Assembly: GCA_016926255.1 (NCBI GenBank)
Contig: JAFGOY010000069.1
Location: forward strand, 1 to 64,000
Reading direction: 5' to 3'
DNA: 64,000 bases
From: Anaerolineae bacterium
GTDB taxonomy: Bacteria > Chloroflexota > Anaerolineae > Aggregatilineales > UBA3940
In this document: one piece after another, positions 1-64,000 of the stretch
Layout: each line of letters opens with the position of its first letter
Position numbering within the stretch: the stretch's first letter is position 1
Made by a program: the position numbers and the translations under genes
The notes under the pieces: model-generated
Database searches by the model: none
Told to the model about the DNA's origin: nothing
What the model saw: the letters and a program-made list of their open reading frames with translations, nothing else

Positions 1-1417
1 CGCAAAAGCTGCTCATTATCGCCGCCGTTTTGCTCGTTCGCCCGCTTGAGGGCTTCCGCCACCTTATCTGCGGCTGTAGTACTAGGTGAACGGTTGTCTG
101 CCAGTAGAAGCCCTCGTAGGTCATCGTATTCAATGGCCGCCCGTCACCGGCTTCCCAGATGGCGAGCAGGTCTTCGGCGGCTTCTTTGTAGGCGTGACCG
201 GCAGTCAGTCCGACGACGTACAGGTCGCGGTCGCCTTTGGCAAGCGGGGCCGTGTCGATGTCATGGATGATCGCCCAGTCGATACCCAGCGCGGGGATCG
301 TGATGATCCCTACCAGAAGGCCCAGCACCCAGGGCGCAAATTGCGGCTGCCAATCGGTGATTATTTCGATCCCGGTGTCCAGCGCGATCACCGCCAGGAC
401 GATCAGCGGGGCGAACGATGATTGAAAATAACGGGCAGGCAGTGTCCAGAGATCGGTCTGAATCAGCAGCAGTCCGACGGTAAACGCCCCGGCGGGTACC
501 CACAGGTAGAGCAGCTCCCACCGCTTTTTGTCGAGTACAATCCAGGCCAGCGAAAGTGCCGACAGGCCCAGCATCGGCCAGCCGATATAGGCTCTGGTAA
601 AATCGGCCATGTTGCCCAGGTCACGCTTGAGGGCTTCCTGCGTTTCATCCTCGTTCCAGGTCAGCAGGCGGATGCGGGTGGTCGAGGTATGCTCCTGAAC
701 CGGCTCGACACCATCTCGGGCGGCCATCTGGTAGACCTCGTATGAAATCAGCGCGCCCAGCGCAATCGCCCCGACGCTGATTGCCAGTGCCCGCCATAAT
801 TTGCTTTTCTGGCGGGAGAGCATCGGGATGCCGATCAGCGGCAGCACGAAGAAAAACAGCGACGAGATTTTTGTCAGGTAGGCACCGGCGAGGGCCGCGC
901 CGAGCAGAACTCCCTGCCAGACGCGGGGCTTCTTTGCCATCCAGACGATCAGCAGGATGCACAGCGTGGTGAAGGCGGCTTTCAGCGGGTCGACCAGCAC
1001 CTGCCGCTCGTGGAAGACGGTCACCGGCAGCATGGCGCAGATCAGCCCGGCCAGCAGCCCCACGCGGGTGCTGCCCAGCGACTTCCCCAGCGCGATGCAT
1101 CCGGCAACGCCGATCAGCCCGGCCCACACCGAGATCATCCGGCCCAGGAACGGACCTTCCGGTCCCAGCGGTTTGAAGATCGCCAGCACCATCGGGAAAA
1201 GCGCTTTGTCGGCGACGATACCGGCGTAGATATCACCCTGGGTGACGACCTGCTCCGCCCGCATTACATGGGTGGCTTCGTCAAGGTAGAGGGGCGTATC
1301 GTCCAGCCGGACGATGCGAATTGTCGCGCTGCCGAGCAGTATCAGCAGCGCGAGAAGTAGATAGAAATGCCTGCCGGTAGATTTGCTGGGAGAAACAGGG
1401 CTGTGTCCGTTTGCCAT
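1..1417 (-). CDS. GT39-type membrane glycosyltransferase (partial, C-terminus beyond window)
   Basis: An open frame runs on the minus strand from the ATG at 1415-1417 to the window edge without a stop, so the C-terminus is missing. The protein starts with a short polar stretch and a membrane helix, followed by PLYLDEATH; an acidic pair after the first helix is typical of GT-C enzymes of the PMT/ArnT (GT39) family, which use polyprenyl-phosphate sugars at the outer face of the membrane. About nine further hydrophobic segments follow, separated by charged loops. An AGGAT Shine-Dalgarno lies 5 nt before the ATG. In the last ~100 bases the annotated frame gives a basic, atypical sequence, while the neighbouring frame gives a normal-looking one (see findings). 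The acceptor is unknown. Confidence 0.75.
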   Translation of the reverse strand, partial: MANGHSPVSPSKSTGRHFYLLLALLILLGSATIRIVRLDDTPLYLDEATHVMRAEQVVTQGDIYAGIVADKALFPMVLAIFKPLGPEGPFLGRMISVWAGLIGVAGCIALGKSLGSTRVGLLAGLICAMLPVTVFHERQVLVDPLKAAFTTLCILLIVWMAKKPRVWQGVLLGAALAGAYLTKISSLFFFVLPLIGIPMLSRQKSKLWRALAISVGAIALGALISYEVYQMAARDGVEPVQEHTSTTRIRLLTWNEDETQEALKRDLGNMADFTRAYIGWPMLGLSALSLAWIVLDKKRWELLYLWVPAGAFTVGLLLIQTDLWTLPARYFQSSFAPLIVLAVIALDTGIEIITDWQPQFAPWVLGLLVGIITIPALGIDWAIIHDIDTAPLAKGDRDLYVVGLTAGHAYKEAAEDLLAIWEAGDGRPLNTMTYEGFYWQTTVHLVLQPQIRWRKPSSGRTSKTAAIMSSFC

Positions 1418-1571
1418 AATCGATCCTGATGCATGGTGGGTATCGTGAAGTAGCTTAACCACTGTGTCGATTTTAGCCAAAAACAGCGCAACGCATAAAC
1501 TGTCAACTGGCATCCACCTCTGATTTGGGGCACAATCTGGCAGGCGAATATCACAAGGGTAAGGGAGACTT

Positions 1572-3167
1572 ATGGCGCAGCAAACCCGGATTGGTCAAGC
1601 CGTTGCGATTGCTCCACTGATTGGCAGCCAGCAAACCGACGAAGCAAACTGGCTGGGCGCTCTGCTCAGTAAATTATTCATCGAGCATCTGATTGCCGCC
1701 GGTTTACCGACAATTGATTACAATACGGTCGCAGGGTTGATCAGCACCCGCAAGCTGACACTGCCGCTGCCCCCCGATGCAGTCCAGGCAATACGCACCC
1801 ACTTCAAGCTGCAGACCCTGGTTCACGGGCGGTACATCCTGGATCAGGATGCCAAGATGCTTGGCGTGCGGCTGGTGGTCGATGGCCTGGATAGTTCGCC
1901 TGCTCCCCTGGAAGCCTCGACGCCGCTGGCCGGATTCAGCCGTTTCGTTGAGCGCATTTCCCTGGCGCTGATCGAACGGCTAAACGTCCCGATTGACGAC
2001 GCGCTGCGCCAGCGCGTCAAACAGGCAAGACGCCCGGCGGCATTCGAGGCATTTCGTCAGCTTTCACTGGCCCAGGCCGCCTGGCATAGGAACCAGCACG
2101 AACTGGCGCTGGCCGCCGTTTCGTCTGCGCTGGCGCTCGATGCCGATTACGAGGAGGCGGTAACGCTGGAAGTCGCCATTTCGCGCGCCGCCGGTGATAC
2201 CACCAACACTCTTGATGCTTTCCGGCGCTGGTCGGCGATTGCCGCCAAGCGCGGCGATCAGCGCACCGGTGCAGAGAGGTTGATATTGCTCGGTCACTGG
2301 CTGTTTGATCGGGGTGAGTGGGATAACGCACGTCGGGCCTATGAAGATGCCCAGAATCTTTTCCAGCAGGCCAATGACGAGGTAGGAACTGCCCGCGCAC
2401 TCAACAACCTGGCGAGTCTCACCATGCTGCGCGAGAAACACCAGGCGGCGATCAAAACGTACCGTCGCAGCTTGCGAACGTTCGAAACGATGCCCGACGC
2501 CCAGGGCGATTTAGCCATCACGCTGTTCAATCTGTCGCAGGCACACAAGGAAATCGGGCAGACTGCGGAAGCTCTGACCGCCATCGACCAGGTGATCACG
2601 AAAGCGCAGCAGAAAAAGGATATGCGTCTCGAAGCTCACTGCTTGGCCCAGCGTGCCGCGATCCGGCATGACGGCGGAGAGTGGGGACAGGCAAATGAAG
2701 ATTACCGGCGTGCCGCGAATCTGTTCGACGTGCTGGGTGACGAGATGGGGCTGGCGACGGTCAAGAGCCACCAGGCGATCCTGTTCAAGCAGCAGGGCAA
2801 TTATGATCGGGCCGAGGCTTTGATGCTGGAGGCACAGGAAGTTTACGAGAAGGATGCCAGTCCGTACTACCTGGGCGTCCTCTGGTTGAACCTGGCGGAT
2901 CTTTATTTCTCAATGACCCTCTACGAGCAGGCATGGACCTATGCCGAGCAGGCGGTCGACACGCTCTCCGGAATGAAAGTGTCGGGCATCGAACAGGCCC
3001 AGGAACTGCTCGCCACCATCGAGGGTCTGCTTCCCCAGGAAGATGAAACAACCATCGACGAGCAGTTTGATCTGCGCTCCCTGCTGCCCGACGCTGGTAA
3101 CTTCGAACAGCTTGGCGGTTCGGAGCCGGAACCGGATGAAGATGCCAATCGCCTCTCCTACCTGTGA
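1572..3167 (+). CDS. Tetratricopeptide-repeat protein with N-terminal adenylyl-cyclase-neighbour-like domain
   Basis: The product is 531 aa, cytoplasmic, with no signal peptide or membrane helix. Residues ~1-165 form a compact alpha/beta region (opening VAIAPLIGSQQTDEANWLG) resembling the FlgO/TolB-like domains that precede TPRs in bacterial signalling proteins; that match is tentative. From ~170 to ~480 are degenerate TPR units, for example ARALNNLASLTMLREKHQAA and ITLFNLSQAHKEIGQ. The last ~50 residues are acidic and probably disordered. The start follows GGGAG with a short spacer. It stands alone: the upstream gene diverges and groES has its own promoter. It is likely a protein-protein interaction scaffold; no enzymatic motif is visible. 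Confidence 0.75.
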   Translation: MAQQTRIGQAVAIAPLIGSQQTDEANWLGALLSKLFIEHLIAAGLPTIDYNTVAGLISTRKLTLPLPPDAVQAIRTHFKLQTLVHGRYILDQDAKMLGVRLVVDGLDSSPAPLEASTPLAGFSRFVERISLALIERLNVPIDDALRQRVKQARRPAAFEAFRQLSLAQAAWHRNQHELALAAVSSALALDADYEEAVTLEVAISRAAGDTTNTLDAFRRWSAIAAKRGDQRTGAERLILLGHWLFDRGEWDNARRAYEDAQNLFQQANDEVGTARALNNLASLTMLREKHQAAIKTYRRSLRTFETMPDAQGDLAITLFNLSQAHKEIGQTAEALTAIDQVITKAQQKKDMRLEAHCLAQRAAIRHDGGEWGQANEDYRRAANLFDVLGDEMGLATVKSHQAILFKQQGNYDRAEALMLEAQEVYEKDASPYYLGVLWLNLADLYFSMTLYEQAWTYAEQAVDTLSGMKVSGIEQAQELLATIEGLLPQEDETTIDEQFDLRSLLPDAGNFEQLGGSEPEPDEDANRLSYL

Positions 3168-3238
3168 TGTCCGTCCGGAGCCGAAATCGGCAAGCGTAAA
3201 ATTTGTGTAAGAAACTCCGATCGGTGCGTTCTCTCCCC

Positions 3239-3267
3239 TTGACATCCCCCCGGTAGAAGCGTATACT
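3239..3267 (+). promoter_or_regulatory. Sigma-70 promoter of groES-groEL
   Basis: A perfect TTGACA (3239-3244) is separated by 17 bp from TATACT (3262-3267). The transcript should start near 3274, just before the CIRCE operator. This is the strongest promoter match in the window. Confidence 0.92.
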
Positions 3268-3277
3268 ACCAACGCTT

Positions 3278-3304
3278 TTAGCACTCACGTCTAAAGAGTG
3301 CTAA
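3278..3304 (+). promoter_or_regulatory. CIRCE operator (HrcA binding site)
   Basis: Perfect inverted repeat: TTAGCACTC (3278-3286), a 9-nt spacer (3287-3295) and GAGTGCTAA (3296-3304). This equals the canonical CIRCE consensus bound by the heat-shock repressor HrcA. It sits at the predicted transcription start of groES-groEL, so HrcA would block initiation until heat stress. hrcA itself is not in this window. Confidence 0.97.
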
Positions 3305-3353
3305 TCTTCAGTAATACAATAATTGAAGGGATTTTATAAGGAGGCATCGACCT

Positions 3354-3650
3354 ATGGCACTTCAGCTGCGACCACTAGGGGATCGTGTAGTTGTTGAACC
3401 CATTGAAGCTCAGGAAACCTTTGCAGACGGGCAGCTCGTTCTACCCGATACGGCAAAGGAAAAACCGCAGCAGGGTGAAGTACTGGCCGTTGGACTGGGC
3501 CGTAAAGATGACGATGGCAATCGCATCCCGATGGACATCGAAGTCGGCCAGATTGTTCTTTACGCCAAGTACGGTGGTACAGAAGTCAAGATCGAAGGCA
3601 AGAAGTTGCTCATTCTGAAAGAGAGCGACGTTCTGGCAATCGTTGAATAA
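3354..3650 (+). CDS. groS: Co-chaperonin GroES (Hsp10)
   Basis: At 98 aa it has the usual length for the family. It opens with [15 protein letters not shown], the GroES signature, contains the mobile-loop region (~17-32) and ends with the conserved [12 protein letters not shown]. It forms the heptameric lid of the GroEL folding chamber in the cytoplasm. An excellent AAGGAGG (3338-3344) precedes the ATG by 9 nt. It is the first gene of a two-gene operon; groEL follows 51 bp later. It is controlled by the promoter at 3239 and the CIRCE element. Confidence 0.98.
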
Positions 3651-3701
3651 ACAAGATAATCAGCTATAACTGATAGATTTTCCTACGGAGGTAAGTAACC
3701 T

Positions 3702-5333
3702 ATGCCAAAGCAGTTAGCTTTTTCTGAGGATGCCCGCAGGAAGCTCAAGCGCGGCGTTGACACTCTGGCGAATGCCGTCATCACCACGCTTGGCCCCAAG
3801 GGACGTAATGTTGCACTCGATAAGAAATACGGTGCACCGACTATCACCCACGATGGTGTAACCGTTGCCAAAGAGGTCGAGCTTGAAGACCCCTACGAGA
3901 ATATGGGCGCACAGCTTCTCAAAGAAGCGGCAACTAAGACTAACGACATCGCCGGTGACGGCACCACCACCAGTATCGTGCTGGCCCAGGCAATAGTCAA
4001 TGAGGGTCTGAAGAACGTCGCGGCTGGCGCGAATCCCATGCTGTTGAAGCGCGGTATTGAGGCTGCCACCGACGTCGTCGCCGAGGCGATTCTGACCCAG
4101 GCGGTCGATATTGATACCCAGGAAGAGATCGCCAGCGTTGCCAGCATCTCTGCCCAGGATCGTGAAATTGGCGAACTGATCGCTGAAGTCATGTGGAAGG
4201 TCGGTAAAGACGGTGTTATTACCGTCGAAGAGAGCAAGGGCCTCGAATTCGAAACCGAGTACGTCGAAGGTATGCAGTTCGACCGTGGCTATATCAGCCC
4301 TTATTTCGTTTCCAATCCCGAATCGATGGAAGCGATCATTGAAGAACCCAGCTTGCTGATTTATGAAAAGAAGATTTCGGCTGCCGCCGATCTGATGCCC
4401 ATCCTGGAAAAACTGCTCAATCGCGGCAAGCGCGAACTGGTCATCATTGCCGAGGATGTCGACGGCGAAGCACTGGCAACCCTGGTGCTCAATAAACTGC
4501 GCGGCATGCTGAACGTGCTGGCAGTCAAGGCCCCTGGCTTTGGCGACCGCCGCAAAGAGATGCTCCGCGATATTGCCATCCTGACCGGTGCCGAAGTGAT
4601 CTCCGAAGAAGTTGGCCGTAAACTCGAAACCGCTACCCTGGAAGACCTGGGGAACTGCGAAAAGATCATCTCGACCAAGTCCGATACGACGATCATCGGC
4701 GGCGCTGGCGATGATGCTGCGATCAAGGGCCGCATTGAAGAGATTAAAGTCGCTATCGAGAAGACCACCTCGGACTACGACCGTGAGAAGCTCCAGGAGC
4801 GTCTCGCCAAGTTGGCCGGTGGTGTTGCCGTCATCCGTGTTGGCGCTGCGACCGAAGTCGAACTGAAGGAAAAGAAGCACCGCGTCGAAGATGCACTGAG
4901 CGCGACGCGTGCGGCGGTCGAAGAAGGCATCGTCCCCGGTGGCGGTGTTGCGCTGATCAACTCCATCGCTTCCCTGGATAATCTCCAGATGGACTACGCC
5001 GACGAGCAGACCGGTGTGGCCATCATTCGCACTGCCCTCGAAGCTCCGATGCGCAAGATATCGGCCAATGCCGGGCAGGATGGAGCGGTCATCATCGACA
5101 CCGTCCGCCGCTACCAGGCAGAGTCGAACAACTATAAAATTGGCTATGATGTCATCACTTCCGATTTCGTCGATATGATCGAAGCTGGCATCATCGACCC
5201 GGCCAAGGTTACGCGCGGTGCCCTGGAAAATGCGGCCAGCATCGCTGCCATGATCCTGACCACCGAAGCCTTGATCACCGATATCCCTGAGGAGAATCCC
5301 CCGGCGATGCCCGGTGGCGAGATGCCCTACTAA
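3702..5333 (+). CDS. groL: Chaperonin GroEL (Hsp60)
   Basis: The protein is 543 aa, close to the family norm. Conserved segments include [16 protein letters not shown], the ATPase motif GDGTTTS near residue 86, the apical region with [14 protein letters not shown], and [10 protein letters not shown] in the C-terminal equatorial domain. It is the tetradecameric ATP-driven folding chamber partnered with GroES. The C-terminus ends PGGEMPY, so the long Gly-Gly-Met repeat tail of proteobacterial GroEL is reduced to a vestige. GGAGG before the ATG supports the start. A hairpin at 5361-5390 follows the stop. Confidence 0.98.
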
Positions 5334-5360
5334 ATCAAACATTTGTCGCTCTATCATAAA

Positions 5361-5390
5361 AACAGACCCCTCTTGCATGAGGGGTCTGTT
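5361..5390 (+). terminator. Hairpin terminator after groEL
   Basis: A perfect 12-bp stem (5361-5372 with 5379-5390) closes a 6-nt loop, 27 bp after the groEL stop. The downstream T-run is weak (TT then GATT), so efficiency is uncertain, but position and symmetry fit an intrinsic terminator. Confidence 0.8.
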
Positions 5391-5465
5391 GATTCGTGAC
5401 GAAGGGTGTCACAAAGACGTTATAATCTATAACAGATATTGGCAGCCACAGGTAAGGCCGATCAG

Positions 5466-5726
5466 GTGAACAGCAGGCGCAAATATACCCCTCAAGAACA
5501 CGGACGGGCCGCCCACTACTATCGCAAGGTGGCGCTCCAGCGTTATTCCGAACAACCCTCGGAAGGATTGGGCTTGCACCGCCTGCCACACGTCAACCTG
5601 AGGAGACAGGGGCGGACGGCCAAAGAAATACATCCTGCTGTCTGGGCGGTGGTTTTGCTGGCAATAGCCGTATTCTTCTTCATTTGCGTGATGACGACCA
5701 TCGCCTTGGGACGGATCATCTTTTAG
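5466..5726 (+). CDS. Small basic single-pass membrane protein
   Basis: About 86 aa from a GTG at 5466 (a TTG at 5439 would add 9 residues; neither has a strong ribosome binding site). The first ~60 residues are polar and basic (RRKYTPQEHGRAAHYY), and residues ~61-82 form one hydrophobic helix (AVWAVVLLAIAVFFFI), so the N-terminus probably stays inside. A TATAAT at 5421-5426 could serve as its -10 box. I do not recognise the family. The next gene converges on it with 17 bp between, leaving little room for a terminator. Confidence 0.6.
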   Translation: MNSRRKYTPQEHGRAAHYYRKVALQRYSEQPSEGLGLHRLPHVNLRRQGRTAKEIHPAVWAVVLLAIAVFFFICVMTTIALGRIIF

Positions 5727-5743
5727 ACAGCAGCATTATGGTC

Positions 5744-6925
5744 TTACTTTAATTCCGAAAGTATATTCTGGCTCTCCTCGGCTTTTCCCTGGAATAGCTG
5801 AACCTGGTCGGAGAAGGAGATCAGCATATCACGGGTTGCACGCATCATTGACCGGGTGAATTCTATCTGCTGGTTGACATTCTCTTTCAGTTGAGTAACA
5901 GCAACCTGCAAATCACCAACTGCTTTCTCGTTTCCTCGCCAGGCTTCGTCGTTGGTCAGGGTGAACTGCCGCCAGCGTTTCTGGTCTTCTCCCAGGAATT
6001 CCTCCCACTCTTTACGGAACCGCTCCTCGGAAAGGCGCTGTACCTCGCCCAACTCGTTCAGGCGTCTTTCTACGCGATCAACCAGCCGGTCGAAATCGTC
6101 GAGGTGCTGTTTCATTCCGCGATAGGTTTCAGACCAGTTCTCGAACTGCTTGCCGTAATCGGACATCTCTTCTGCGAACGAGTCCATCCTACGGGTCATT
6201 TCGGTCATGTTGCGTTCGCGCTGCTGTTCGGCGAGTGCCTGCTGTTCGTTCCATGCCAGACGCTGCTGTTTGAAATCCTCCAGGCTGTTGACCATCTCGA
6301 CGTTGTTGCGCTCGTTGCGGCGGCTCAGTTCTTCTAACAGTTCGACTTTTGATTGTTGGGCTTCGGTCCGTTTACCGACTTCGGCCAGTTCGCCGCTGAT
6401 GTCGGATATGCGGCGGCTGTCCTGTCGACGCTGCTCTTCGAGGAAATTCAGGGTTCGCTCAAATTCTTCGAAGCTTTTGCCGAGGTTGTCGGCGTAGGTC
6501 TGGAGCTCGGCAGCTACGCGACCTAGACGTTCTTCTTCTGTGCGGCGGGGCTGCATGGCCCGGTCAATCCGGGTGGTCATCTCGACGCGTAGTTCCTCCA
6601 CTGTTTTGGCGATCGATTCGCGCTCCAACTCGCGCAGTTTTTTGACTTCCTGGTCGATGGTGCTGCGGCGATCCAGCGCCTGTTCCATGGAGGCATTCAT
6701 TTCAGTCCGCAGACGGTCTATGGTGTTATCAAACAGACTCGACGATACCAGGCTTGTGCGCAGGCCTGTGATATCCTTTTCTAATTCCTGTATTCGCCTG
6801 GCCTGATCATCGATGACCGCCGACTGCGAGACGGTGCGCTCTTCAAGTTTGCTGATGGTGGCCTTGTCCTTGCGGCGTTCTTCGTCCAGCCAGGCGACCA
6901 TCTTCGCGGTTTGGGTTGTATCCAT
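5744..6925 (-). CDS. Long coiled-coil protein of unknown function
   Basis: The 393-aa product is almost entirely charged heptad-repeat helix, rich in Glu, Arg, Gln and Leu, with no signal peptide, membrane helix or globular domain. Segments such as LREL-ERESIAKTVEELRVEM and VDRVERRLNELGEVQ are typical coiled coil. AGGAG lies 9 nt before the ATG. It resembles SMC-arm or tropomyosin-like bacterial proteins in composition only; there is no ATPase head. It could be structural or a scaffold. It diverges from the acyl-CoA synthetase gene across 184 bp and converges on the small membrane protein gene. Confidence 0.8.
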   Translation of the reverse strand: MDTTQTAKMVAWLDEERRKDKATISKLEERTVSQSAVIDDQARRIQELEKDITGLRTSLVSSSLFDNTIDRLRTEMNASMEQALDRRSTIDQEVKKLRELERESIAKTVEELRVEMTTRIDRAMQPRRTEEERLGRVAAELQTYADNLGKSFEEFERTLNFLEEQRRQDSRRISDISGELAEVGKRTEAQQSKVELLEELSRRNERNNVEMVNSLEDFKQQRLAWNEQQALAEQQRERNMTEMTRRMDSFAEEMSDYGKQFENWSETYRGMKQHLDDFDRLVDRVERRLNELGEVQRLSEERFRKEWEEFLGEDQKRWRQFTLTNDEAWRGNEKAVGDLQVAVTQLKENVNQQIEFTRSMMRATRDMLISFSDQVQLFQGKAEESQNILSELK

Positions 6926-7109
6926 TGACCGGTGCTCCTAATCTAATTTTTGACCCTGGTATTTTAACCAATCCTGGCGATACAGTCACAGTACCCACAA
7001 GGTAAGCATGGGAATCGTATGGATGTAGGGGATCAAGACTCGTGAACATGTCCGGATTTCACTATACTCTGCCTACGAATCCGTCTGAATACATCCTCAG
7101 GGATTGATA

Positions 7110-8816
7110 ATGACAACCTATGCTGATAAACCCTGGCTTCGATATTATGACAGCCATGTGCCGGAATCCCTAAAACCATATCCAGCCATACCCGTATTTG
7201 ACCTGCTTGACCGGGCCGTCGGAACCTCCCCCGATGCGTCGGCCTGCATTACGGCATCCAAAAATCCCCGAAACTCACGTGATTCACAGGTGATCACTTA
7301 TCGAGAAATCGGTGAAGCCAGTGACCGTCTTGCGGCGGCGCTCGTGAAAATGGGCGTCGAAAAAGGTGACCGGGTCGGCGTTGATTTTGTCAATACACCC
7401 CAGTTCGTCATCGCGTTCTTCGGTATTCTAAAAGCCGGGGGGATCGTGGCTGCGATCAACCCGCATTTTCCCCCTCAAAGAAAAGCCGATCAGTTAGCCG
7501 ACAGCGGGGCCAAAGTCCTGATCACAATGGCGCGTTACTATGATGCGATCAATGCGATCCGCGATCAGACGGTTGTCGAACGGGTTATCGTCTCGAATTT
7601 AGACGAATACTTTCCCGCCAGCGAAAACGATCAAGCGCCTGGATTGAGGCTCCTGCCGGACGATCACCGGTTTCAACCGCTCCTCGAAGCGAATGCAGGC
7701 GAATCCCGCCCATCTATTACGATTGATCCAGAGGTAGACACCGCGATCTTTCAATACACGGGCGGCACAACCGGCATTCCAAAGGCGGCCTGTGGCCCGC
7801 ATTCGGCGCTGGCCGCCAATACCTTGCAGTTCAGCACATGGCTGGCCGATCCCGATCCGGCGCTCACGCCCGATTCCTTTCTTGCTGTCATCCCGCTGTA
7901 TCACATCTTTGGGATGGTCGCCGTGATGTCCTATGCGGCGTCAATCAGTGCTCCGATCATACTGGTGCCCGATGCCCGCGATCTGGATAACATCGTTGCT
8001 CATATCGCGGCCTTCCATCCGACGATCTTCATGGGGGTGCCGTCGCTCTATAATGCACTCAGCCTCCATGAGGAAATTGTCTCCGGGCGGGTCGACCTGG
8101 GTTCGCTGCGGGTGTGCATCAGTGGGTCTGCACCGCTGGCCCCGGAGATCAAACGGCGCTTCGAAGCGATCTCCGGCTGCCCGATCCTTGAGGGCTTCGG
8201 GATGAGCGAAACGCCGACTGCCACCCATATCAACCCGCTGAAGGGCCGGAACAAAGAAGGATCGATTGGCCTGCCGCTTCCCGACGTGGAATGTCGGATC
8301 GTCAACCTGGAAGATGGTGAAACCGATGTGCCGGTCGGCGAGCCAGGTGAGCTGATCCTGCGTGGCCCGGCGATGATGTCGGGCTATCACAACATGCCTG
8401 AAGAAACAGTCAATGTTTTGCGCGAGGGCTGGCTCTATACCGGCGATGTCGCCCGGATGGACGAGGAGGGGTACTTCACCATCGTCGACCGGAAGAAGGA
8501 TATGATCATTGTCGGTGGATTCAACGTTTACCCGAACGTAATCGAGAAAGCGCTGATGGCTCATGAATCCATCGCCGAAGCCGCCGCTGCTGGGATTCCT
8601 AATGCCGACATTCCCGGAGAAGAAATTCCCAAAGCCTGGGTGGTGCTGGCCCCGGGACGGGAGGCCACCACCGCCGCGCTGTTTGAACACTGCCGGGCAT
8701 ACCTAGCTCCCTATGAAATTCCACGAGTGGTGGAATTTGTCGAGAAGTTACCCAGGACGCCGGTTGGCAAAGTCCTGCGGCGCGAACTGGTTCGATTAGA
8801 GCAAGAGGGCGGGTAG
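7110..8816 (+). CDS. Acyl-CoA synthetase / long-chain fatty acid-CoA ligase (ANL superfamily)
   Basis: 568 aa from the ATG at 7110 (a TTG at 7104 is also open). It shows the AMP-binding P-loop-like YTGGTTGIPKAA, the A5 motif EGFGMSETPTATHINP, the A7 motif GWLYTGDVARMDEEGYF, the A8 hinge DRKKDMIIVGGFNVYP and the A10 lysine region PRTPVGKVLRREL. These enzymes activate a carboxylic acid with ATP and transfer it to CoA. Substrate cannot be fixed from sequence; overall similarity is to FadD-like ligases. The thioesterase at 12.2 kb is a possible functional counterpart but is not adjacent. A shared hairpin at 8824-8853 ends it. Confidence 0.9.
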   Translation: MTTYADKPWLRYYDSHVPESLKPYPAIPVFDLLDRAVGTSPDASACITASKNPRNSRDSQVITYREIGEASDRLAAALVKMGVEKGDRVGVDFVNTPQFVIAFFGILKAGGIVAAINPHFPPQRKADQLADSGAKVLITMARYYDAINAIRDQTVVERVIVSNLDEYFPASENDQAPGLRLLPDDHRFQPLLEANAGESRPSITIDPEVDTAIFQYTGGTTGIPKAACGPHSALAANTLQFSTWLADPDPALTPDSFLAVIPLYHIFGMVAVMSYAASISAPIILVPDARDLDNIVAHIAAFHPTIFMGVPSLYNALSLHEEIVSGRVDLGSLRVCISGSAPLAPEIKRRFEAISGCPILEGFGMSETPTATHINPLKGRNKEGSIGLPLPDVECRIVNLEDGETDVPVGEPGELILRGPAMMSGYHNMPEETVNVLREGWLYTGDVARMDEEGYFTIVDRKKDMIIVGGFNVYPNVIEKALMAHESIAEAAAAGIPNADIPGEEIPKAWVVLAPGREATTAALFEHCRAYLAPYEIPRVVEFVEKLPRTPVGKVLRRELVRLEQEGG

Positions 8817-8823
8817 AAAAGAA

Positions 8824-8853
8824 AAACCGGGCTGTCGCTTAACAGCCCGGTTT
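8824..8853. terminator. Bidirectional hairpin terminator
   Basis: A 12-bp perfect stem (8824-8835 with 8842-8853) with a 6-nt loop, flanked by A-run and T-run, lies between the converging acyl-CoA synthetase and ftsH genes and can serve both. Confidence 0.85.
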
Positions 8854-8872
8854 GATTTACGTATCAGCGTTG

Positions 8873-10816
8873 TCAGGCGGGAGCCGGTGCAGGCGGCATG
8901 TCGAGTGGTGATGGCGGAGCATCTTCTTCGCCCGATTCGCTCGCCTTGCGCCTGGACTTTGCCTTGGGGGAGGGTGTGTCGTCCGATTTTTCCTCTTTTT
9001 CCACTTCGCCGTCCATCAGGCGGACAAACTCGGCGCGGTCCAGCGTCTCGACCTCCAGCAGGGTTTCTGCGATCAGGTCGAGCTTCTCACGGTTCTCGAT
9101 TAAGAGCACCCGTGCCCTTTCGTGGGCTTCATTGACGATGCGCCGGACTTCCCCGTCGATCTCCTCGGCGACCGCCTCGCTGTAGTCGCGCTGCTCGCCG
9201 ATCTCGCGCCCCAGAAAGACCAGTTCTTCCTTTTGCCCGTAGATCATCGGGCCTAACCGTTCGCTCATTCCATACCGGGTGACCATACTGCGCGCTTGCT
9301 TGGTGACCATCTCCAGGTCGCTGAGCGCCCCGGTGGTAATCTCGTCGAACACGATCTCTTCGGCCACCCGCCCGCCTAGGGCCATGGCAATCTCGTCTAC
9401 GATCTTCGAGCGGGGGATGTACCATTCGTCCTCGCCCATCATCATCGTATAGCCACCCGCCCGGCCACGCGGAATGATGGTGACCTTCAAAACCGGTTCG
9501 CAGTGTTCAAGTATATGTCCGACAACAGCATGCCCGGCTTCGTGATAGGCCGTGAGGCGTTTCTCCTGCTCGCTCATCAGGCGGCTTCGACGCTCCGGCC
9601 CCATCACCACCCGTTCGATGGATTCCTGCATCTCGTCCATGCTGATCGTCTTTTTGTTGCGGCGGGCAGCGAGGATCGCGCTTTCGTTCACCATATTTTC
9701 GATGTCGGCTCCAACAAAGCCGGGGGTGGCGCGGGCCAGAACTCCCAGATCGACATCGGAGGCAAGCGGTTTTCCGCGCACATGTACCTTGAGAATTTCT
9801 TCGCGACCTCGTACGTCAGGACGGTCGAGGACGACACGCCGGTCAAAGCGGCCCGGACGCAGCAGCGCCGGGTCGAGAATATCGGGGCGGTTGGTTGCCG
9901 CAAGGATGATCACGTTCGTATCGGTGTCAAACCCGTCCATCTCGACCAGTATCTGATTCAGAGTCTGTTCGCGCTCGTCGTGCGAGCCGCCAAGCCCGGC
10001 CCCACGATGACGCCCGACGGCGTCGATCTCGTCCACAAAGACGATGCAGGGGCTGTGCCGCTTGGCCTGCTCGAAGAGGTCACGCACACGGCTGGCACCC
10101 ACGCCGACGAACATTTCGACGAATTCGGAGCCGGAGATCGAGAAGAAGGGGACACCCGCTTCGCCGCTGACCGCTTTTGCCAGCAGTGTTTTGCCGGTTC
10201 CCGGTGCGCCGACCAGCAGCACACCCTTCGGGATTCGCGCACCAAGCTGAATGAACTTGGCCGGTTCGCTCAGAAACTCGACGACTTCGCCCAGTTCTTC
10301 TTTTGCCTCGTCGCAGCCCGCCACGTCATCAAAGGTGACTGAGGGTTGGTCACCGGTGAACATCCGAGCCCGGCTTTTGCCAAACGACATAGCCTGATTG
10401 TTGCTGCCCTGCGCCTGCCGGAGCATGAAGTAAATCCCACCCAGCACGACCAGCACCAGCACGCCATAGAATAAAAATGGAAGAAGCGCCTGCCAGTTCG
10501 AGGCTTGCTGGTTGACCCATTCGATCTCCCCAAGCTGTTCAGGAGAAACGCCGAGTGTTTCTAACTGCTCGTAGGCCGAACTATCGGGCGCTTTGTGCGA
10601 CACGGCCTTGCTCCCATCCGTCAGGGTAATGTCCATCCGGTCGGTATCGTCGACCACGACCCTTTCGACGCGCTCGTCTCGTACGGCTTCGGCAACTTTA
10701 CTGATCGGCCACTCGTCGGGGTTCTCCTGCCGGGCGAAGAATCCAAGGATAATAACTGCGATAGCTATGATGATAAGCAGGTAGACAAAGCCATGCCTGA
10801 AGCGGGTTGAATTCAC
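8873..10816 (-). CDS. ftsH: ATP-dependent membrane zinc protease FtsH
   Basis: 647 aa. Helix 1 (~9-27), an extracytoplasmic domain (~30-108) and helix 2 (~110-132) precede the AAA+ module: Walker A GAPGTGKT (203-210), Walker [10 protein letters not shown] (257-265) and the second region of homology with the arginine finger (~308-326). The zinc protease motif HEAGH is at 425-429. It degrades misassembled membrane proteins and short-lived regulators. I place the start at the GTG at 10816 because AAGGAG lies 6 nt upstream; a GTG at 10825 overlaps that site and is unlikely. The C-terminal ~45 residues are an acidic then Pro-rich tail beyond the conserved domain. Confidence 0.97.
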
Positions 10817-10942
10817 ACTACACACTCCTTAAAAACAAATAGCGCTTGCACACCGATGGGCATACAGCGCCAGAACTCTTCTGCCATTTCCCGTTACAAC
10901 TCAAACCAGACAACCACGATGGATACCCATTTCAGTATGCCG

Positions 10943-10971
10943 ATTATACCAGATCGGGTAGGCCCCAACAA
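10943..10971 (-). promoter_or_regulatory. Promoter of ftsH
   Basis: On the minus strand TTGTTG (10966-10971) and TATAAT (10943-10948) are separated by 17 bp. This gives a 5' leader of roughly 120 nt and lies immediately after the stop of the kinase gene, so ftsH can be transcribed independently. Confidence 0.7.
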
Positions 10972-10978
10972 TGTGCGG

Positions 10979-12190
10979 CTAACGTGTAAAGGTCATATAG
11001 ACGGTTATCCACAGCGGGATCAATCCCAGCACGGCGATAGCGGCCAATACGCCAAGCACAATACCGTAAATGTCAAATTCTGGGACCTCTTCTGCTTCGG
11101 GCTGGGTATAGCTGCCGGTCGGAGCCGGGGACGGTGTATACTGCGCAGGCCGAGGTGCGCGGGACGGTGTAGGAATGGGTGCATAGGCAGGTTCGATTGG
11201 AGGCAGGGTCGGGACGGTTGGCTGGCCGACCGGTTCCTGTGTCAATCCCGGCGGGCGGCTGGAGGGCCGTTCTTCCCTGTGCTGAGGTTTCTGTGGTGGG
11301 GGTGCTGTCTGCTGTCCCTGCGGGATAGATGGCCTGACAACGAACGAACTGGTTGTCTGCTGACCTTCATCAAGGTATTTCTTGAGGATGCGTCCCATCT
11401 GGTCGGCGGTGCGATAGCGGGCCGCCGGTTCCTTGGACAGCACTTTGCGGATAATACGGTCGAGTTCCGCAGGCAGCATCGAGTTAATATCGAGTATGGA
11501 AGGCGGCTCCTGACGCAGATGGGCCATCGCCAGTTCGCGGTAGTCTGACCCGGTGAATGGGAGTTTCCCGGTCAGCATTTCGAACAGTACAACACCGATT
11601 GAGTAAACGTCAGAGGCTGGAGTTGGCGGGTCGCCGACAGCTTGCTCCGGTGAGAAGTAGTGCGGGCTACCCCATACCATATCGTCGACTTCTTCGGCCT
11701 GTGCTCCGACCAGCGCCCTGGCGATTCCGAAGTCCACTACCTTGATACTGTTATCGGGCGTGATGAGAATGTTCTGTGGCTTGACATCACAGTGAACCAG
11801 CCCGGCGCGGTGGGCGTATCCGACACCCTTACACACTTCGACGATGACCGCCAGCGAAGCGTCAACCTCAAATGCGCCTTTAGCTCTGATCAATTGTTTC
11901 AGGTTCTGGCCGGGAACGTACTCCATCACGATGTAGTGGGTCTTCGGGCCATCCTGCCCCACATCGTGGACGGTGACGATATTCGGGTGCGATAAGTTGG
12001 CCGCAGCCCGCGCCTCCCGCCTGAACCGGATGAGAAATTCGGGGTCGCCAACCAGGCTGGGCCGCAGCACCTTCACGGCGACGGTGCGCTCCAGTTCGAG
12101 GTCCTGTGCCTTGTACAAAACGGCCATTCCCCCCGATCCGATCTGTTCGATCAGGCGGTAGCGATCATTGAGGATGGGATTCTCAGCCAT
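10979..12190 (-). CDS. PknB-type serine/threonine protein kinase, membrane anchored
   Basis: 403 aa. The kinase domain (~10-270) has the glycine loop IGSGGMAVLYKA, the catalytic lysine in VAVKVLRP (K40), the catalytic loop HCDVKPQNIL, the metal-binding DFG in VVDFGIARAL, and SPHYFSPEQA as the APE-equivalent. A Pro/Gln-rich linker (~285-370) leads to one membrane helix near the C-terminus (~373-397) and a very short tail, so the kinase faces the cytoplasm with no extracellular PASTA domains. Catalytic residues are intact, so it should be active. It lies 15 bp downstream of the thioesterase gene and may be co-transcribed with it. Targets are unknown. Confidence 0.93.
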   Translation of the reverse strand: MAENPILNDRYRLIEQIGSGGMAVLYKAQDLELERTVAVKVLRPSLVGDPEFLIRFRREARAAANLSHPNIVTVHDVGQDGPKTHYIVMEYVPGQNLKQLIRAKGAFEVDASLAVIVEVCKGVGYAHRAGLVHCDVKPQNILITPDNSIKVVDFGIARALVGAQAEEVDDMVWGSPHYFSPEQAVGDPPTPASDVYSIGVVLFEMLTGKLPFTGSDYRELAMAHLRQEPPSILDINSMLPAELDRIIRKVLSKEPAARYRTADQMGRILKKYLDEGQQTTSSFVVRPSIPQGQQTAPPPQKPQHREERPSSRPPGLTQEPVGQPTVPTLPPIEPAYAPIPTPSRAPRPAQYTPSPAPTGSYTQPEAEEVPEFDIYGIVLGVLAAIAVLGLIPLWITVYMTFTR

Positions 12191-12205
12191 ATCTGTTTAT
12201 TCTCC

Positions 12206-12652
12206 TCAACCGGCTTGCGGCTGCGAGGTTAGCGGGGCGATCCAGTCGTGCGGCAGGCGGCAGACGGTTCCATTATGGTCAACGCAAATATGCTTCGTCC
12301 GGGCTGTGACCAGTCGCTGCCCGGTTTCGGTGTTGACAATCTCGTAGCCAAAGGTCATTCCCCGGCTGCGCACCTGCTCGATCCAGCTCAGCACCGAAAT
12401 CAGGTCATCATAGCGGGCCGGTTCATAATAGCGTATATGGATATCACTGACGGCGAGAGAAAACCCCATGCGTTCCAGTTCGGCATAGGGAATGCCCTGC
12501 TCACGTCCCAGACCGCTGCGGCCTTCTTCCAGGTATACGATGTAGGCGGCATGATGGACGATCCCCATCATATCCGTCTCGGCAAAACGAACACGGAAAG
12601 ACGTTTCGGTTAGAAATGGACGGTTGCCCGATGCTGCCATAATCTCCTGCAC
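12206..12652 (-). CDS. Hotdog-fold acyl-CoA thioesterase (YbgC / 4-hydroxybenzoyl-CoA thioesterase family)
   Basis: The 148-aa length suits a single hotdog domain. The motif FAETDMMGIVHHAAYIVYLE contains the conserved Asp and the G-hvhHxxY pattern of the YbgC/FcbC family; LSWIEQVRSRGMTFGYEI is the following strand region. It hydrolyses acyl-CoA thioesters; the substrate is unknown. GTG at 12652 may be a leaderless start, because TAAAAT (12659-12664) lies only 6 nt upstream. An internal ATG at 12640 preceded by AGGAG at a 3-nt spacing is the alternative, giving 144 aa. Confidence 0.85.
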   Translation of the reverse strand: MQEIMAASGNRPFLTETSFRVRFAETDMMGIVHHAAYIVYLEEGRSGLGREQGIPYAELERMGFSLAVSDIHIRYYEPARYDDLISVLSWIEQVRSRGMTFGYEIVNTETGQRLVTARTKHICVDHNGTVCRLPHDWIAPLTSQPQAG

Positions 12653-12836
12653 GGTTCTATTTTACAACACATGCCCGATTTTCAATATCAACCGGTAGGA
12701 GTATGTCCCAGCCCGTTAACAAAGTCAACCGGATCGCCAGAGCGTGATCCTTTTCACAACTCAACTGATCGCCTCGCGTATAGTATAGAAAATGGCAACC
12801 TGCTTCATTACTTGATCCAGAAGGAAAACGGCAGAA

Positions 12837-14348
12837 ATGAACTCAATCATCATTATTGGCGCTGGCATGGGCGGTTTAGCGGCTGGAATTTATGGACAAT
12901 GTAACGGCTTCAAGACTACCATTTTTGAAGCTCATCATTTGCCCGGTGGACAGTGTACCAGTTGGAAGCGCAAAGGGTATGTATTCGATGCCTGCCTGCA
13001 CAGCTTGAATGGCTTTAAACCCCAGACGAGGGTCAATGCATTCTGGCAGGAGTTGGGGGCAATGCCGTGTGAACTGGTCGAGAGAAATGAATTTGTCAGC
13101 GCGGTTCTTCCAGATGGAACTTATTTTCACAACTATTTCGATATTGAAAAACTGGAATCCCATTTGAAGCAGCTCTCGCCGGAAGATGCCCCGGTAATCG
13201 ATGAATACATCGATGGCATCAGGTCTTTCCTGAGCGAAGAAGATTGGTTTGGCATTACGAATTTCGGTACTTTCTGGGAAAAGCTCCAGATAATGCCGTT
13301 TTTCCTCTCAAAGATAAAGTACTTCAGATATACGCTGGGGTCTTTTGCTCTGCGATTCAAACATCCGCTGCTTCGCAGGGCCTTTCCACTGATCCGTTAC
13401 TCTGAACCGGCAGTCCCCTTGTTTGGATATCTTGCCGAATACTCCAGTTATACTTACGGTGATACCGGTTGGCCCAGGGGAGGCGGGTTGGCATTCTCCA
13501 GAAACATTGCCGACCGCTACTTAGAACTGGGTGGGGAGATTCGTTATCGGGAAAAAGTAGTCAAAATATTGACCGAAAATGACCGGGCTTGCGGCATCGA
13601 ACTAGAAGATGGTACACAGCACAAAGCCGATTTCGTTGTATCGAACGCAGATGGCCGCAAGACAATCCTGGAGATGCTTGGCGGTCGATACATGAACAGG
13701 AAGGTTGCTAAATACTGTGAACCTTATTCACCAGATAAGGATGTTGCCTTTTCTGTGTTCGTATGCCTGGGGCTGAAGCGGGATTTATCATCCTATCCTT
13801 CCAGCCTGATCATATTTCTGGATCAGCCCGAAACGATTGGCGGCCATGACTGTGAGCATCTCCATGTGCAGATATATGGATTTGACGACAGCATGGCCCC
13901 AGCCGGTAAGGGCGTCATCAAAGTTGAGTTGTCCGGGAAGCCATCGTATTTTTCACGATTGTCCAATGACAGAGCCGCTTATCGGACAGAGAAAGACAAA
14001 ATCGCCGAACAGGTGATCACTTTGCTTGAGAAACAGTTCCCTGGCCTTCAGGAAGATATAGAGGTTGTAGATGTATCCACTCTGTGCACCTGGGAACGCT
14101 ATATGGGTGGCACTCAGGGACATAATAACTTTCCAAACAAATACGACGATCTGACAGACATTCGCAATGTCCTTGATTTCATATTTGGCACGAACAGGAT
14201 GTTCACACTCCCCGGATTGAACAACTTCTTCTTCGCCGGGCAGTGGGTCACTTCAATGGCGTCTCTGTTTTCGACTGCCATGACAGGGAAAACCGTTGTG
14301 CAAAAAATATGCAAGCAAAGCAGTGTCAGCTTTAGAAGCCCATCTTAA
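12837..14348 (+). CDS. FAD/NAD(P)-dependent oxidoreductase of the phytoene-desaturase/retinol-saturase superfamily
   Basis: 503 aa. It begins with the Rossmann dinucleotide motif IIIIGAGMGGLAAGIYGQ, followed by the E of IFEAHHLPGGQCTSW typical of the CrtI family. The C-terminal FAD-binding segment (FTLPGLNNFFFAGQW) is also present. Members desaturate, saturate or isomerise isoprenoids such as carotenoids and retinols; which reaction applies cannot be told. No carotenoid genes are nearby. The gene is visibly AT-richer than its neighbours with different codon choice, suggesting horizontal acquisition. AAGGAAAA precedes the ATG at a somewhat long distance. Confidence 0.85.
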   Translation: MNSIIIIGAGMGGLAAGIYGQCNGFKTTIFEAHHLPGGQCTSWKRKGYVFDACLHSLNGFKPQTRVNAFWQELGAMPCELVERNEFVSAVLPDGTYFHNYFDIEKLESHLKQLSPEDAPVIDEYIDGIRSFLSEEDWFGITNFGTFWEKLQIMPFFLSKIKYFRYTLGSFALRFKHPLLRRAFPLIRYSEPAVPLFGYLAEYSSYTYGDTGWPRGGGLAFSRNIADRYLELGGEIRYREKVVKILTENDRACGIELEDGTQHKADFVVSNADGRKTILEMLGGRYMNRKVAKYCEPYSPDKDVAFSVFVCLGLKRDLSSYPSSLIIFLDQPETIGGHDCEHLHVQIYGFDDSMAPAGKGVIKVELSGKPSYFSRLSNDRAAYRTEKDKIAEQVITLLEKQFPGLQEDIEVVDVSTLCTWERYMGGTQGHNNFPNKYDDLTDIRNVLDFIFGTNRMFTLPGLNNFFFAGQWVTSMASLFSTAMTGKTVVQKICKQSSVSFRSPS

Positions 14349-14426
14349 GACAGTCAAATTCCAGCCTGTATTTGCTCTCGTCTCGTGGAAGACCAGATGT
14401 TTAGCCTGGTAGCTTGTCAACACTCG

Positions 14427-15131
14427 TTACCGACGGCGGCGTCTTCCTCCTGAGGCAAGCGTCATGTAGTAGAGAAGCTGTGCCAGCGCTGTCAGCAGCG
14501 CAGCGACATAGGTCAGGGCGGCAGCGCTCAATACCGACCGCGCCCCGCGCAGTTCGCGCCCCTCTTCCAGCAGATTGCCTGCCTTGAGCATCCGCATGGC
14601 CCGCGCTGAGGCATCGATCTCAAGCGGTAGAGTGAGCAGGGCAAAGACAAAAGCCATCGAGAAGAAGGCAATGCCCACCCACATCAGCGCCGGAAATTGA
14701 AGGAAATACCCAACGATGAACAGAATCGGGCCGAGCGACGAGCCAAAGTTGACCGCCGGGACAATCCCGGCACGGGCCTTCATCAGCAGGCTGTTTTGAG
14801 CATCCTGTTGCGCGTGGCCGATCTCGTGGGCGACGATTGCCAGCGACGCGACCGACGCCTGCCGTGCAACATCCTCCGACAGACTCAGCGTGTTGCTCTG
14901 GGGATCGTAATTGTCGGTCAGCCGCCCGCTGATCCCCCTGATACCGATGCCACTCATTCCGTTTTCCGCCAGCAGTCGCTCTGCGGCGACTGCGCCAGGT
15001 ATCCCTTGGCTGTTTTGAACCCGTCCCCAGCGTCGATAAGACGAACTGATGCGCCATTGAGCATACAGCATGAAGAGCAGCGCCGGGCCGACAAATAACC
15101 AATATGTTGGATTCCAGTAAAAAAGCCCCAT
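14427..15131 (-). CDS. Neutral zinc membrane metallopeptidase (YugP family)
   Basis: 234 aa, the family's usual length. One N-terminal membrane helix is followed by a soluble section with the zinc motif HEIGHAQQ, then two or three membrane helices (~130-170 and ~200-225) and a poly-Arg C-terminus. This layout matches the YugP/peptidase_Mx family of integral-membrane HExxH peptidases; their substrates are not established. AGGAGGA lies 9 nt before the ATG. It diverges from the ADP-ribosylglycohydrolase gene. Confidence 0.88.
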   Translation of the reverse strand: MGLFYWNPTYWLFVGPALLFMLYAQWRISSSYRRWGRVQNSQGIPGAVAAERLLAENGMSGIGIRGISGRLTDNYDPQSNTLSLSEDVARQASVASLAIVAHEIGHAQQDAQNSLLMKARAGIVPAVNFGSSLGPILFIVGYFLQFPALMWVGIAFFSMAFVFALLTLPLEIDASARAMRMLKAGNLLEEGRELRGARSVLSAAALTYVAALLTALAQLLYYMTLASGGRRRRR

Positions 15132-15234
15132 CTGAAAGGGTCCTCCTGAACAATATTTCTATTAGATAACCATCTTCTCAGTGGATTGTATCATACCTGT
15201 TATAAAAGTATTGTAAGAAGTATTTATAATCGTC

Positions 15235-15264
15235 TTGCACTTGTCGAATACCGTGATGTAGACT
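15235..15264 (+). promoter_or_regulatory. Putative promoter of the ADP-ribosylglycohydrolase gene
   Basis: TTGCAC (15235-15240) and TAGACT (15259-15264) with an 18-bp spacer, 39 bp before the start codon. Confidence 0.45.
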
Positions 15265-15303
15265 AATTCGCACCTTTTCCAATAACGACATTGAGGTCTT
15301 CTA

Positions 15304-16242
15304 ATGAACGATGAACAACAAGCCCGTGCCATACTTTATGGATTGGCGCTGGGCGACGCACTCGGTTGGCCGATTGAATTCTTGAAAATGAATAAAATCG
15401 GGATCATCTACGGGGAGTCTGGCATCAAAGAGCCTCCCAGGCCCGCTGTTTTTACCGATGAAACGCAGATGTCAATGACGATTGCCGAGTCCCTGATCGA
15501 GGCAGGAGAATCAGACATCGACGCATTGATGGAAGTCGTTACCCGCCGGATGATCGAGTGGAGCAATTCGCCAAAAAACGACCGGGCACCCGGCCACACG
15601 GTAACCGAGGCGATTCGCACACTGGAAGCCGGTGTATCCTGGAAGGAATCGGGACCAACCCATGCAAAAGGGAATGGCTGCGCGGTGCGGGTGGCTCCGA
15701 TTGGTTACCTGTATCAGAATGAACCTGATCGCCTGATCAAGGTTGCCCAGGCGACAGGCGTAGCCACTCATGCACACCCGACGGCTCAAGCGGCGTCTTG
15801 TGCCGCGGCCTATCTGATCAAACTCGCGCTCGATGGCCTCCCGCCTCAAGCCTATGTTGAGCGAACCCTGGCAAAAATTGGCGGGCTTTCAAGCGAGTTT
15901 GATGCGATCCTGCGCCAGGTTGATAACGTGATCCAGTGGACGGACGAATATGCTGCGCTGGAGACGCTGGGCAGCGGATGGAATGCCGAAGAAGCTGTTG
16001 CGATGGCGATTTACTGCGCTATTCGCTATGAGGACGATTATGTCGGGGCGGTTCGCCGCGCGGTGAATATTCCGGGTGATTCGGACTCGGTCGGATCTCT
16101 GACTGGTGGACTGGTCGCGGCGCGCGCGGGGTTGTCGGCCATCCCGGGGGAGTGGATCGAACGCCTGGAAGACCTTGAGGAACTGACCGATCTCGCCACC
16201 CGGCTGGCCGGGAAGAAAGCAAATTTCAATAAGCCGGGATAA
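15304..16242 (+). CDS. ADP-ribosylglycohydrolase family protein (DraG/ARH)
   Basis: 312 aa. The opening GLALGDALGWPIEF, the metal-site segment FTDETQMSM and the C-terminal IPGDSDSVGSLTGGLV are the three binuclear-metal signatures of the family, which removes ADP-ribose from arginine or other acceptors. The usual TDDT is TDET here, a conservative change of one metal ligand position. No ADP-ribosyltransferase (such as DraT) or nitrogenase gene is nearby, so the target is unknown. GAGG lies 7 nt before the ATG. It converges on the YgjP-like gene with an 8-bp gap. Confidence 0.88.
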   Translation: MNDEQQARAILYGLALGDALGWPIEFLKMNKIGIIYGESGIKEPPRPAVFTDETQMSMTIAESLIEAGESDIDALMEVVTRRMIEWSNSPKNDRAPGHTVTEAIRTLEAGVSWKESGPTHAKGNGCAVRVAPIGYLYQNEPDRLIKVAQATGVATHAHPTAQAASCAAAYLIKLALDGLPPQAYVERTLAKIGGLSSEFDAILRQVDNVIQWTDEYAALETLGSGWNAEEAVAMAIYCAIRYEDDYVGAVRRAVNIPGDSDSVGSLTGGLVAARAGLSAIPGEWIERLEDLEELTDLATRLAGKKANFNKPG

Positions 16243-16250
16243 TTCAGGAA

Positions 16251-16829
16251 CTAATCGTCTTCGAAAGTTTCACCCTGGGCAAAGGCAACGCCCTTGATGA
16301 ACCCCCGTGCCTGCTCGGTCATTGGGTAGGCTCCGGTCAGCAGGTCCCAGAATTCCGTACTGTGATTGGTAACTACACGGTGGGCCAGTTCATGGGCGAT
16401 GATGTAGTCAATCACCCACTGGGGCCAGCCTTTGATCCGGTCGCTGATTCGGATATCCCCATCAGTTGTGCCGCCGTTGGTGCAGCTCCCCAGGCGGTGC
16501 TGCATATTGCCCACCCAGCGAATTGATCGCCACCTGATCTGGCTCCCAAAACAGTTGTTGTTGATCCACTCGGCCCGCTCTTTCAGATCGGCATCGTTGT
16601 GACTCTTTCGCCGGGCGGTGCGGTTTTCTCGTCGTTCGATCTGGGCGACAACATCTTTTAGAAGTTGGGAAATCTCTCTTTCGGGCAGTCTGTGGGGAAT
16701 GCGCAGTAAAACTGTGCCATCCTTCTCGACTATCCAGCGTGCCGATTTCTTCAGCCTGCCATCCCGCCTGATGACGACGGTGAAGGTCTTCCCCTGGGAA
16801 TCTTGAACGGTGCGTTGTTCTTCGGGCAT
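16251..16829 (-). CDS. YgjP/SprT-like metallopeptidase (M48-related, DUF45)
   Basis: 192 aa, somewhat shorter than the usual ~230. The catalytic motif is IIAHELAHRVVTNHSTEFW: HExxH plus the third histidine and the downstream aromatic, exactly as in the YgjP/WLM group. The N-terminal ~80 residues form the basic beta-rich region typical of the family, followed by RRKSHNDADLKERAEWINNN. These are predicted zinc proteases, some associated with restriction or DNA-protein crosslink repair, but no partner is present here. It lies 34 bp downstream of the histidine kinase gene on the same strand and could be co-transcribed. Confidence 0.85.
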   Translation of the reverse strand: MPEEQRTVQDSQGKTFTVVIRRDGRLKKSARWIVEKDGTVLLRIPHRLPEREISQLLKDVVAQIERRENRTARRKSHNDADLKERAEWINNNCFGSQIRWRSIRWVGNMQHRLGSCTNGGTTDGDIRISDRIKGWPQWVIDYIIAHELAHRVVTNHSTEFWDLLTGAYPMTEQARGFIKGVAFAQGETFEDD

Positions 16830-16863
16830 ATCAGAAAGGAATCTCGCTGAAGAAAGAACTTAG

Positions 16864-18042
16864 CTAATCACCGGCTGTCGGTCGGCCACTGAGGGGAAGA
16901 TAAGCGGTTATGGTGACTCCTTCTCCTCGGTCTGAGTTAATCTCCAATTTGCCGCCAACCGAAGCCGCTCTTAACTGCATATTACTGAGGCCGTGCCCGA
17001 TTCGCTCCTGTGTTTCGGCGAGGGTAAACCCCCGACCATTATCGTTCACTTTCAGTACGATCTGCTCTCCCTTCACCCCCACACTGACCTTCACATGGGT
17101 CGCAGCCGCATGTTTGGCGGCGTTGGCTAATGCCTCCTGGATGATGTGGAAAGCGACGGCGGCGACTCTTTCGCTCAGGTATTCCTTTATCTCGTAGTCA
17201 TAATCCAGAACGACATCGGCCAGTGTGTTTGCCCGGAACTCGCCGATCAATCTTTTCAACGACGAGAGCAGAACAGTTCCTTCGAAACGCTGCGGTTGGA
17301 GGTCGAGGATATAGTTACGGATGTCTTTAATGATCATGTTGAGGCCGTCGATTGCCTCGCCGATCTTTTCCTTGCCCGCATCTATCTTATTGTCGTCGAT
17401 GAGATACCCGGTATGTTCGAGCATCAACCCGACGGCATAGATTGACTGGATAATCCCATCATGCAGGTCCATGCCGATCCGCTCACGTTCTTCAAGTACG
17501 GCCAATCGCTGCACCTGCTCGTAGAGACGGGCATTTTCGATGGCGACGGCGGCATAGCCTGCCAGCATCTCGATCATTTTCTGATCCTGAGTGCTGAATT
17601 CTCCGGCGTCGAGTTTATCGGTCAGATAAAGATTGCCCAGCAAATTGCCGCGAGATCGGATCGGGACTCCGAGGAAGCTCGTCATCACCGGGTGGTGCTC
17701 CGGGAAACCCACCGACCGGGGATGATCACTTATGCGAGACAGGCGGATCGGTTTTGCGTCGACTTGCAGCAGTTCTCCGAGTAAGCCGCGCCCGGTGGGT
17801 GTCACCGCGATCTTACTTTGTTGTTCTTCGTCAAGCCCGGAAGTAATAAACTGGACGAGGTGTTTGCCGGTAGCATCGGGGATACCCAGGGCCGCATAGC
17901 GGGCCTTTACCAGGTCTCGTGCCAGGGCAACGATTCGGTTAAGAACGATGGGAAGCGAAAGTTCGGCGGTAATGGTCAACGCTGCCTCGTAGATGGAATC
18001 GAGCATCGGGGGAGGCAGGTTGTCAGTTGATGGAATTGTCAT
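16864..18042 (-). CDS. GAF-domain sensor histidine kinase (NarX/DevS type)
   Basis: 392 aa, no membrane helix. A GAF domain spans ~25-175, then a HisKA_3 dimerisation helix with the phospho-acceptor in ERERIGMDLHDGIIQSIYAV, and a HATPase_c domain with N-box IIQEALANAAKHA, G1 NDNGRGF and G2 GHGLSNMQLRA. This is the DevS/LiaS/NarX type, whose partners are LuxR-family response regulators; none is in the window, so it is an orphan here. The GAF ligand is unknown. Being soluble, it likely senses a cytoplasmic signal. Confidence 0.9.
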   Translation of the reverse strand: MTIPSTDNLPPPMLDSIYEAALTITAELSLPIVLNRIVALARDLVKARYAALGIPDATGKHLVQFITSGLDEEQQSKIAVTPTGRGLLGELLQVDAKPIRLSRISDHPRSVGFPEHHPVMTSFLGVPIRSRGNLLGNLYLTDKLDAGEFSTQDQKMIEMLAGYAAVAIENARLYEQVQRLAVLEERERIGMDLHDGIIQSIYAVGLMLEHTGYLIDDNKIDAGKEKIGEAIDGLNMIIKDIRNYILDLQPQRFEGTVLLSSLKRLIGEFRANTLADVVLDYDYEIKEYLSERVAAVAFHIIQEALANAAKHAAATHVKVSVGVKGEQIVLKVNDNGRGFTLAETQERIGHGLSNMQLRAASVGGKLEINSDRGEGVTITAYLPLSGRPTAGD

Positions 18043-18161
18043 GGGGATACTATTTTCCCGTCAGTAAGATATGCACCATCCTGCGTGGAACAGCCGTTAT
18101 TTTACCACAATTATGAGCCAGAACACCCACAAATGCCTGTGGCATTGAGGCGGCAGGTGAT

Positions 18162-18191
18162 TTGCATGCCTGTTCACCGGATGAGTATAAT
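18162..18191 (+). promoter_or_regulatory. Promoter of dnaG-rpoD
   Basis: TTGCAT (18162-18167) and a perfect TATAAT (18186-18191), spacer 18 bp, about 130 bp upstream of the dnaG start in the region divergent from the histidine kinase gene. Confidence 0.6.
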
Positions 18192-18324
18192 CGCATTAGA
18201 ACTTATCCATAGTCCGCTTCGATCAATGGAAGATAGGTTGCCTCTAGTTGGAGCAAGGGCAGTCCGTGGTCAAAACACAACCGGCTGACGATAATGTTAG
18301 ATGCATTTTTCCCGATGATAGAGC

Positions 18325-20445
18325 ATGAGCGTTACCGACGAAATCAAGGCTCGTCTCGATATCGTAAACTTTATCAGTAATTACGTCGAATTGAAGAAAT
18401 CCGGGCGTAATTATAAAGCCCTGTGCCCATTCCATTCCGAAAAAACTCCCTCATTTGTCGTCTTCCCTGATTCCCAGCAGTGGCGATGCTTTGGCGCATG
18501 TGGTGAAGGCGGCGATATCTTTTCGTTCGTGATGAAGACGGAAGGCTGGGATTTCCCGGAGGCGCTGCGCTACCTGGCCGAGCAAGCGGGGGTCGAGATC
18601 AAACCGATCACACCACAGCAGGCCGATGAGCGCGAAGAATCCGAACGCCTGCAAGCACTTCTCCGGGAAGCCCTCGAATTTTATTACAGGCAGCTAACAG
18701 ATTCTCCGAATGCCGCCCATGCACGCGAGTATGTCGAGCAGCGTGGGTTAGGCACGGAAACGATCCATACTTTTGGTATTGGTTATGCACCGCATAGTTG
18801 GGATTCGACACTCAATACGTTGCTGGAGAAAGGCTATACCCGCCAGGATCTGGTCAATGTTGGACTGGTCATCGAAAAGGATGACGGTGGAATATATGAT
18901 CGCTTCCGCGACCGGTTGATGATCCCCATCCACGATATTCGAGGGAATGTTGCCGGGTTCGGGGCACGTGCTTTAACGAAAGACGCCAAGCCCAAATATA
19001 TCAACTCTCCGCAGAATGCTATCTTCGATAAGAGCAGGCTGCTATATGGGATGGCCTACGCCCGGCGCAGCATTCGGGAAAGTGAAACAGCCGTCATCGT
19101 CGAGGGTTATATGGATGTCCTCCAGGCGCACCAGGCTGGTTTTACCAATGTCGTCGCCGAGATGGGCACCGCATTGACCGAACCGCAGCTCCAAATCCTG
19201 GCGCGCTACGCCAAGCGCCTGATCCTTGCCCTCGACCCGGATACCGCCGGACAGATGGCGACCGACCGGGGACATGACGTGATCGCGCGGGTTTCGAAGG
19301 CCGCCGCCGATCAGGTCGAACAGGAGGGTGACTGGCAGCTTGACGCCGCCGAGCGTGAACATCGCGCTAAACTGAGCCTGGAATTCGATGCGAAGGGTAT
19401 GCTTCACTATGAAAGCCGCCTGGGTTTCGATATTCGGGTGATCACCCTGCCGGAAGGCCAGGACCCCGATGACCTGATCCGGGATGACGCCGAGGCGTGG
19501 CAATCGCTGGTTGAACAGGCCACCCCAATCGTCGATTATGTGATCGATAAGACGATTTCGGGGCAGGACCTCGATAATCCGAAAGTGAAAAGCAGTATTG
19601 CCCGGCAGATTGTGCCGTTGATCGAGGATGTCGCTGATCCGGTTGAGCGCAGCCACTACCAGCAGCGTTTAACCCGCCTGCTCAAAGTCCCGGAGAACAC
19701 GCTCTTCTCGAAGCCGCCCGCATCGTCAGGGGGCAGGCCGCGAAAGCGTCCAACCGGCGGGGCTTCTTCCATTGCCCCTGCTCCCCCGGTCGAGGGCCTG
19801 CTCTCCGGGAAAAGCTCGCCCACCCGGAACAGAGAGGCTTTCTGTCTTGCCGCGCTGATCCGCTATCCCCGGCTCGTGTACCAGGTCAACCGTGTTCTGA
19901 CCGAATATCTCGGTACGCCTGAACGTCGGGTCGAAGGAGGTCTGTCGACATCAATCTATCAACTGGCTGGAGGAACCATCACCGCTGGAGATTTTACCCT
20001 GCCGGAACACCAGAATATTCTGCGTGCCTGGCTGGAATCAATCGGCCAGGTCGAGGTCGATCCACTGCAATATCTTCAGGATGTGCTCGATCCGGTCTCT
20101 CTCGATATGGTCGACCGGTGGCAGAGCCAGCCGATATATGCGCTGCTCAGGGATGTCCGCCCGGATGAGAAGGATTTCTCGGAAGACAAGGTCTTCTCGG
20201 AAGTATGCCCCGCGCTGCTGACTCTTCGCGTCCGGCGGCTGGACGAGCATTACCAGGAATTGACTTTTCTAATGCAAGACCTGGATGATGGTGGAGACAG
20301 TTTTGCAATCGAACAGTTTCGCGATACGCTAGAAGTCCTGCTTACTGCTCGTCGACGTGTTCTGAAAGCGATTCAACGTTATGGCCCGACTTCCAAACAG
20401 CTTGAGGCTGGCGGAAACAATCGTTTACAGCTACATTCCTTGTGA
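18325..20445 (+). CDS. dnaG: DNA primase DnaG
   Basis: 706 aa, longer than the ~600 aa norm. The CHC2 zinc finger uses C34, H37, C55 and C59; the RNA-polymerase core includes FGARALTKDAKPKYINSP; the Toprim domain has the catalytic Glu in VIVEGYMDVLQAHQ (E260) and the metal pair in LALDPDTAG (D304, D306). It makes RNA primers at the replication fork. Around 40 extra residues (~325-368) sit within the Toprim domain before VITLPEGQDPDDL. The C-terminal helicase-interaction region is divergent. rpoD follows after 31 bp, reproducing the classical macromolecular-synthesis operon order. Confidence 0.96.
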   Translation: MSVTDEIKARLDIVNFISNYVELKKSGRNYKALCPFHSEKTPSFVVFPDSQQWRCFGACGEGGDIFSFVMKTEGWDFPEALRYLAEQAGVEIKPITPQQADEREESERLQALLREALEFYYRQLTDSPNAAHAREYVEQRGLGTETIHTFGIGYAPHSWDSTLNTLLEKGYTRQDLVNVGLVIEKDDGGIYDRFRDRLMIPIHDIRGNVAGFGARALTKDAKPKYINSPQNAIFDKSRLLYGMAYARRSIRESETAVIVEGYMDVLQAHQAGFTNVVAEMGTALTEPQLQILARYAKRLILALDPDTAGQMATDRGHDVIARVSKAAADQVEQEGDWQLDAAEREHRAKLSLEFDAKGMLHYESRLGFDIRVITLPEGQDPDDLIRDDAEAWQSLVEQATPIVDYVIDKTISGQDLDNPKVKSSIARQIVPLIEDVADPVERSHYQQRLTRLLKVPENTLFSKPPASSGGRPRKRPTGGASSIAPAPPVEGLLSGKSSPTRNREAFCLAALIRYPRLVYQVNRVLTEYLGTPERRVEGGLSTSIYQLAGGTITAGDFTLPEHQNILRAWLESIGQVEVDPLQYLQDVLDPVSLDMVDRWQSQPIYALLRDVRPDEKDFSEDKVFSEVCPALLTLRVRRLDEHYQELTFLMQDLDDGGDSFAIEQFRDTLEVLLTARRRVLKAIQRYGPTSKQLEAGGNNRLQLHSL

Positions 20446-20476
20446 CAGGCGTTAGCTTTCCAATAGGATTGCCATC

Positions 20477-22186
20477 ATGGACCAAAATGCACCCGTAGAA
20501 TGGCCGGCTGAAATTCAGGCCCTATTGAATAAAGCTGTGAAGGAAAAACGAATCCGCGAACAGGAGATCGTCGCGGTGCTCAACGATCCCGATGATGACA
20601 GCGCTTATCGTCTGTACGAAAAGCTTCAAGAATTGAATATCGAGGTCATCACCGATGAAGATGATGACGAAGAAGATACCCCGGAAGACTTGCTGCTTGA
20701 CGACGATGACACAGAAGATATTGATGATGTAGACGAAGTCGAACCGGAAGACGACGACCTGGACGATCTCGAAGATGACAGCGAAGAGATCGACCGGATG
20801 GGCCTGGCAGACCCTGAACTCTCCCACGATCCGGTGCGCATGTACCTGAAAGAAATTGGACAGGTACAACTGCTGGACTCAGATCAAGAAATCTGGTTGG
20901 CGGCTCAGATGCGTGCCTGCTTGAGGGTGAACCAACTGCGGGAAAAACTTTCCGGGCAGAACGAAGCTGTGAGTGTGTTCGATGTCTGGCGCGAACTGTA
21001 CGACGAGTTCGATCAGGCCTGGCAGGATGTTATACTGCTCTCCCAGAGTTTTGATATCGACCCGCCGGATTTCATCGCGCTGCTCCAGGAAGCCTCTCAT
21101 CTGCAAGATACGTGGTGGACACCCTCCGGCTCATATCTCCACAGCTATCTCGATCTCCGCGAATGGGGACGTGATGAAGAATGGACGCAGCTGGCGCGTC
21201 GGTTGTTTGTATCATTTGAGATCGTGTACCTTCTGCCATCAGCGTTACTGGTAAAGCTCGCCGATTTTTACCAGAACAAGCAAAAACTCCCACGAACGCG
21301 CCAGTTCCTGGGCTGGCTCGATGATGGTGGTGAATGGGTTCTGGCAGAAGCATTAAATGCGGCTGACAGACGTGCCCACGAAGCGAGCGAAGCGCTCACG
21401 CGGGCCAATCTGCGGCTGGTGGTAAGTGTCGCTAAAAAATACATGGGCCGGGGGATCAGTTTTCTCGACCTGATCCAGGAAGGCAATATCGGCCTGCTGC
21501 GTGCCGTCGAGAAATTTGACCATACAAAGGGATATAAATTCAGCACGTACGCCACCTGGTGGATTCGCCAGGCGATCAGCCGGGCGATTGCCGATCAATC
21601 GCGTACCATTCGCATCCCTGTTCATATGGTCGAGACGATCAACCGCCTGATGCGCGTTCAGCGCCGCCTGACGCAGGAGTTGGGGCGTGAACCGGCTGTA
21701 GAAGAGATCGCAATGGAGATGGATCTGCTGGACGATCCAGATGCACAGTTGATCCGGGAAACCTATAACCAGGGCGCTCGCCTTGACCCGACGCTTCAGC
21801 GAAAGCTCCGCCGGGCAACCGCCAAAGTGCGGCGTATTATGCGCATCTCCCAGGATCCGATGTCACTGGATATGCCGGTCGGTCAGGAAGATTCGAGTTT
21901 GCTGGGCGATTTCATCGAGGACGACAAACTCCCCGGCCCGGTCGAGAAAGCTGATCGTCAGCTGCTTAAAGAGCAGGTGAGAGAACTGCTGCGCAGCCTC
22001 AGCGACCGTGAGCGCGAGGTGCTCGAATTACGGTTTGGCCTCAAAGACGGGCAGGATCACACGCTGGAGGAGGTCGGGCGGCACTTTGGGGTGACCCGTG
22101 AGCGCATCCGCCAGATCGAGGCGAAGGCACTTCGCAAACTACGGCACCCAACCCGCAGTCGACAGCTTCGGGATTATCTCAGCTAA
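20477..22186 (+). CDS. rpoD: Primary sigma factor RpoD/SigA
   Basis: 569 aa. The N-terminus is followed by an extremely acidic stretch (~55-110, mostly Asp/Glu), then region 1.2 ([16 protein letters not shown]), a non-conserved insertion (~150-290), and regions 2.1-2.4 ([54 protein letters not shown]), region 3, and region 4 with helix-turn-helix ([20 protein letters not shown]). It directs RNA polymerase to housekeeping promoters of the TTGACA/TATAAT type seen across the window. It is the second gene of the dnaG operon. Confidence 0.97.
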
Positions 22187-22247
22187 AAACCTGTCCACAA
22201 ATTCGCTTTGCTCATTTCGGATAGGTACAGAAAACGATCATCCCTGG

Positions 22248-23240
22248 CTACAAATAGGGCATTTCGAGCAGCATAACATCTAATGCCAACCGAGTGTTGG
22301 CATTTTTATCTAATGCTTCGATGGTATGCCGGACGGCCCGCAGCGCCCGGCGAGCCTCTTCGGGTGTGACCTGGAACGATATAGCTTGCAGGTCTTCCCG
22401 CCGGTCGATATTTACTGGCATTACCGAGCTTCCCTCAACCAGCAGCAGTACATCCCTCCACCAGCTTTGCCAGGTTTCCAATACCAGTTGAAGCTCTGGG
22501 TGTCGGGCGATCTCTTCACTGTAGTTAAAGCGGCCTACACGCTTTTCGTTCAGCACGGCAAGTATTGCATTGACGATCTCCGCCCGCTCCTTCAACAATT
22601 CCGGGTTCTCTATCGCTGATATTGCCCAGCCGGGCCGCCCGCCCGACAGCGCGGCGAGCAGTGCGGCTTCATGTTCGTCAAGGCCGTGCCAGTGGCTCAA
22701 TGCTTCAGCTAATGTGTCGATTGATACCGGCCTCAGCGGGATGACCTGGCAGCGCGAGACAATGGTCGGAAGCAGGCTTTCCGATACATCACTGGTCAGC
22801 AGCAGGCGGGTCGAAGCCGGGGGCTCTTCGAGAGTCTTGAGCAGGGCGTCGGCGGCGTGATCAGTCGCAAGCTGCATGTCGGTTAAAATCGCCACCCGGA
22901 AGCGGGCTTCGTAGGGGCGCAATGCAAGCGATTGCTGCAATTCCCGGATCGATTCAATCTTGATCGACTTGCCCTCTGCCGAAACAACCTGAACGTCGGG
23001 GTGAATCCCCCGGCCAATCAGGTCACAGGCCCGGCATTTCCCACACGGTACGCCGTTGCTGCCGGGATCGGTGCAGTTCATTGCCTGGGCAAAGCGGACC
23101 GCCAGTGTCGATTTGCCGATTTGACTCGGCCCGGTGAACAGGTAAGCATGGCTTGCCCGTTCGCTGACGAGGCGGCTTGCCAGCAGTTCAACGGCCCACT
23201 CATGACCGATCATTCCCCAGTTGTCGTCGTAAGTGCTCAT
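22248..23240 (-). CDS. holB: DNA polymerase III delta' subunit (HolB)
   Basis: 330 aa. The clamp-loader AAA+ fold is seen in SHAYLFTGPSQIGKSTLA (P-loop), the zinc-binding CGKCRACDL, and TLEEPPASTRLLLTSD followed by SRCQVIPLRP (the sensor region with the SRC motif of clamp loaders). It is part of the clamp loader that places the beta clamp on DNA; holA encoding delta is 1.7 kb away. Unlike typical delta', the P-loop looks intact. TACAAT (23248-23253) ends 7 nt before the ATG and no Shine-Dalgarno is present, so the transcript is probably leaderless. It converges on rpoD. Confidence 0.9.
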   Translation of the reverse strand: MSTYDDNWGMIGHEWAVELLASRLVSERASHAYLFTGPSQIGKSTLAVRFAQAMNCTDPGSNGVPCGKCRACDLIGRGIHPDVQVVSAEGKSIKIESIRELQQSLALRPYEARFRVAILTDMQLATDHAADALLKTLEEPPASTRLLLTSDVSESLLPTIVSRCQVIPLRPVSIDTLAEALSHWHGLDEHEAALLAALSGGRPGWAISAIENPELLKERAEIVNAILAVLNEKRVGRFNYSEEIARHPELQLVLETWQSWWRDVLLLVEGSSVMPVNIDRREDLQAISFQVTPEEARRALRAVRHTIEALDKNANTRLALDVMLLEMPYL

Positions 23241-23386
23241 GGGGCGTATTGTAGCACAGGCCTTTTACCCTCCACCATTCGACCTCGCGGCGGTGTGGCA
23301 TCGACTTGGTAAGGCGTGATACAATCGTGCCCGTCGATTTAGCCAGCCTCAATTTGCACCTTCTATGCGAGACGACTGGGAAACCT

Positions 23387-24163
23387 ATGTTACGTGCCGT
23401 AATCTTTGATATGGACGACACACTGGTCGATTGGAGTCAATTCAACTCTGATTGGAAAACCATGCGGCGCAAACATCTTGGCCCGATTCATAAACATTTT
23501 TCTGACAAGGGCTACCCGATGCCTGGCCTCGACCATATCGTTGATCTGTTTAACGAGTTCAATAACAAAGCCTGGGAAAGCGCGCAGCCTCCCGATTGGA
23601 AAGCCCCACGCCAGGCTGATGTGCTGCTCAAACTGCTGCAAGTTCTTCATCTTGAAAATGAGGATGTCGATCTGCGCCATTTGCAAGACCTGTTTGCCTG
23701 GGAAGCAGCGCCTGGCGTGGCACCCTTCCCCGACGCGGTCGACGCGTTGAAGACGATCCGGGCAGCCGGTATTCGCACCGGGCTGGTGACCAATGCCTCT
23801 TCCCCGATGTGGATGCGCGACCGGGAACTGAAAGACTACGGCCTGATCGACCATCTTGAAGTGCGCCTGACAGCGGGCGATGTCGGACATGTCAAGCCGC
23901 ACCCGCGTGTGTTCCAGGCGGCGCTTGACCTGCTTGAAGTCAAACCAGACGAGGCGGTCTATGTCGGCGACCGTTTGCACGAAGACGTGCTCGGTGCCCA
24001 GAATGTAAAGATGCGTGCGGTATGGGTTCGCCGTGACAGCCGTATGTGGGCCGATGTCGATGTGGTGGAAGAGGAGCAGAAAGATATCAAGCCGGATGCA
24101 ACCATCAACTCTTTGAGTGATCTGCTCCCGGCGCTTGACAGATTGTTTCCTGAATGGCGGTGA
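23387..24163 (+). CDS. HAD-superfamily hydrolase, copy 1
   Basis: 258 aa from the ATG at 23387, where the family motif I begins (AVIFDMDDTLVDW); an upstream in-frame TTG at 23306 would add 27 residues without similarity. Motif II is GLVTNAS, motif III lysine is in GHVKPHPRVF, and motif IV is YVGDRLHEDVLGA. A C1-type helical cap lies between motifs I and II. It is a predicted phosphatase acting on a small phosphorylated molecule; the substrate is unknown. It is the first gene of a three-gene operon; the next gene starts 4 bp after its stop. Confidence 0.88.
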   Translation: MLRAVIFDMDDTLVDWSQFNSDWKTMRRKHLGPIHKHFSDKGYPMPGLDHIVDLFNEFNNKAWESAQPPDWKAPRQADVLLKLLQVLHLENEDVDLRHLQDLFAWEAAPGVAPFPDAVDALKTIRAAGIRTGLVTNASSPMWMRDRELKDYGLIDHLEVRLTAGDVGHVKPHPRVFQAALDLLEVKPDEAVYVGDRLHEDVLGAQNVKMRAVWVRRDSRMWADVDVVEEEQKDIKPDATINSLSDLLPALDRLFPEWR

Positions 24164-24167
24164 ATGG

Positions 24168-24926
24168 ATGACGATCAAAGCAGTAGTCTTTGACCTGGGC
24201 GGCACGCTCCTGCACTATCACGATGACAAGAACGGAAACCCGCGCACCCCTTTCCGGCGTATCACGATGGCGGGAATCCGATCGGTGGTCATGCATCTGA
24301 TCAACAATGGGATCAGCCTGCCGCCTATCGAGGAGATCGGGGCGACCGTCGACCGGCATATCCACCAATCCTATCAGGCTGATCTTGAGGAACTGCGCGG
24401 CAGCAGCATCGAGGTTCCGATCCGCGCAGCCCTGGCCGAGTTGGGCGCGGATATCGAGGATCAACATTGGGCAGAGCTTCGCCCGAAGTTTTACGAGTCG
24501 ATTGACGGGATTGTCTTTCCCCGTTCCGGGCTGCACGAAACGCTTGAGGTGCTGCGTGAGGTCGGATATCTGATCGGGCTGGTTTCCAATACGTACTGGG
24601 CAGGCGATCTCCACGACCGTCACCTGAAAGAACAGGGTATTTTTGATTATTTCCCTGTGCGGATTTACTCCTGCGACAGTCCCTTTATGAAACCTCACCC
24701 CGGCATATTCAATCTGGCGCTCGACGAATTGGAAGTCGCTCCCGAAGAGGCTGCCTATGTCGGCGACCGGCCTGACATAGATGTCGCTGGGGCGCAGGCT
24801 GCCGGAATGTACGGTATCCTGATCGACTCTCCCTACCGGACCGAAGAGTTGGGGGAGATTCAGCCCGACGCGATCATCGCAGAGCTTCCTGATCTGCCTG
24901 CCGCGCTGATCGGACTGGAAGGGTAG
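24168..24926 (+). CDS. HAD-superfamily hydrolase, copy 2
   Basis: 252 aa from the ATG at 24168, placing motif I (VVFDLGGTLLHYHDD) at the N-terminus. It is a diverged paralogue of the preceding gene. Motif I is DxGGT rather than DxDGT/DxDDT, so the second aspartate that acts as general acid is replaced by glycine; motifs II (GLVSNTYW), III (MKPHPGIF) and IV (YVGDRPDIDVAGA) are intact. Such DxG variants occur in the family, but activity may differ from copy 1. It is followed 6 bp later by holA. Confidence 0.87.
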   Translation: MTIKAVVFDLGGTLLHYHDDKNGNPRTPFRRITMAGIRSVVMHLINNGISLPPIEEIGATVDRHIHQSYQADLEELRGSSIEVPIRAALAELGADIEDQHWAELRPKFYESIDGIVFPRSGLHETLEVLREVGYLIGLVSNTYWAGDLHDRHLKEQGIFDYFPVRIYSCDSPFMKPHPGIFNLALDELEVAPEEAAYVGDRPDIDVAGAQAAGMYGILIDSPYRTEELGEIQPDAIIAELPDLPAALIGLEG

Positions 24927-24932
24927 TCCTTG

Positions 24933-25964
24933 ATGAGCAGCCCGCAGCCGGTTGTCTATGTTTATTATGGCTGGGATGAACCCACGTTGAAGAATCAACT
25001 CGATGCTTTTTGCACCGGGTTGGGCGATCCTTCCACTGCCGACCTGAATACATCACGGCTGGACGGTTCGACAATCCAGACTGGCGATATCGACGCAGCA
25101 GCCGGGACGCTGCCGTTTCTATCCGAGTTTCGACTGGTGCTGATCGACAACCTGACCGATTCGGCCAACGGGCGCGGCATCATCGAGAAACTGCCAGAGA
25201 CAATCGCCGCGCTCCCGGAGTGGGCACGGGTGGTGTTTGTCGAAACCGGCCTGGAAGGAACTCTGCAGCGGGGTAAACCGGGCGAATCTTCAAGGATGGC
25301 CTCGCGCCGCCCGGCACTGAAGAAACTCGTCGATCTGGTCGAATCCGAGCCGCGCGGGCTGGTCAGGGCGTTCGAATTTCCTTCTGATACCCGCAAATGG
25401 ATCATCGACCGGGCCGGAACCTATCAGGCCCAGATCGAACCGCAGGCGGCGAGTGTCCTGGCCGCCCGGATCAACGAAGACCTCCGACTGGCGGATGTCG
25501 AACTGGCAAAACTGGCGACCTACACCAACGGCGAACGCCCGATCAGCGCTGCCGATGTCGAACTGCTGACTCCCTACACACCCGAAGCGGGTATCTTCGA
25601 TATGGTTGATGCGCTGGGGCAGCGCAACGGACAGCTTGCACTACGGCTGCTCAAACAACTTCTCAGTGACAACAATCCCCCGTTGATGGTGTTTGGAATG
25701 ATTATTCGACAGTACCGGCTGCTGCTTCAAATGCGCGAGATGCTGGACGGCGGCCAGAGTGCAGCATCAGCCGGGAAAGCGGTCGGGATCAGGTATGACG
25801 GGATCGCCAAAAAACTTGCTCGCCAGGCGCAGGGATATTCACTGGAAACCTACGAGCAGATTTATCATTATTTACTTAAAACCGATCTGGAAATCAAAAC
25901 CGGAGTCACCGAACCCGAACTGGCTCTCGAGGCTTTAGTGGCGCGTCTGGCAGGCAGTGATTGA
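24933..25964 (+). CDS. holA: DNA polymerase III delta subunit (HolA)
   Basis: 343 aa from the ATG at 24933. The order VYVYYGWDEPTLKNQ (N-terminal AAA-like strand), AAAGTLPFLSEFRLVLIDN, the middle domain and the C-terminal helical segment LLKTDLEIKTGVTEPELALE is characteristic of HolA. It is the clamp-loader wrench that opens the sliding clamp. The signature KTDLEIKTG near the end is diagnostic of the family. It is third in the HAD-HAD-holA cluster; a hairpin at 25975-26004 follows the stop. Confidence 0.92.
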   Translation: MSSPQPVVYVYYGWDEPTLKNQLDAFCTGLGDPSTADLNTSRLDGSTIQTGDIDAAAGTLPFLSEFRLVLIDNLTDSANGRGIIEKLPETIAALPEWARVVFVETGLEGTLQRGKPGESSRMASRRPALKKLVDLVESEPRGLVRAFEFPSDTRKWIIDRAGTYQAQIEPQAASVLAARINEDLRLADVELAKLATYTNGERPISAADVELLTPYTPEAGIFDMVDALGQRNGQLALRLLKQLLSDNNPPLMVFGMIIRQYRLLLQMREMLDGGQSAASAGKAVGIRYDGIAKKLARQAQGYSLETYEQIYHYLLKTDLEIKTGVTEPELALEALVARLAGSD

Positions 25965-25974
25965 GAGACACAAT

Positions 25975-26004
25975 GAGAGCCGGGAATGCCGAACCCCGGC
26001 TCTC
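25975..26004 (+). terminator. Hairpin after holA
   Basis: A perfect 10-bp GC-rich stem (25975-25984 with 25995-26004) with a 10-nt loop starts 11 bp after the holA stop. No T-run follows, so it may be a weak or Rho-assisted terminator or an mRNA-stabilising hairpin. Confidence 0.55.
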
Positions 26005-26120
26005 GCTTAGAAAAAGGAGGAGAAGAAGAGATTGTCGCCCTTTGATCTTAGGATACAGGAACTCGGTGCTCCTGCCTTGCCGGGTCTGTGCCGTTTACCC
26101 TACGGCTGTCCTACGCCCCA

Positions 26121-26149
26121 TTAGCAGCATCCTGCAACAGGAGTATCAT
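26121..26149 (+). promoter_or_regulatory. Possible asnB promoter
   Basis: TTAGCA (26121-26126), 17-bp spacer, TATCAT (26144-26149), 36 bp before the asnB start. The boxes are imperfect. Confidence 0.35.
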
Positions 26150-26185
26150 TACCCGTAGTTTTGAGGATAAAAGGTACGGGGAAAT

Positions 26186-28132
26186 ATGTGCGGTATTGCC
26201 GGTATAGTCAGTCTCTCTAACAGTAAGCCAGTCGATGAAAAACTGGTCTGGCGCATGGCCGATGTGATCGCCCATCGCGGGCCGGATGACGTGGGTGTAT
26301 ACGTCTCGCCCGATGGTCGGGCCGGGCTGAGCAACCGGCGGCTCTCGATCATCGATCTCTCCCCGGCGGGCCACCAGCCGATGCCCGATGCCTCTGGGCG
26401 ATACTGGATTGCCTACAACGGCGAGGTCTACAACTACGAAACCTATCGCCGCAAAATGCTCGGCAGAGGAATCGAGTTTCGCGGGCACAGCGATACCGAG
26501 GTGATCGTCAACCTGTTCGGGGAGGAAGGCCCGCAGGCGCTCGACAAACTGCGGGGAATGTTCGGGCTGGCGATCTGGGATACGGAAAAGAAGGAACTTT
26601 TCATCGCCCGCGACCGGATCGGCATCAAGCCGCTGTACTACACATTTGTCGGTGGGCAGTTCATCTTCGCCTCGGAGATCAAAGCTATCCTCCAGCACCC
26701 TGATGTCCGCCGGGCGGTCGACGAGGAGGCGCTGTACCACTTCCTCTCATTCCTCACCTCACCCGCACCCCGCACGCTGTTCAAGGGCATCTACAAGCTA
26801 CCACCGGGCCATTATGCAACGCTGAACCTGGACGGCGATCTCAAGGTGACGGAATACTGGGATGTTTTCGATTCGGCCCAGGTTCACCCCCATTGGAGCG
26901 CCGAAGATTACCAGCAGGCGATACTGGCCGGACTGCGCGAGTCGATCCGCTACCGGATGGTCAGTGACGTGCCATTTGGCGTTTTCCTGAGCGGGGGGAT
27001 CGATTCGAGCACCAACGTTGCCCTGATGGACGAACTGATGGATCGCCCGGTGCAGACTTTCAGCATCGGCTATGCCGGGCAGGAGCAGTACAACGAATTC
27101 AAGTACGCCCGGCAGGTCGCCGAACACTTCAAGGCCGATCATCACGAAGTGTTGATGAGCGAGGACAACCTGGTCAACTTCCTTCCCGCGCTGGTTTATC
27201 ACCAGGACGAACCCATTGCCGACCCGGTCTGCGTGCCGATCTATTATGTCTCCAAGCTGGCCCGTGATTCGGGCACCATCGTGATCCAGGTCGGCGAGGG
27301 GGCGGACGAGTTGTTCGTCGGTTACACGCACTGGCTCGACGTGCTGCGGCTTCATCGCGGGGCGTGGAAAGCCTTCCGCCGGATGCCCGCGCCAATGCAG
27401 CGCCTCGCGCTGGCCGCTGCGCCGATCAGCCGCGACTCGATTCGCTACGAGTTCGTCCGCCGGGCAACGGCTGGCGAGCAGCTTTTCTGGGGCGGCGCGG
27501 AAGCCTTCGGTGAGGCAGGCAAGAACCGCCTGATCAGCCCCGCGCTGCGCGGTCGGCTGGGCGATCTCTCGTCGTGGGACGTGATCCACCCCTACCGGGC
27601 AAAGTTCGAGGATCGCACTGCCGGGCTGGGCGGCTGCGGCGATTATGCCAACTGGATGGCCTACCTAGACCTGCGGCTACGGCTCCCGGAACTGCTGCTG
27701 ATGCGCGTCGACAAGATGTCGATGGCGACGAGCATCGAGGCGCGGGTACCCTACCTCGACCATGAATTTGTCGGCATGGCGATGAGCATCCCTGAAAAAG
27801 TCAAACTCAACGGCTATTCGAAGACCAAGTACCTGTTCAAGGAGACGGTACGCGGCCTGATTCCCGATCAGATCATCGACCGGCCCAAGCAGGGATTCGC
27901 CGTCCCGGTCGATGAGTGGCTGCAAACCCGCCTGGGCAGTGTGATGAATCGCAAACTGACCGATTTCGTCGCCCGGACAGACTATTTCGACCCAAAAGCC
28001 ATCGAGAAGATGATTGCCCGCAACGATTACCTGACCTGGTATCTGCTCAATTTCGCTCTGTGGCACGAATTGTGGATCGAAGGGGCGGGGGCGTCTGAGG
28101 TGCCCTCGCTCGAAGCGCTGGGGCTGGTGTAA
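26186..28132 (+). CDS. asnB: Asparagine synthase, glutamine-hydrolysing (AsnB)
   Basis: 648 aa. It starts MCGIAGIVS with the class II amidotransferase nucleophile Cys2; YNGEVYNYETYRRKM and FRGHSDTEVI complete the glutaminase domain (~1-200). The synthetase domain has the ATP-binding GVFLSGGIDSSTNVAL and MRVDKMSMATSIEARVPYLD. It converts aspartate, glutamine and ATP to asparagine, or amidates a related substrate in envelope glycan synthesis; the 648-aa form is common in polysaccharide loci. The TolB-like gene follows 5 bp later. Confidence 0.93.
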   Translation: MCGIAGIVSLSNSKPVDEKLVWRMADVIAHRGPDDVGVYVSPDGRAGLSNRRLSIIDLSPAGHQPMPDASGRYWIAYNGEVYNYETYRRKMLGRGIEFRGHSDTEVIVNLFGEEGPQALDKLRGMFGLAIWDTEKKELFIARDRIGIKPLYYTFVGGQFIFASEIKAILQHPDVRRAVDEEALYHFLSFLTSPAPRTLFKGIYKLPPGHYATLNLDGDLKVTEYWDVFDSAQVHPHWSAEDYQQAILAGLRESIRYRMVSDVPFGVFLSGGIDSSTNVALMDELMDRPVQTFSIGYAGQEQYNEFKYARQVAEHFKADHHEVLMSEDNLVNFLPALVYHQDEPIADPVCVPIYYVSKLARDSGTIVIQVGEGADELFVGYTHWLDVLRLHRGAWKAFRRMPAPMQRLALAAAPISRDSIRYEFVRRATAGEQLFWGGAEAFGEAGKNRLISPALRGRLGDLSSWDVIHPYRAKFEDRTAGLGGCGDYANWMAYLDLRLRLPELLLMRVDKMSMATSIEARVPYLDHEFVGMAMSIPEKVKLNGYSKTKYLFKETVRGLIPDQIIDRPKQGFAVPVDEWLQTRLGSVMNRKLTDFVARTDYFDPKAIEKMIARNDYLTWYLLNFALWHELWIEGAGASEVPSLEALGLV

Positions 28133-28137
28133 GTCGC

Positions 28138-29292
28138 ATGGCCTATGATCACTTTCCGGGACGGAAACCGGAAGACGAACTCCCGGTCTTCGTCGTGCAG
28201 AAGATCAAACGGCGGCAGAAGCGATCACCGCTGCCGGTGCTGATCGGGATCGGGGTGCTGGTGCTGGTCGGCACGCTGCTGATCGTCCCTCGATTGCTCA
28301 GGCGTTCGGCGCAAAACCCTGACGATACCGGTCTGTTCTATATCACTGCGACTCCGGTCATCTACCCGGCTTCCTCCGACGAAGAGTTGCCCGGCGTTGC
28401 GCCGCCGGAAGGGGTGCCCGAACTGCCTACGCTGGCTTTCTCCTTCATCACCGCGACCCCGGTTTTCGAGCGCTGGGATACGAATATCGTCTATGTCTGC
28501 CACATGGAAGGCTCGGACGACATCTGTCTGATGAAAGCCGACGGCAGCGATCAGCGCCGCCTGACCGATTCGCCGGGCACCGACTGGTATCCCTCGTTCT
28601 CGCCTGACGGACAGCGGATCATCTACTCGTCGCAGCGGGACGGGCAGTTCAACATCTACACGATGGACCTGAACGGTGAGAATCACGAGCGGCTGACCCG
28701 CGATCACGGAGAGGATTATGCCCCGGCGATTTCGCCCGACGGGACGAAGGTCGTTTTTACCTCGACCTTCGGCGGCGATCAGAATATCTGGGTTATGAAC
28801 ATCGACGGCTCAAACCCTGTGCAGCTAACCTTCGACCCCAGCGGCGACATCGACCCGATGTGGTCGCCGGATGGATCGCGCATCTCGTTTACGTCGGGAC
28901 GGTTCGGGATGAACGACCTCTTTATCATGAACGCCGACGGGTCGAACGTCAGGCGGGTGACGAAATACGCCGGGCTGGGTGGGCGCAACGACTGGTCACC
29001 CGATGGCCGCTATCTGACCTTCTACGCCGGGCCGGAGCACGACAAAGACCTGTTCCTGGTGGAAACCGCCTGCGCCGACGAGCCGGACGGCTGTCTGCCC
29101 GATCAACTGCGGCGGCTGACGCAGGGCGGCAACAACAAAGGGCCGTCGTTTTCGCCTGATGGAGAGTGGATCACCTATGCCTCCGGCAGTGACGAGAACA
29201 ACGAGGTGTTCATCATCCACATCGACAGCCTGCTGACCCGCCAGCTCACGTTCAACAACTTCCCCGACTGGCAGCCGCGCTGGAGGCCGTAG
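28138..29292 (+). CDS. Membrane-anchored TolB/WD40-like beta-propeller protein
   Basis: 384 aa. A basic N-terminus (KRRQKRSPLP) and one membrane helix (~35-54) anchor an extracellular part; a Pro/Thr-rich linker (~60-115) with two ITATPV segments precedes the propeller. About six blades with the PD40 motif follow: FSPDGQRIIYSSQRDG, ISPDGTKVVFTS, WSPDGSRISFTS, WSPDGRYLTFYAG and FSPDGEWITYASG. It is likely a surface or periplasm-like binding protein; the ligand is unknown. It is tightly linked to asnB (5 bp) and followed by the MazF-like gene (14 bp). Confidence 0.88.
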   Translation: MAYDHFPGRKPEDELPVFVVQKIKRRQKRSPLPVLIGIGVLVLVGTLLIVPRLLRRSAQNPDDTGLFYITATPVIYPASSDEELPGVAPPEGVPELPTLAFSFITATPVFERWDTNIVYVCHMEGSDDICLMKADGSDQRRLTDSPGTDWYPSFSPDGQRIIYSSQRDGQFNIYTMDLNGENHERLTRDHGEDYAPAISPDGTKVVFTSTFGGDQNIWVMNIDGSNPVQLTFDPSGDIDPMWSPDGSRISFTSGRFGMNDLFIMNADGSNVRRVTKYAGLGGRNDWSPDGRYLTFYAGPEHDKDLFLVETACADEPDGCLPDQLRRLTQGGNNKGPSFSPDGEWITYASGSDENNEVFIIHIDSLLTRQLTFNNFPDWQPRWRP

Positions 29293-29306
29293 TCTAAAGG
29301 CATAAT

Positions 29307-29660
29307 GTGATCAATCAAGGCGATATCTACTGGGTGCAGTTAACCTCAGCGGACGGAACGGAACCGGCTATTCCGCATCCCTACGTCATCGTTCAGGATG
29401 ATGTCTTGAACCACAGCCGTATCGATACGGTTGTCGCCTGTGCGCTGACGACAATCGTAAAGCGGGCCAGCCTGCCCGGCAACGTCTTACTTGAAGCCGG
29501 TGAAGCGAATTTGCCTAAACCCAGCGTCGTGGAAGTGTCGAAAGTGTCGACCGTAGAGAAATCGCAGTTGGGTGAATATATCGGGACACTAACCGAGCAG
29601 CGTATAGATCAGATATTGGCGGGGATGCGCTTTCTACAATCGTCGTTTTTCAACCGGTGA
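29307..29660 (+). CDS. MazF/PemK-family endoribonuclease toxin, no antitoxin adjacent
   Basis: 117 aa from a GTG at 29307, with AAAGG 7 nt upstream. It opens with MINQGDIYWVQL, the beta-strand plus GDI(Y/V)WV pattern of PemK/MazF, followed by PYVIVQDDVLNHSRIDTVVACALTT, and ends with the helix TEQRIDQILAGMRFL. Typical toxins cleave mRNA at short sequences. No antitoxin-like gene precedes it: the 14 bp upstream hold only the end of the propeller gene. It could be a solitary toxin neutralised in trans, or a domesticated RNase co-transcribed with asnB. Confidence 0.85.
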   Translation: MINQGDIYWVQLTSADGTEPAIPHPYVIVQDDVLNHSRIDTVVACALTTIVKRASLPGNVLLEAGEANLPKPSVVEVSKVSTVEKSQLGEYIGTLTEQRIDQILAGMRFLQSSFFNR

Positions 29661-29679
29661 AGTGCCACCGAACCACTCA

Positions 29680-32238
29680 TTAGAAGATCGAGGTATCCAG
29701 CTCCGGCGGTGATCCCGTCATCGCTTCGAGGAGCAGCAGGGTAAGCTGCTTGGTATCGGATTCGACCTCGCCCACCGGCCCGACACAGGCCGGACAGCCC
29801 ATCGAGCAGGGGCAGTCCTCGATCAGTTCTTTTGCCCCCTGCAAGATTTCCTCGTGAAGATCGTACAATCGCACACTCAAGCCTAATCCGCCCGGCGCGT
29901 AGTCGTAGATGGTCAGCGTAGGGGCTTTGGTCGCCTTCGAGCGGTGCTCGACCACCATCCCGATGTCGCTGGGGGCGCACATCAGGTGGAGGGTGGCGAC
30001 GTGGTGGAGCACGCTGCCCAGCCCACCCAGCGCGCTGCGCTGACGCCGCCCCGCTTCGACGATGTGGTGGCAGGTCGAGCAGAGGGTGACCAGGTTTTCG
30101 AGCCGGTTGGCCTCGCGGTAGTTCTCGTTGAGGCCGGGCACATAGCCGAACTCGCGGAAGGGCCGCAGGTGATGCACGTCGTGCTGGCGGTCGGATCGCT
30201 CCGGCGCGCTGCACTGCGTGCAGCGGTAGCCGTCTCTGGCGCGGGCCGCGTCGCGCTGCTTCTGCCAGTTGGGGCCGTAGTCGTTGGGCTTTTGTAAAAT
30301 GTCGGCGTCTTCTAACTGCGCGGTCAGGTCGGGGGTCAGGTAGAACCAGTAAGCGGTCGTTTCGAAGGACTGCTCCGGCAGGCCGATTCGCCCAAAGCCG
30401 AGCGTCTCGTGCGTGTAACGCCTGACGATCCGGTAGCTGCTCGCCCGCGAGGTGACCAGCACCCGCCCGTGCGCCTTGACGCAGTCCCCGGCCAGCGCCG
30501 ATTCGCTCTCCTCTTCCACATCGACCGCCGTCGAAGTTGACGACTGGGTGTAATAATCGACTTCGGCCTGCCGGGCGATTGCCAATCCCTGCTCCCAATC
30601 CAGTTCTTCGATGAGATACTGCTTCCCTTCGTGGAGATAAACCGCGCCCTCGTAGACCAGCACTGGGGCACTTTCGCGGTCGATCTCGCCGATCACTTCA
30701 GGATCGCCGCTGCTGTGATCCTGGATCACGATCACATCGGGGCCGCTGGTGCGCAGGCTCAGGTCGGCGGCGGGGTAGGTGTCGTCGACCCAGCGGTACA
30801 TCCCTCCGCTGTGATGCACTTCACCGCCCTCTGCCAGCATGTCGAGGATCACCGCCGCCTCGTCGAACTCGCCGAAAGGCTCGCCATCTTCGAAGGGCAG
30901 TTCGTAGGCCGCGCAGCGCAGGTGCCCGACCAGGATCACGAGGTTGTCGGGGTTGATCAGCGCGTGTTCCGGCGGGCGCTCGAAGAGATAGCGTGGGTGA
31001 GTGATGACGTACTGGTCGAGCGGCGCTGCGGAGGCGATCATTACCCCTGCCGAAACGTCGGCCCGCCGACCGGCCCGCCCGAACTGCTGCCATGTGCTGG
31101 CAATCGTACCCGGATACCCGGCCAGCACCGCCGCACCCAGCGCACCGATATCGACGCCCAGTTCGAGGGCGTTGGTCGCCACCACCCCGCGCACCGAGTT
31201 GCTGCGTAACCCCTGTTCAATGGCCCGCCGTTCGAGGGGCAGATAGCCGCCCCGGTAGCCGCGAACTGCTTCCGGGCTGCCGCCCCGCTGCTCGACCTCG
31301 TCGCGGACGTAGCCAAGCAGCACTTCGGTGGTCAGGCGGGCACGGGCAAAGACGATGGTTTGCGTGTCGCTCGCCAGGAATCGACCGGCAACGCGGCGCG
31401 TTTCGAGCGTATAGCTGCGGCGCAGGCCGAGCTTCTCGTCGATCATCGGCGGGTTGTAGAGGATGATGTGCTTTTCGCCCTGCGGGGCGCCGTCGTCGTC
31501 GACGAGTGTTACCGGGGCTTCGATCAGCCGCCCGGCAAGTTCATCCGGGTTGGCAATCGTCGCGCTGGTGCAGATGAAGATCGGATCGCTGCCGTGAAAA
31601 CGGCAGATGCGGCGCAGCCGCCGCAGGACGTTGGCCATGTGGCTGCCGAAAATCCCTCGGTAGGTGTGGACTTCGTCGAGCACGACCAGCCTGAGGTTGG
31701 CGAAGAAATTCGCCCAGCGGGTGTGATAGGGGAGGATACCGGTGTGGAGCATGTCGGGGTTCGAGAGAATGACCCCGCCCGACTGCCTGATCCGGCTCCG
31801 GTGACTCTGGGGCGTGTCGCCATCGTAGACACTGACCGGGATTGGCGTGTCGGGATCGAGGGCCTCGATCAGCGATCCGAGCGCCGCCGCCTGATCCTGA
31901 GTCAGGGCTTTGGTGGGGAACAGGTAGAGCGCAGTCGATGAGGGATCATGCAGCAGAGATTGAATCGCCGGGAGGTGATAGGCCAGCGATTTTCCCGACG
32001 CCGTCCCGGTGACCAGCACCACGTTTTGACCGGCCAGTGCTGCCTCAATCGCCTGCGCCTGATGGCTGTACAGCGGGGCCATATCGAGGCGGCGGACGAG
32101 CTCGACCAGCCGACGGTCGAGCTCCGGGGGGAATTCGGCGTAGCGGGCCGGTTTCGCCGGGAGTCGCTCCCAGGCGGTGACGTTGGCCGTGAATGCGTCG
32201 TCGAGGCGCAGTTGGTCGAGAAGATCGCTGAGGTTCAT
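29680..32238 (-). CDS. DEAD/DEAH-box helicase of the MrfA/YprA type with inserted HNH domain
   Basis: 852 aa. RecA domain 1 has VTGTASGKSLAYHLP (~76-90), the DEVH box (~188-191) and TSAT (~224-227); RecA domain 2 has NALELGVDIG and QFGRAGR (~385-391). The C-terminal DUF1998 region, with YDYAPGGLGLS and the four-cysteine CPCSMGCPACVGP, marks the MrfA group, 3'-5' helicases of mitomycin-type adduct repair. Within DUF1998, residues ~651-733 are an HNH-nuclease-like module: CTQC, DVHHLRPF, ENLVTLCSTCHH. The gene converges on the MazF gene with 19 bp between. It could act in DNA repair or defence. Confidence 0.92.
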   Translation of the reverse strand: MNLSDLLDQLRLDDAFTANVTAWERLPAKPARYAEFPPELDRRLVELVRRLDMAPLYSHQAQAIEAALAGQNVVLVTGTASGKSLAYHLPAIQSLLHDPSSTALYLFPTKALTQDQAAALGSLIEALDPDTPIPVSVYDGDTPQSHRSRIRQSGGVILSNPDMLHTGILPYHTRWANFFANLRLVVLDEVHTYRGIFGSHMANVLRRLRRICRFHGSDPIFICTSATIANPDELAGRLIEAPVTLVDDDGAPQGEKHIILYNPPMIDEKLGLRRSYTLETRRVAGRFLASDTQTIVFARARLTTEVLLGYVRDEVEQRGGSPEAVRGYRGGYLPLERRAIEQGLRSNSVRGVVATNALELGVDIGALGAAVLAGYPGTIASTWQQFGRAGRRADVSAGVMIASAAPLDQYVITHPRYLFERPPEHALINPDNLVILVGHLRCAAYELPFEDGEPFGEFDEAAVILDMLAEGGEVHHSGGMYRWVDDTYPAADLSLRTSGPDVIVIQDHSSGDPEVIGEIDRESAPVLVYEGAVYLHEGKQYLIEELDWEQGLAIARQAEVDYYTQSSTSTAVDVEEESESALAGDCVKAHGRVLVTSRASSYRIVRRYTHETLGFGRIGLPEQSFETTAYWFYLTPDLTAQLEDADILQKPNDYGPNWQKQRDAARARDGYRCTQCSAPERSDRQHDVHHLRPFREFGYVPGLNENYREANRLENLVTLCSTCHHIVEAGRRQRSALGGLGSVLHHVATLHLMCAPSDIGMVVEHRSKATKAPTLTIYDYAPGGLGLSVRLYDLHEEILQGAKELIEDCPCSMGCPACVGPVGEVESDTKQLTLLLLEAMTGSPPELDTSIF
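30040..30288 (-). other. HNH-like module inserted in the helicase
   Basis: This segment encodes residues ~651-733: paired cysteines C673/C676, the His-His of HHLRPF (~689-690), Asn ~715 and the CxxCHH at ~720-725. Spacing matches the beta-beta-alpha-metal HNH fold. The DUF1998 sequence resumes immediately after at GLGSVLHHVATLHLM. Confidence 0.75.
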
Positions 32239-32284
32239 GCCCTGAGTCTACCGCCAGTCACCGTGATCGACTAAAAATCTGGTT

Positions 32285-34036
32285 TTATAGATCGATATCC
32301 CATATATACACTAATCCACCGGGGGAGCCTGTTGCTAATTGCTTGCCATCATGCGACCAAACAAGTGGGCTGCTGCATTGATCCAGCTTACGCAGTAAGT
32401 TGCCAGTAGGAACTTCCCACAGGTAAACGGCATCCGGTTCGGCTGTGGCTAAGATCGTTCCAGAAGGGTTGAAGCCAATATCTTCAATACGTTGTGTGTT
32501 AGCCGGTATTGTAAAGAGAATATCGCCAGTCGATGTATCCTGAAGAGATATGGCGTACCAGACCTCAGTCCTTGTACTATCGTCGATTACACTGGCTAAA
32601 TACTGGCCATCTGGAGACCATTCAAAAGAAAAGTTTCGAAGCCATAGCTCATTGCTATCCAGGTAAAACCCAAAATTTAGTGCTCGTGTATTTTCTTCTG
32701 GCGATTGGTGGACAATGGTTCCAGTTGCGAGTTCCCAGGTTATATATGCGTAGCCAGTCATCCTATTGAAGATAGGAACTTCTGCTTCTTCAATTGACAT
32801 TACACCGGCAGCAAGATATTCGCCTGACGGACTGATTTCGATATTGTCAACGGTATCGTAAATTGTGTCGTACCTTTCCGTTTGTTCCATTGTCTCTGTG
32901 TCCCAAATTATGACACTGCCGGTTGTGTCAAGTCCTGTTGCGAAGCGTGTTCCATCATTATTGACTGCGATGGTTCTAATTCCCTCAGGTACTTGCAACT
33001 CATGATCCAGTTCCCCGGTTTGTGTGTCCCAGAAGGTAAGTCGATCCCCATAGTGTACAGCCAGAAATTGGTCAGTTGAAGTAAAGAATATTGCGCGAGG
33101 CCGGTTGTTGTATCCATCTAAGGGCTCATGTACTTTGTAATCATTGTTGCAACCATAAAAGTGTTCATACATGTAACTGTAACTATACTGACGCTGTCCA
33201 TCCGCAGAGCAGTCTGTTTGTATCCCTCCACCGCTCACATTGAAGTCCTGGCTGTTGGGTAGAAAAACAATATTGCCAAACTCACGCTCCTCTACATGAT
33301 GAACGAGATGCTCCCATGTAACTGTATCCCAAACGTTGTAATGGCCATTCATCGATGTTCCTAATCGGGAACTGTCATCGGACCAATCAACATGGACTCC
33401 TGCACGTTCGTAGCTATATATTTGTTCCCATGTCGCTGTATCCCAGACTATTAAAGTGGCATCCCAATATGTAACAGCAGCAAACATCGTTCCATCCGGG
33501 CTGAACGCAAGATCATAGATGACGACATCTTCGTATGGTAGATTAATTTCACGCAGTCTTCTCCCGGCAGCAGTCCAGATGATGACATTTCCAAATCCAT
33601 CACCAGATGCAAATAGAGTCCCATCAGGACTAAAGCAAACATCTCCTGTTGCGTATTTGGATACACGGATTTCAAGTATCCTTTTTTGCCGTTGTAAATC
33701 CCAAATAATGATTTTCCCATTGGCCAGTTTTGCAATAAGCTGACTGCCATCATAATTGAAATCGACGTCAATTACAGCTTTCTCAGTCTCATCTCTCCAA
33801 ACTTCATTGCAGCCTTCAGACTCGTAAAGATAAAGCCCACCTACACCGCCAATTGCAAAATGCTCTCCATCAGGAGAGACATCGAAAGTTATTATCCGTC
33901 CCTGCCCTATGCGAATCGGGGTTCTGACCATTGTTGAAATCCAAACCAATGCGATTATACTGGCGAGTGCGCCCAACAGTAGAGTCGTGACAACAAGGTG
34001 CCTATCTTTAAAGCACTTGAATGGTTGCTCAATCAT
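32285..34036 (-). CDS. Membrane-anchored WD40-repeat protein (low GC)
   Basis: 583 aa. A basic N-terminus and one membrane helix (~15-35) anchor an external WD40 propeller. Blades show the usual endings: DVSPDGEHFAIGG, CFSPDGTLFASGDGFG, AFSPDGTMFAAVTYWD, NNDGTRFATGLDTTG, EISPSGEYLAAG and WSHDGKQLATGSPGG, with strand partners such as IIWDLQ and VIWDTATWEQ, giving roughly twelve blades or two propellers. Base composition and codon use are clearly AT-richer than the flanking genes, suggesting transfer. GGGGAG 5 nt before the ATG supports the start. Function is unknown; such proteins scaffold or bind ligands outside the cell. Confidence 0.85.
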   Translation of the reverse strand: MIEQPFKCFKDRHLVVTTLLLGALASIIALVWISTMVRTPIRIGQGRIITFDVSPDGEHFAIGGVGGLYLYESEGCNEVWRDETEKAVIDVDFNYDGSQLIAKLANGKIIIWDLQRQKRILEIRVSKYATGDVCFSPDGTLFASGDGFGNVIIWTAAGRRLREINLPYEDVVIYDLAFSPDGTMFAAVTYWDATLIVWDTATWEQIYSYERAGVHVDWSDDSSRLGTSMNGHYNVWDTVTWEHLVHHVEEREFGNIVFLPNSQDFNVSGGGIQTDCSADGQRQYSYSYMYEHFYGCNNDYKVHEPLDGYNNRPRAIFFTSTDQFLAVHYGDRLTFWDTQTGELDHELQVPEGIRTIAVNNDGTRFATGLDTTGSVIIWDTETMEQTERYDTIYDTVDNIEISPSGEYLAAGVMSIEEAEVPIFNRMTGYAYITWELATGTIVHQSPEENTRALNFGFYLDSNELWLRNFSFEWSPDGQYLASVIDDSTRTEVWYAISLQDTSTGDILFTIPANTQRIEDIGFNPSGTILATAEPDAVYLWEVPTGNLLRKLDQCSSPLVWSHDGKQLATGSPGGLVYIWDIDL

Positions 34037-34223
34037 ATTGTCTCCCCTTTAGCCCATTTGAATAACTTCGCCAGTATATCTGCTCTTTAGTCAGAATTTT
34101 CGATACACAACCTATGCGAAGGCTGTGAATATATGACGCTACTATTATCCTGGCGGTATTAATTCTGGCAGAGTTGCGCCTGAAGCGTTGGGATTCCATC
34201 GTGTGCCGTCGGGATCAGGTTGT

Positions 34224-34229
34224 TATAAT
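34224..34229 (+). promoter_or_regulatory. -10 box 7 nt before the GT4 start codon
   Basis: A perfect TATAAT at 34224-34229 ends 7 nt before the ATG at 34237, which predicts that transcription starts at or next to the initiation codon. No clear -35 box is seen. Confidence 0.5.
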
Positions 34230-34236
34230 CGAAATC

Positions 34237-35394
34237 ATGACGACACACGCCCATATCGCACTCAACGCCCACCTGCTGTCCGGGGAAGCGTCATATCGAA
34301 GTGCGGGCATTCATGGTTATCAGGCCAACCTGCTGCGCAGTCTTCCTCAAGTCGCTCCCGAATTCGATTTCACCGCCTTTGTGGGAGCCGGGAATCCCGC
34401 CGCGCATGATCGATTGGCCGTCCGGCGTGCCAGCCTGCCCACTCAGAACCCCCTGATGCGAATCGCGTGGGAGCAGATCGCTGCCCCGATTGTGCTGTCG
34501 CGGCTCAAACCCGATTTGATGCACGGGCTGGCTTTCGCCAATCCGTTGCTGTGGTCGGGGCCTTCGGTGCTGACCATCCACGATCTGAGCTTCATCCGTT
34601 ATCCGGGGCGTTTGAGCGGGGAACGGAGGTGTTACCTGACCTGGGTGACCCGCGCATCGGCCCACAAAGCGAAGCGGGTGATCGCTGTGTCGGAGAGCGT
34701 CAAATCGGAGATCGTCGAGCTGCTGGGCGTGCCTGCAGACCGGATCGATGTGACGCTTGAAGGGGTGCTGCCCGATTTTACCCCTCAGCCACACGAGGAA
34801 GTCGAAGCTTTCCGCGCCGAATACGATCTACCGGAGCGATTCATCCTGTTTCTGGGTACCATCGAGCCCCGCAAAAACCTCGACACGCTGCTGCGGGCCT
34901 ATCACCGGATCGGGCAGCGCGGTGAGGTGAAATTAGTCCTTGCCGGGGGGAAAGGGTGGCAAAGTGAGCCGATCTTTGCTCTAATTGAAGCGCTCGATCT
35001 TACCGATGATGTAGTAATATCGGGCTTCATGCCGGAGGCGGTGCTGCCTCTTCTGTACTCCGCGGCAGAGTTATTTGTTTATCCTTCACTCTATGAAGGA
35101 TTTGGCCTGCCGGTTGCCGAGGCGATGGCCTGCGGCACTCCCGTTGCTGTCTCTGATTCTACGTCGCTGCCGGAGGTCGTTGGCGAGGAGGGTATTTTGC
35201 TCCCACCGACGGATATCGATGCCTGGATTGAGGCACTGGATCAGCTTCTAAACGATAAATCAACCCGTGACGATCTTTCCGAGCGGGGTTTGAAACGTGC
35301 CCGGCTGTTTACCTGGAATAGAACCGCCCACCAGACCGTCAAAACATATCGCCGGGTGCTGAATACCTCAAGGGGTGAAACAATATATGACTGA
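34237..35394 (+). CDS. GT4-family glycosyltransferase
   Basis: 385 aa from the ATG at 34237; a TTG at 34174 would extend it but lies upstream of the predicted transcription start. It is a GT-B fold enzyme: the C-terminal half has ILFLGTIEPRKNLDTLL and the nucleotide-sugar EX7E motif within SLYEGFGLPVAEAMACGTPV (35088 onward), followed by DSTSLPEVVGEEGILLPPTD. It is closest in pattern to mannosyltransferase B-like enzymes that build polysaccharides on lipid carriers at the cytoplasmic face. It overlaps the next gene by 8 bp, indicating translational coupling. Confidence 0.92.
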   Translation: MTTHAHIALNAHLLSGEASYRSAGIHGYQANLLRSLPQVAPEFDFTAFVGAGNPAAHDRLAVRRASLPTQNPLMRIAWEQIAAPIVLSRLKPDLMHGLAFANPLLWSGPSVLTIHDLSFIRYPGRLSGERRCYLTWVTRASAHKAKRVIAVSESVKSEIVELLGVPADRIDVTLEGVLPDFTPQPHEEVEAFRAEYDLPERFILFLGTIEPRKNLDTLLRAYHRIGQRGEVKLVLAGGKGWQSEPIFALIEALDLTDDVVISGFMPEAVLPLLYSAAELFVYPSLYEGFGLPVAEAMACGTPVAVSDSTSLPEVVGEEGILLPPTDIDAWIEALDQLLNDKSTRDDLSERGLKRARLFTWNRTAHQTVKTYRRVLNTSRGETIYD

Positions 35395-36808
35395 TAAAAA
35401 GGTGGCGCTGGTCATGCATATCATGGCTGATGCGCTGCTGATTACTCTCGCGTTTGTGCTGTCATACCTCGTGCGCTACCAGCTTGAATGGCCCTACCCG
35501 GTCGAGGAGCAGTATGACGCGCCGTTCACGCCGTACATTCCCTACACAATCATATTGAATGTACTGTGCCTCCTGATGTTCGGCCTGAACGGATTGTACG
35601 CTCCCCAGCGCCGTCGCCGCGTGACCAATCAACTGTTTGGCATTGTCAACGGCACAGCGACCAGCATCGTGATTCTCATGGCGCTAACCTTCGGCCTGCA
35701 GCCGCTGGTCTATTCACGCGGAATGATGATTCTGGCCGGAGTCCTGATCGTCTTTTTCCTGAGCGTCTTTCGCCTGATCGACTACCTGTTCGTTCTTCAG
35801 CAGCGGCGGAACAAAATCGGCGTGGCCCGCGTGCTGGTCATCGGCGTCGGCGAAGTGGGGTTGGCAGTGATCCGCACAATCCTGGCCGATCCAATGCTTG
35901 GCTATCATGTCGTCGGTTATCTGGACGACGACCCGGCAAAAGGGAATGGACTGGGGCGGATCAAGAGCTTGGGCAGCATCGATAAATTATCATCCATCAT
36001 CAAAGAGGAATCGGTTGATGTCGTCATCGTCGCGCTTCCCTGGATGTACCACCGTAAAATCATGCAGATCATCGAGGCCTGCGAAGTTGCACAGGCGCAG
36101 GTTCGGGTTGTCCCCGATGTATTCCAGCGCAGCCTTCGCGGTGTGGACCTGGACAGTCTGAACGGTATCCCATTGATGAGCCCGGTGGTCGACCGGCTGA
36201 CCCCCGGCGGGCGATTCGCCAAGCGGACTATCGACTTGGTGTTGAGTGTTCTGGCGATGGTGATGCTCATCATCATCCTCCCACTGGTTGCCCTATTGAT
36301 CAAAATCGACTCGAAGGGGCCAATCTTTTACCGGCAGGAACGGGTTGGCAAAGACGGAAAAATGTTCATGTTCTATAAATTCCGTACCATGATCGACGGG
36401 GCCGACCTGATGAAGGATCAGGTTGCCCATCTGAGCAAGTATCAGGGGGACACACTGCTGAAAGTGCCCAACGATCCGCGAATGACGCGGGTTGGCCGCC
36501 TGCTTCGCCGTTTTAGCATCGACGAGCTTCCACAGATCATCAACGTGTTTCGTGGTGAAATGAGCTGGGTTGGGCCTCGTCCCAACACGCCTGATGAGGT
36601 TTCGAAGTACGAACCCTGGCAGCGAAAGCGTCTCAGCGTGCTGCCGGGGATCACCGGCTTGTGGCAGGTCAGCGGGCGGAGTGATATCCCTTTCGCCGAG
36701 ATGTGCCTGCTGGACATATTTTATATTGAGGATTGGTCTTTAAGTTTAGATTTGCGAATCCTCCTTCAGACCATCCCCCACGTTATTTTTGGGAATGGAG
36801 CGTATTAA
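35387..36808 (+). CDS. Polyprenyl glycosylphosphotransferase (WbaP/WcaJ type)
   Basis: 473 aa from the ATG at 35387, with AAGGGG upstream. Four N-terminal membrane helices, a CoA-binding-like Rossmann domain (VLVIGVGEVGLAVIRTIL) and a fifth helix lead to the catalytic C-terminal domain: GPIFYRQERVGKDGKMF, YKFRTM, DPRMTRVGRLLRRFSIDELPQ and GEMSWVGPRPNTPDEV, all hallmarks of the bacterial sugar transferase family. It starts an exopolysaccharide or glycan repeat by moving a sugar-phosphate to undecaprenyl phosphate. It is coupled to the preceding GT4 gene; no Wzx/Wzy genes are in the window. Confidence 0.95.
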   Translation: MTDKKVALVMHIMADALLITLAFVLSYLVRYQLEWPYPVEEQYDAPFTPYIPYTIILNVLCLLMFGLNGLYAPQRRRRVTNQLFGIVNGTATSIVILMALTFGLQPLVYSRGMMILAGVLIVFFLSVFRLIDYLFVLQQRRNKIGVARVLVIGVGEVGLAVIRTILADPMLGYHVVGYLDDDPAKGNGLGRIKSLGSIDKLSSIIKEESVDVVIVALPWMYHRKIMQIIEACEVAQAQVRVVPDVFQRSLRGVDLDSLNGIPLMSPVVDRLTPGGRFAKRTIDLVLSVLAMVMLIIILPLVALLIKIDSKGPIFYRQERVGKDGKMFMFYKFRTMIDGADLMKDQVAHLSKYQGDTLLKVPNDPRMTRVGRLLRRFSIDELPQIINVFRGEMSWVGPRPNTPDEVSKYEPWQRKRLSVLPGITGLWQVSGRSDIPFAEMCLLDIFYIEDWSLSLDLRILLQTIPHVIFGNGAY

Positions 36809-36811
36809 CCG

Positions 36812-38038
36812 ATGGCAGTATTCTCGTCCCCCTCTGGATCAAGTCCGACCCAGACATTATCTCTCAGCGAAGACGAACGGGCCGGACTCGTCAATTTCCT
36901 GCAACGTCTTGTTCAAACCCCCAGCCCTTCCTCAAAGGAGGAGCAGGTCGCTCAACTTGTCATTGAAGAACTGCGATCAACAGGTGTAGAAGATGTTCAT
37001 GTCGATCAGGCCGGGAATGTCGTCGCCCGTATGGGTACTGGCAGCGGCCCGACCCTGTTGTATGATGCTCACCTTGATACAGTCACCGTAACGAATGCGG
37101 AATGGCCCTACAATCCCTACGAAGCGGTTATCGAGAATGGCGTTTTGTATGGATTGGGCGCTTGTGATATGAAGGGTTCGGTCGCGGCGATGGTCTATGC
37201 TGCCCATTTACTGACTGAATCAAAGAGCGATCTGCACGGGAACCTGGTTTTCGCCTTTGTCGTCCAGGAAGAACCCTGTGAAGGCAGTGCTCTCAAGGTA
37301 TTGCTTAACGAAGAGAATATCCGGCCTGACTGGGTGATCCTGGGTGAACCTAGCGATATGAACATTATGCGTGGACACCGGGGGCGGGTTCTTTTCAAAG
37401 TGACGGTTCACGGTAAAAGTTCACATTCTTCCAACCCTGAACTGGGCACGAATGCCATCACTGCTGCCGCCCGGTTGATCTTTGGTATCGATTTACTCTC
37501 GGTTGATCTGCCGAGCGATCCTTTCCTGGGGGCTGGTACGGTTGCCGTCACCCATATCGAGAGCCAGTCTGCCAGCCTGAACGCGATCCCCGATATCTGC
37601 ACATTTTATGTCGACCGGCGGCTTACACTGGGCGAGACGCCCACCCGCGCCCAGGCCCAGCTTGAGAGCATCGTCGAGCGCGAAGGAATTGATGCCGAGA
37701 TTGAGATCGTCAAATACAACAGTAAAACGTATACCGGTTATGAACTGTCGGCCAGGGAAGCGTTCAATGCCTGGGCACTGGAAGAGAACCACGAATTGAT
37801 CCAGCGGCTCAGCAAGATATCAAGACAGGTGCTGGGGCATGTACCTGTTGTGAGGCACTGGCCGTTTTCTACCGACGGTGTATACAGTATGGGTGAGACC
37901 AATATCCCAACGATCGGCATCGGCCCTGGAAACCCGGAACATGCGCACACCATCCACGATCAGGTTCGCCTTGCCGATGTGGAGCAGGCCGCCCGGATAT
38001 ATGCATTGATGGCGATGACGATGTTGAAACAAACTTGA
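36812..38038 (+). CDS. M20-family metallopeptidase/deacylase (YgeY/DapE-like)
   Basis: 408 aa. The dizinc site motifs are present: LLYDAHLDTVTV, GLGACDMKGSVAAM and the catalytic pair VVQEEPCEGS; RGHRGRVLFKVTVHGKSSHSS begins the dimerisation domain, and PGNPEHAHTIHDQV carries the final zinc histidine. The family includes acetylornithine deacetylase, DapE and the YgeY group; the QEEPCEG pattern favours the YgeY-like subgroup, but the substrate cannot be fixed. It begins 3 bp after the phosphotransferase stop and is followed by a terminator. Confidence 0.9.
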   Translation: MAVFSSPSGSSPTQTLSLSEDERAGLVNFLQRLVQTPSPSSKEEQVAQLVIEELRSTGVEDVHVDQAGNVVARMGTGSGPTLLYDAHLDTVTVTNAEWPYNPYEAVIENGVLYGLGACDMKGSVAAMVYAAHLLTESKSDLHGNLVFAFVVQEEPCEGSALKVLLNEENIRPDWVILGEPSDMNIMRGHRGRVLFKVTVHGKSSHSSNPELGTNAITAAARLIFGIDLLSVDLPSDPFLGAGTVAVTHIESQSASLNAIPDICTFYVDRRLTLGETPTRAQAQLESIVEREGIDAEIEIVKYNSKTYTGYELSAREAFNAWALEENHELIQRLSKISRQVLGHVPVVRHWPFSTDGVYSMGETNIPTIGIGPGNPEHAHTIHDQVRLADVEQAARIYALMAMTMLKQT

Positions 38039-38057
38039 CCTGTCGAACAGGCAGCCG

Positions 38058-38089
38058 AGGGGGCGGATTTGAACATCCTGCCCCTTTTT
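38058..38089 (+). terminator. Intrinsic terminator after the M20 gene
   Basis: AGGGGGCGGAT pairs imperfectly with ATCCTGCCCCT around a short loop and is followed by TTTTT, 20 bp after the stop. Confidence 0.75.
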
Positions 38090-38171
38090 GATTCCCGGTA
38101 AATGCATCCTGACGTCGTTTCCGGCATCAAATAAAGTGGAATTGAAAAAATATCTGTAATGGAGAGAAAAA

Positions 38172-38825
38172 ATGACTTTATTGGATGAAAAAACACGTCA
38201 GGATATCAAATCACTTCTCGAAGACCTTGCCGGACCGGTAGAACTGGTCGTCTTTACACAGGAATTCGAGTGCCAGTTCTGCCGCGAGACACGAGAGCTT
38301 ATAGAGGAGATTGCGACGCTGTCGGAAATGATTGACGTCGAAGTACTTGATTTCCTGGAGAACAAGGATCGCGCCGAAGAATTGAATATCGACAAGATTC
38401 CAGCAATCGCCATTCTTGGGGCTGGAAAGCAGAGCTACGGTGTGCGCTACTACGGCATTCCGTCAGGGTATGAGTTCTCTTCGCTGCTTCACGATATCAA
38501 AGCAGTCGCCGCCGGGCCGGATGCCGTTCCGCTTGATGGTGATACGCTGGCGTTTCTTGACAGCCTGGAACAGGATATACACTTGCAGGTGTTCGTCACG
38601 CCGACCTGCCCATACTGTCCGCGCGCGGTCGTTCTCGCTCACGCGATGGCAATTGCCAGCGACAGGGTATCGGCAGATATGGTCGAAGCGACGGAGTTTC
38701 CCCACCTTTCGGTCAAATATGATGTGATGGGTGTGCCGCGAACGGTCATCAATGAAACCGAGTTTGTCGAAGGCTCTGTACCTGAACAAATGCTGCTCGA
38801 CGCGATGCGTGCTGCCAGCAACTAG
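38172..38825 (+). CDS. Two-domain protein disulfide oxidoreductase (PDO/glutaredoxin-like)
   Basis: 217 aa consisting of two thioredoxin folds, each with its own CxxC: ECQFCRE (C34, C37) and TCPYCPR (C146, C149). Each fold has a cis-proline segment (DKIPAIAI; MGVPRTVI). This is the PDO architecture known from thermophilic archaea and bacteria, where it catalyses disulfide exchange in the cytoplasm with thioredoxin reductase. No signal peptide is present. GGAGAG precedes the ATG. The gene is monocistronic between two terminators. Confidence 0.92.
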   Translation: MTLLDEKTRQDIKSLLEDLAGPVELVVFTQEFECQFCRETRELIEEIATLSEMIDVEVLDFLENKDRAEELNIDKIPAIAILGAGKQSYGVRYYGIPSGYEFSSLLHDIKAVAAGPDAVPLDGDTLAFLDSLEQDIHLQVFVTPTCPYCPRAVVLAHAMAIASDRVSADMVEATEFPHLSVKYDVMGVPRTVINETEFVEGSVPEQMLLDAMRAASN

Positions 38826-38835
38826 GAATGATTTC

Positions 38836-38872
38836 CCAGGCCGGGTATCGTTTGTAGTGATACCCGACCTGG
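38836..38872 (+). terminator. Hairpin terminator after the PDO gene
   Basis: A 14-bp stem with one mismatch (38836-38849 with 38859-38872) and a 9-nt loop, followed by CTCTTTCCC, 11 bp after the stop. Confidence 0.75.
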
Positions 38873-38984
38873 CTCTTTCCCGTTTAAACTAAAAATCATT
38901 CCAGGCAGAGTAGATAACAAAAATCTACGACCTTCCGGTGGTGGATTCCCCGCCGTTATGATTGTTGTCAACCCTTCGTTGGAC

Positions 38985-39013
38985 TTGCAGTTTAGGTTAA
39001 ACCATAGCATAAT
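38985..39013 (+). promoter_or_regulatory. Promoter of the PDWL-motif gene pair
   Basis: TTGCAG (38985-38990), 17-bp spacer and CATAAT (39008-39013), 42 bp before the start codon. Confidence 0.5.
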
Positions 39014-39055
39014 CAAACCCGATGGCAACTCCAAAGTACCGTCACAGGATCGCTA

Positions 39056-41407
39056 ATGTCGGAGATCAGCCTACGGGCCTATGTTGAGTATATTGATGAC
39101 CGGCTGGCGCACGACGCGTACCAAGAAGTAATCGCGCAGTGCCGCCATATCCTTGAAACATTTCCTAAGTATGTCGAAGCCTACAAGCTCCTGGCAAGGG
39201 CCTTGGTTGCCCAGGAAGATTACCAGGACGCGCTTGACTTATTTCAGCGTGTCTTGAGTGCTGATCCGAGCGATTTTATTTCTCACGTTGGGATCAGTGA
39301 CTGCTACCGGGAAAGCGGCGCTCTTGACCAGGCGATCTGGCATCTGGAACGAGCCTTTGAACAGGTTCCCAACAACGTCGATCTCCAGGAAGCGATCAAG
39401 CAGTTGTATGCTGAAAGAGACGGGTCGCCGCCACGTAAAGTGCAGTTGACCGGTGGAGCATTAGCCCGCCTGTACATCAAGGGGAAGCTGTATTCACAGG
39501 CGATCCTCGAAATCAAAAAGGCACTGGCCCGCGACCCCGAACGTCTCGACCTTCAGCTATTGCTAGCCAAAGCCCTGTGGCACAATCACCAGGTTGTCGA
39601 AGCCGGAAAAGTCGCTGCCGAAATCCTTAGACGCCTGCCAAACTGCGTCGAAGCCAACCGTCTGCTGGCGTTGCTGTGGCAGCGGGCACAGCAGCCCAAA
39701 GAGATGATCGCCTTCCTGGATCGTGTCAGAGACCTCGATCCATATCTCGCCTATGAAATTGAGAAAAAGGGGAAACGCGCCCCGGCTGATACCTTTCAAC
39801 TCGAGATGCTGCGGTTTGATACAGATCGACCACTGACTGATGTCGGCACTGCTGACTGGGTATCGCAGATCAGCGCGATTCCAAAAGAACTGGGAGTGAC
39901 CGGGCCGTTGAAAGCGCCGGTCGAACCGTTCGCGGATGTTTCTCAAGCAGGCAGGCCGCCTGTGCCAATCCCCGATATGTCGGGCAGCCCGGACTGGCTG
40001 CAGGAAGCTCTATCTTCGCCAATGGGGCAGGAAGCCGGTGCAGGTGTTGAAGAACCCGATTGGCTTGGCAGTATTATGGCTGATGAACAGGCCGCCCCGG
40101 TGCAAGATTTTGCCGCTCCGGGCAGCGCACCAGCCGCAGCCGACGCACCCGATTGGCTGCAAGATGTATTGGCCCAACCTTCTGACGTGGAAACGTTACC
40201 TCCTGCTTCGCCATCTGCTCCTGGCGGTGCCCCGGATTGGCTGCAAGACGTACTGGCTGAGGACTCTTCCGGGGAACCATCGCCTCCGGCTGCTCCACCA
40301 TCTTCCGATGCGCCTGACTGGTTACAGGATGTGTTCGGGGAGTCGGTTTCTCCTGCGCCTGATTTACCGCCTCAGAGCGCGCCGCCGGTTGACGAGGGCG
40401 CTCCTGATTGGATGTCGGATATTTTCGGAGAGGCATCGTCACCAGCAGCAGTCGCAGATGCAGCGCCTCCTGTATCGGAACAGACCGGTCAATCTGATAT
40501 GCCCGATTGGATGCAGGATATCATCGGCGAGCAGGCATCAGCGCCTGTCGCGGAGGTGTCTTCACCTGCTGCCACGCAACCAGAACAGTCTGATATACCT
40601 GACTGGATGCAGGATATCGTCGGTGAGCAGACGCCAACGCCTGTCGCGGAGGTTCCCTTGCCTGCTGCTATAACACCTGATCAGTCTGATATGCCTGATT
40701 GGATGCAGGATATCGTTGGTGAACAGCCGGAAGGTGAGGCGGTTGAGGCTGCAGGCATAGAACAGGAAGCCATACCCGATGCCGCCCAGCCTGAACGGGA
40801 AGCCCCCCAATGGCTCACAAAGATACTTAGCGGCGAAGAAGATGAATCGTTTGTTGCCGAGGCCCCTGAACCGGAGCCATTTGACGAAGTTTCGGACGAG
40901 TGGCTCGATCAACTACTGACGGAAGGGGCAGAGTCAGAACCGTCAGTGCGGGCTGCTGAAGATGTCGCTGCTCCCGACTGGTTAAAAGATATTGATTCGC
41001 GCCCGGAGCAGATACCGGTGGCTGCCGAACCACTCAGCCTTGACGACCTGGGCGAGCTTGAAACCTGGGATGCATCGTTTCAAAGCAAACCGGCAGGCGC
41101 GCCTTCACCGACGAAGTCAGCAGAGCTTCCACCGTTCCTGGCTTCGGCTGAGGGGATGGCCGTCGAAGAATCGGCTGCCCCAGCGGGAAGAGAACTCCCC
41201 GATTGGCTCAAAGCAGCGCAGGATGTTGAAACTGTCAATGATCGGCCAGGGGATGATCTGGCGGAAGAATCAGAAAAATCCATACCCGATTGGCTTATGG
41301 CGGCGCAGGATATGATATCACCTGAATCGGATGAAGAGCCGGAAGAAAATCAGGATGAAATACCCGATTGGCTGCGTGGTGCAAATTCGGAGGACGGTGA
41401 AGCCTAG
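39056..41407 (+). CDS. TPR protein with a C-terminal array of Pro-Asp-Trp-Leu/Met motifs
   Basis: 783 aa, no signal peptide or membrane helix. Residues ~1-260 are TPR units (EAYKLLARALVAQEDYQDAL; HVGISDCYRESGALDQAI). Residues ~275-783 are Pro/Ala/Glu/Ser-rich, probably disordered, and carry about 16 short motifs of the form [PD]-[DEQ]-W-[LMV]-x-x-[ILVA], for example SPDWLQEAL, APDWLQDVL (three variants), MPDWMQDII, IPDWMQDIV, DEWLDQLL and IPDWLRGA. Three consecutive units form a 96-bp tandem repeat. The motifs look like amphipathic docking peptides for a partner. The following gene has the same motifs in mirror order. I do not know a functional assignment. Confidence 0.85.
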   Translation: MSEISLRAYVEYIDDRLAHDAYQEVIAQCRHILETFPKYVEAYKLLARALVAQEDYQDALDLFQRVLSADPSDFISHVGISDCYRESGALDQAIWHLERAFEQVPNNVDLQEAIKQLYAERDGSPPRKVQLTGGALARLYIKGKLYSQAILEIKKALARDPERLDLQLLLAKALWHNHQVVEAGKVAAEILRRLPNCVEANRLLALLWQRAQQPKEMIAFLDRVRDLDPYLAYEIEKKGKRAPADTFQLEMLRFDTDRPLTDVGTADWVSQISAIPKELGVTGPLKAPVEPFADVSQAGRPPVPIPDMSGSPDWLQEALSSPMGQEAGAGVEEPDWLGSIMADEQAAPVQDFAAPGSAPAAADAPDWLQDVLAQPSDVETLPPASPSAPGGAPDWLQDVLAEDSSGEPSPPAAPPSSDAPDWLQDVFGESVSPAPDLPPQSAPPVDEGAPDWMSDIFGEASSPAAVADAAPPVSEQTGQSDMPDWMQDIIGEQASAPVAEVSSPAATQPEQSDIPDWMQDIVGEQTPTPVAEVPLPAAITPDQSDMPDWMQDIVGEQPEGEAVEAAGIEQEAIPDAAQPEREAPQWLTKILSGEEDESFVAEAPEPEPFDEVSDEWLDQLLTEGAESEPSVRAAEDVAAPDWLKDIDSRPEQIPVAAEPLSLDDLGELETWDASFQSKPAGAPSPTKSAELPPFLASAEGMAVEESAAPAGRELPDWLKAAQDVETVNDRPGDDLAEESEKSIPDWLMAAQDMISPESDEEPEENQDEIPDWLRGANSEDGEA
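40490..40726 (+). repeat. 96-bp tandem repeat in the motif array
   Basis: Two full units (40490-40585, 40586-40681) and a partial third (from 40682), each coding QSD[MI]PDWMQDI[IV]GEQ plus a Pro/Ala linker ending in PVAEV and PAA. The units are in frame, so copy-number change keeps the protein open. Confidence 0.85.
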
Positions 41408-41541
41408 TTCGGGTTTGCAAAATATCGCTGCCGCCACTTTAATAGTAAGAGTATTGGAAAAGCGTCTTTTGCTCCATTGGTGTATAACTATCAACAGGGT
41501 TGAAACCAGTATTATCTAAGACGCTCCAGGAGGGTTTACAA

Positions 41542-43365
41542 GTGGCCCCTATTGATGAATCAAATAACGACGCCTCCGAGGACGTCCCGGAGTGGTTAAC
41601 TGACGGCGATCTTGACAGTGACGATGCCATTGCTTGGCTCGAAGAAATCGCTGCAAAGTATGATCCCGAATTTGAAGGTTCGAGTGAGGAGTCTTCTGGT
41701 TCTGTAGAACCAGAGGTCGAGCCGGATGAGGTCGAAGAGGAAGAAGTTCCCGACTGGTTGAAGACCGGAACTCCCGAACCTGTAGCTGAAGCGGTGCCGG
41801 AAGAAGAACCAGAAGAGGAAGAGGAAGAAGTTCCTGACTGGTTGGAGGCTGAAATGCCCGAACCGGTCGCCGAGGCCGTACCTGTGGCCGAAGCCGCGCC
41901 TGAAGAAGAACCAGAAGAAGAAGAGGACGAAGGTCTCCCCGACTGGCTGAAGGATGAAATGCCTGAGCCGGTCGCCGAGGCCGTACCTGTGGCCGAAGCC
42001 GCACCCGAAGAGGAACCAGAAGAAGAGGACGAAGACCTCCCCGACTGGTTAAAAGCAGTTGCCCCCGCTCCTGCTGCAAAACCGGTTGACGAAGCGGAAC
42101 CTGCTGTAGAAGAAGCGGGTGCTATGGCCTGGCTGGATGAACAGGCAGAGATGCAGGGAGTGGGTGCCGGTGAAGTCGTTTCGGAGGCTTTGACCGCCGA
42201 CAGTCCGCCGACCACGTCCCCTGATATCCCGCCGCCCGACGCTGAGGCGGAAGCCGTTTCGGATGAAGAACTTCCCGATTGGCTCAAGAGTGACGAGGTC
42301 AAAGAGGCGAAGGAGAAGGCGATGGTCACACCAACCGGTGAGCTAAGAGAAGAACTCGTCGCTGCTGCCATCACAGCCGAAGAAGAGGACATCGCCTGGC
42401 TGGAAAGTGCTCTTGAAGCAGAAGAACCGCCCGACGAAGACCTGCCCGACTGGTTGAAAGAGGAACCGGCAAAAGCGGTTGAAGAACCAAGAGCCGGGAT
42501 TGTAGAAGAGGCCGAGGCTGAAGCCGAAGAGGAAGAAGAAGAACTTCCCGATTGGCTCAAGGGGATCGAGGAGCAGCCCACCCTGTCCTGGCATATTTCG
42601 ACTTCTGAGGTGGTCGAGGCTGTCGCCGAGTCGGAACTGGCAAAGGAAGCGGAGGGTGAGGCTGAAGAGGAAGAAGAACTTCCTGATTGGCTCAGGGGGA
42701 TTGGTCCCAGTGCCGTACCCGCCGACACCGCGCCATTTATCGAATCTGTCGAAGAAGAGCCAGAGGAAGAAGAATTACCTGGCTGGATAACAAAGAAACC
42801 CGCCGAGGAAGAAGAGGAAGAAGGAATTCCCGATTGGCTGGCCGAAAAGCCCGTCGCGCCTGCGGCCCCGGTCGTCGAGATCGAGGAGGAACTGGAGGAA
42901 GAAGAGGAAGAGGTTCCTGATTGGCTGGCCGAAAAGCCTGCCGCGCTGGCAGTCGAAGCTGCTGCCGCCGAGGTTGAAGAAGAGCCGGAAGAAGAGGGAG
43001 AAGAGGCTCCCCACTGGCTTGCTGAAGCTCCCGCGGCCCCGGTTCGCGAAGAGAAGCCACCTGTACCAGCTGTGGCGCCTTCTGTCTCAATACCGTCCGA
43101 GATCGCCGGGGACTTCAACGAGCAGCTCAGGATTGCTCGCGAGAAACTATCGGCGAAGGCTATTGACGAAGCACTGCCGTACTATGAAAGCCTGATCGGC
43201 AGCAAGCAGATGCTCGATCAGACGATCTCCGACCTTTTGTATGCGATCAAGACCGAGGAGAAGATCAGCCCGCAGCTGCGCCGGGTGCTGGGTGATGCCT
43301 ACCGCAGCCAGGGCCAGCTTCAGGAGGCACTCGAAGCGTATCGACAGGCGCTCGATGAGTTGTAA
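41542..43365 (+). CDS. Acidic PDWL-motif protein with a C-terminal TPR
   Basis: 607 aa from the GTG at 41542, chosen because AGGAGGG (41528-41534) lies 7 nt upstream; a TTG at 41500 is open but lacks such a site. Residues ~1-510 are extremely Glu-rich with about 13 motifs: VPEWLTDG, VPDWLKTG, VPDWLEAE, LPDWLKDE, LPDWLKAV, LPDWLKSD, LPDWLKEE, LPDWLKGI, LPDWLRGI, IPDWLAEK, VPDWLAEK, APHWLAEA. AWLEE/AWLDE/AWLES segments alternate with them. The last ~85 residues form a TPR-like helical domain (RRVLGDAYRSQGQLQEALEAY). Layout mirrors the preceding gene. A strong terminator follows. Confidence 0.83.
   Translation: MAPIDESNNDASEDVPEWLTDGDLDSDDAIAWLEEIAAKYDPEFEGSSEESSGSVEPEVEPDEVEEEEVPDWLKTGTPEPVAEAVPEEEPEEEEEEVPDWLEAEMPEPVAEAVPVAEAAPEEEPEEEEDEGLPDWLKDEMPEPVAEAVPVAEAAPEEEPEEEDEDLPDWLKAVAPAPAAKPVDEAEPAVEEAGAMAWLDEQAEMQGVGAGEVVSEALTADSPPTTSPDIPPPDAEAEAVSDEELPDWLKSDEVKEAKEKAMVTPTGELREELVAAAITAEEEDIAWLESALEAEEPPDEDLPDWLKEEPAKAVEEPRAGIVEEAEAEAEEEEEELPDWLKGIEEQPTLSWHISTSEVVEAVAESELAKEAEGEAEEEEELPDWLRGIGPSAVPADTAPFIESVEEEPEEEELPGWITKKPAEEEEEEGIPDWLAEKPVAPAAPVVEIEEELEEEEEEVPDWLAEKPAALAVEAAAAEVEEEPEEEGEEAPHWLAEAPAAPVREEKPPVPAVAPSVSIPSEIAGDFNEQLRIAREKLSAKAIDEALPYYESLIGSKQMLDQTISDLLYAIKTEEKISPQLRRVLGDAYRSQGQLQEALEAYRQALDEL
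41851..42057 (+). repeat. 105-bp tandem duplication
   Basis: Unit 1 (41851-41955) and unit 2 (41956-42057, one codon shorter) are nearly identical, including over 30 bp without a mismatch. Each encodes EMPEPVAEAVPVAEAAPEEE, an acidic run and LPDWLK. The high DNA identity points to recent duplication. Confidence 0.88.
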
Positions 43366-43388
43366 GGTTGATCGATAGTTGAACTGCC

Positions 43389-43421
43389 AATGCCTCCCGG
43401 TCATGCCGGGGGGCATTTTTT
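43389..43421 (+). terminator. Strong intrinsic terminator
   Basis: A 12-bp stem (43389-43400 with 43406-43417, one G-T pair), 5-nt loop and a six-T run, 24 bp after the stop of the PDWL gene. Confidence 0.93.
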
Positions 43422-43429
43422 GTCTCTGC

Positions 43430-43458
43430 TTGGTAACTGCACTTTTGATCGTTATACT
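43430..43458 (+). promoter_or_regulatory. Promoter of ndk
   Basis: TTGGTA (43430-43435), 17-bp spacer and TATACT (43453-43458), 39 bp before the start codon. Confidence 0.65.
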
Positions 43459-43497
43459 TCCCTCAGTCACTCTGAGAACAACCTTGAGGAGGATATT

Positions 43498-43950
43498 TTG
43501 GAAAAAACACTGGTCTTGATAAAACCCGACGGCGTGCAGCGCGGCTTGATGGGTGAGGTGATCAGCCGACTGGAACGTCGTGGTTTGAAACTGTCCGGAA
43601 TGAAATTCATTCAAATGGATGAAGACCTCGCTTCGCGTCACTATGCCGAACATGTCGGAAAGCCCTTTTATCCCGGGCTACTCTCGTATATCACCTCTGG
43701 CCCGGTGGTAGCGATGGTCTGGGAGGGCAAGCAAGCGATCAGCATCGTGCGTTCGACGATGGGCGTCACCAAACCCGCTGAAGCCGCCCCGGGAACCATT
43801 CGCGGGGACTTTGCTCTGGAAGTGGGCCGGAACATCGTTCACGGATCGGCGAATGAAGCCGACGCCGTCCGCGAAGTCGATCTCTTCTTCGCCCCTGCCG
43901 AGTTAGTCAGTTGGGAACGAAGCACCGATCCCTGGATTTTCGAAGATTGA
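43498..43950 (+). CDS. ndk: Nucleoside diphosphate kinase
   Basis: 150 aa, standard family length, from a TTG at 43498 with GAGGAGG (43486-43492) 5 nt upstream; the in-frame upstream extension crosses the promoter and terminator and is not coding. EKTLVLIKPDGVQRGL opens the protein, RSTMGVTKPAEAAPGTIRGD is the nucleotide site, and the phosphorylated histidine is H115 in RNIVHGSANEADA; the usual HGSD is HGSA. It balances NTP and dNTP pools by phosphate transfer from ATP. It is monocistronic, ending at a hairpin. Confidence 0.97.
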   Translation: MEKTLVLIKPDGVQRGLMGEVISRLERRGLKLSGMKFIQMDEDLASRHYAEHVGKPFYPGLLSYITSGPVVAMVWEGKQAISIVRSTMGVTKPAEAAPGTIRGDFALEVGRNIVHGSANEADAVREVDLFFAPAELVSWERSTDPWIFED

Positions 43951-43996
43951 CCCCTGCGGTTTGAGGGGATATTCAACCGGAGACGGTAAAAACTTC

Positions 43997-44024
43997 AGGA
44001 AGCGACCCGCAGGTCGCTTCCTTT
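43997..44024 (+). terminator. Terminator after ndk
   Basis: A perfect 11-bp stem (43997-44007 with 44012-44022) with a 4-nt loop, followed by a short T-run. Confidence 0.85.
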
Positions 44025-44042
44025 GTGTGTGTCTGGTCAGTC

Positions 44043-44084
44043 TTAACCGCCACCACCAGAGCCACCGGTTGTTGGGTACTTCAT
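44043..44084 (-). CDS. Putative 13-aa glycine-rich micro-ORF
   Basis: The minus strand reads ATG (44082-44084) through TAA (44043-44045) and encodes MKYPTTGGSGGGG. It is preceded by AAAGGAG (44095-44101) at a 10-nt spacing, as good a site as those of real genes here. Seven of 13 codons are not random in type: the last seven residues are six Gly and one Ser. It runs away from glyQS, so it is not a conventional leader peptide for that gene. It may be chance; no promoter is clear. Confidence 0.3.
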   Translation of the reverse strand: MKYPTTGGSGGGG

Positions 44085-44278
44085 GGCACCAGGTCTCCTT
44101 TCGACTGGATTAGCCAACCATGTTTCGGTCGGCATACTCAGTGTCGAGGAGTTCTGGGTGCGCTCAGAGAGGGTTTCGGACTGTCATCGGACAAAAATCG
44201 GACAGGGGGGCCCGTAGTCGATTGGTGCTCGCAATATCTGCCTGTCATGTTACAATTTGCGCGGCGGCCAATCCAATT

Positions 44279-44312
44279 GGCGAATTGGCAATCCGATTGA
44301 TGAATTGGCAAT
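44279..44312 (+). repeat. Direct repeat before glyQS
   Basis: GAATTGGCAATC occurs twice, 20 bp apart, within 55 bp of the glyQS start, and a related CAATTGGCGAATTGG lies at its left end. It could be an operator or an RNA element. Confidence 0.5.
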
Positions 44313-44333
44313 CGTTTGTGGAGGATTTCTATA

Positions 44334-47300
44334 GTGAGTCAATCTTTATCGTTCCAGGACATCATCATCCGTCTTCAGGAGTTCTGGGCTTCGCAGAACT
44401 GCGTGATCTGGCAGCCCTACAACATACAGGTCGGGGCCGGGACGTATAACCCGTCCACGATTCTGCGTGTGTTGGGGCCAGAACCCTGGAATGTCGGATA
44501 CGTCGAACCATCAATCCGTCCCGACGATGGGCGTTTTGGCGACAATCCCAACCGTATGCAGATGCATTACCAGTACCAGGTGATCCTAAAGCCAGACCCC
44601 GGCGATCCGCAGGAGATGTATCTGCAAAGCCTCGAGGCCATAGGCATCGACCGGCGCGAGCACGACATTCGTTTTGTCGAGGACAACTGGGAATCTCCCG
44701 CATTGGGTGCCTGGGGATTGGGCTGGGAAGTGTGGCTCGATGGGCAGGAAATCACCCAGTTTACCTATTTCCAGCAGGGCGGGGGGATCAACCTGAACCC
44801 CGTTCCGGTCGAGATCACATACGGGCTTGAGCGCATCGCACTGGCCTTACAGGGGGTCAACTCGGTCTGGGAACTCGAATGGGTGAACGGTGTGACCTAC
44901 GGTGACGTGCTGTTCAATTCGGAGGTCGAACACTGCCAGTACTATTTCAACGTGGCGAATGTCGATGCGCTGCGTGAAGTGTTCAACACCTACGAGCAGG
45001 AAGGATTCAACGCACTGGCGCAGGACCCGCCGCTTGTTTTGCCCGCACATGATTACGTGTTGAAGTGTTCGCACCTGTTCAACATTCTCGATACACGTGG
45101 CGCGATTGGCGTGGTCGAGCGGGCTGAGTATTTCCGGCGGATGCAGCGCCTGGCTGCCGGTGTCTCGAAGGCTTACGTCGAGCAGCGCGCCCGGCTGGGC
45201 TATCCCTGGCTGCCGGAGGACTGGCACGTTGATCCTGAAACCGGCGAAGTGAGTGCCCCGGCAGTCGAGCCGCCAGAAGTTAAGATAGGAACTTACCCGG
45301 TGAAACCGGCCCCATTCTTGCTGGAGATCGGCGTTGAAGAACTCCCGGCCTCCGACCTTGACTTGGCGCTCGAACAGCTTGCCGAAAGCGTCCCCGCGAT
45401 GCTGGATGAAGCACGACTTGAGTACAAGTCGGTCACCGTCAGCGGAACCCCACGCCGTCTGGCGATTTCGGTCGATGGTCTTTCACCCAGCCAGCGTGCC
45501 GAGGAAGGCATCCGGCGCGGGCCGCCGGTTCGGGCCGCGTTCGACAAAGAGGGAAAACCGACCAAAGCGGCAGCCGGGTTTGCCCGCAGTCTGGGAATTG
45601 ACATGGGCGACCTCGAACGGCAGGAGATCGACGGCGGCGAGTACGTCGTCGCCACTGTCCGCGACGAGGGACAGCCCGCCGCCGATGTACTGAGCGAACG
45701 ACTGCCGGGCCTGATCGCCTCGATCCGGTTTGACCGGTCAATGCGCTGGAACTGGTCGGGCATATCGTTCTTTCGTCCGCTGCGCTGGTACGTGGCACTG
45801 TTCGACGGGGCGGTCGTCCCGTTCAGCTACGCCGACGTGTTCTCCGGTCGGACGACGACCGGAACCCGGCCCCTCGGTTCGCCACAGATCGAACTGGCCG
45901 ACGTTGCCGCCTATTTCGACACCATGCAGGAACTTGGCATCATCATCGACCGGGGAGCGCGTCAGGAAGAAATCCGCAGGCAAATCGAAAAGCTGGCGGC
46001 GGAAGCTGGGGGCAGCATCAAAGAAGATGCCGACCTCCTGAACGAAGTCGCTAATCTGGTTGAGCAGCCGACGGCTCTGCTGGGTACCTTCGACGAAGCC
46101 GACCTCGAACTCCCGGAAGCGGTACTCATTTCGGTGATGAAGAAGCATCAGCGCTATTTCGCCGTAGTCGATAAGAATGATCATCTGCTGCCGGTCTTTA
46201 TTGCCGTTCGGAATGGCGACGATCAGCACCTCGACAAGGTGCGGCACGGTAATGAACACGTCATCCGTGCCCGGTTTGCCGACGCGCGATTCTTCTACAA
46301 CGACGACATTCAGCAGCCACTTGAGAGCTATCTCCCGAAGCTGGAGTCACTGACTTTCCAGGAGGAGCTTGGCTCGTACTACGATAAGGCTGCCCGGCTC
46401 GAAGGACTGACCGCCCGTCTCGGCGGGGTGCTCGATATCACCGATGATAAGGGCGATCTCGATCATGCCATCCGCGCGGCACGGCTGGCAAAAGCCGACC
46501 TCGTGACCAGTATGGTCGTCGAAATGACCTCGCTCCAGGGTGTAATGGGCCGAATCTACGCGCTGCGTTCAGGCGAACCCGCAGACGTGGCCGACGCGAT
46601 CGGCGAGCATTACCATCCCCGGTTTGCCGGTGACAGTTTGCCACAATCGCTTGCCGGGATCGCCATCGCGCTGGCCGACCGGCTGGATAGTCTGGTCGGG
46701 TTATTCGCGGTTGGGTTGCAGCCAACCGGTTCGACTGATCCCTACGGACTGCGCCGCGCCGCGCTGGGTATCGTCCAGATTTTGCTGGGGCATGAGATCG
46801 ATCTCGATCTGCGTCAGGCCATCGACTGGGCGGCGATGGGCTACACCGGCGAACTGGGTGAGAAGTTCGTTACCGATGAAGTAAAGGCAACCGTTCTCGA
46901 CTTCATCATCGGACGAATGCGCGTCGTGCTGCGCGAAACCTACCCGTACGATATCGTCGAGGCAGTGCTGGCCGAACAGGGCTTCAACCCGAACCGGGCA
47001 CAGATCGCGGCGGCGCGGCTTTCCGAATGGGTCGACCGCGACAACTGGGTGTCGATCCTCGATGCGTATGCTCGCTGTGTGCGCATCACGCGAAGCCAGG
47101 AGAAGCAGTTCAGGCTCAAGACTCGTTCGCTGACCGAACCGGTCGAGAAAAATCTGTACGAAGCGTATAAACAGGCAGTGAACCAGATCGGTGAGGACGC
47201 GAATATCGACACCTTTATGGAAGCATTCGAGCCGATGATCGACCCGATCTCCGCGTTCTTTGCCCCGGCTGAAGAAGGCGGTGTGCTGGTCATGCACGAG

Positions 47301-47396
47301 GATGCGGCGATCCGGGAAAACCGGCTGGCACTGCTGCAAAACATCGCCGCGCTTGCCGACGGCGTGGCCGATTTCTCACAGATGGAAGGCTTCTAG
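44334..47396 (+). CDS. glyS: Glycyl-tRNA synthetase, fused alpha and beta subunits
   Basis: 1020 aa from a GTG at 44334 with GGAGG (44320-44324) 9 nt upstream. Residues ~1-290 are the alpha (catalytic, GlyQ) subunit: [35 protein letters not shown] and [28 protein letters not shown] linker (~295-325) leads to the beta (GlyS) subunit: [23 protein letters not shown], and a C-terminal anticodon-binding domain with [16 protein letters not shown]. Most bacteria with this enzyme encode the subunits separately; the fusion is known in some lineages. It charges tRNA-Gly. It is monocistronic. Confidence 0.96.
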
Positions 47397-47446
47397 TGTT
47401 TCGCGTTGAACCTATGACCATAGTGATATCCGGAACGCGAAACACT
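47395..47446 (+). repeat. 13-bp perfect inverted repeat at the glyQS stop codon
   Basis: Arms at 47395-47407 and 47434-47446 pair without mismatch across a 26-nt loop; the left arm includes the last two bases of the TAG stop. No T-run follows. Confidence 0.8.
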
Positions 47447-47450
47447 CAAG

Positions 47451-47500
47451 CAGTTGGGCAAGCCAGATCGTTGATCCTCAACCGCCTTTTGGCCCAACTG
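47451..47500 (+). repeat. 9-bp inverted repeat downstream of glyQS
   Basis: CAGTTGGGC (47451-47459) pairs with GCCCAACTG (47492-47500); the loop contains a smaller GATC-GTT-GATC palindrome. Confidence 0.6.
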
Positions 47501-47525
47501 AACTAGCCCTCAATACTTTGCAACA

Positions 47526-47564
47526 AAAAAGCCCCGTATCGCTGGCAGCGGCACGGGGCTTTTT
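47526..47564. terminator. Bidirectional intrinsic terminator
   Basis: A perfect 12-bp stem (47526-47537 with 47553-47564) including the A-run and T-run, with a 15-nt loop, lies between the converging glyQS and CBM9-like genes. Confidence 0.92.
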
Positions 47565-47576
47565 GATTCTTCTTGA

Positions 47577-48488
47577 TCAATCGGTCAGTTGAAGGGTGGC
47601 CCAGGTGGTCGGGTTGCTGACTTTCAGGTTAGTACAGTGGCTTACCATCGACTCCTGGTTGGCCGTGCCCGCCTGGTCGTTGTCGCTGAGTGCCAGGCAG
47701 AAGCCGTAATTCTTGCCGCTTCGGGGCGTGATGTCGAAGTCGTCCCAGCCAATGGCGGCCTCAAGAAGATAGCCATCATCCGATGGACTGGCTGCGATTC
47801 CCACCGCGTCAAGGTCTCGCACAGTTGGGAAATAGCGCACCGCTGCCGGGGGATTGTCTTCGAAGTCGCCGGGCGACAGGCCGATCTGTATGTCGTCGTC
47901 GTTCCACTCTGCCTCAAGGAAATCGCCGGACAGGTCGCGATCGAACAGCAATTCGATCTCATCGCCTTTCCAGGCGGTTGCACCGTTCTCGGTCTGCACG
48001 TGAACATCGTCGGTCACGGTGACGATGAGATAGAGTATCTCGTCAGTCCAGCAAGCCCATGCATACGCGCTCAAATCATCCGGCCCCTCCCAGTTCGCCG
48101 CACCGTAGGTCGCCTGATTGATGGCGAAGCGGGGCACACCTTCCAGTGCTTCCCAATCCTGACTGCTGCCGTCGACGGTGATGTCGTCCGAACAGCGCGG
48201 AAAGGTCAGGTTGGTGCCGTTGCCCGTCCGGGCTGCCTGCGCCGTTGCCGTCAGCACATCGAGATCGTCGACTGTGGTGTCGCCCGTCGCCGCCGGTTCC
48301 TCGGTGGCGATGGCAGTAGTAGATAGGCCAGCCTCTTCCGCATGAGCGGTGATCGTTGCATACACCGATTGAACGGTGGCCGGGGTATCCGGCTGACTGC
48401 CAAAACTGGTATTACAGGCCAGCACCGACAGCAATATAGCACTGACAGCAGCCCCTATGAACCGTGAGTATCCCCTCGACTGGTGCAT
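47577..48488 (-). CDS. Lipoprotein with CBM9-like sugar-binding domain
   Basis: 303 aa. A signal peptide ends in the lipobox LSVLAC (Cys ~25), so the mature protein is lipid-anchored outside the cell. After a Thr/Ala-rich linker (~30-90) comes a beta-sandwich domain (~95-303) of the CBM9-like type: ITVDGSSQDWEAL, AYAWACWTDEILYLIVTVTDD, WKGDEIELLFDRD and LLEAAIGWDDFDITP, the pattern of cellulose/xylan-binding and cytochrome-associated CBM9 folds. It probably binds a glycan or other ligand at the surface. GGAGGA lies 6 nt upstream. It follows acnA by 37 bp on the same strand. Confidence 0.86.
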   Translation of the reverse strand: MHQSRGYSRFIGAAVSAILLSVLACNTSFGSQPDTPATVQSVYATITAHAEEAGLSTTAIATEEPAATGDTTVDDLDVLTATAQAARTGNGTNLTFPRCSDDITVDGSSQDWEALEGVPRFAINQATYGAANWEGPDDLSAYAWACWTDEILYLIVTVTDDVHVQTENGATAWKGDEIELLFDRDLSGDFLEAEWNDDDIQIGLSPGDFEDNPPAAVRYFPTVRDLDAVGIAASPSDDGYLLEAAIGWDDFDITPRSGKNYGFCLALSDNDQAGTANQESMVSHCTNLKVSNPTTWATLQLTD

Positions 48489-48525
48489 CGATCATCCTCC
48501 ACCGGCAGACTGCCGGAGCGTGATC

Positions 48526-51240
48526 TTAATCTTCTCGCAGCATATCGCGCAGTACCGTATGCAGAATACCACCGTTGCGATAGTAGCGCACCTCGACCGG
48601 CGAATCGACGCGGCAGATCATCGTAAAGACGGTTCCGTTGCCGGCGGCGCGGCGGGCGCGTACGGTGACCTCCTGACGCGGCTGGAGATCATCGTTCAGC
48701 CCCTCGATGTCGTAAGTCTCGAACCCGGTCAGGCCGAGCGTTTCGGCGTTTTCACCGGGTTTGAACTGCAAGGGGAGGACGCCCATGCCCACCAGGTTGC
48801 TCCGGTGGATGCGTTCGTAGCTTGTCGCCAGCACAGCTTTGATTCCCAGCAGGTAGGTGGCCTTCGCCGCCCAGTCGCGGGAGCTGCCGGTACCGTATTC
48901 CGTTCCGGCGATCACGACCAGCGGTGTTTCCTCGTCCATGTAGCGCATCGCAGCATGATAGATGCTCATCTCTTCGCCATCTTCACGGCTGGCGCTGCCT
49001 TCGGGCAGGTAGACGGTCACGCCGCCTTCAGTGCCGGGCACGAGCCGGTTGCGCAGCCGGATATTGCTGAACCCGCCGCGCATCATCACGATATGGTTGC
49101 CTCTCCGGGCACCGAAGGTGTTGAAGTCGCGCGGCTCGATCCCCAGTTCGATCAGGTATTCACCCGCCGGGCCATCGGCGGGGATAGGACCAGCCGGGGA
49201 GATGTGATCGGTGGTGACCGAATCGCCCAGCAGGGCCAGCGCCCGCGCCCCCTGGATGGGGGCGATCGGAGATTCTTCGGCGGTGATATCGATGAAGAAG
49301 GGCGGCTCGTGGATATAGGTCGATTTGGGCCAGGTGTAAATATCACCTTCCGGCACCGGAAGTTCGTTCCACATCTCGTTACCGTCGAAGACGTTGGCGT
49401 ATTCCTCTTCGAACAACTCCGGTTTGAGCGCCGCCTGGATCGTCTCGCGGATTTCCGCCTGGGTCGGCCAGATGTCACGCAGATAGACCGGTTCGCCGTT
49501 GGGATCGGTGCCGAGCGGTTCGGTCTCGAAGTCGATGTCGACCGTCCCGGCCAGCGCGTAGGCGATCACCAGCGGGGGCGAAGCTAGGTAATTGAGCCGG
49601 GTAAGCGGGTTGACCCGCCCCTCAAAGTTGCGGTTGCCGCTCAACACAGCGGCGACGACCAGATCGTTTTCCTGGATGGCCCCGGCGACCGCCGGATCGA
49701 GCGGGCCGCTGTTGCCGATGCAGGTCGTGCAGCCGTAGCCGACCACGTGATAGCGAAGCTGTTCGAGATAGGGCAGCAGCCCGGCGTCTCTCAGGTAGCG
49801 GGAAACGATCTTCGATCCGGGGGCAAGGCTGGGCTTGACGTGCGGCGGCAGGCTCAGGCCCTTCTCGACCGCTTTCTTGGCAAGCAGCCCGGCCCCGACC
49901 ATCACCGAGGGGTTCGAGGTGTTGGTGCAGCTTGTGATTGCCGCCAGTACGACTGCTCCGTCGCCGATTTCCGCCTGTTCACCTTCGACGGTGATGGCGA
50001 CTTTTCGCGGCTGGCTGCCGTTGCCGGTCGTCGCCGAAAGCGACTCGTGGAACGAGCCTTTGACAGCGGTCAGCGGGATGCGCTCGTTGGGGCGCTTCGG
50101 ACCGGCGATACTCGGTTCGACCGTGCCGAGGTCAAGCTCGATGGTGTCTTCATAGGCCGGGTCGGGCGAGCCGTCGGTACGGAAGAGATGCTGTTCTTTT
50201 GTATACCGCTCGACCAGATCGGCCAGCGAACCACCCCGGTTTGTGGCTCGGAGATACCGTAATGTTTCGTCGTCGACCGGGAAGAAGCCCATCGTCGCGC
50301 CGTAATCGGGGGCCATGTTTGCGATAGTCGCCCGGTCGGCGAGGCTCAACTGGCTGATCCCGGGGCCGTAATACTCGACGAAGCGGCCCACGACGCCTTT
50401 CTTGCGCAGCATCTGGGTGACGGTCAGGACGAGGTCGGTGGCGGTAGCGCCTTCGGGGAGTGCCCCGATCATCTTGAACCCGACGACTTCGGGCATCAGC
50501 ATATAGATCGGCTGGCCGAGCATCGCAGCCTCGGCTTCGATGCCGCCCACGCCCCAGCCCAGCACGCCCAGCGCGTTGATCATCGTGGTGTGAGAGTCGG
50601 TGCCGACCAGCGTATCGGGGAAGGCGACCGTTTCGCCATCTACCTCGCGGGTCAGAACGCCCTTAGCGAGAAATTCGAGGTTCACCTGGTGGATGATCCC
50701 GGTGGCGGGTGGCACGACCCGGAAATTGTCGAAGGCTTCCTTGCCCCAGCGCAGGAACTCGTAGCGCTCGCGGTTGCGCTCGAATTCACGTTCGGCGTTG
50801 AACGCCAGCGCGAAAGCCGATCCGAAGCGGTCGACCTGCACCGAGTGGTCGATCACCAGGTCGGCGGGGACAATCGGGTTGATCCGGGATGGGTCACCGC
50901 TGAGACGGGCCATCGCCGAGCGCAGCGCGGCCAGATCGACCACGCTGGGCACACCCGTGAAATCCTGTAGCACAACCCGCGCCGGTCGGTAGGGAATCTC
51001 CTGCTCGCCGGGGTCTTTCCAGGCAGCAAGATTGGCGACATCGTCCCCGGTTATCGAAAAGCCGTCCAGTTGGCGAAGGGCAGCTTCGAGCAAAACGCGG
51101 ATCGCGTAAGGCAGCCGGGAGAGATTCCCGATTCCCTGCGACTCGATCCGGTCCAGCCGGTAGATCACGACCGGGCCGTTTGCCGTCTGTAATGTATCAT
51201 GTGCGCCAAAAGGATCATTTGTATTGTGTAGATTGCTCAT
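48526..51240 (-). CDS. acnA: Aconitate hydratase A (aconitase)
   Basis: 904 aa, normal for AcnA. The [4Fe-4S] cysteines lie in [15 protein letters not shown] and [15 protein letters not shown]; catalytic and substrate segments include [35 protein letters not shown] and [16 protein letters not shown] with the conserved SRDWA. It isomerises citrate to isocitrate in the cytoplasm; AcnA forms can act as iron-responsive RNA-binding proteins when the cluster is lost. It diverges from recJ. The CBM9-like lipoprotein gene lies downstream, without an evident metabolic link. Confidence 0.97.
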
Positions 51241-51404
51241 CTTTCCTCACGATGACTGTCGGGCATCACCCTCAATAGCATGGGGCATGGTTTTCAGAAT
51301 TGGGTACTGATGATACTATAGAAGGAATGGCACTTTTTTGTACTTTTCCCCCTCAAGCGGTGAGTATAGCAAGACTCAGTCAATTGGTGTAATGGAGCCT
51401 CTCG

Positions 51405-53702
51405 TTGAACTGGATCGATCCTCCGCAGGTCAGTATCGATAACGCATTCCGGGAAGCCGTCGGGGGGCATCCGCTGGCTGCCGAAATCCTGATGCGGCGC
51501 GGCATCGATCAGCCGGACGAGGCACGGGCTTTCCTCGATCCGGCGTATTACTCGCCGTCACCGCCCACCGCCCTGCCCGATCTGGAGTTCGCCGCCAACC
51601 GGCTCCTGGAGAGCATTGAACGCGGCGAGCAAATTCTCGTCTGGGGCGATTTCGACGTTGATGGGCAGACCTCGACCGCCCTGCTGGTCGATGGACTGCG
51701 CAATCTGGGAGCAAGGGTTTCCTACCACGTTCCGCACCGCATGAAACACGGCCACGGCATCGCCATCGACGTGCTGGAAAGCTATCTCAAACAGGATATC
51801 GATCTCATCCTGACCTGCGACACAGGCGTATCCGAGCACGAGGCGGTCGACAAAGTGATCGGGGCCGGGCGGACGATCCTGATCACCGATCACCACGCGC
51901 TGCCCAAAACCCTGCCCGACGCCCCGGCGGTGGTCAACCCGCAGCGCCTTCCTGCCGATCATCCCCTGCGTGACCTGCCCGGCGTGGGCGTCGCCTACAA
52001 GCTGATCGAGCAGGTCTACCGCATCACCGGGCGCGAGGACGGCGAGCGGCAGTTTCTCGATCTCGCTGCTCTGGGCATTGTCGCCGACGTTGCCAACCAG
52101 CGCGGCGACACGCGCTACCTGTTACAGTTGGGGATCGATGCGCTGCGCTACCCGACACGTACCGGTTTGCAGGCGCTGATGCAGGCCGCGCAGGTCGATC
52201 CTTCCAACCTGTCGTCGGATACGATTGGCTTCCAGATCGGGCCGCGCCTGAACGCTTTAGGCCGCCTCGACGACGCTTCGCTGGCGGTCGAGTTATTGAC
52301 GACCAGTGACATGTCCCTGGCCCGGCAGATCGCCACACAGCTTGAACTGCTGAACAACAAACGCAAGCAAATCGAAGACCAGATTTATGCAGCAGCCCAG
52401 GATCAGATTGCCCGCGACCCATCCCTGCTCGATTTCGACGCACTGGTGCTGGCCGGGGATCACTGGCATCCGGGTGTGATCGGGATCGTCGCCTCGCGGC
52501 TGGTGGACAAATACGAACGCCCGGTGCTGCTGCTGTCCTCCCCGCCCGATGATCCCATCGCACGCGGGTCGGCCCGATCGGTGCCGGGGGTCAATATCGG
52601 CGTGTGCATCGCAGCCAACGACGATCTACTGATCGGGCACGGTGGGCATCCGGGAGCGGCAGGCTGTTCCCTCGATGCCGACCTGATCCCCCAGTTCCGG
52701 CGCAGGCTTTCGAATACCATCCGAGAAACATGGGATCATAGCGTCGTGCAGGGAATCGCGGTCGATGCCTGCCTGCCGCTGGCCGAAGTCGATATGGAAC
52801 TGGCCGAGGAATTGAACCGGCTGGCCCCGTTCGGGGAGGGCAACCCGGCGATTCGCCTGCGAACCGACGCGCTGCATGTCGTCTCGACGCGTGATTTCGG
52901 GATCGGGAAGAAACATCGCTTCGTCACGGTCGAAGATGAAGCGGGGAACAAGGTAGACATCACCTGGTGGCGCGGGGCGGAGTATCCCAAGCCCACCGGG
53001 GTGATCGACCTGGTCTACATCCCCCGGATCAATGATTACCGGGGGCGGCGATCACTACAGCTTGAATGGGTCGACGCCCGCCCGACGCCGGGAATTGAAA
53101 TCGAAGTCGATCTACATCATGAGGTCATCGATCTGCGTAAGACGTTCGACCCGGCGATGCTGCCCGGATCAGGTAACTGGTGCGTATGGGTGGAGGGCGG
53201 CGAAAGCGCTTCTCTGCCATTCCCCGCAGAACGGGTCATCACCCGGCATGAACCTGCACCCTGCCAGCACCTCGTCATCTGGACGACGCCTCCCGGCCCG
53301 CAGGAACTCGATCAGATGCTTGATTTGACTGGCGCACGCCGCGTCTCGGTCATTTCCCGCCAGCCGGTCAATGGAAAAGCCGACGGCTTTATCAAACGAC
53401 TGGCCGGGCTGATCAAATATGCGATCAAAGCCTATGGTGGGCGGACTTCCATCACCCAGCTTGCCAGCCTGACCGCCCAGCGCGAATCGGCGGTGCGCCT
53501 GGGCCTCGACTGGATGGTGGCAAAGGGCCAGATTTCACTCGAATGGGGCGATGATGGTCAGATTGCCATCATGAAGAATGGGGTGGCTCAAAAAGACCTT
53601 CAAGAATCGCTGTATCTTTCGCTTCAGGCGCTGCTCTCGGAGACGGCGGCATTCCGCGCGTATTTCCAGGCAGCCGATCTGAAAGCGTTTTTCGATATAT
53701 GA
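51405..53702 (+). CDS. recJ: Single-stranded-DNA 5'-3' exonuclease RecJ
   Basis: 765 aa from a TTG at 51405 (a weak GGAG upstream; no ATG fits better). DHH motifs: VWGDFDVDGQTSTALLVDGL (motif I), LTCDTGVSEHEAV (motif II) and ILITDHHALPKTLPDAPAVV (motif III, the DHH); the DHHA1 motif is GHGGHPGAAGCSL. An OB-like domain and a C-terminal extension of ~200 residues follow, comparable in length to Bacillus-type RecJ (~780 aa). It resects DNA 5' ends in recombination and mismatch repair. The end is a winged-helix-like segment (ITQLASLTAQRESAVRLGLD). Confidence 0.94.
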   Translation: MNWIDPPQVSIDNAFREAVGGHPLAAEILMRRGIDQPDEARAFLDPAYYSPSPPTALPDLEFAANRLLESIERGEQILVWGDFDVDGQTSTALLVDGLRNLGARVSYHVPHRMKHGHGIAIDVLESYLKQDIDLILTCDTGVSEHEAVDKVIGAGRTILITDHHALPKTLPDAPAVVNPQRLPADHPLRDLPGVGVAYKLIEQVYRITGREDGERQFLDLAALGIVADVANQRGDTRYLLQLGIDALRYPTRTGLQALMQAAQVDPSNLSSDTIGFQIGPRLNALGRLDDASLAVELLTTSDMSLARQIATQLELLNNKRKQIEDQIYAAAQDQIARDPSLLDFDALVLAGDHWHPGVIGIVASRLVDKYERPVLLLSSPPDDPIARGSARSVPGVNIGVCIAANDDLLIGHGGHPGAAGCSLDADLIPQFRRRLSNTIRETWDHSVVQGIAVDACLPLAEVDMELAEELNRLAPFGEGNPAIRLRTDALHVVSTRDFGIGKKHRFVTVEDEAGNKVDITWWRGAEYPKPTGVIDLVYIPRINDYRGRRSLQLEWVDARPTPGIEIEVDLHHEVIDLRKTFDPAMLPGSGNWCVWVEGGESASLPFPAERVITRHEPAPCQHLVIWTTPPGPQELDQMLDLTGARRVSVISRQPVNGKADGFIKRLAGLIKYAIKAYGGRTSITQLASLTAQRESAVRLGLDWMVAKGQISLEWGDDGQIAIMKNGVAQKDLQESLYLSLQALLSETAAFRAYFQAADLKAFFDI

Positions 53703-53794
53703 GTTCGATTATAGATACTTGCGCGAGCACAATTATGCATTTGAAGTACTAGTATGATATCCGGAGATGTCTCCAAAGAAGTGGTGTAAGCAAG

Positions 53795-54760
53795 ATGAGC
53801 CGAGCATTCTGGCTTGAAATGTCCCGCGATGAAATACATGGTGGTGGAGGTTGGAGTTTTACAAAGTGTCTCTGGTCACCTGCTTATAAGACAAATGGAC
53901 AGAGTTGGGCTTTTTGGAACACTTTACTTGAAGTAAAAGAAGGAGACCAAGTTTTACATCTGCGGGGAATTGGAAACGCTGCTGCATTTATTGGCTACTC
54001 AACTGCAGAGCTAGATGGATATGTGACTGATGAATCGCCCCCTGATCCTGGGATTTGGGAATATGCAAAACAATACTATAGAGTTCCTCTTCGGGATTTC
54101 ATCTTATTTCCTCAACCTTTGTACCTTGTTGATGTTTTTGCTAATAACGATTTCCATCTCCGTGAATATTTCAACCAAAATCGCAGTAAGTTAAGTCAAA
54201 CTAAACTAAGATTATTCTATGTAATCCAAGCCGATCGATTACAATGTCTAAATGGTGCATATTTGTCCGAAGTAGATGTAGAACTTGCTGAGATTATTTT
54301 TGGCAACGATTTCAGCGATAGATCAACCGCGGAAATAACCGTCAAAGAGGTTACAACAAGCGAAGCCATCCGTGGGCTAAGAACCAGAATAGGACAGCAA
54401 GAATTCTCGGAAGAAGTTCGACATAATTATGGCAATAAATGCTGTTTTCCTGATTGTGAAATAGCAGAGGACAGATTCCTGGTTGGAGCGCATATCGCTA
54501 GATGGGTCGATGCACCTGAGCTACGGGGAAAAGTATCAAATGGGCTGTGTTTATGTCTGATGCATGATAAAGCCTTTGAGGCGGGTTATTTTACTATCTC
54601 GGAAGAGTATGAAATTGTAATAAATTCTGAATTGGTCGGAATGAGTAGGTGGGCTCGCGACAAGTTGCTACCTTTTGAAGGTAAAAAGATTAGATTGGGG
54701 AAAGTCTTACCTTCCAAAGACGCTCTGTTGCATCATTGGATTAGAACCAAGTTCTACTAA
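53795..54760 (+). CDS. HNH endonuclease with PUA/EVE-like N-terminal domain
   Basis: 321 aa and markedly AT-rich against GC-rich neighbours, so probably acquired. The C-terminal half is an HNH_2-type nuclease: GNKCCFPDCEIAED, LVGAHIARWVDAPELRGKVSNG and CLMHDKAFEAGYFTI. The N-terminal half (~1-150) has WAFWNTLLEVKEGDQVLHL, AFIGYSTAELDGY and YRVPLRDFILFP, the strand-GD-strand pattern of PUA-superfamily domains (EVE/ASCH), which read modified bases in type IV-like restriction enzymes. Together this suggests a modification-dependent restriction nuclease; the N-terminal call is an inference. No methyltransferase or partner is adjacent. Confidence 0.75.
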   Translation: MSRAFWLEMSRDEIHGGGGWSFTKCLWSPAYKTNGQSWAFWNTLLEVKEGDQVLHLRGIGNAAAFIGYSTAELDGYVTDESPPDPGIWEYAKQYYRVPLRDFILFPQPLYLVDVFANNDFHLREYFNQNRSKLSQTKLRLFYVIQADRLQCLNGAYLSEVDVELAEIIFGNDFSDRSTAEITVKEVTTSEAIRGLRTRIGQQEFSEEVRHNYGNKCCFPDCEIAEDRFLVGAHIARWVDAPELRGKVSNGLCLCLMHDKAFEAGYFTISEEYEIVINSELVGMSRWARDKLLPFEGKKIRLGKVLPSKDALLHHWIRTKFY

Positions 54761-54787
54761 TAGCTGAACTTTCCAGGAGTAGGCAGT

Positions 54788-55879
54788 ATGGATATAGGAA
54801 TTCCAATCGAAATACGACCCAACGAATACCGGGTCGGGCTGACTCCGCAGGGTATCAACCTGCTCACCAAAGACGGCCACCGCTGCTACATCCAGAGCGG
54901 CGCGGGGAAGGGCGCGGGCTTCGACGATGCCGACTACGTTCAGGCCGGTGGGCGGATCGTCTATACGGCGGAGGAAGTCTATTCACGCTCCGATCTCGTC
55001 TTAAAGGTCGGCGGCGTGCGCCGGGCCGAACTCGATTTGCTGCGTGACGAGCAGACGATCTGCGCTTTCTGGCACCTGGCTGCCCGCCCGCATGAAATCA
55101 CGCATGCGCTGCTTGAGCACAACATCACGGCAGTTGCCTATGAAACTATCCAATGTGACAACGGGTTCCTGCCGGTGCTGCGCCCGCCGAGCCAGATCGC
55201 CGGGCGGATGATCCCACAGGTTGCCGCGCGCTGGCTTCAGAATGATGGCGGGGGCAAGGGCATCCTGATCAGCGGGCTGCCGGGCATCCCCCCGATTGAC
55301 GTTTGCGTCATTGGGGCGGGGGAAGTCGGCTTCAACGCGGCAAAGACGTTTGTCGCGCTGGGGGCACAGGTGATCGTTCTCGACAAAGACCTGAACCGGT
55401 TGCAGAAAGTCGATCAACTGCTTAATGGCCGGGTAGTGACGCTGGTGGCCTACGACTTCAACATCGCGCGCACCGTCGCCTTTGCCGATGTGCTGGTCAC
55501 CGCTGCTCACGAGCCGGGGGCCAGGGCACCGATATTGGTTACGCGTGAAATGCTCAAAACGATGCGCCCGCGCAGCCTGATTATTGACGTTTCGATTGAT
55601 CAGGGTGGATGCCTCGAAACGAGCCGCCCGACCACTCACGACAGTCCGGTCTTTGTCGAGGAGGGCATACTCCATTACTGTGTTCCGAATATGACGAGTG
55701 TCGTCGCGCGGACGACCACCCATGCCTACCTGAATGCCGCCTGGCCGTTTATCCAGCAGCTTGCCAACCAGGGAACCCAGACCGCGATAGATGCCGATAC
55801 GGCGCTGCAGCGCGGTGTGCTTGTCCACAAAGGAGAGATCGTCAACCAGAACCTGGCAATGGTCCTAAAGGAGTCCTGA
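54788..55879 (+). CDS. Alanine dehydrogenase / transhydrogenase-alpha family protein
   Basis: 363 aa. The N-terminal substrate domain has PIEIRPNEYRVGLTPQGINLL, the Rossmann motif is VCVIGAGEVGFNAAKTFVALGA, and the end has SLIIDVSIDQGGCLETSRPT, typical of Ald. The substrate-site His is in FWHLAARPHE. The usual VKVKEP loop is LVLKVGGVRRAEL here, so the lysine survives but the EP is lost and the substrate may not be alanine. AGGAG lies 8 nt before the ATG. It is coupled to the next CoA-transferase gene (its stop is 1 bp from that start codon), which suggests an amino-acid fermentation or degradation step. Confidence 0.85.
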   Translation: MDIGIPIEIRPNEYRVGLTPQGINLLTKDGHRCYIQSGAGKGAGFDDADYVQAGGRIVYTAEEVYSRSDLVLKVGGVRRAELDLLRDEQTICAFWHLAARPHEITHALLEHNITAVAYETIQCDNGFLPVLRPPSQIAGRMIPQVAARWLQNDGGGKGILISGLPGIPPIDVCVIGAGEVGFNAAKTFVALGAQVIVLDKDLNRLQKVDQLLNGRVVTLVAYDFNIARTVAFADVLVTAAHEPGARAPILVTREMLKTMRPRSLIIDVSIDQGGCLETSRPTTHDSPVFVEEGILHYCVPNMTSVVARTTTHAYLNAAWPFIQQLANQGTQTAIDADTALQRGVLVHKGEIVNQNLAMVLKES

Positions 55880-55880
55880 T

Positions 55881-57200
55881 ATGGCACGTTGGGCGCAAAT
55901 CTACCAGGAACATCGCTGCACAGCCGATGAAGCTGTCCAGTCCATCAAATCGGGCAACCGGGTTTTCCTGACGGGCAACTGTTCGGTACCGCAGGTTGTC
56001 CTGAAAGCCCTTGTCCCCTATGCAAAGAATCTTCAGGATGTCGAGATCGCCCAGGTGCTGACCGTCGGCGATGCCGATTACGCCAAGCCGGAGATGGCCG
56101 GGCATATCCGCGTCAATACGATGTTCATTAGTTCGGATATTCGCCCGGCGGTTCAAGAAGGGCGGGCCGATTTCACGCCCGTGTTTCTTTCCGAAGTGCC
56201 CCGCCTGTGGCGAACAGAACTGCCGATTGATGTGGCCCTGATCCATGTTTCACCGCCGGACGAACATGGATTCTGCTCCTACGGCGTCGAGGTCGGCGTG
56301 ACCAAGACGGCGGCGGAAGTCGCCAGCGTGGTGATCGCGGAAGTGAACCCCCGCATGCCGCGCACGCTCGGCGACAGCTTCATCCACGTCAGCAAGATCA
56401 AGCATATCGTCGAGGTCGATTACCCGCTGCCCGAATTCATCATGGGCGAACCCTCGCCAATCCAGCAGGCCATTGGGCAGCACATCGCCGACCTGATCGA
56501 AGATGGCAGCACCATCCAGACCGGGATCGGCGGTATCCCGGACGCGGTTTTACAGTATCTCCTGGACAAGCGTGACCTGGGCGTTCATACCGAGTTGTTC
56601 TCCGACGGCGTTATCGATCTGGTCGACCGGGGGATCATCACCAACGAGGCCAAGTCGATCCACCCCGGCAAGATCATCGCCGGGTTCATGCTCGGCACGC
56701 AGCGGCTCTACGACTTCGTGGACGACAACCCGATTGTCGAGCTTCACCCGACCGAATATATCAACGACCCCTTCCTGATTGCCCAGAACGATAAGATGGT
56801 TTCGGTCAATTCGGCGCTTGAAGTTGATCTTACCGGCCAGGTCTGTGCCGACAGCATGGGATACAAACTCTACAGCGGTGTGGGCGGGCAGGTCGATTTT
56901 GTGCGCGGGGCATCTCGTTCAAAAGGCGGCAAGCCGATCATTGCACTGCCTGCGACAACGAAAAACGACACGATCAGCCGGATCACCTGGCAGCTCAATC
57001 CGGGGGCCGGGGTCGTCACCACGCGCAATGATGTTCATTATGTGGTGACGGAGTTTGGTGTCGCCAAACTGTATGGCAGGTCAGTCCGCGAGCGTGCCCA
57101 GGCGTTGATCGCCATTGCCCATCCCAATTTCCGCGAAGAGCTCGAAGCCAAAGCGCACGAAATGCATTACCTCCCTCCGCTTTTTCGAGGAGCTGACTGA
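55881..57200 (+). CDS. Acetyl-CoA hydrolase / 4-hydroxybutyrate CoA-transferase family protein
   Basis: 439 aa, the usual size of the Cat2/AbfT family. Key segments: GNRVFLTGNCSVPQVVLKAL, SPPDEHGFCSYGVEV, TIQTGIGGIPDAVL, HTELFSDGVIDLVDRG, the catalytic Glu region and GGQVDFVRGASRSKGGKPIIALP, then the C-terminal HYVVTEFGVAKLYGRSVRERAQALI. It moves CoA between a short-chain acyl-CoA and a carboxylate, or hydrolyses acetyl-CoA. AAAGGAG lies 7 nt before the ATG inside the end of the upstream gene. Pairing with an Ald-like dehydrogenase fits an amino-acid or hydroxyacid pathway. Confidence 0.92.
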   Translation: MARWAQIYQEHRCTADEAVQSIKSGNRVFLTGNCSVPQVVLKALVPYAKNLQDVEIAQVLTVGDADYAKPEMAGHIRVNTMFISSDIRPAVQEGRADFTPVFLSEVPRLWRTELPIDVALIHVSPPDEHGFCSYGVEVGVTKTAAEVASVVIAEVNPRMPRTLGDSFIHVSKIKHIVEVDYPLPEFIMGEPSPIQQAIGQHIADLIEDGSTIQTGIGGIPDAVLQYLLDKRDLGVHTELFSDGVIDLVDRGIITNEAKSIHPGKIIAGFMLGTQRLYDFVDDNPIVELHPTEYINDPFLIAQNDKMVSVNSALEVDLTGQVCADSMGYKLYSGVGGQVDFVRGASRSKGGKPIIALPATTKNDTISRITWQLNPGAGVVTTRNDVHYVVTEFGVAKLYGRSVRERAQALIAIAHPNFREELEAKAHEMHYLPPLFRGAD

Positions 57201-57274
57201 GCAGAGTTGCGTAACTTTATCTGTTATCAAGTGTAGATTCTATATAGAAACAACTAACCACCAGGTAAAGATAG

Positions 57275-58924
57275 ATGATGTCTTCCGCCACACCTCCACT
57301 TGTTGTTGAGAACTTATCATGCCGGTACCTCACCCGTGACGAATACGCCCTTCGGGATGTATCATTTCAAGTCGACCAGGGACAGATCATCCTGATCTCC
57401 GGGACCAGCGGTTGTGGAAAAACAACCCTGCTGCGCTGTATCAACGGGTTGGTTCCGCGCAGCTACCGTGCCGAGGTCAGCGGGACCATTCTCATCAACG
57501 GTAAAGATTACAGCGAGAAGCCACTCTCCACGATCTCGCAGGCAGTGGGAACCGTGCTTCAGGACCCCGAACGGCAGATCATCGGCGCAAAGGTTCTCAC
57601 CGAAGTCGCCTTTGGGTTGGAGAACCTTGGACTGCCCAGGGACGAGATAATCGAGCGGGTTGATGAGACGCTCGATTATCTTGGGATTCTCCATTTAAAA
57701 GATCGAGAAACGTTCTCGCTTTCTGGTGGTGAAAAACAAAAACTCGCCCTTGCAGGGGTATTGGCAATGCGCCCCGACATTCTCGCACTCGACGAGCCGC
57801 TGGCGAACCTCGACCCGGCCAGTGCCCAGGAAGCGCTCAAGCTGATCCGGTGGCTGGCGGACGAAGGCAAGACTATCCTGATCATCGAGCATCGTGTTGA
57901 GGACGTGCTGGCCGTCAAACCCGATCTCTCGATCCACATGGAGGATAAATCGATCAGCTTTGTCGGTTCGACCGATGAACTGATCCAGACCGTCGATTAC
58001 GAACTGGTCAAACTTCCGGCACCGATCGTCATCGAGCGGGTGAAAGCCGGTGCATCCCCGGTGCCACAGATTACGCCCATCCCGGAAGCGAAACCCGAAT
58101 CTCCGGCCCTGATCGAGTTCGAGGATGTCTCATTCCGGTATGGCGATGGCCCAATGGTGATCAAAGATGTCAACCTCGCCATCCGCGAGGGGGATATCAT
58201 TGCTGTACTTGGGCCGAACGGAGCCGGGAAAACGACACTGGTCAAACATGCGATCGGGCTTCTCAAGCCGACTTCCGGCAGTGTGCGGCTGGACGGCACT
58301 GACAGCCGGGAGATGACCGCCGCGCAGATGGCGCGGGTGGTTGGTTATGTCTTCCAGAATCCACGCCACATGCTGTTTGCGTCGACGGTTCGTGAAGAAC
58401 TGGCTTTCGGCCCTAAGAATATCGGGCAGACGCCGGAAGAAATCGAAGAGAATACCGAACAGGCGCTTGATGTCGTTCACCTGATCGAAGAAGCAGATCG
58501 CCCGCCACTGGCCCTGAGCTTCGGCCAGCAGAAGAGGATCAGCATCGCCGCGATCCTCTCGATGCGAAGTTCGATCCTTGTGATGGACGAGCCAACTGCC
58601 GGGCAGGACTATGCCAACTACATGAGTTTTATGGATTCGGTCGCCGGGATCAGGGCCGACGACAGCCGGGCGTATGGTTTCTCGGCTATCGTATTCATCA
58701 CCCACGATATCGACCTGGCTGTCTGTTATGCCAACCGGGTGCTGCTGATCGGCGATGGTCGCCTGGTGGCCGATGGCCGTCCCGCCGAGGTGCTGGCCGA
58801 CTTCAACCAACTGTTAAACCATCGTGTTATCCCATCTTCGCTCCTCAAGGCCAACCTGGAATACCTGCCTCAAACCGGGCGCTTTCTGCGGGCCGACGTG
58901 TTGGCTCATGCGCTGAGTGATTGA
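57275..58924 (+). CDS. ECF transporter ATPase, two ATP-binding cassettes fused
   Basis: 549 aa with two ABC domains. First: Walker A ISGTSGCGKTTLLRC, signature FSLSGGEKQKLALAGVLAM, Walker B ILALDEPLANLDP, H-loop IIEHRVEDVL. Second: GPNGAGKTTLVKH, signature degenerated to ALSFGQQKRISIAA, ILVMDEPTAGQD, FITHDIDLAV. It matches EcfA1 plus EcfA2 in one chain. It drives vitamin or metal uptake with the T and S proteins encoded downstream. Adjacent in-frame ATGs at 57275 and 57278 make the exact start uncertain by one codon. It is first in the ecf cluster; the S gene starts 129 bp later. Confidence 0.94.
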   Translation: MMSSATPPLVVENLSCRYLTRDEYALRDVSFQVDQGQIILISGTSGCGKTTLLRCINGLVPRSYRAEVSGTILINGKDYSEKPLSTISQAVGTVLQDPERQIIGAKVLTEVAFGLENLGLPRDEIIERVDETLDYLGILHLKDRETFSLSGGEKQKLALAGVLAMRPDILALDEPLANLDPASAQEALKLIRWLADEGKTILIIEHRVEDVLAVKPDLSIHMEDKSISFVGSTDELIQTVDYELVKLPAPIVIERVKAGASPVPQITPIPEAKPESPALIEFEDVSFRYGDGPMVIKDVNLAIREGDIIAVLGPNGAGKTTLVKHAIGLLKPTSGSVRLDGTDSREMTAAQMARVVGYVFQNPRHMLFASTVREELAFGPKNIGQTPEEIEENTEQALDVVHLIEEADRPPLALSFGQQKRISIAAILSMRSSILVMDEPTAGQDYANYMSFMDSVAGIRADDSRAYGFSAIVFITHDIDLAVCYANRVLLIGDGRLVADGRPAEVLADFNQLLNHRVIPSSLLKANLEYLPQTGRFLRADVLAHALSD

Positions 58925-59053
58925 TTGCGTAAATGGTAGAGATTGAGTACCGGAAGATTATTCTTGATAAGGGTTCTTCGCGGGCGGCGTGCCGGTCGCG
59001 TTAGCCACAGCCGTTAATCCGGAGTATTTAATTCACATCATAAGGAGCGTGAT

Positions 59054-60178
59054 ATGAGCAACAAGTATGTCAAAGGGTTGGTGTTTGTCGTCGTCGGCAT
59101 CGTCATCCTGGTTGCGCTGCTGTATCTCGGTGATGTCATCGCCAGTGCAGCCAGCGGCGGCGAATCCTACGGCGTCTCCGCCCAATCCCCATTCGGCGGC
59201 GGCAATCTCCTCCAGGGATGGGCAACATGGGTCATCATCGGGGGCGTCGTCCTCTACCTGATCTATGTTCTGTTTGCCGACGCCGAGATGTTCAAGATCG
59301 GTACGCGTGAAGTCGTCATGATGGCAATCGGCGCGGCGCTTTACGGCGTTCTCTCCTGGTTGTTCAACATCGTTCCAGTCCCATCGGTCAGTCTTGTCGC
59401 CTTGCGCCCGGTGGTCGTCATCCCGATCTTCTTTGGTTTTGTCTTCGGCCCGGCGGTCGGGTTCTTTGTCGGCGCGTTCGGCAATGTCCTCGGCGACGCG
59501 CTCACCGGGTGGGGGGTGTTCCCGATCTGGGACGTTGCCAATGGCCTGATGGGGCTGATCCCCGGCCTGGCAGGGTTGTATCTTGGTAAGGGTGTGCGTG
59601 GCAAAGTACAGACCCTGCTCTGGGTATGCGTTGGCGTTCTGGCGGTGGCGGTTATCCTGCCCCTGGTATCGCCCAATATCATCGACCCCTGGTCAGGTGA
59701 AATGTCCAACTTTGGCGCGTGGTGGTACGTGATGCTCATCGTCCTGGTGGTCATGCTGGGAATGAGCCTTGCCCCACGCTACTGGCCCTATCTGCTGATT
59801 CTCCTTACCCTGGCTTTCATTGCCTTTGGCGTGGTGGATCTGGTCAATAATGGATTCTCAGGAGGTGTAGTGGTCGTCTGGGCGGTCGCGATCCTGTGCG
59901 CGGTCGGTGCCTGGTATGTCCAGAGTAAGACCGATGCGATCACTGCCTGGCTCAGCGATGACGACACAAAAGCACTCGTTGTCTGGGGGACGCTGGGGGT
60001 CATCGTCGGGATCGGCTTTGCCGCCTTTGCCGATATCTTCTTCAACGGTTATAACTTCACAACCGCGTTCATCGGCGAGTTCATTCCCGCCGCCGGACCG
60101 AACATCCTGTTTGCCGTCATCCTCACCCCGCTTCTCTACGCCGCCTGGAAGCAGGCCCGTGTAGGAGCCGGACGCTAG
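59054..60178 (+). CDS. Enlarged ECF-transporter S component-like membrane protein
   Basis: 374 aa with about ten hydrophobic helices, AAGGAG 6 nt before the ATG. Residues ~86-172 carry the S-component core (ALRPVVVIPIFFGFVFGPAV, FFVGAFGNVLGDAL, PIWDVANGLMGLIPG), and residues ~305-370 look like its last two helices (FIPAAGPNILFAVILTPLLY). Typical S components have ~180-200 aa and six helices; here an N-terminal helix pair (~8-75) and an insert (~185-300, about four helices) enlarge it. It likely binds the imported substrate, which cannot be identified from sequence. Confidence 0.83.
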   Translation: MSNKYVKGLVFVVVGIVILVALLYLGDVIASAASGGESYGVSAQSPFGGGNLLQGWATWVIIGGVVLYLIYVLFADAEMFKIGTREVVMMAIGAALYGVLSWLFNIVPVPSVSLVALRPVVVIPIFFGFVFGPAVGFFVGAFGNVLGDALTGWGVFPIWDVANGLMGLIPGLAGLYLGKGVRGKVQTLLWVCVGVLAVAVILPLVSPNIIDPWSGEMSNFGAWWYVMLIVLVVMLGMSLAPRYWPYLLILLTLAFIAFGVVDLVNNGFSGGVVVVWAVAILCAVGAWYVQSKTDAITAWLSDDDTKALVVWGTLGVIVGIGFAAFADIFFNGYNFTTAFIGEFIPAAGPNILFAVILTPLLYAAWKQARVGAGR

Positions 60179-60191
60179 TCTACTATTGAAC

Positions 60192-60221
60192 GAGAGGGTG
60201 GGGAACGCTCTCCACCCTCTC
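60192..60221 (+). repeat. Perfect 10-bp hairpin between S and T genes
   Basis: GAGAGGGTGG (60192-60201) pairs with CCACCCTCTC (60212-60221), 10-nt loop. It lacks a T-run, so it may tune transcript processing or partial termination between S and T rather than end the operon. Confidence 0.7.
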
Positions 60222-60237
60222 AACAAGGATTTCGATC

Positions 60238-61119
60238 ATGCTTGTCAACTGGGCCTATACTGACCGAGGCACACTCTATCACCGGCTCGATCCGCGTGCA
60301 CGTATCATTTTTATGTGCTGCGCATTGATCGCAGTGGGGTTCGTCCCTGGTCGGGGTGCCGGTATGTGGGATTTGCGTCTGGTAGCCGGATTTCTGGTTA
60401 TCGCTTTCCTACAGATCATCATTTCCCGGATTACCTGGAAACAGATGCAGCGCTTCTGGATCGTCATTACCGTTATCGCCGTCATGCTCTCGGTGATCAC
60501 CCTGCTGACCGGGCGCGGCTCGGTTGGCGTCTATTCGGCTGCCGACGAGCATATCATCTGGTCGCCGACGATCAACCTTCTCGGCATGTCGCTTCATCCA
60601 CAGATGAGTGCCGAACGCCTCACCTACCTTGTGACGCAGATCATGCGGATGATGACCTTCGCGGCGCTGGCCGTCACGATCCCCTTTACGTTCGACCCCT
60701 ACATGTACGGCATCACTTTTAGAAAGCTGGGCTTTGGCGACAAAATCGCCTATGCAATGGATATGGCCTTTCGTTTCATCCCGACCCTGGGCCGAGACAT
60801 GCAAACCATCATGGATGCGCAGCGGGCACGCGGTTTCGAGCTTGAATCACGTGAGGGAATGAATCTCTTCCAGCGTATCCGTAATTTTGCCCCCCTGCTG
60901 ATCCCGCTGACGATTGGTTCGGTGGTCAGCGGTGAGGAGATCAGCGACGCGATGGATTTGCGCGGCTTTGGCATCGGACCGCGCACCTGGCTGCCTCAGC
61001 TCAAGTACAATCTCGTTGATTGGGTATACCTCATTTTTGGGATTCTGCTCCTTGCCGGGGCTATCGTCGCAAAACGGGCAGGTTTTGGCGGATTATGGGT
61101 GCCTCCTTGGTTATACTAA
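60238..61119 (+). CDS. ecfT: ECF transporter transmembrane component EcfT
   Basis: 293 aa with five to six membrane helices. The opening RLDPRARIIFMCCALIA and the cytoplasmic coupling helices, including MDAQRARGFELES and SDAMDLRGFGIGPRTW with the conserved Ala-Arg-Gly motif, identify EcfT, which couples the ATPases to the S component. AAGGA lies upstream of the ATG. The order ATPases-S-T reads as a complete transporter; the next gene encodes a SAM hydrolase. Confidence 0.93.
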   Translation: MLVNWAYTDRGTLYHRLDPRARIIFMCCALIAVGFVPGRGAGMWDLRLVAGFLVIAFLQIIISRITWKQMQRFWIVITVIAVMLSVITLLTGRGSVGVYSAADEHIIWSPTINLLGMSLHPQMSAERLTYLVTQIMRMMTFAALAVTIPFTFDPYMYGITFRKLGFGDKIAYAMDMAFRFIPTLGRDMQTIMDAQRARGFELESREGMNLFQRIRNFAPLLIPLTIGSVVSGEEISDAMDLRGFGIGPRTWLPQLKYNLVDWVYLIFGILLLAGAIVAKRAGFGGLWVPPWLY

Positions 61120-61170
61120 TAGTACGGTAGTCGAGAATTTGGCCGGTAACGGAATTTAAAGGAATAAGCG

Positions 61171-61965
61171 ATGCGGCATATTACTCTGTTAACGGACTTT
61201 GGTACGCGTGAAGGGGGGGACGCCGTGATGAAAGGGGTGATCTGGCGAATCGTTCCCGGAAACCCTATTGCCGATCTTTCACACCAGGTTGCGCCTCAGA
61301 ATATCCGCGAGGCGGCGATGGTACTTGAACGTATTGCCCCCTATTTCCCTGATGAAACGGTGCATGTCGTCGTGATCGATCCGGGTGTTGGCACAAAACG
61401 GCGGGCGATTGCGGCTCGCTTTGGCAATCAGTTCTTCGTCGGCCCGGACAATGGTGTCTGCACCCCCCTGCTTGAACGGGCGGAACGGGCAGGTGCCCCG
61501 ATTGAAGTTGTCGTTCTCGACAATCCTGAATACTGGAACGAGGAGGTCAACCCGATTTTTCACGGGCGTGACGTTTTCGCCCCGTGTGGAGGCCATGTTG
61601 CCAAAGGGATTCCCCTCGGCAAAATGGGGACGCCGATCACGGATATCATCCGACTCAAACCGCCGGAACCGGCGATTATCAATGGGGTCGTTCAAGGCGA
61701 GATCAGCCATATCGATTATTTCGGCAACATCATCACCAATATCAAACACGAGGTGATCAAACCGCTCAGGCCGGTCGTCGTGCGTGTCGGAGGAGTCGAA
61801 CTCCATGATCTGGTGACCACGTTTGGGGATCGCCCGGTGGGGGATTTGATCGCCCTGAACAGTCCGACTCACTACGTGATGGTATCGGTTGTAAACGGAA
61901 ACGCAGCCAAACGCCTATCGGTCAACATCGGGGACAGGGTGGAGATCGTTCCGCAGACCCGATAG
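61171..61965 (+). CDS. S-adenosyl-L-methionine hydrolase (adenosine-forming, DUF62 family)
   Basis: 264 aa. It starts HITLLTDFGTREGGDAVMKG and carries the family triad Asp-Arg-His: D70 and R77 in VVVIDPGVGTKRR, and H131 in NPIFHGRDVFAP; ISHIDYFGNIITNI is the C-terminal barrel signature. Members use an activated water to cleave SAM to adenosine and methionine, and are relatives of the fluorinase and chlorinase; the halogenases' loop is not evident. AAAGGA precedes the ATG. It follows EcfT by 51 bp and likely belongs to the same unit. Confidence 0.93.
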   Translation: MRHITLLTDFGTREGGDAVMKGVIWRIVPGNPIADLSHQVAPQNIREAAMVLERIAPYFPDETVHVVVIDPGVGTKRRAIAARFGNQFFVGPDNGVCTPLLERAERAGAPIEVVVLDNPEYWNEEVNPIFHGRDVFAPCGGHVAKGIPLGKMGTPITDIIRLKPPEPAIINGVVQGEISHIDYFGNIITNIKHEVIKPLRPVVVRVGGVELHDLVTTFGDRPVGDLIALNSPTHYVMVSVVNGNAAKRLSVNIGDRVEIVPQTR

Positions 61966-61999
61966 GCCTTGTCGGTATCTTTCGACACTATCCCGTTTT

Positions 62000-62031
62000 A
62001 CAGCATGCTCCAATACCGGGCATGCTGTTTT
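62000..62031 (+). terminator. Intrinsic terminator after the SAM hydrolase
   Basis: A perfect 9-bp stem (62000-62008 with 62020-62028), 11-nt loop and TTTT, 35 bp after the stop. Confidence 0.78.
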
Positions 62032-62098
62032 GTTGATAGTCGGCTACAATCAACGCCTGTTTATGCATGTGGTAAAACGGCACACAGGACAGTTTTCC

Positions 62099-64000
62099 AT
62101 GAGTTTGCAGCAGCAAAGTTCTATCGATCATACCTTCCCGTCAGCGACCGGGCTTCGACTTGCCATGAGTATTCTGACCGGCACAGCTTTCGTTCGTCTC
62201 TGGTGGGATTTCGGCCCGCTGCCCGCCCTCGCGCCGCTGGCGCTGATCGCTGGGGCGGGGGTGGGCTATTCCTGGAAGGCCCCGCGCTGGACGGTCTGCG
62301 GGCTGATCGTCTACTGCGCCAGTCCAATCGCCCTGCCGCGACTGGCGGTGGTTGTGGTGGGATTGGCCGCTGCCGGCTGGCTGACCACGCTGCGTCCCGA
62401 TCATCTCCCTAGGTGGCTGCTGCACTTGGTTCCCGGTATCGTTGCCCTAACCGTATACATCTTAACCCTGTCGCCGGGCCTCCTTCCGTCGGATGGTGGC
62501 GAATTCCAGACGGTGGCGGCGACCTGGGGCGCGGCCCATCCGCCCGGCTATCCACTTTACACTATGCTGGCCGGGCTGTTCTCCCGGCTGATCCCCATCA
62601 GGACGTTTGCCTGGCGGGTCAACGTGTTCTCCGCGCTGGTCGGTGCGAGCTCCGTGTCGCTTGTCTCTCACATGGTAGACCGCGAAACCGGGAAAGTGTG
62701 GGCCGGGTGGCTTTCCGGGCTGCTGCTGATGGTTTCCGGCAGTTTCTGGATGACGGCTACCCAGGCCGCCGTTCGTCCCTTTACCGTGCTTTGTACCGCG
62801 TTGATGCTCGATGCTGCGCTGGATTATCGCCGCCGGGTGAAGCTGGATCAGCCGGTTAAATGGACGCTGTTCCGGTTCGGGCTGACCGCCGGGTTGAGCG
62901 TGACGCATCACGGGTCACTGCTGTTCATCGGTTCGGTGTTCGCGCTGGCAATCGTCGCTGCTGATTTGAAAGCGTGGCGTAAATGGCCGGTCGCCATCGG
63001 CGCGGCGCTGATCGGCAGTCTGTCCTGGCTGTATGTCCTGCTGCGCCAGCCCGACATTCTTGCCTCGGCCACTCCCTGGAGTGCTTTCTGGGAATACGTT
63101 CTGGCGAAGGGGTTTTCGAGCGAGGCGTTTTCTCTGGCAAGCGCCGCCGATCTGCGGGAACGGTGGTGGGTGGTCAGCGAGATTTTCCGGCTGCAATGGC
63201 CGGTGTGGGTATTTGCCGTTGTTGGCGTGGCGCTGGTTGTCGCTTTCATCCGTGATCGCTGGCTGGCGGTGCTGATCACCGTATCGGTGGTGCTGCACGT
63301 TTTCGTCAGTGTGACTTACAAAGCCCCGCAGCCCGAAGACTATGCGCAGCCCGCTTACCTGATGCTGGCCCTGCTAGTGGGCTGGCTGCTGGGGCATGTG
63401 AAGAAGATGGAGTGGTCGGTGGTACTCGGTGCGATCACTACCGCCTCGATCCTGTTCAGCTTCGGAGATGGATGGATCACCATGCGGCGGCTGGCGAGCG
63501 TCGAGGAGGCGCGGGAGACGGCACTGCAAACGCTCGATCAGACTCCGGAAGGCGCGGAAATTCTGGCGACGTGGCACCGGATCACACCGCTGTGGTATTT
63601 GCAGCAGGTCGAGCACCTGCGCCCTGACGTCGAGATCGAGTATGTGGTGGTCGAGGCAGGCGACGAATCGGTGATGGATGCCTGGATGCGGGAGATCGAG
63701 GAAAGCCTCGCCGAAGACCCGGCGGTAGTCGTCACCCAGCAATTTCCACAGACCTACCGGTTTCTCCCCTATACGATTGAAGATCAACGGATTTCTGCTT
63801 CGCTGCCTCCGGTATCTGAAGATGCCGAATCGCTGGCCGATTTTGCCCCATACTCGTTGATCGATGACCCGGACAATGCTTTGCCGGAAACGGCAGCGGC
63901 CGGTCAATCGATAGAGATGACTCTCACCTGGGAAATCCCTGAACCGGTTGAATTTGGCAGCCTGTCTACGTTTATTCACATCGGAGCAGATGGGCAGCCG
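62099..64000 (+). CDS. DUF2723 membrane protein, predicted GT-C glycosyltransferase (partial)
   Basis: An open frame from the ATG at 62099 continues past the window edge, at least 634 aa. Two short hydrophobic helices are followed by PSDGGEFQTVAATWGAAHPP GYPLYTML, the acidic-loop signature of DUF2723, a GT-C family related to PMT and ArnT enzymes. Then ~8 further helices (to ~residue 470) and a soluble part from ~475, which keeps a charged region (LATWHRITPLWYLQQ). It probably transfers a sugar from a polyprenyl carrier to a protein or glycan outside the membrane. It matches the envelope theme of the left-edge glycosyltransferase. Confidence 0.85.
   Translation, partial: MSLQQQSSIDHTFPSATGLRLAMSILTGTAFVRLWWDFGPLPALAPLALIAGAGVGYSWKAPRWTVCGLIVYCASPIALPRLAVVVVGLAAAGWLTTLRPDHLPRWLLHLVPGIVALTVYILTLSPGLLPSDGGEFQTVAATWGAAHPPGYPLYTMLAGLFSRLIPIRTFAWRVNVFSALVGASSVSLVSHMVDRETGKVWAGWLSGLLLMVSGSFWMTATQAAVRPFTVLCTALMLDAALDYRRRVKLDQPVKWTLFRFGLTAGLSVTHHGSLLFIGSVFALAIVAADLKAWRKWPVAIGAALIGSLSWLYVLLRQPDILASATPWSAFWEYVLAKGFSSEAFSLASAADLRERWWVVSEIFRLQWPVWVFAVVGVALVVAFIRDRWLAVLITVSVVLHVFVSVTYKAPQPEDYAQPAYLMLALLVGWLLGHVKKMEWSVVLGAITTASILFSFGDGWITMRRLASVEEARETALQTLDQTPEGAEILATWHRITPLWYLQQVEHLRPDVEIEYVVVEAGDESVMDAWMREIEESLAEDPAVVVTQQFPQTYRFLPYTIEDQRISASLPPVSEDAESLADFAPYSLIDDPDNALPETAAAGQSIEMTLTWEIPEPVEFGSLSTFIHIGADGQP

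Follow-up and report, generated by a model that had tools for sequence, protein, structure and literature searches.

Organization of the A/B locus

The analysed window, a stretch of 64,000 nucleotides, carries two adjacent co-directional genes at 39056-43365, both as described in the first-pass annotation and designated here A and B. The product of gene A (39056..41407, + strand) starts with a TPR domain and continues as an acidic, probably disordered stretch in which 16 tryptophan motifs are arrayed. The N-terminal TPR module (residues 1-250; 39056..39805, +) was recognized by Pfam (TPR_19, E 6.8e-19, above the cut-off), by AlphaFold2 and in relatives. AlphaFold2 predicted a superhelix of some 14 helices with a pLDDT of about 97, and the Foldseek matches of this domain were generic TPR superhelices. 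The following part of A, about 520 residues, is acidic and was modelled with low confidence. The motif array (39848..41385, +) begins with ADWV at residue 268 and ends with PDWL at residue 772, with a mean spacing of 34 residues.

Gene B, read from its likeliest start (41542..43365, +), encodes 13 tryptophan motifs and then a C-terminal TPR pair (43102..43362, +). The Pfam matches of this pair (the last ~85 residues) were just under the cut-off; orthologues scored alike at the same place, and the pair forms the very C-terminus in both split and fused relatives (..LGDxYxRQGRLQEALxxYRxAL). The order of domains given earlier, with TPR N-terminal in A and C-terminal in B, is therefore right. The ORF finder placed the start of B at TTG 41500. 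An AGGAGG ribosome-binding site (41528..41533, +) stands eight bases before GTG 41542, and from this GTG the protein reads VAPIDESNNDASEDVPEWL, which corresponds to VAPPDEELRNDDTSPEDDIPDWL in the middle of a fused relative (L059); the first residues, VAPIDES...VPEWL, align with VAPPDEE...IPDWL of that protein. Owing to this ribosome-binding site and alignment, GTG 41542 rather than TTG 41500 is most likely the start of B.

A strong terminator-like hairpin of 13 pairs followed by a T run (43389..43417, +) lies 3' of B, and a promoter-like site was also found between B and the next gene, ndk (nucleoside diphosphate kinase; 43498..43950, +; Pfam NDK E 6.8e-55), which is a conserved neighbour of A/B in the phylum. 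The ATG start of ndk chosen by the ORF finder (43390) falls within the hairpin, and TTG 43498, located after GAGGAGG, is the more likely start. Because the hairpin and the promoter-like site intervene, co-transcription of B and ndk is doubtful, and ndk is probably a separate transcription unit in the window. A single operon of A, B and ndk is thus unlikely here, though the neighbourhood is ancient.

Tryptophan motif arrays

The strict motif PDW[LM] occurred 13 times in A and 10 times in B, while 2000 shuffles averaged 0.026 and 0.012 occurrences, respectively, and never gave more than 1. Composition cannot explain these counts, which answers the shuffled-sequence control proposed in the first-pass annotation. 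With the variants ADWV, PQWL and DEWL in A (16 motifs in all) and PEWL, PGWI and PHWL in B (13 in all), the earlier count of about 29 motifs is correct; B also holds three further AWL sites. A regular expression with a hydrophobic residue at position +3, suggested at the same time, fits A (14 matches) but not B (3 matches). The spacing, noted earlier as regular, is more even than random placement gives (1/20000 for A, 19/20000 for B). Part of this regularity results from recent tandem duplication of one-motif units, 96 bp long in the array of A (40489..40726, +) and 102/105 bp long in that of B (41774..42050, +).

The consensus over all sets of sequences was [DE][LIV]P[DA]W[LM][RQKSA][DE]. The residue after tryptophan was one of L, M, F, V and I in almost all instances, which had been collected with a pattern that itself required such a residue; the tryptophan sites of the window agree with this. 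The array first described as Pro-Asp-Trp-Leu/Met is real, and its core is better written as PxWL than as PDWL. In the AlphaFold2 model of A residues 1-430 (46 sequences), helices of 5-8 residues were predicted at the motifs amid otherwise low-confidence sequence.

Genome-wide motif counts were obtained by pattern searches. Codons for PDW[LF] formed two large clusters in the genome of the window, namely A/B and a gene on contig 9 encoding a protein designated C. Among the matches listed for two genomes, the clear clusters were A/B and C in one (G026) and C in the other (G023).

Some additional repeats and motif carriers were observed. B proteins of other families (L022:2836-5424, L031:14212-16584, L043:14631-17828) contain a second repeat, DPMAWLESLAARQGANPEEFxTAADL...VDEPGYVPY, in two to four copies, mostly in the N-terminal half; B of the window carries a degenerate form of it, DDAIAWLEEIAAKYDPEF. 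A 242-aa protein that opens with two MPDWL motifs (L071:5291-6016) was found in only 2 of 61 genomes. Near it, on the opposite strand (L071:8094-10181), an ATPase resembling the retron Eco8 effector was matched below the cut-off.

One protein split in two

Of 61 relatives, 60 matched the TPR domain of A at E<=0.001, mostly strongly and over the full length; across the phylum, 106 of 301 genomes matched it at E<=1e-15. In three members of the family to which the window belongs (L059, L060 and L061), TPR and array share one long ORF; that of L059 could be followed from the N-terminal TPR through the array to the C-terminal TPR. The fused form was also found outside the order (L234, L223, L224 and L228, of which L223 and L224 are Chloroflexia-like). 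In other families of the order there are two genes, A and then B.

A and B had been interpreted as a mirror-image pair. Their mirrored look arises because relatives within the family, as well as members of the phylum outside it, have them as one protein; the single fused TPR-array-TPR protein rules out a mirror-image duplication. By this comparison, A and B together correspond to one ancestral protein in split form. The split is unlikely to be an assembly or frameshift artefact, as B is equipped with a separate AGGAGG and start, and the split form prevails among the families of the order. Synteny, for which a check had been proposed, is conserved: A/B, split or fused, usually lies upstream of ndk, which comes next at 22 loci within the order and at 16 of 19 A loci taken from across the phylum.

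Selection on the motifs

Comparison of A between two related orthologues (L022 and L023) showed 91% identity in motif columns and 68% in linkers, and every tryptophan was kept (32/32). Nonsynonymous and synonymous codon differences between the same two loci were 12:47 in the motifs vs 371:402 in the linkers of A (Fisher p 3e-5), and 1:17 vs 141:266 in B (p 0.009). Motif columns were defined as those in which the pattern was present in any row, and the resulting bias should be mild. From these codon counts, the motifs are under purifying selection, although P, D and W change slowly in general and part of the signal could be general. Conservation in orthologues, another check proposed by the first-pass annotation, is borne out: the array is non-random, is maintained throughout the order and evolves under purifying selection. 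Chance or composition as the source of the motifs is ruled out by the shuffles together with the conservation against linkers.

Membrane protein C and its operon

Protein C (1136 residues) is unrelated to A and B and carries the same tryptophan motif. Its acidic array contains 11 PDW[LMVI] motifs vs 0.03 in shuffled sequence and is followed by a Rossmann-like domain with a hydrophobic helix on either side. No specific match was found for the Rossmann-like fold of the ectodomain between the two predicted membrane helices. Since basic residues adjoin both helices and a zinc ribbon is N-terminal in relatives, a cytoplasmic position of the array is probable.

The gene lies in a six-gene operon, DUF6754 - orf218 - C - orf232 - GlmL/MutL-like - barrel-sandwich protein (L070:4583-13111). 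The gene order was kept in 20 of 20 loci examined in the order, although at a few of them a gene escaped detection or was cut off, and the operon is also present in other classes of the phylum. Besides L070, loci L104-L123 and L268-L280 carry it. C was detected in 40 of 61 relatives and not in the other 21. Its locus does not adjoin A/B. No paper naming DUF6754 was found among open-licence papers.

The motif is shared with C across the phylum. In six genomes of other classes, C contained 13-42 tryptophan motifs by a broad pattern. Three genomes, which we take to resemble Chloroflexus, Roseiflexus and Herpetosiphon, had 42, 19 and 25 motifs in C, respectively, by the same kind of pattern. The array of C in the Chloroflexia-like genomes is composed of PAWL, PSWL, PTWL, PPWL and PDWL.

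Replacement of the motif in A

In the Chloroflexia-like genomes A is without PxWL, while C there keeps it; the sharing of the motif between A and C is therefore not universal. A reader common to both could only be a feature of Anaerolineae, unless A has switched its partner. The arrays of three Chloroflexia-like A proteins (L223, L224 and L226) contain 8-25 copies of PFSLEELGLSPEEI-type units. A search of four genomes, one of them the Herpetosiphon-like genome with its more diverged form, gave matches to this type of unit in A only. Within one of these genomes, presumably Chloroflexus aurantiacus, the protein upstream of ndk (L223:7430-12844) has about 25 copies of LTPFSLEELGLSPEEIAQLE, many of them nearly identical; we know of no described function for this motif. 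The unit PFSLEELGL was sought as a feature common to A and C of Chloroflexia and was present there in A only. Its possible remnants in A/B of Anaerolineae (4 vs 0.97 expected overall) were not convincing; the window holds one such copy, PLSLDDLGELE.

A different repeat was found in another family of the window's class (L237:7561-10143), where the unit of A is DWRADLRE and the array reads PAADWRADLRETTEALLAEA, with only the DW core kept. Because the repeat of A differs in this way, being PFSLEELGLSPEEI in Chloroflexia and DWRADLRE in L237, the architecture of A/B is, as far as these repeats indicate, older than any one motif of A, and PxWL is more constant in C. A domain similar to sigma-70 region 1.1 was detected inside the array of A in four Chloroflexia-like genomes (L223-L226; 24.9-28.8 bits vs the Pfam cut-off of 22.5). 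It was not found in the window, in six further proteins of Anaerolineae (A, B or fused), or in L228, L230 and L231.

Proposed scaffold and alternative explanations

The best explanation of these data, to which we give slightly less than even confidence, is that A and B are halves of one ancestral scaffold and share with the peptides of C one reader, which gathers the scaffold at a membrane complex. The two ends of the scaffold would be folded TPR modules, joined by a long acidic disordered string of [DE][LIV]PxW[LM]xx peptides. Each peptide may be a weak docking site for one folded cytosolic protein and would form a short helix once bound. The same putative reader would also take the peptides in the cytoplasmic tail of C, encoded in the DUF6754 - orf218 - C - orf232 - GlmL-like operon, so that many weak contacts could gather the A/B scaffold, with any cargo of its TPR ends, at the C membrane complex. 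We infer that the peptides are ligands, that A/B and C have one reader and that this reader bridges them. Multivalent docking, as suggested in the first-pass annotation, appears to be the most economical reading and is strengthened by the motif in an unrelated membrane protein; docking to the TPR domains, for which that annotation proposed a check, was unsupported, as the motifs stayed at low confidence in the one AlphaFold2 model made. Candidate readers are the TPR domains themselves, the GlmL-like actin-fold protein encoded beside C, and FtsA. A broader version, in which [DE][LIV]PxWL is a phylum-wide docking code linking the TPR scaffold to the DUF6754/C/GlmL-like complex, with the scaffold of Chloroflexia rewired to PFSLEELGLSPEEI and the architecture and ndk neighbourhood kept, seems to us rather doubtful.

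TPR domains are classical peptide readers. The TPR modules of A/B could thus be the readers of PDWL, which would dock in the TPR grooves of neighbouring molecules and of C and produce a self-associating network. TPR modules stand on either side of the array and show the strongest conservation within the protein, and in Chloroflexia, where C keeps PxWL, they could still read it. In addition, aromatic-acidic peptides are read by the TPR domains of kinesin light chains (PMC6214655, PMC5450233). However, no sign of docking in cis was seen in the model of A residues 1-430 (46 sequences), where the motifs had a pLDDT of about 40-60. The TPR domain was kept in Chloroflexia despite the replaced array of A, and tryptophan is followed here by Leu or Met rather than by an acidic residue. 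We consider this explanation unlikely.

Another possibility is that the arrays mimic the C-terminal hub peptide of FtsZ and are read by FtsA or another reader of that peptide, which would tie A/B and C to division or to the position of the divisome. The pattern [DE][LIV]PxWL[RQK] matches the FtsZ C-termini of the same genomes everywhere except at the aromatic position: the terminus is EMPAFLRRR in the genome of the window, DIPAFLRRR or DIPPFLRNR elsewhere, and [DE][IMLV]P[ATP]FLR in general. FtsA, which binds the FtsZ C-terminal peptide in model bacteria (PMC5832921), was present in 20 of 20 genomes. SepF was missing in all 20 and is rejected as a reader. Every FtsZ tail read has F where the arrays have W, which suggests separate readers for the two; division genes were not seen next to A/B or to C, and a likeness of six residues can be convergent, as in a proline-capped amphipathic helix. 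We regard FtsZ mimicry as improbable. As a separate observation, a second ftsZ-like match was found beside the canonical one in seven genomes (G178, G258, G338, G128, G202, G276 and G292).

The arrays could also be spacers, i.e., units amplified by slippage and kept for their bulk (charge and length) without a specific partner. Recent tandem units in the window and in relatives, the wholesale change of the A motif between classes and the fast divergence of linkers are consistent with this. Nevertheless, the conservation of every tryptophan while linkers change, the depletion of nonsynonymous differences in the motifs and the same motif in the unrelated protein C make pure spacers hardly probable. 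An attachment of A/B to RNA polymerase or the transcription apparatus, with arrays recruiting factors to it, is suggested by the region 1.1-like domain in four Chloroflexia-like A proteins and is very improbable, since this domain was not reported in the window or the other Anaerolineae proteins scanned and such helical domains could serve elsewhere.

If the proposed scaffold is right, it represents a conserved system for a phylum with few genetic tools, and its parts had no described link. The system is near-universal in the order sampled and occurs also in the Chloroflexus-, Roseiflexus- and Herpetosiphon-like genomes. The question of which protein reads PxWL becomes directly testable. Between classes, many motif copies were replaced in concert, which offers a clean natural case in which to study partner change in a multivalent scaffold.

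Comparison with known systems

At the level of the fold, both proteins consist in part of tandem TPR helical hairpins, with A above and B just below the Pfam cut-off. They resemble the named bacterial TPR families (PrsT, MamA, LapB and PilW) in this fold by Pfam, NCBIfam and structure, and the scores against the NCBIfam families PrsT, MamA, LapB, PilW and GltE were all far under the curated cut-offs (best 59.2 bits vs 312; MamA 44 vs 200; LapB 42 vs 474). No paper on disordered tandem TPR proteins of Chloroflexota was found among open-licence papers, and none of the open-licence papers found uses PDWL for such a motif, an earlier description elsewhere being possible.

The motif shares with the C-terminal peptide of FtsZ the pattern [DE]-hydrophobic-P-x-aromatic-L-[RKQ]; in the same genomes the FtsZ peptide ends a disordered linker. 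It differs from that peptide in having W for F and tens of internal copies instead of a single C-terminal one, and neither A nor B has an FtsZ domain or a tubulin fold. The kinesin light chain system is similar in pairing TPR proteins with short aromatic motifs that lie in disordered acidic stretches (PMC6214655, PMC5450233). Unlike its W-acidic motifs, tryptophan in A/B is followed by Leu or Met and not by an acidic residue; there is no motor, and the single-chain model gave no docking.

With many motif copies in disordered sequence that are conserved above their linkers, A/B conform to the general type of multivalent scaffold built from short linear motifs. They represent a conserved, probably multivalent scaffold system of Chloroflexota. 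Its general kind is known, but its motif and architecture are new, and the replacement of the motif is unexplained. The repeats of CsoS2 give multivalent binding and phase separation (PMC11365436). A/B are like CsoS2 and EPYC1-type linkers in being disordered proteins with repeated short conserved motifs. They differ from CsoS2 in that the repeat is PxWL and not VTG/Y, TPR modules stand at both ends and one motif carrier is a membrane protein; because the repeats differ by inspection, we do not assign A/B to CsoS2. By analogy, A/B and C would nevertheless be closest in their manner of working to disordered multivalent linkers such as CsoS2.
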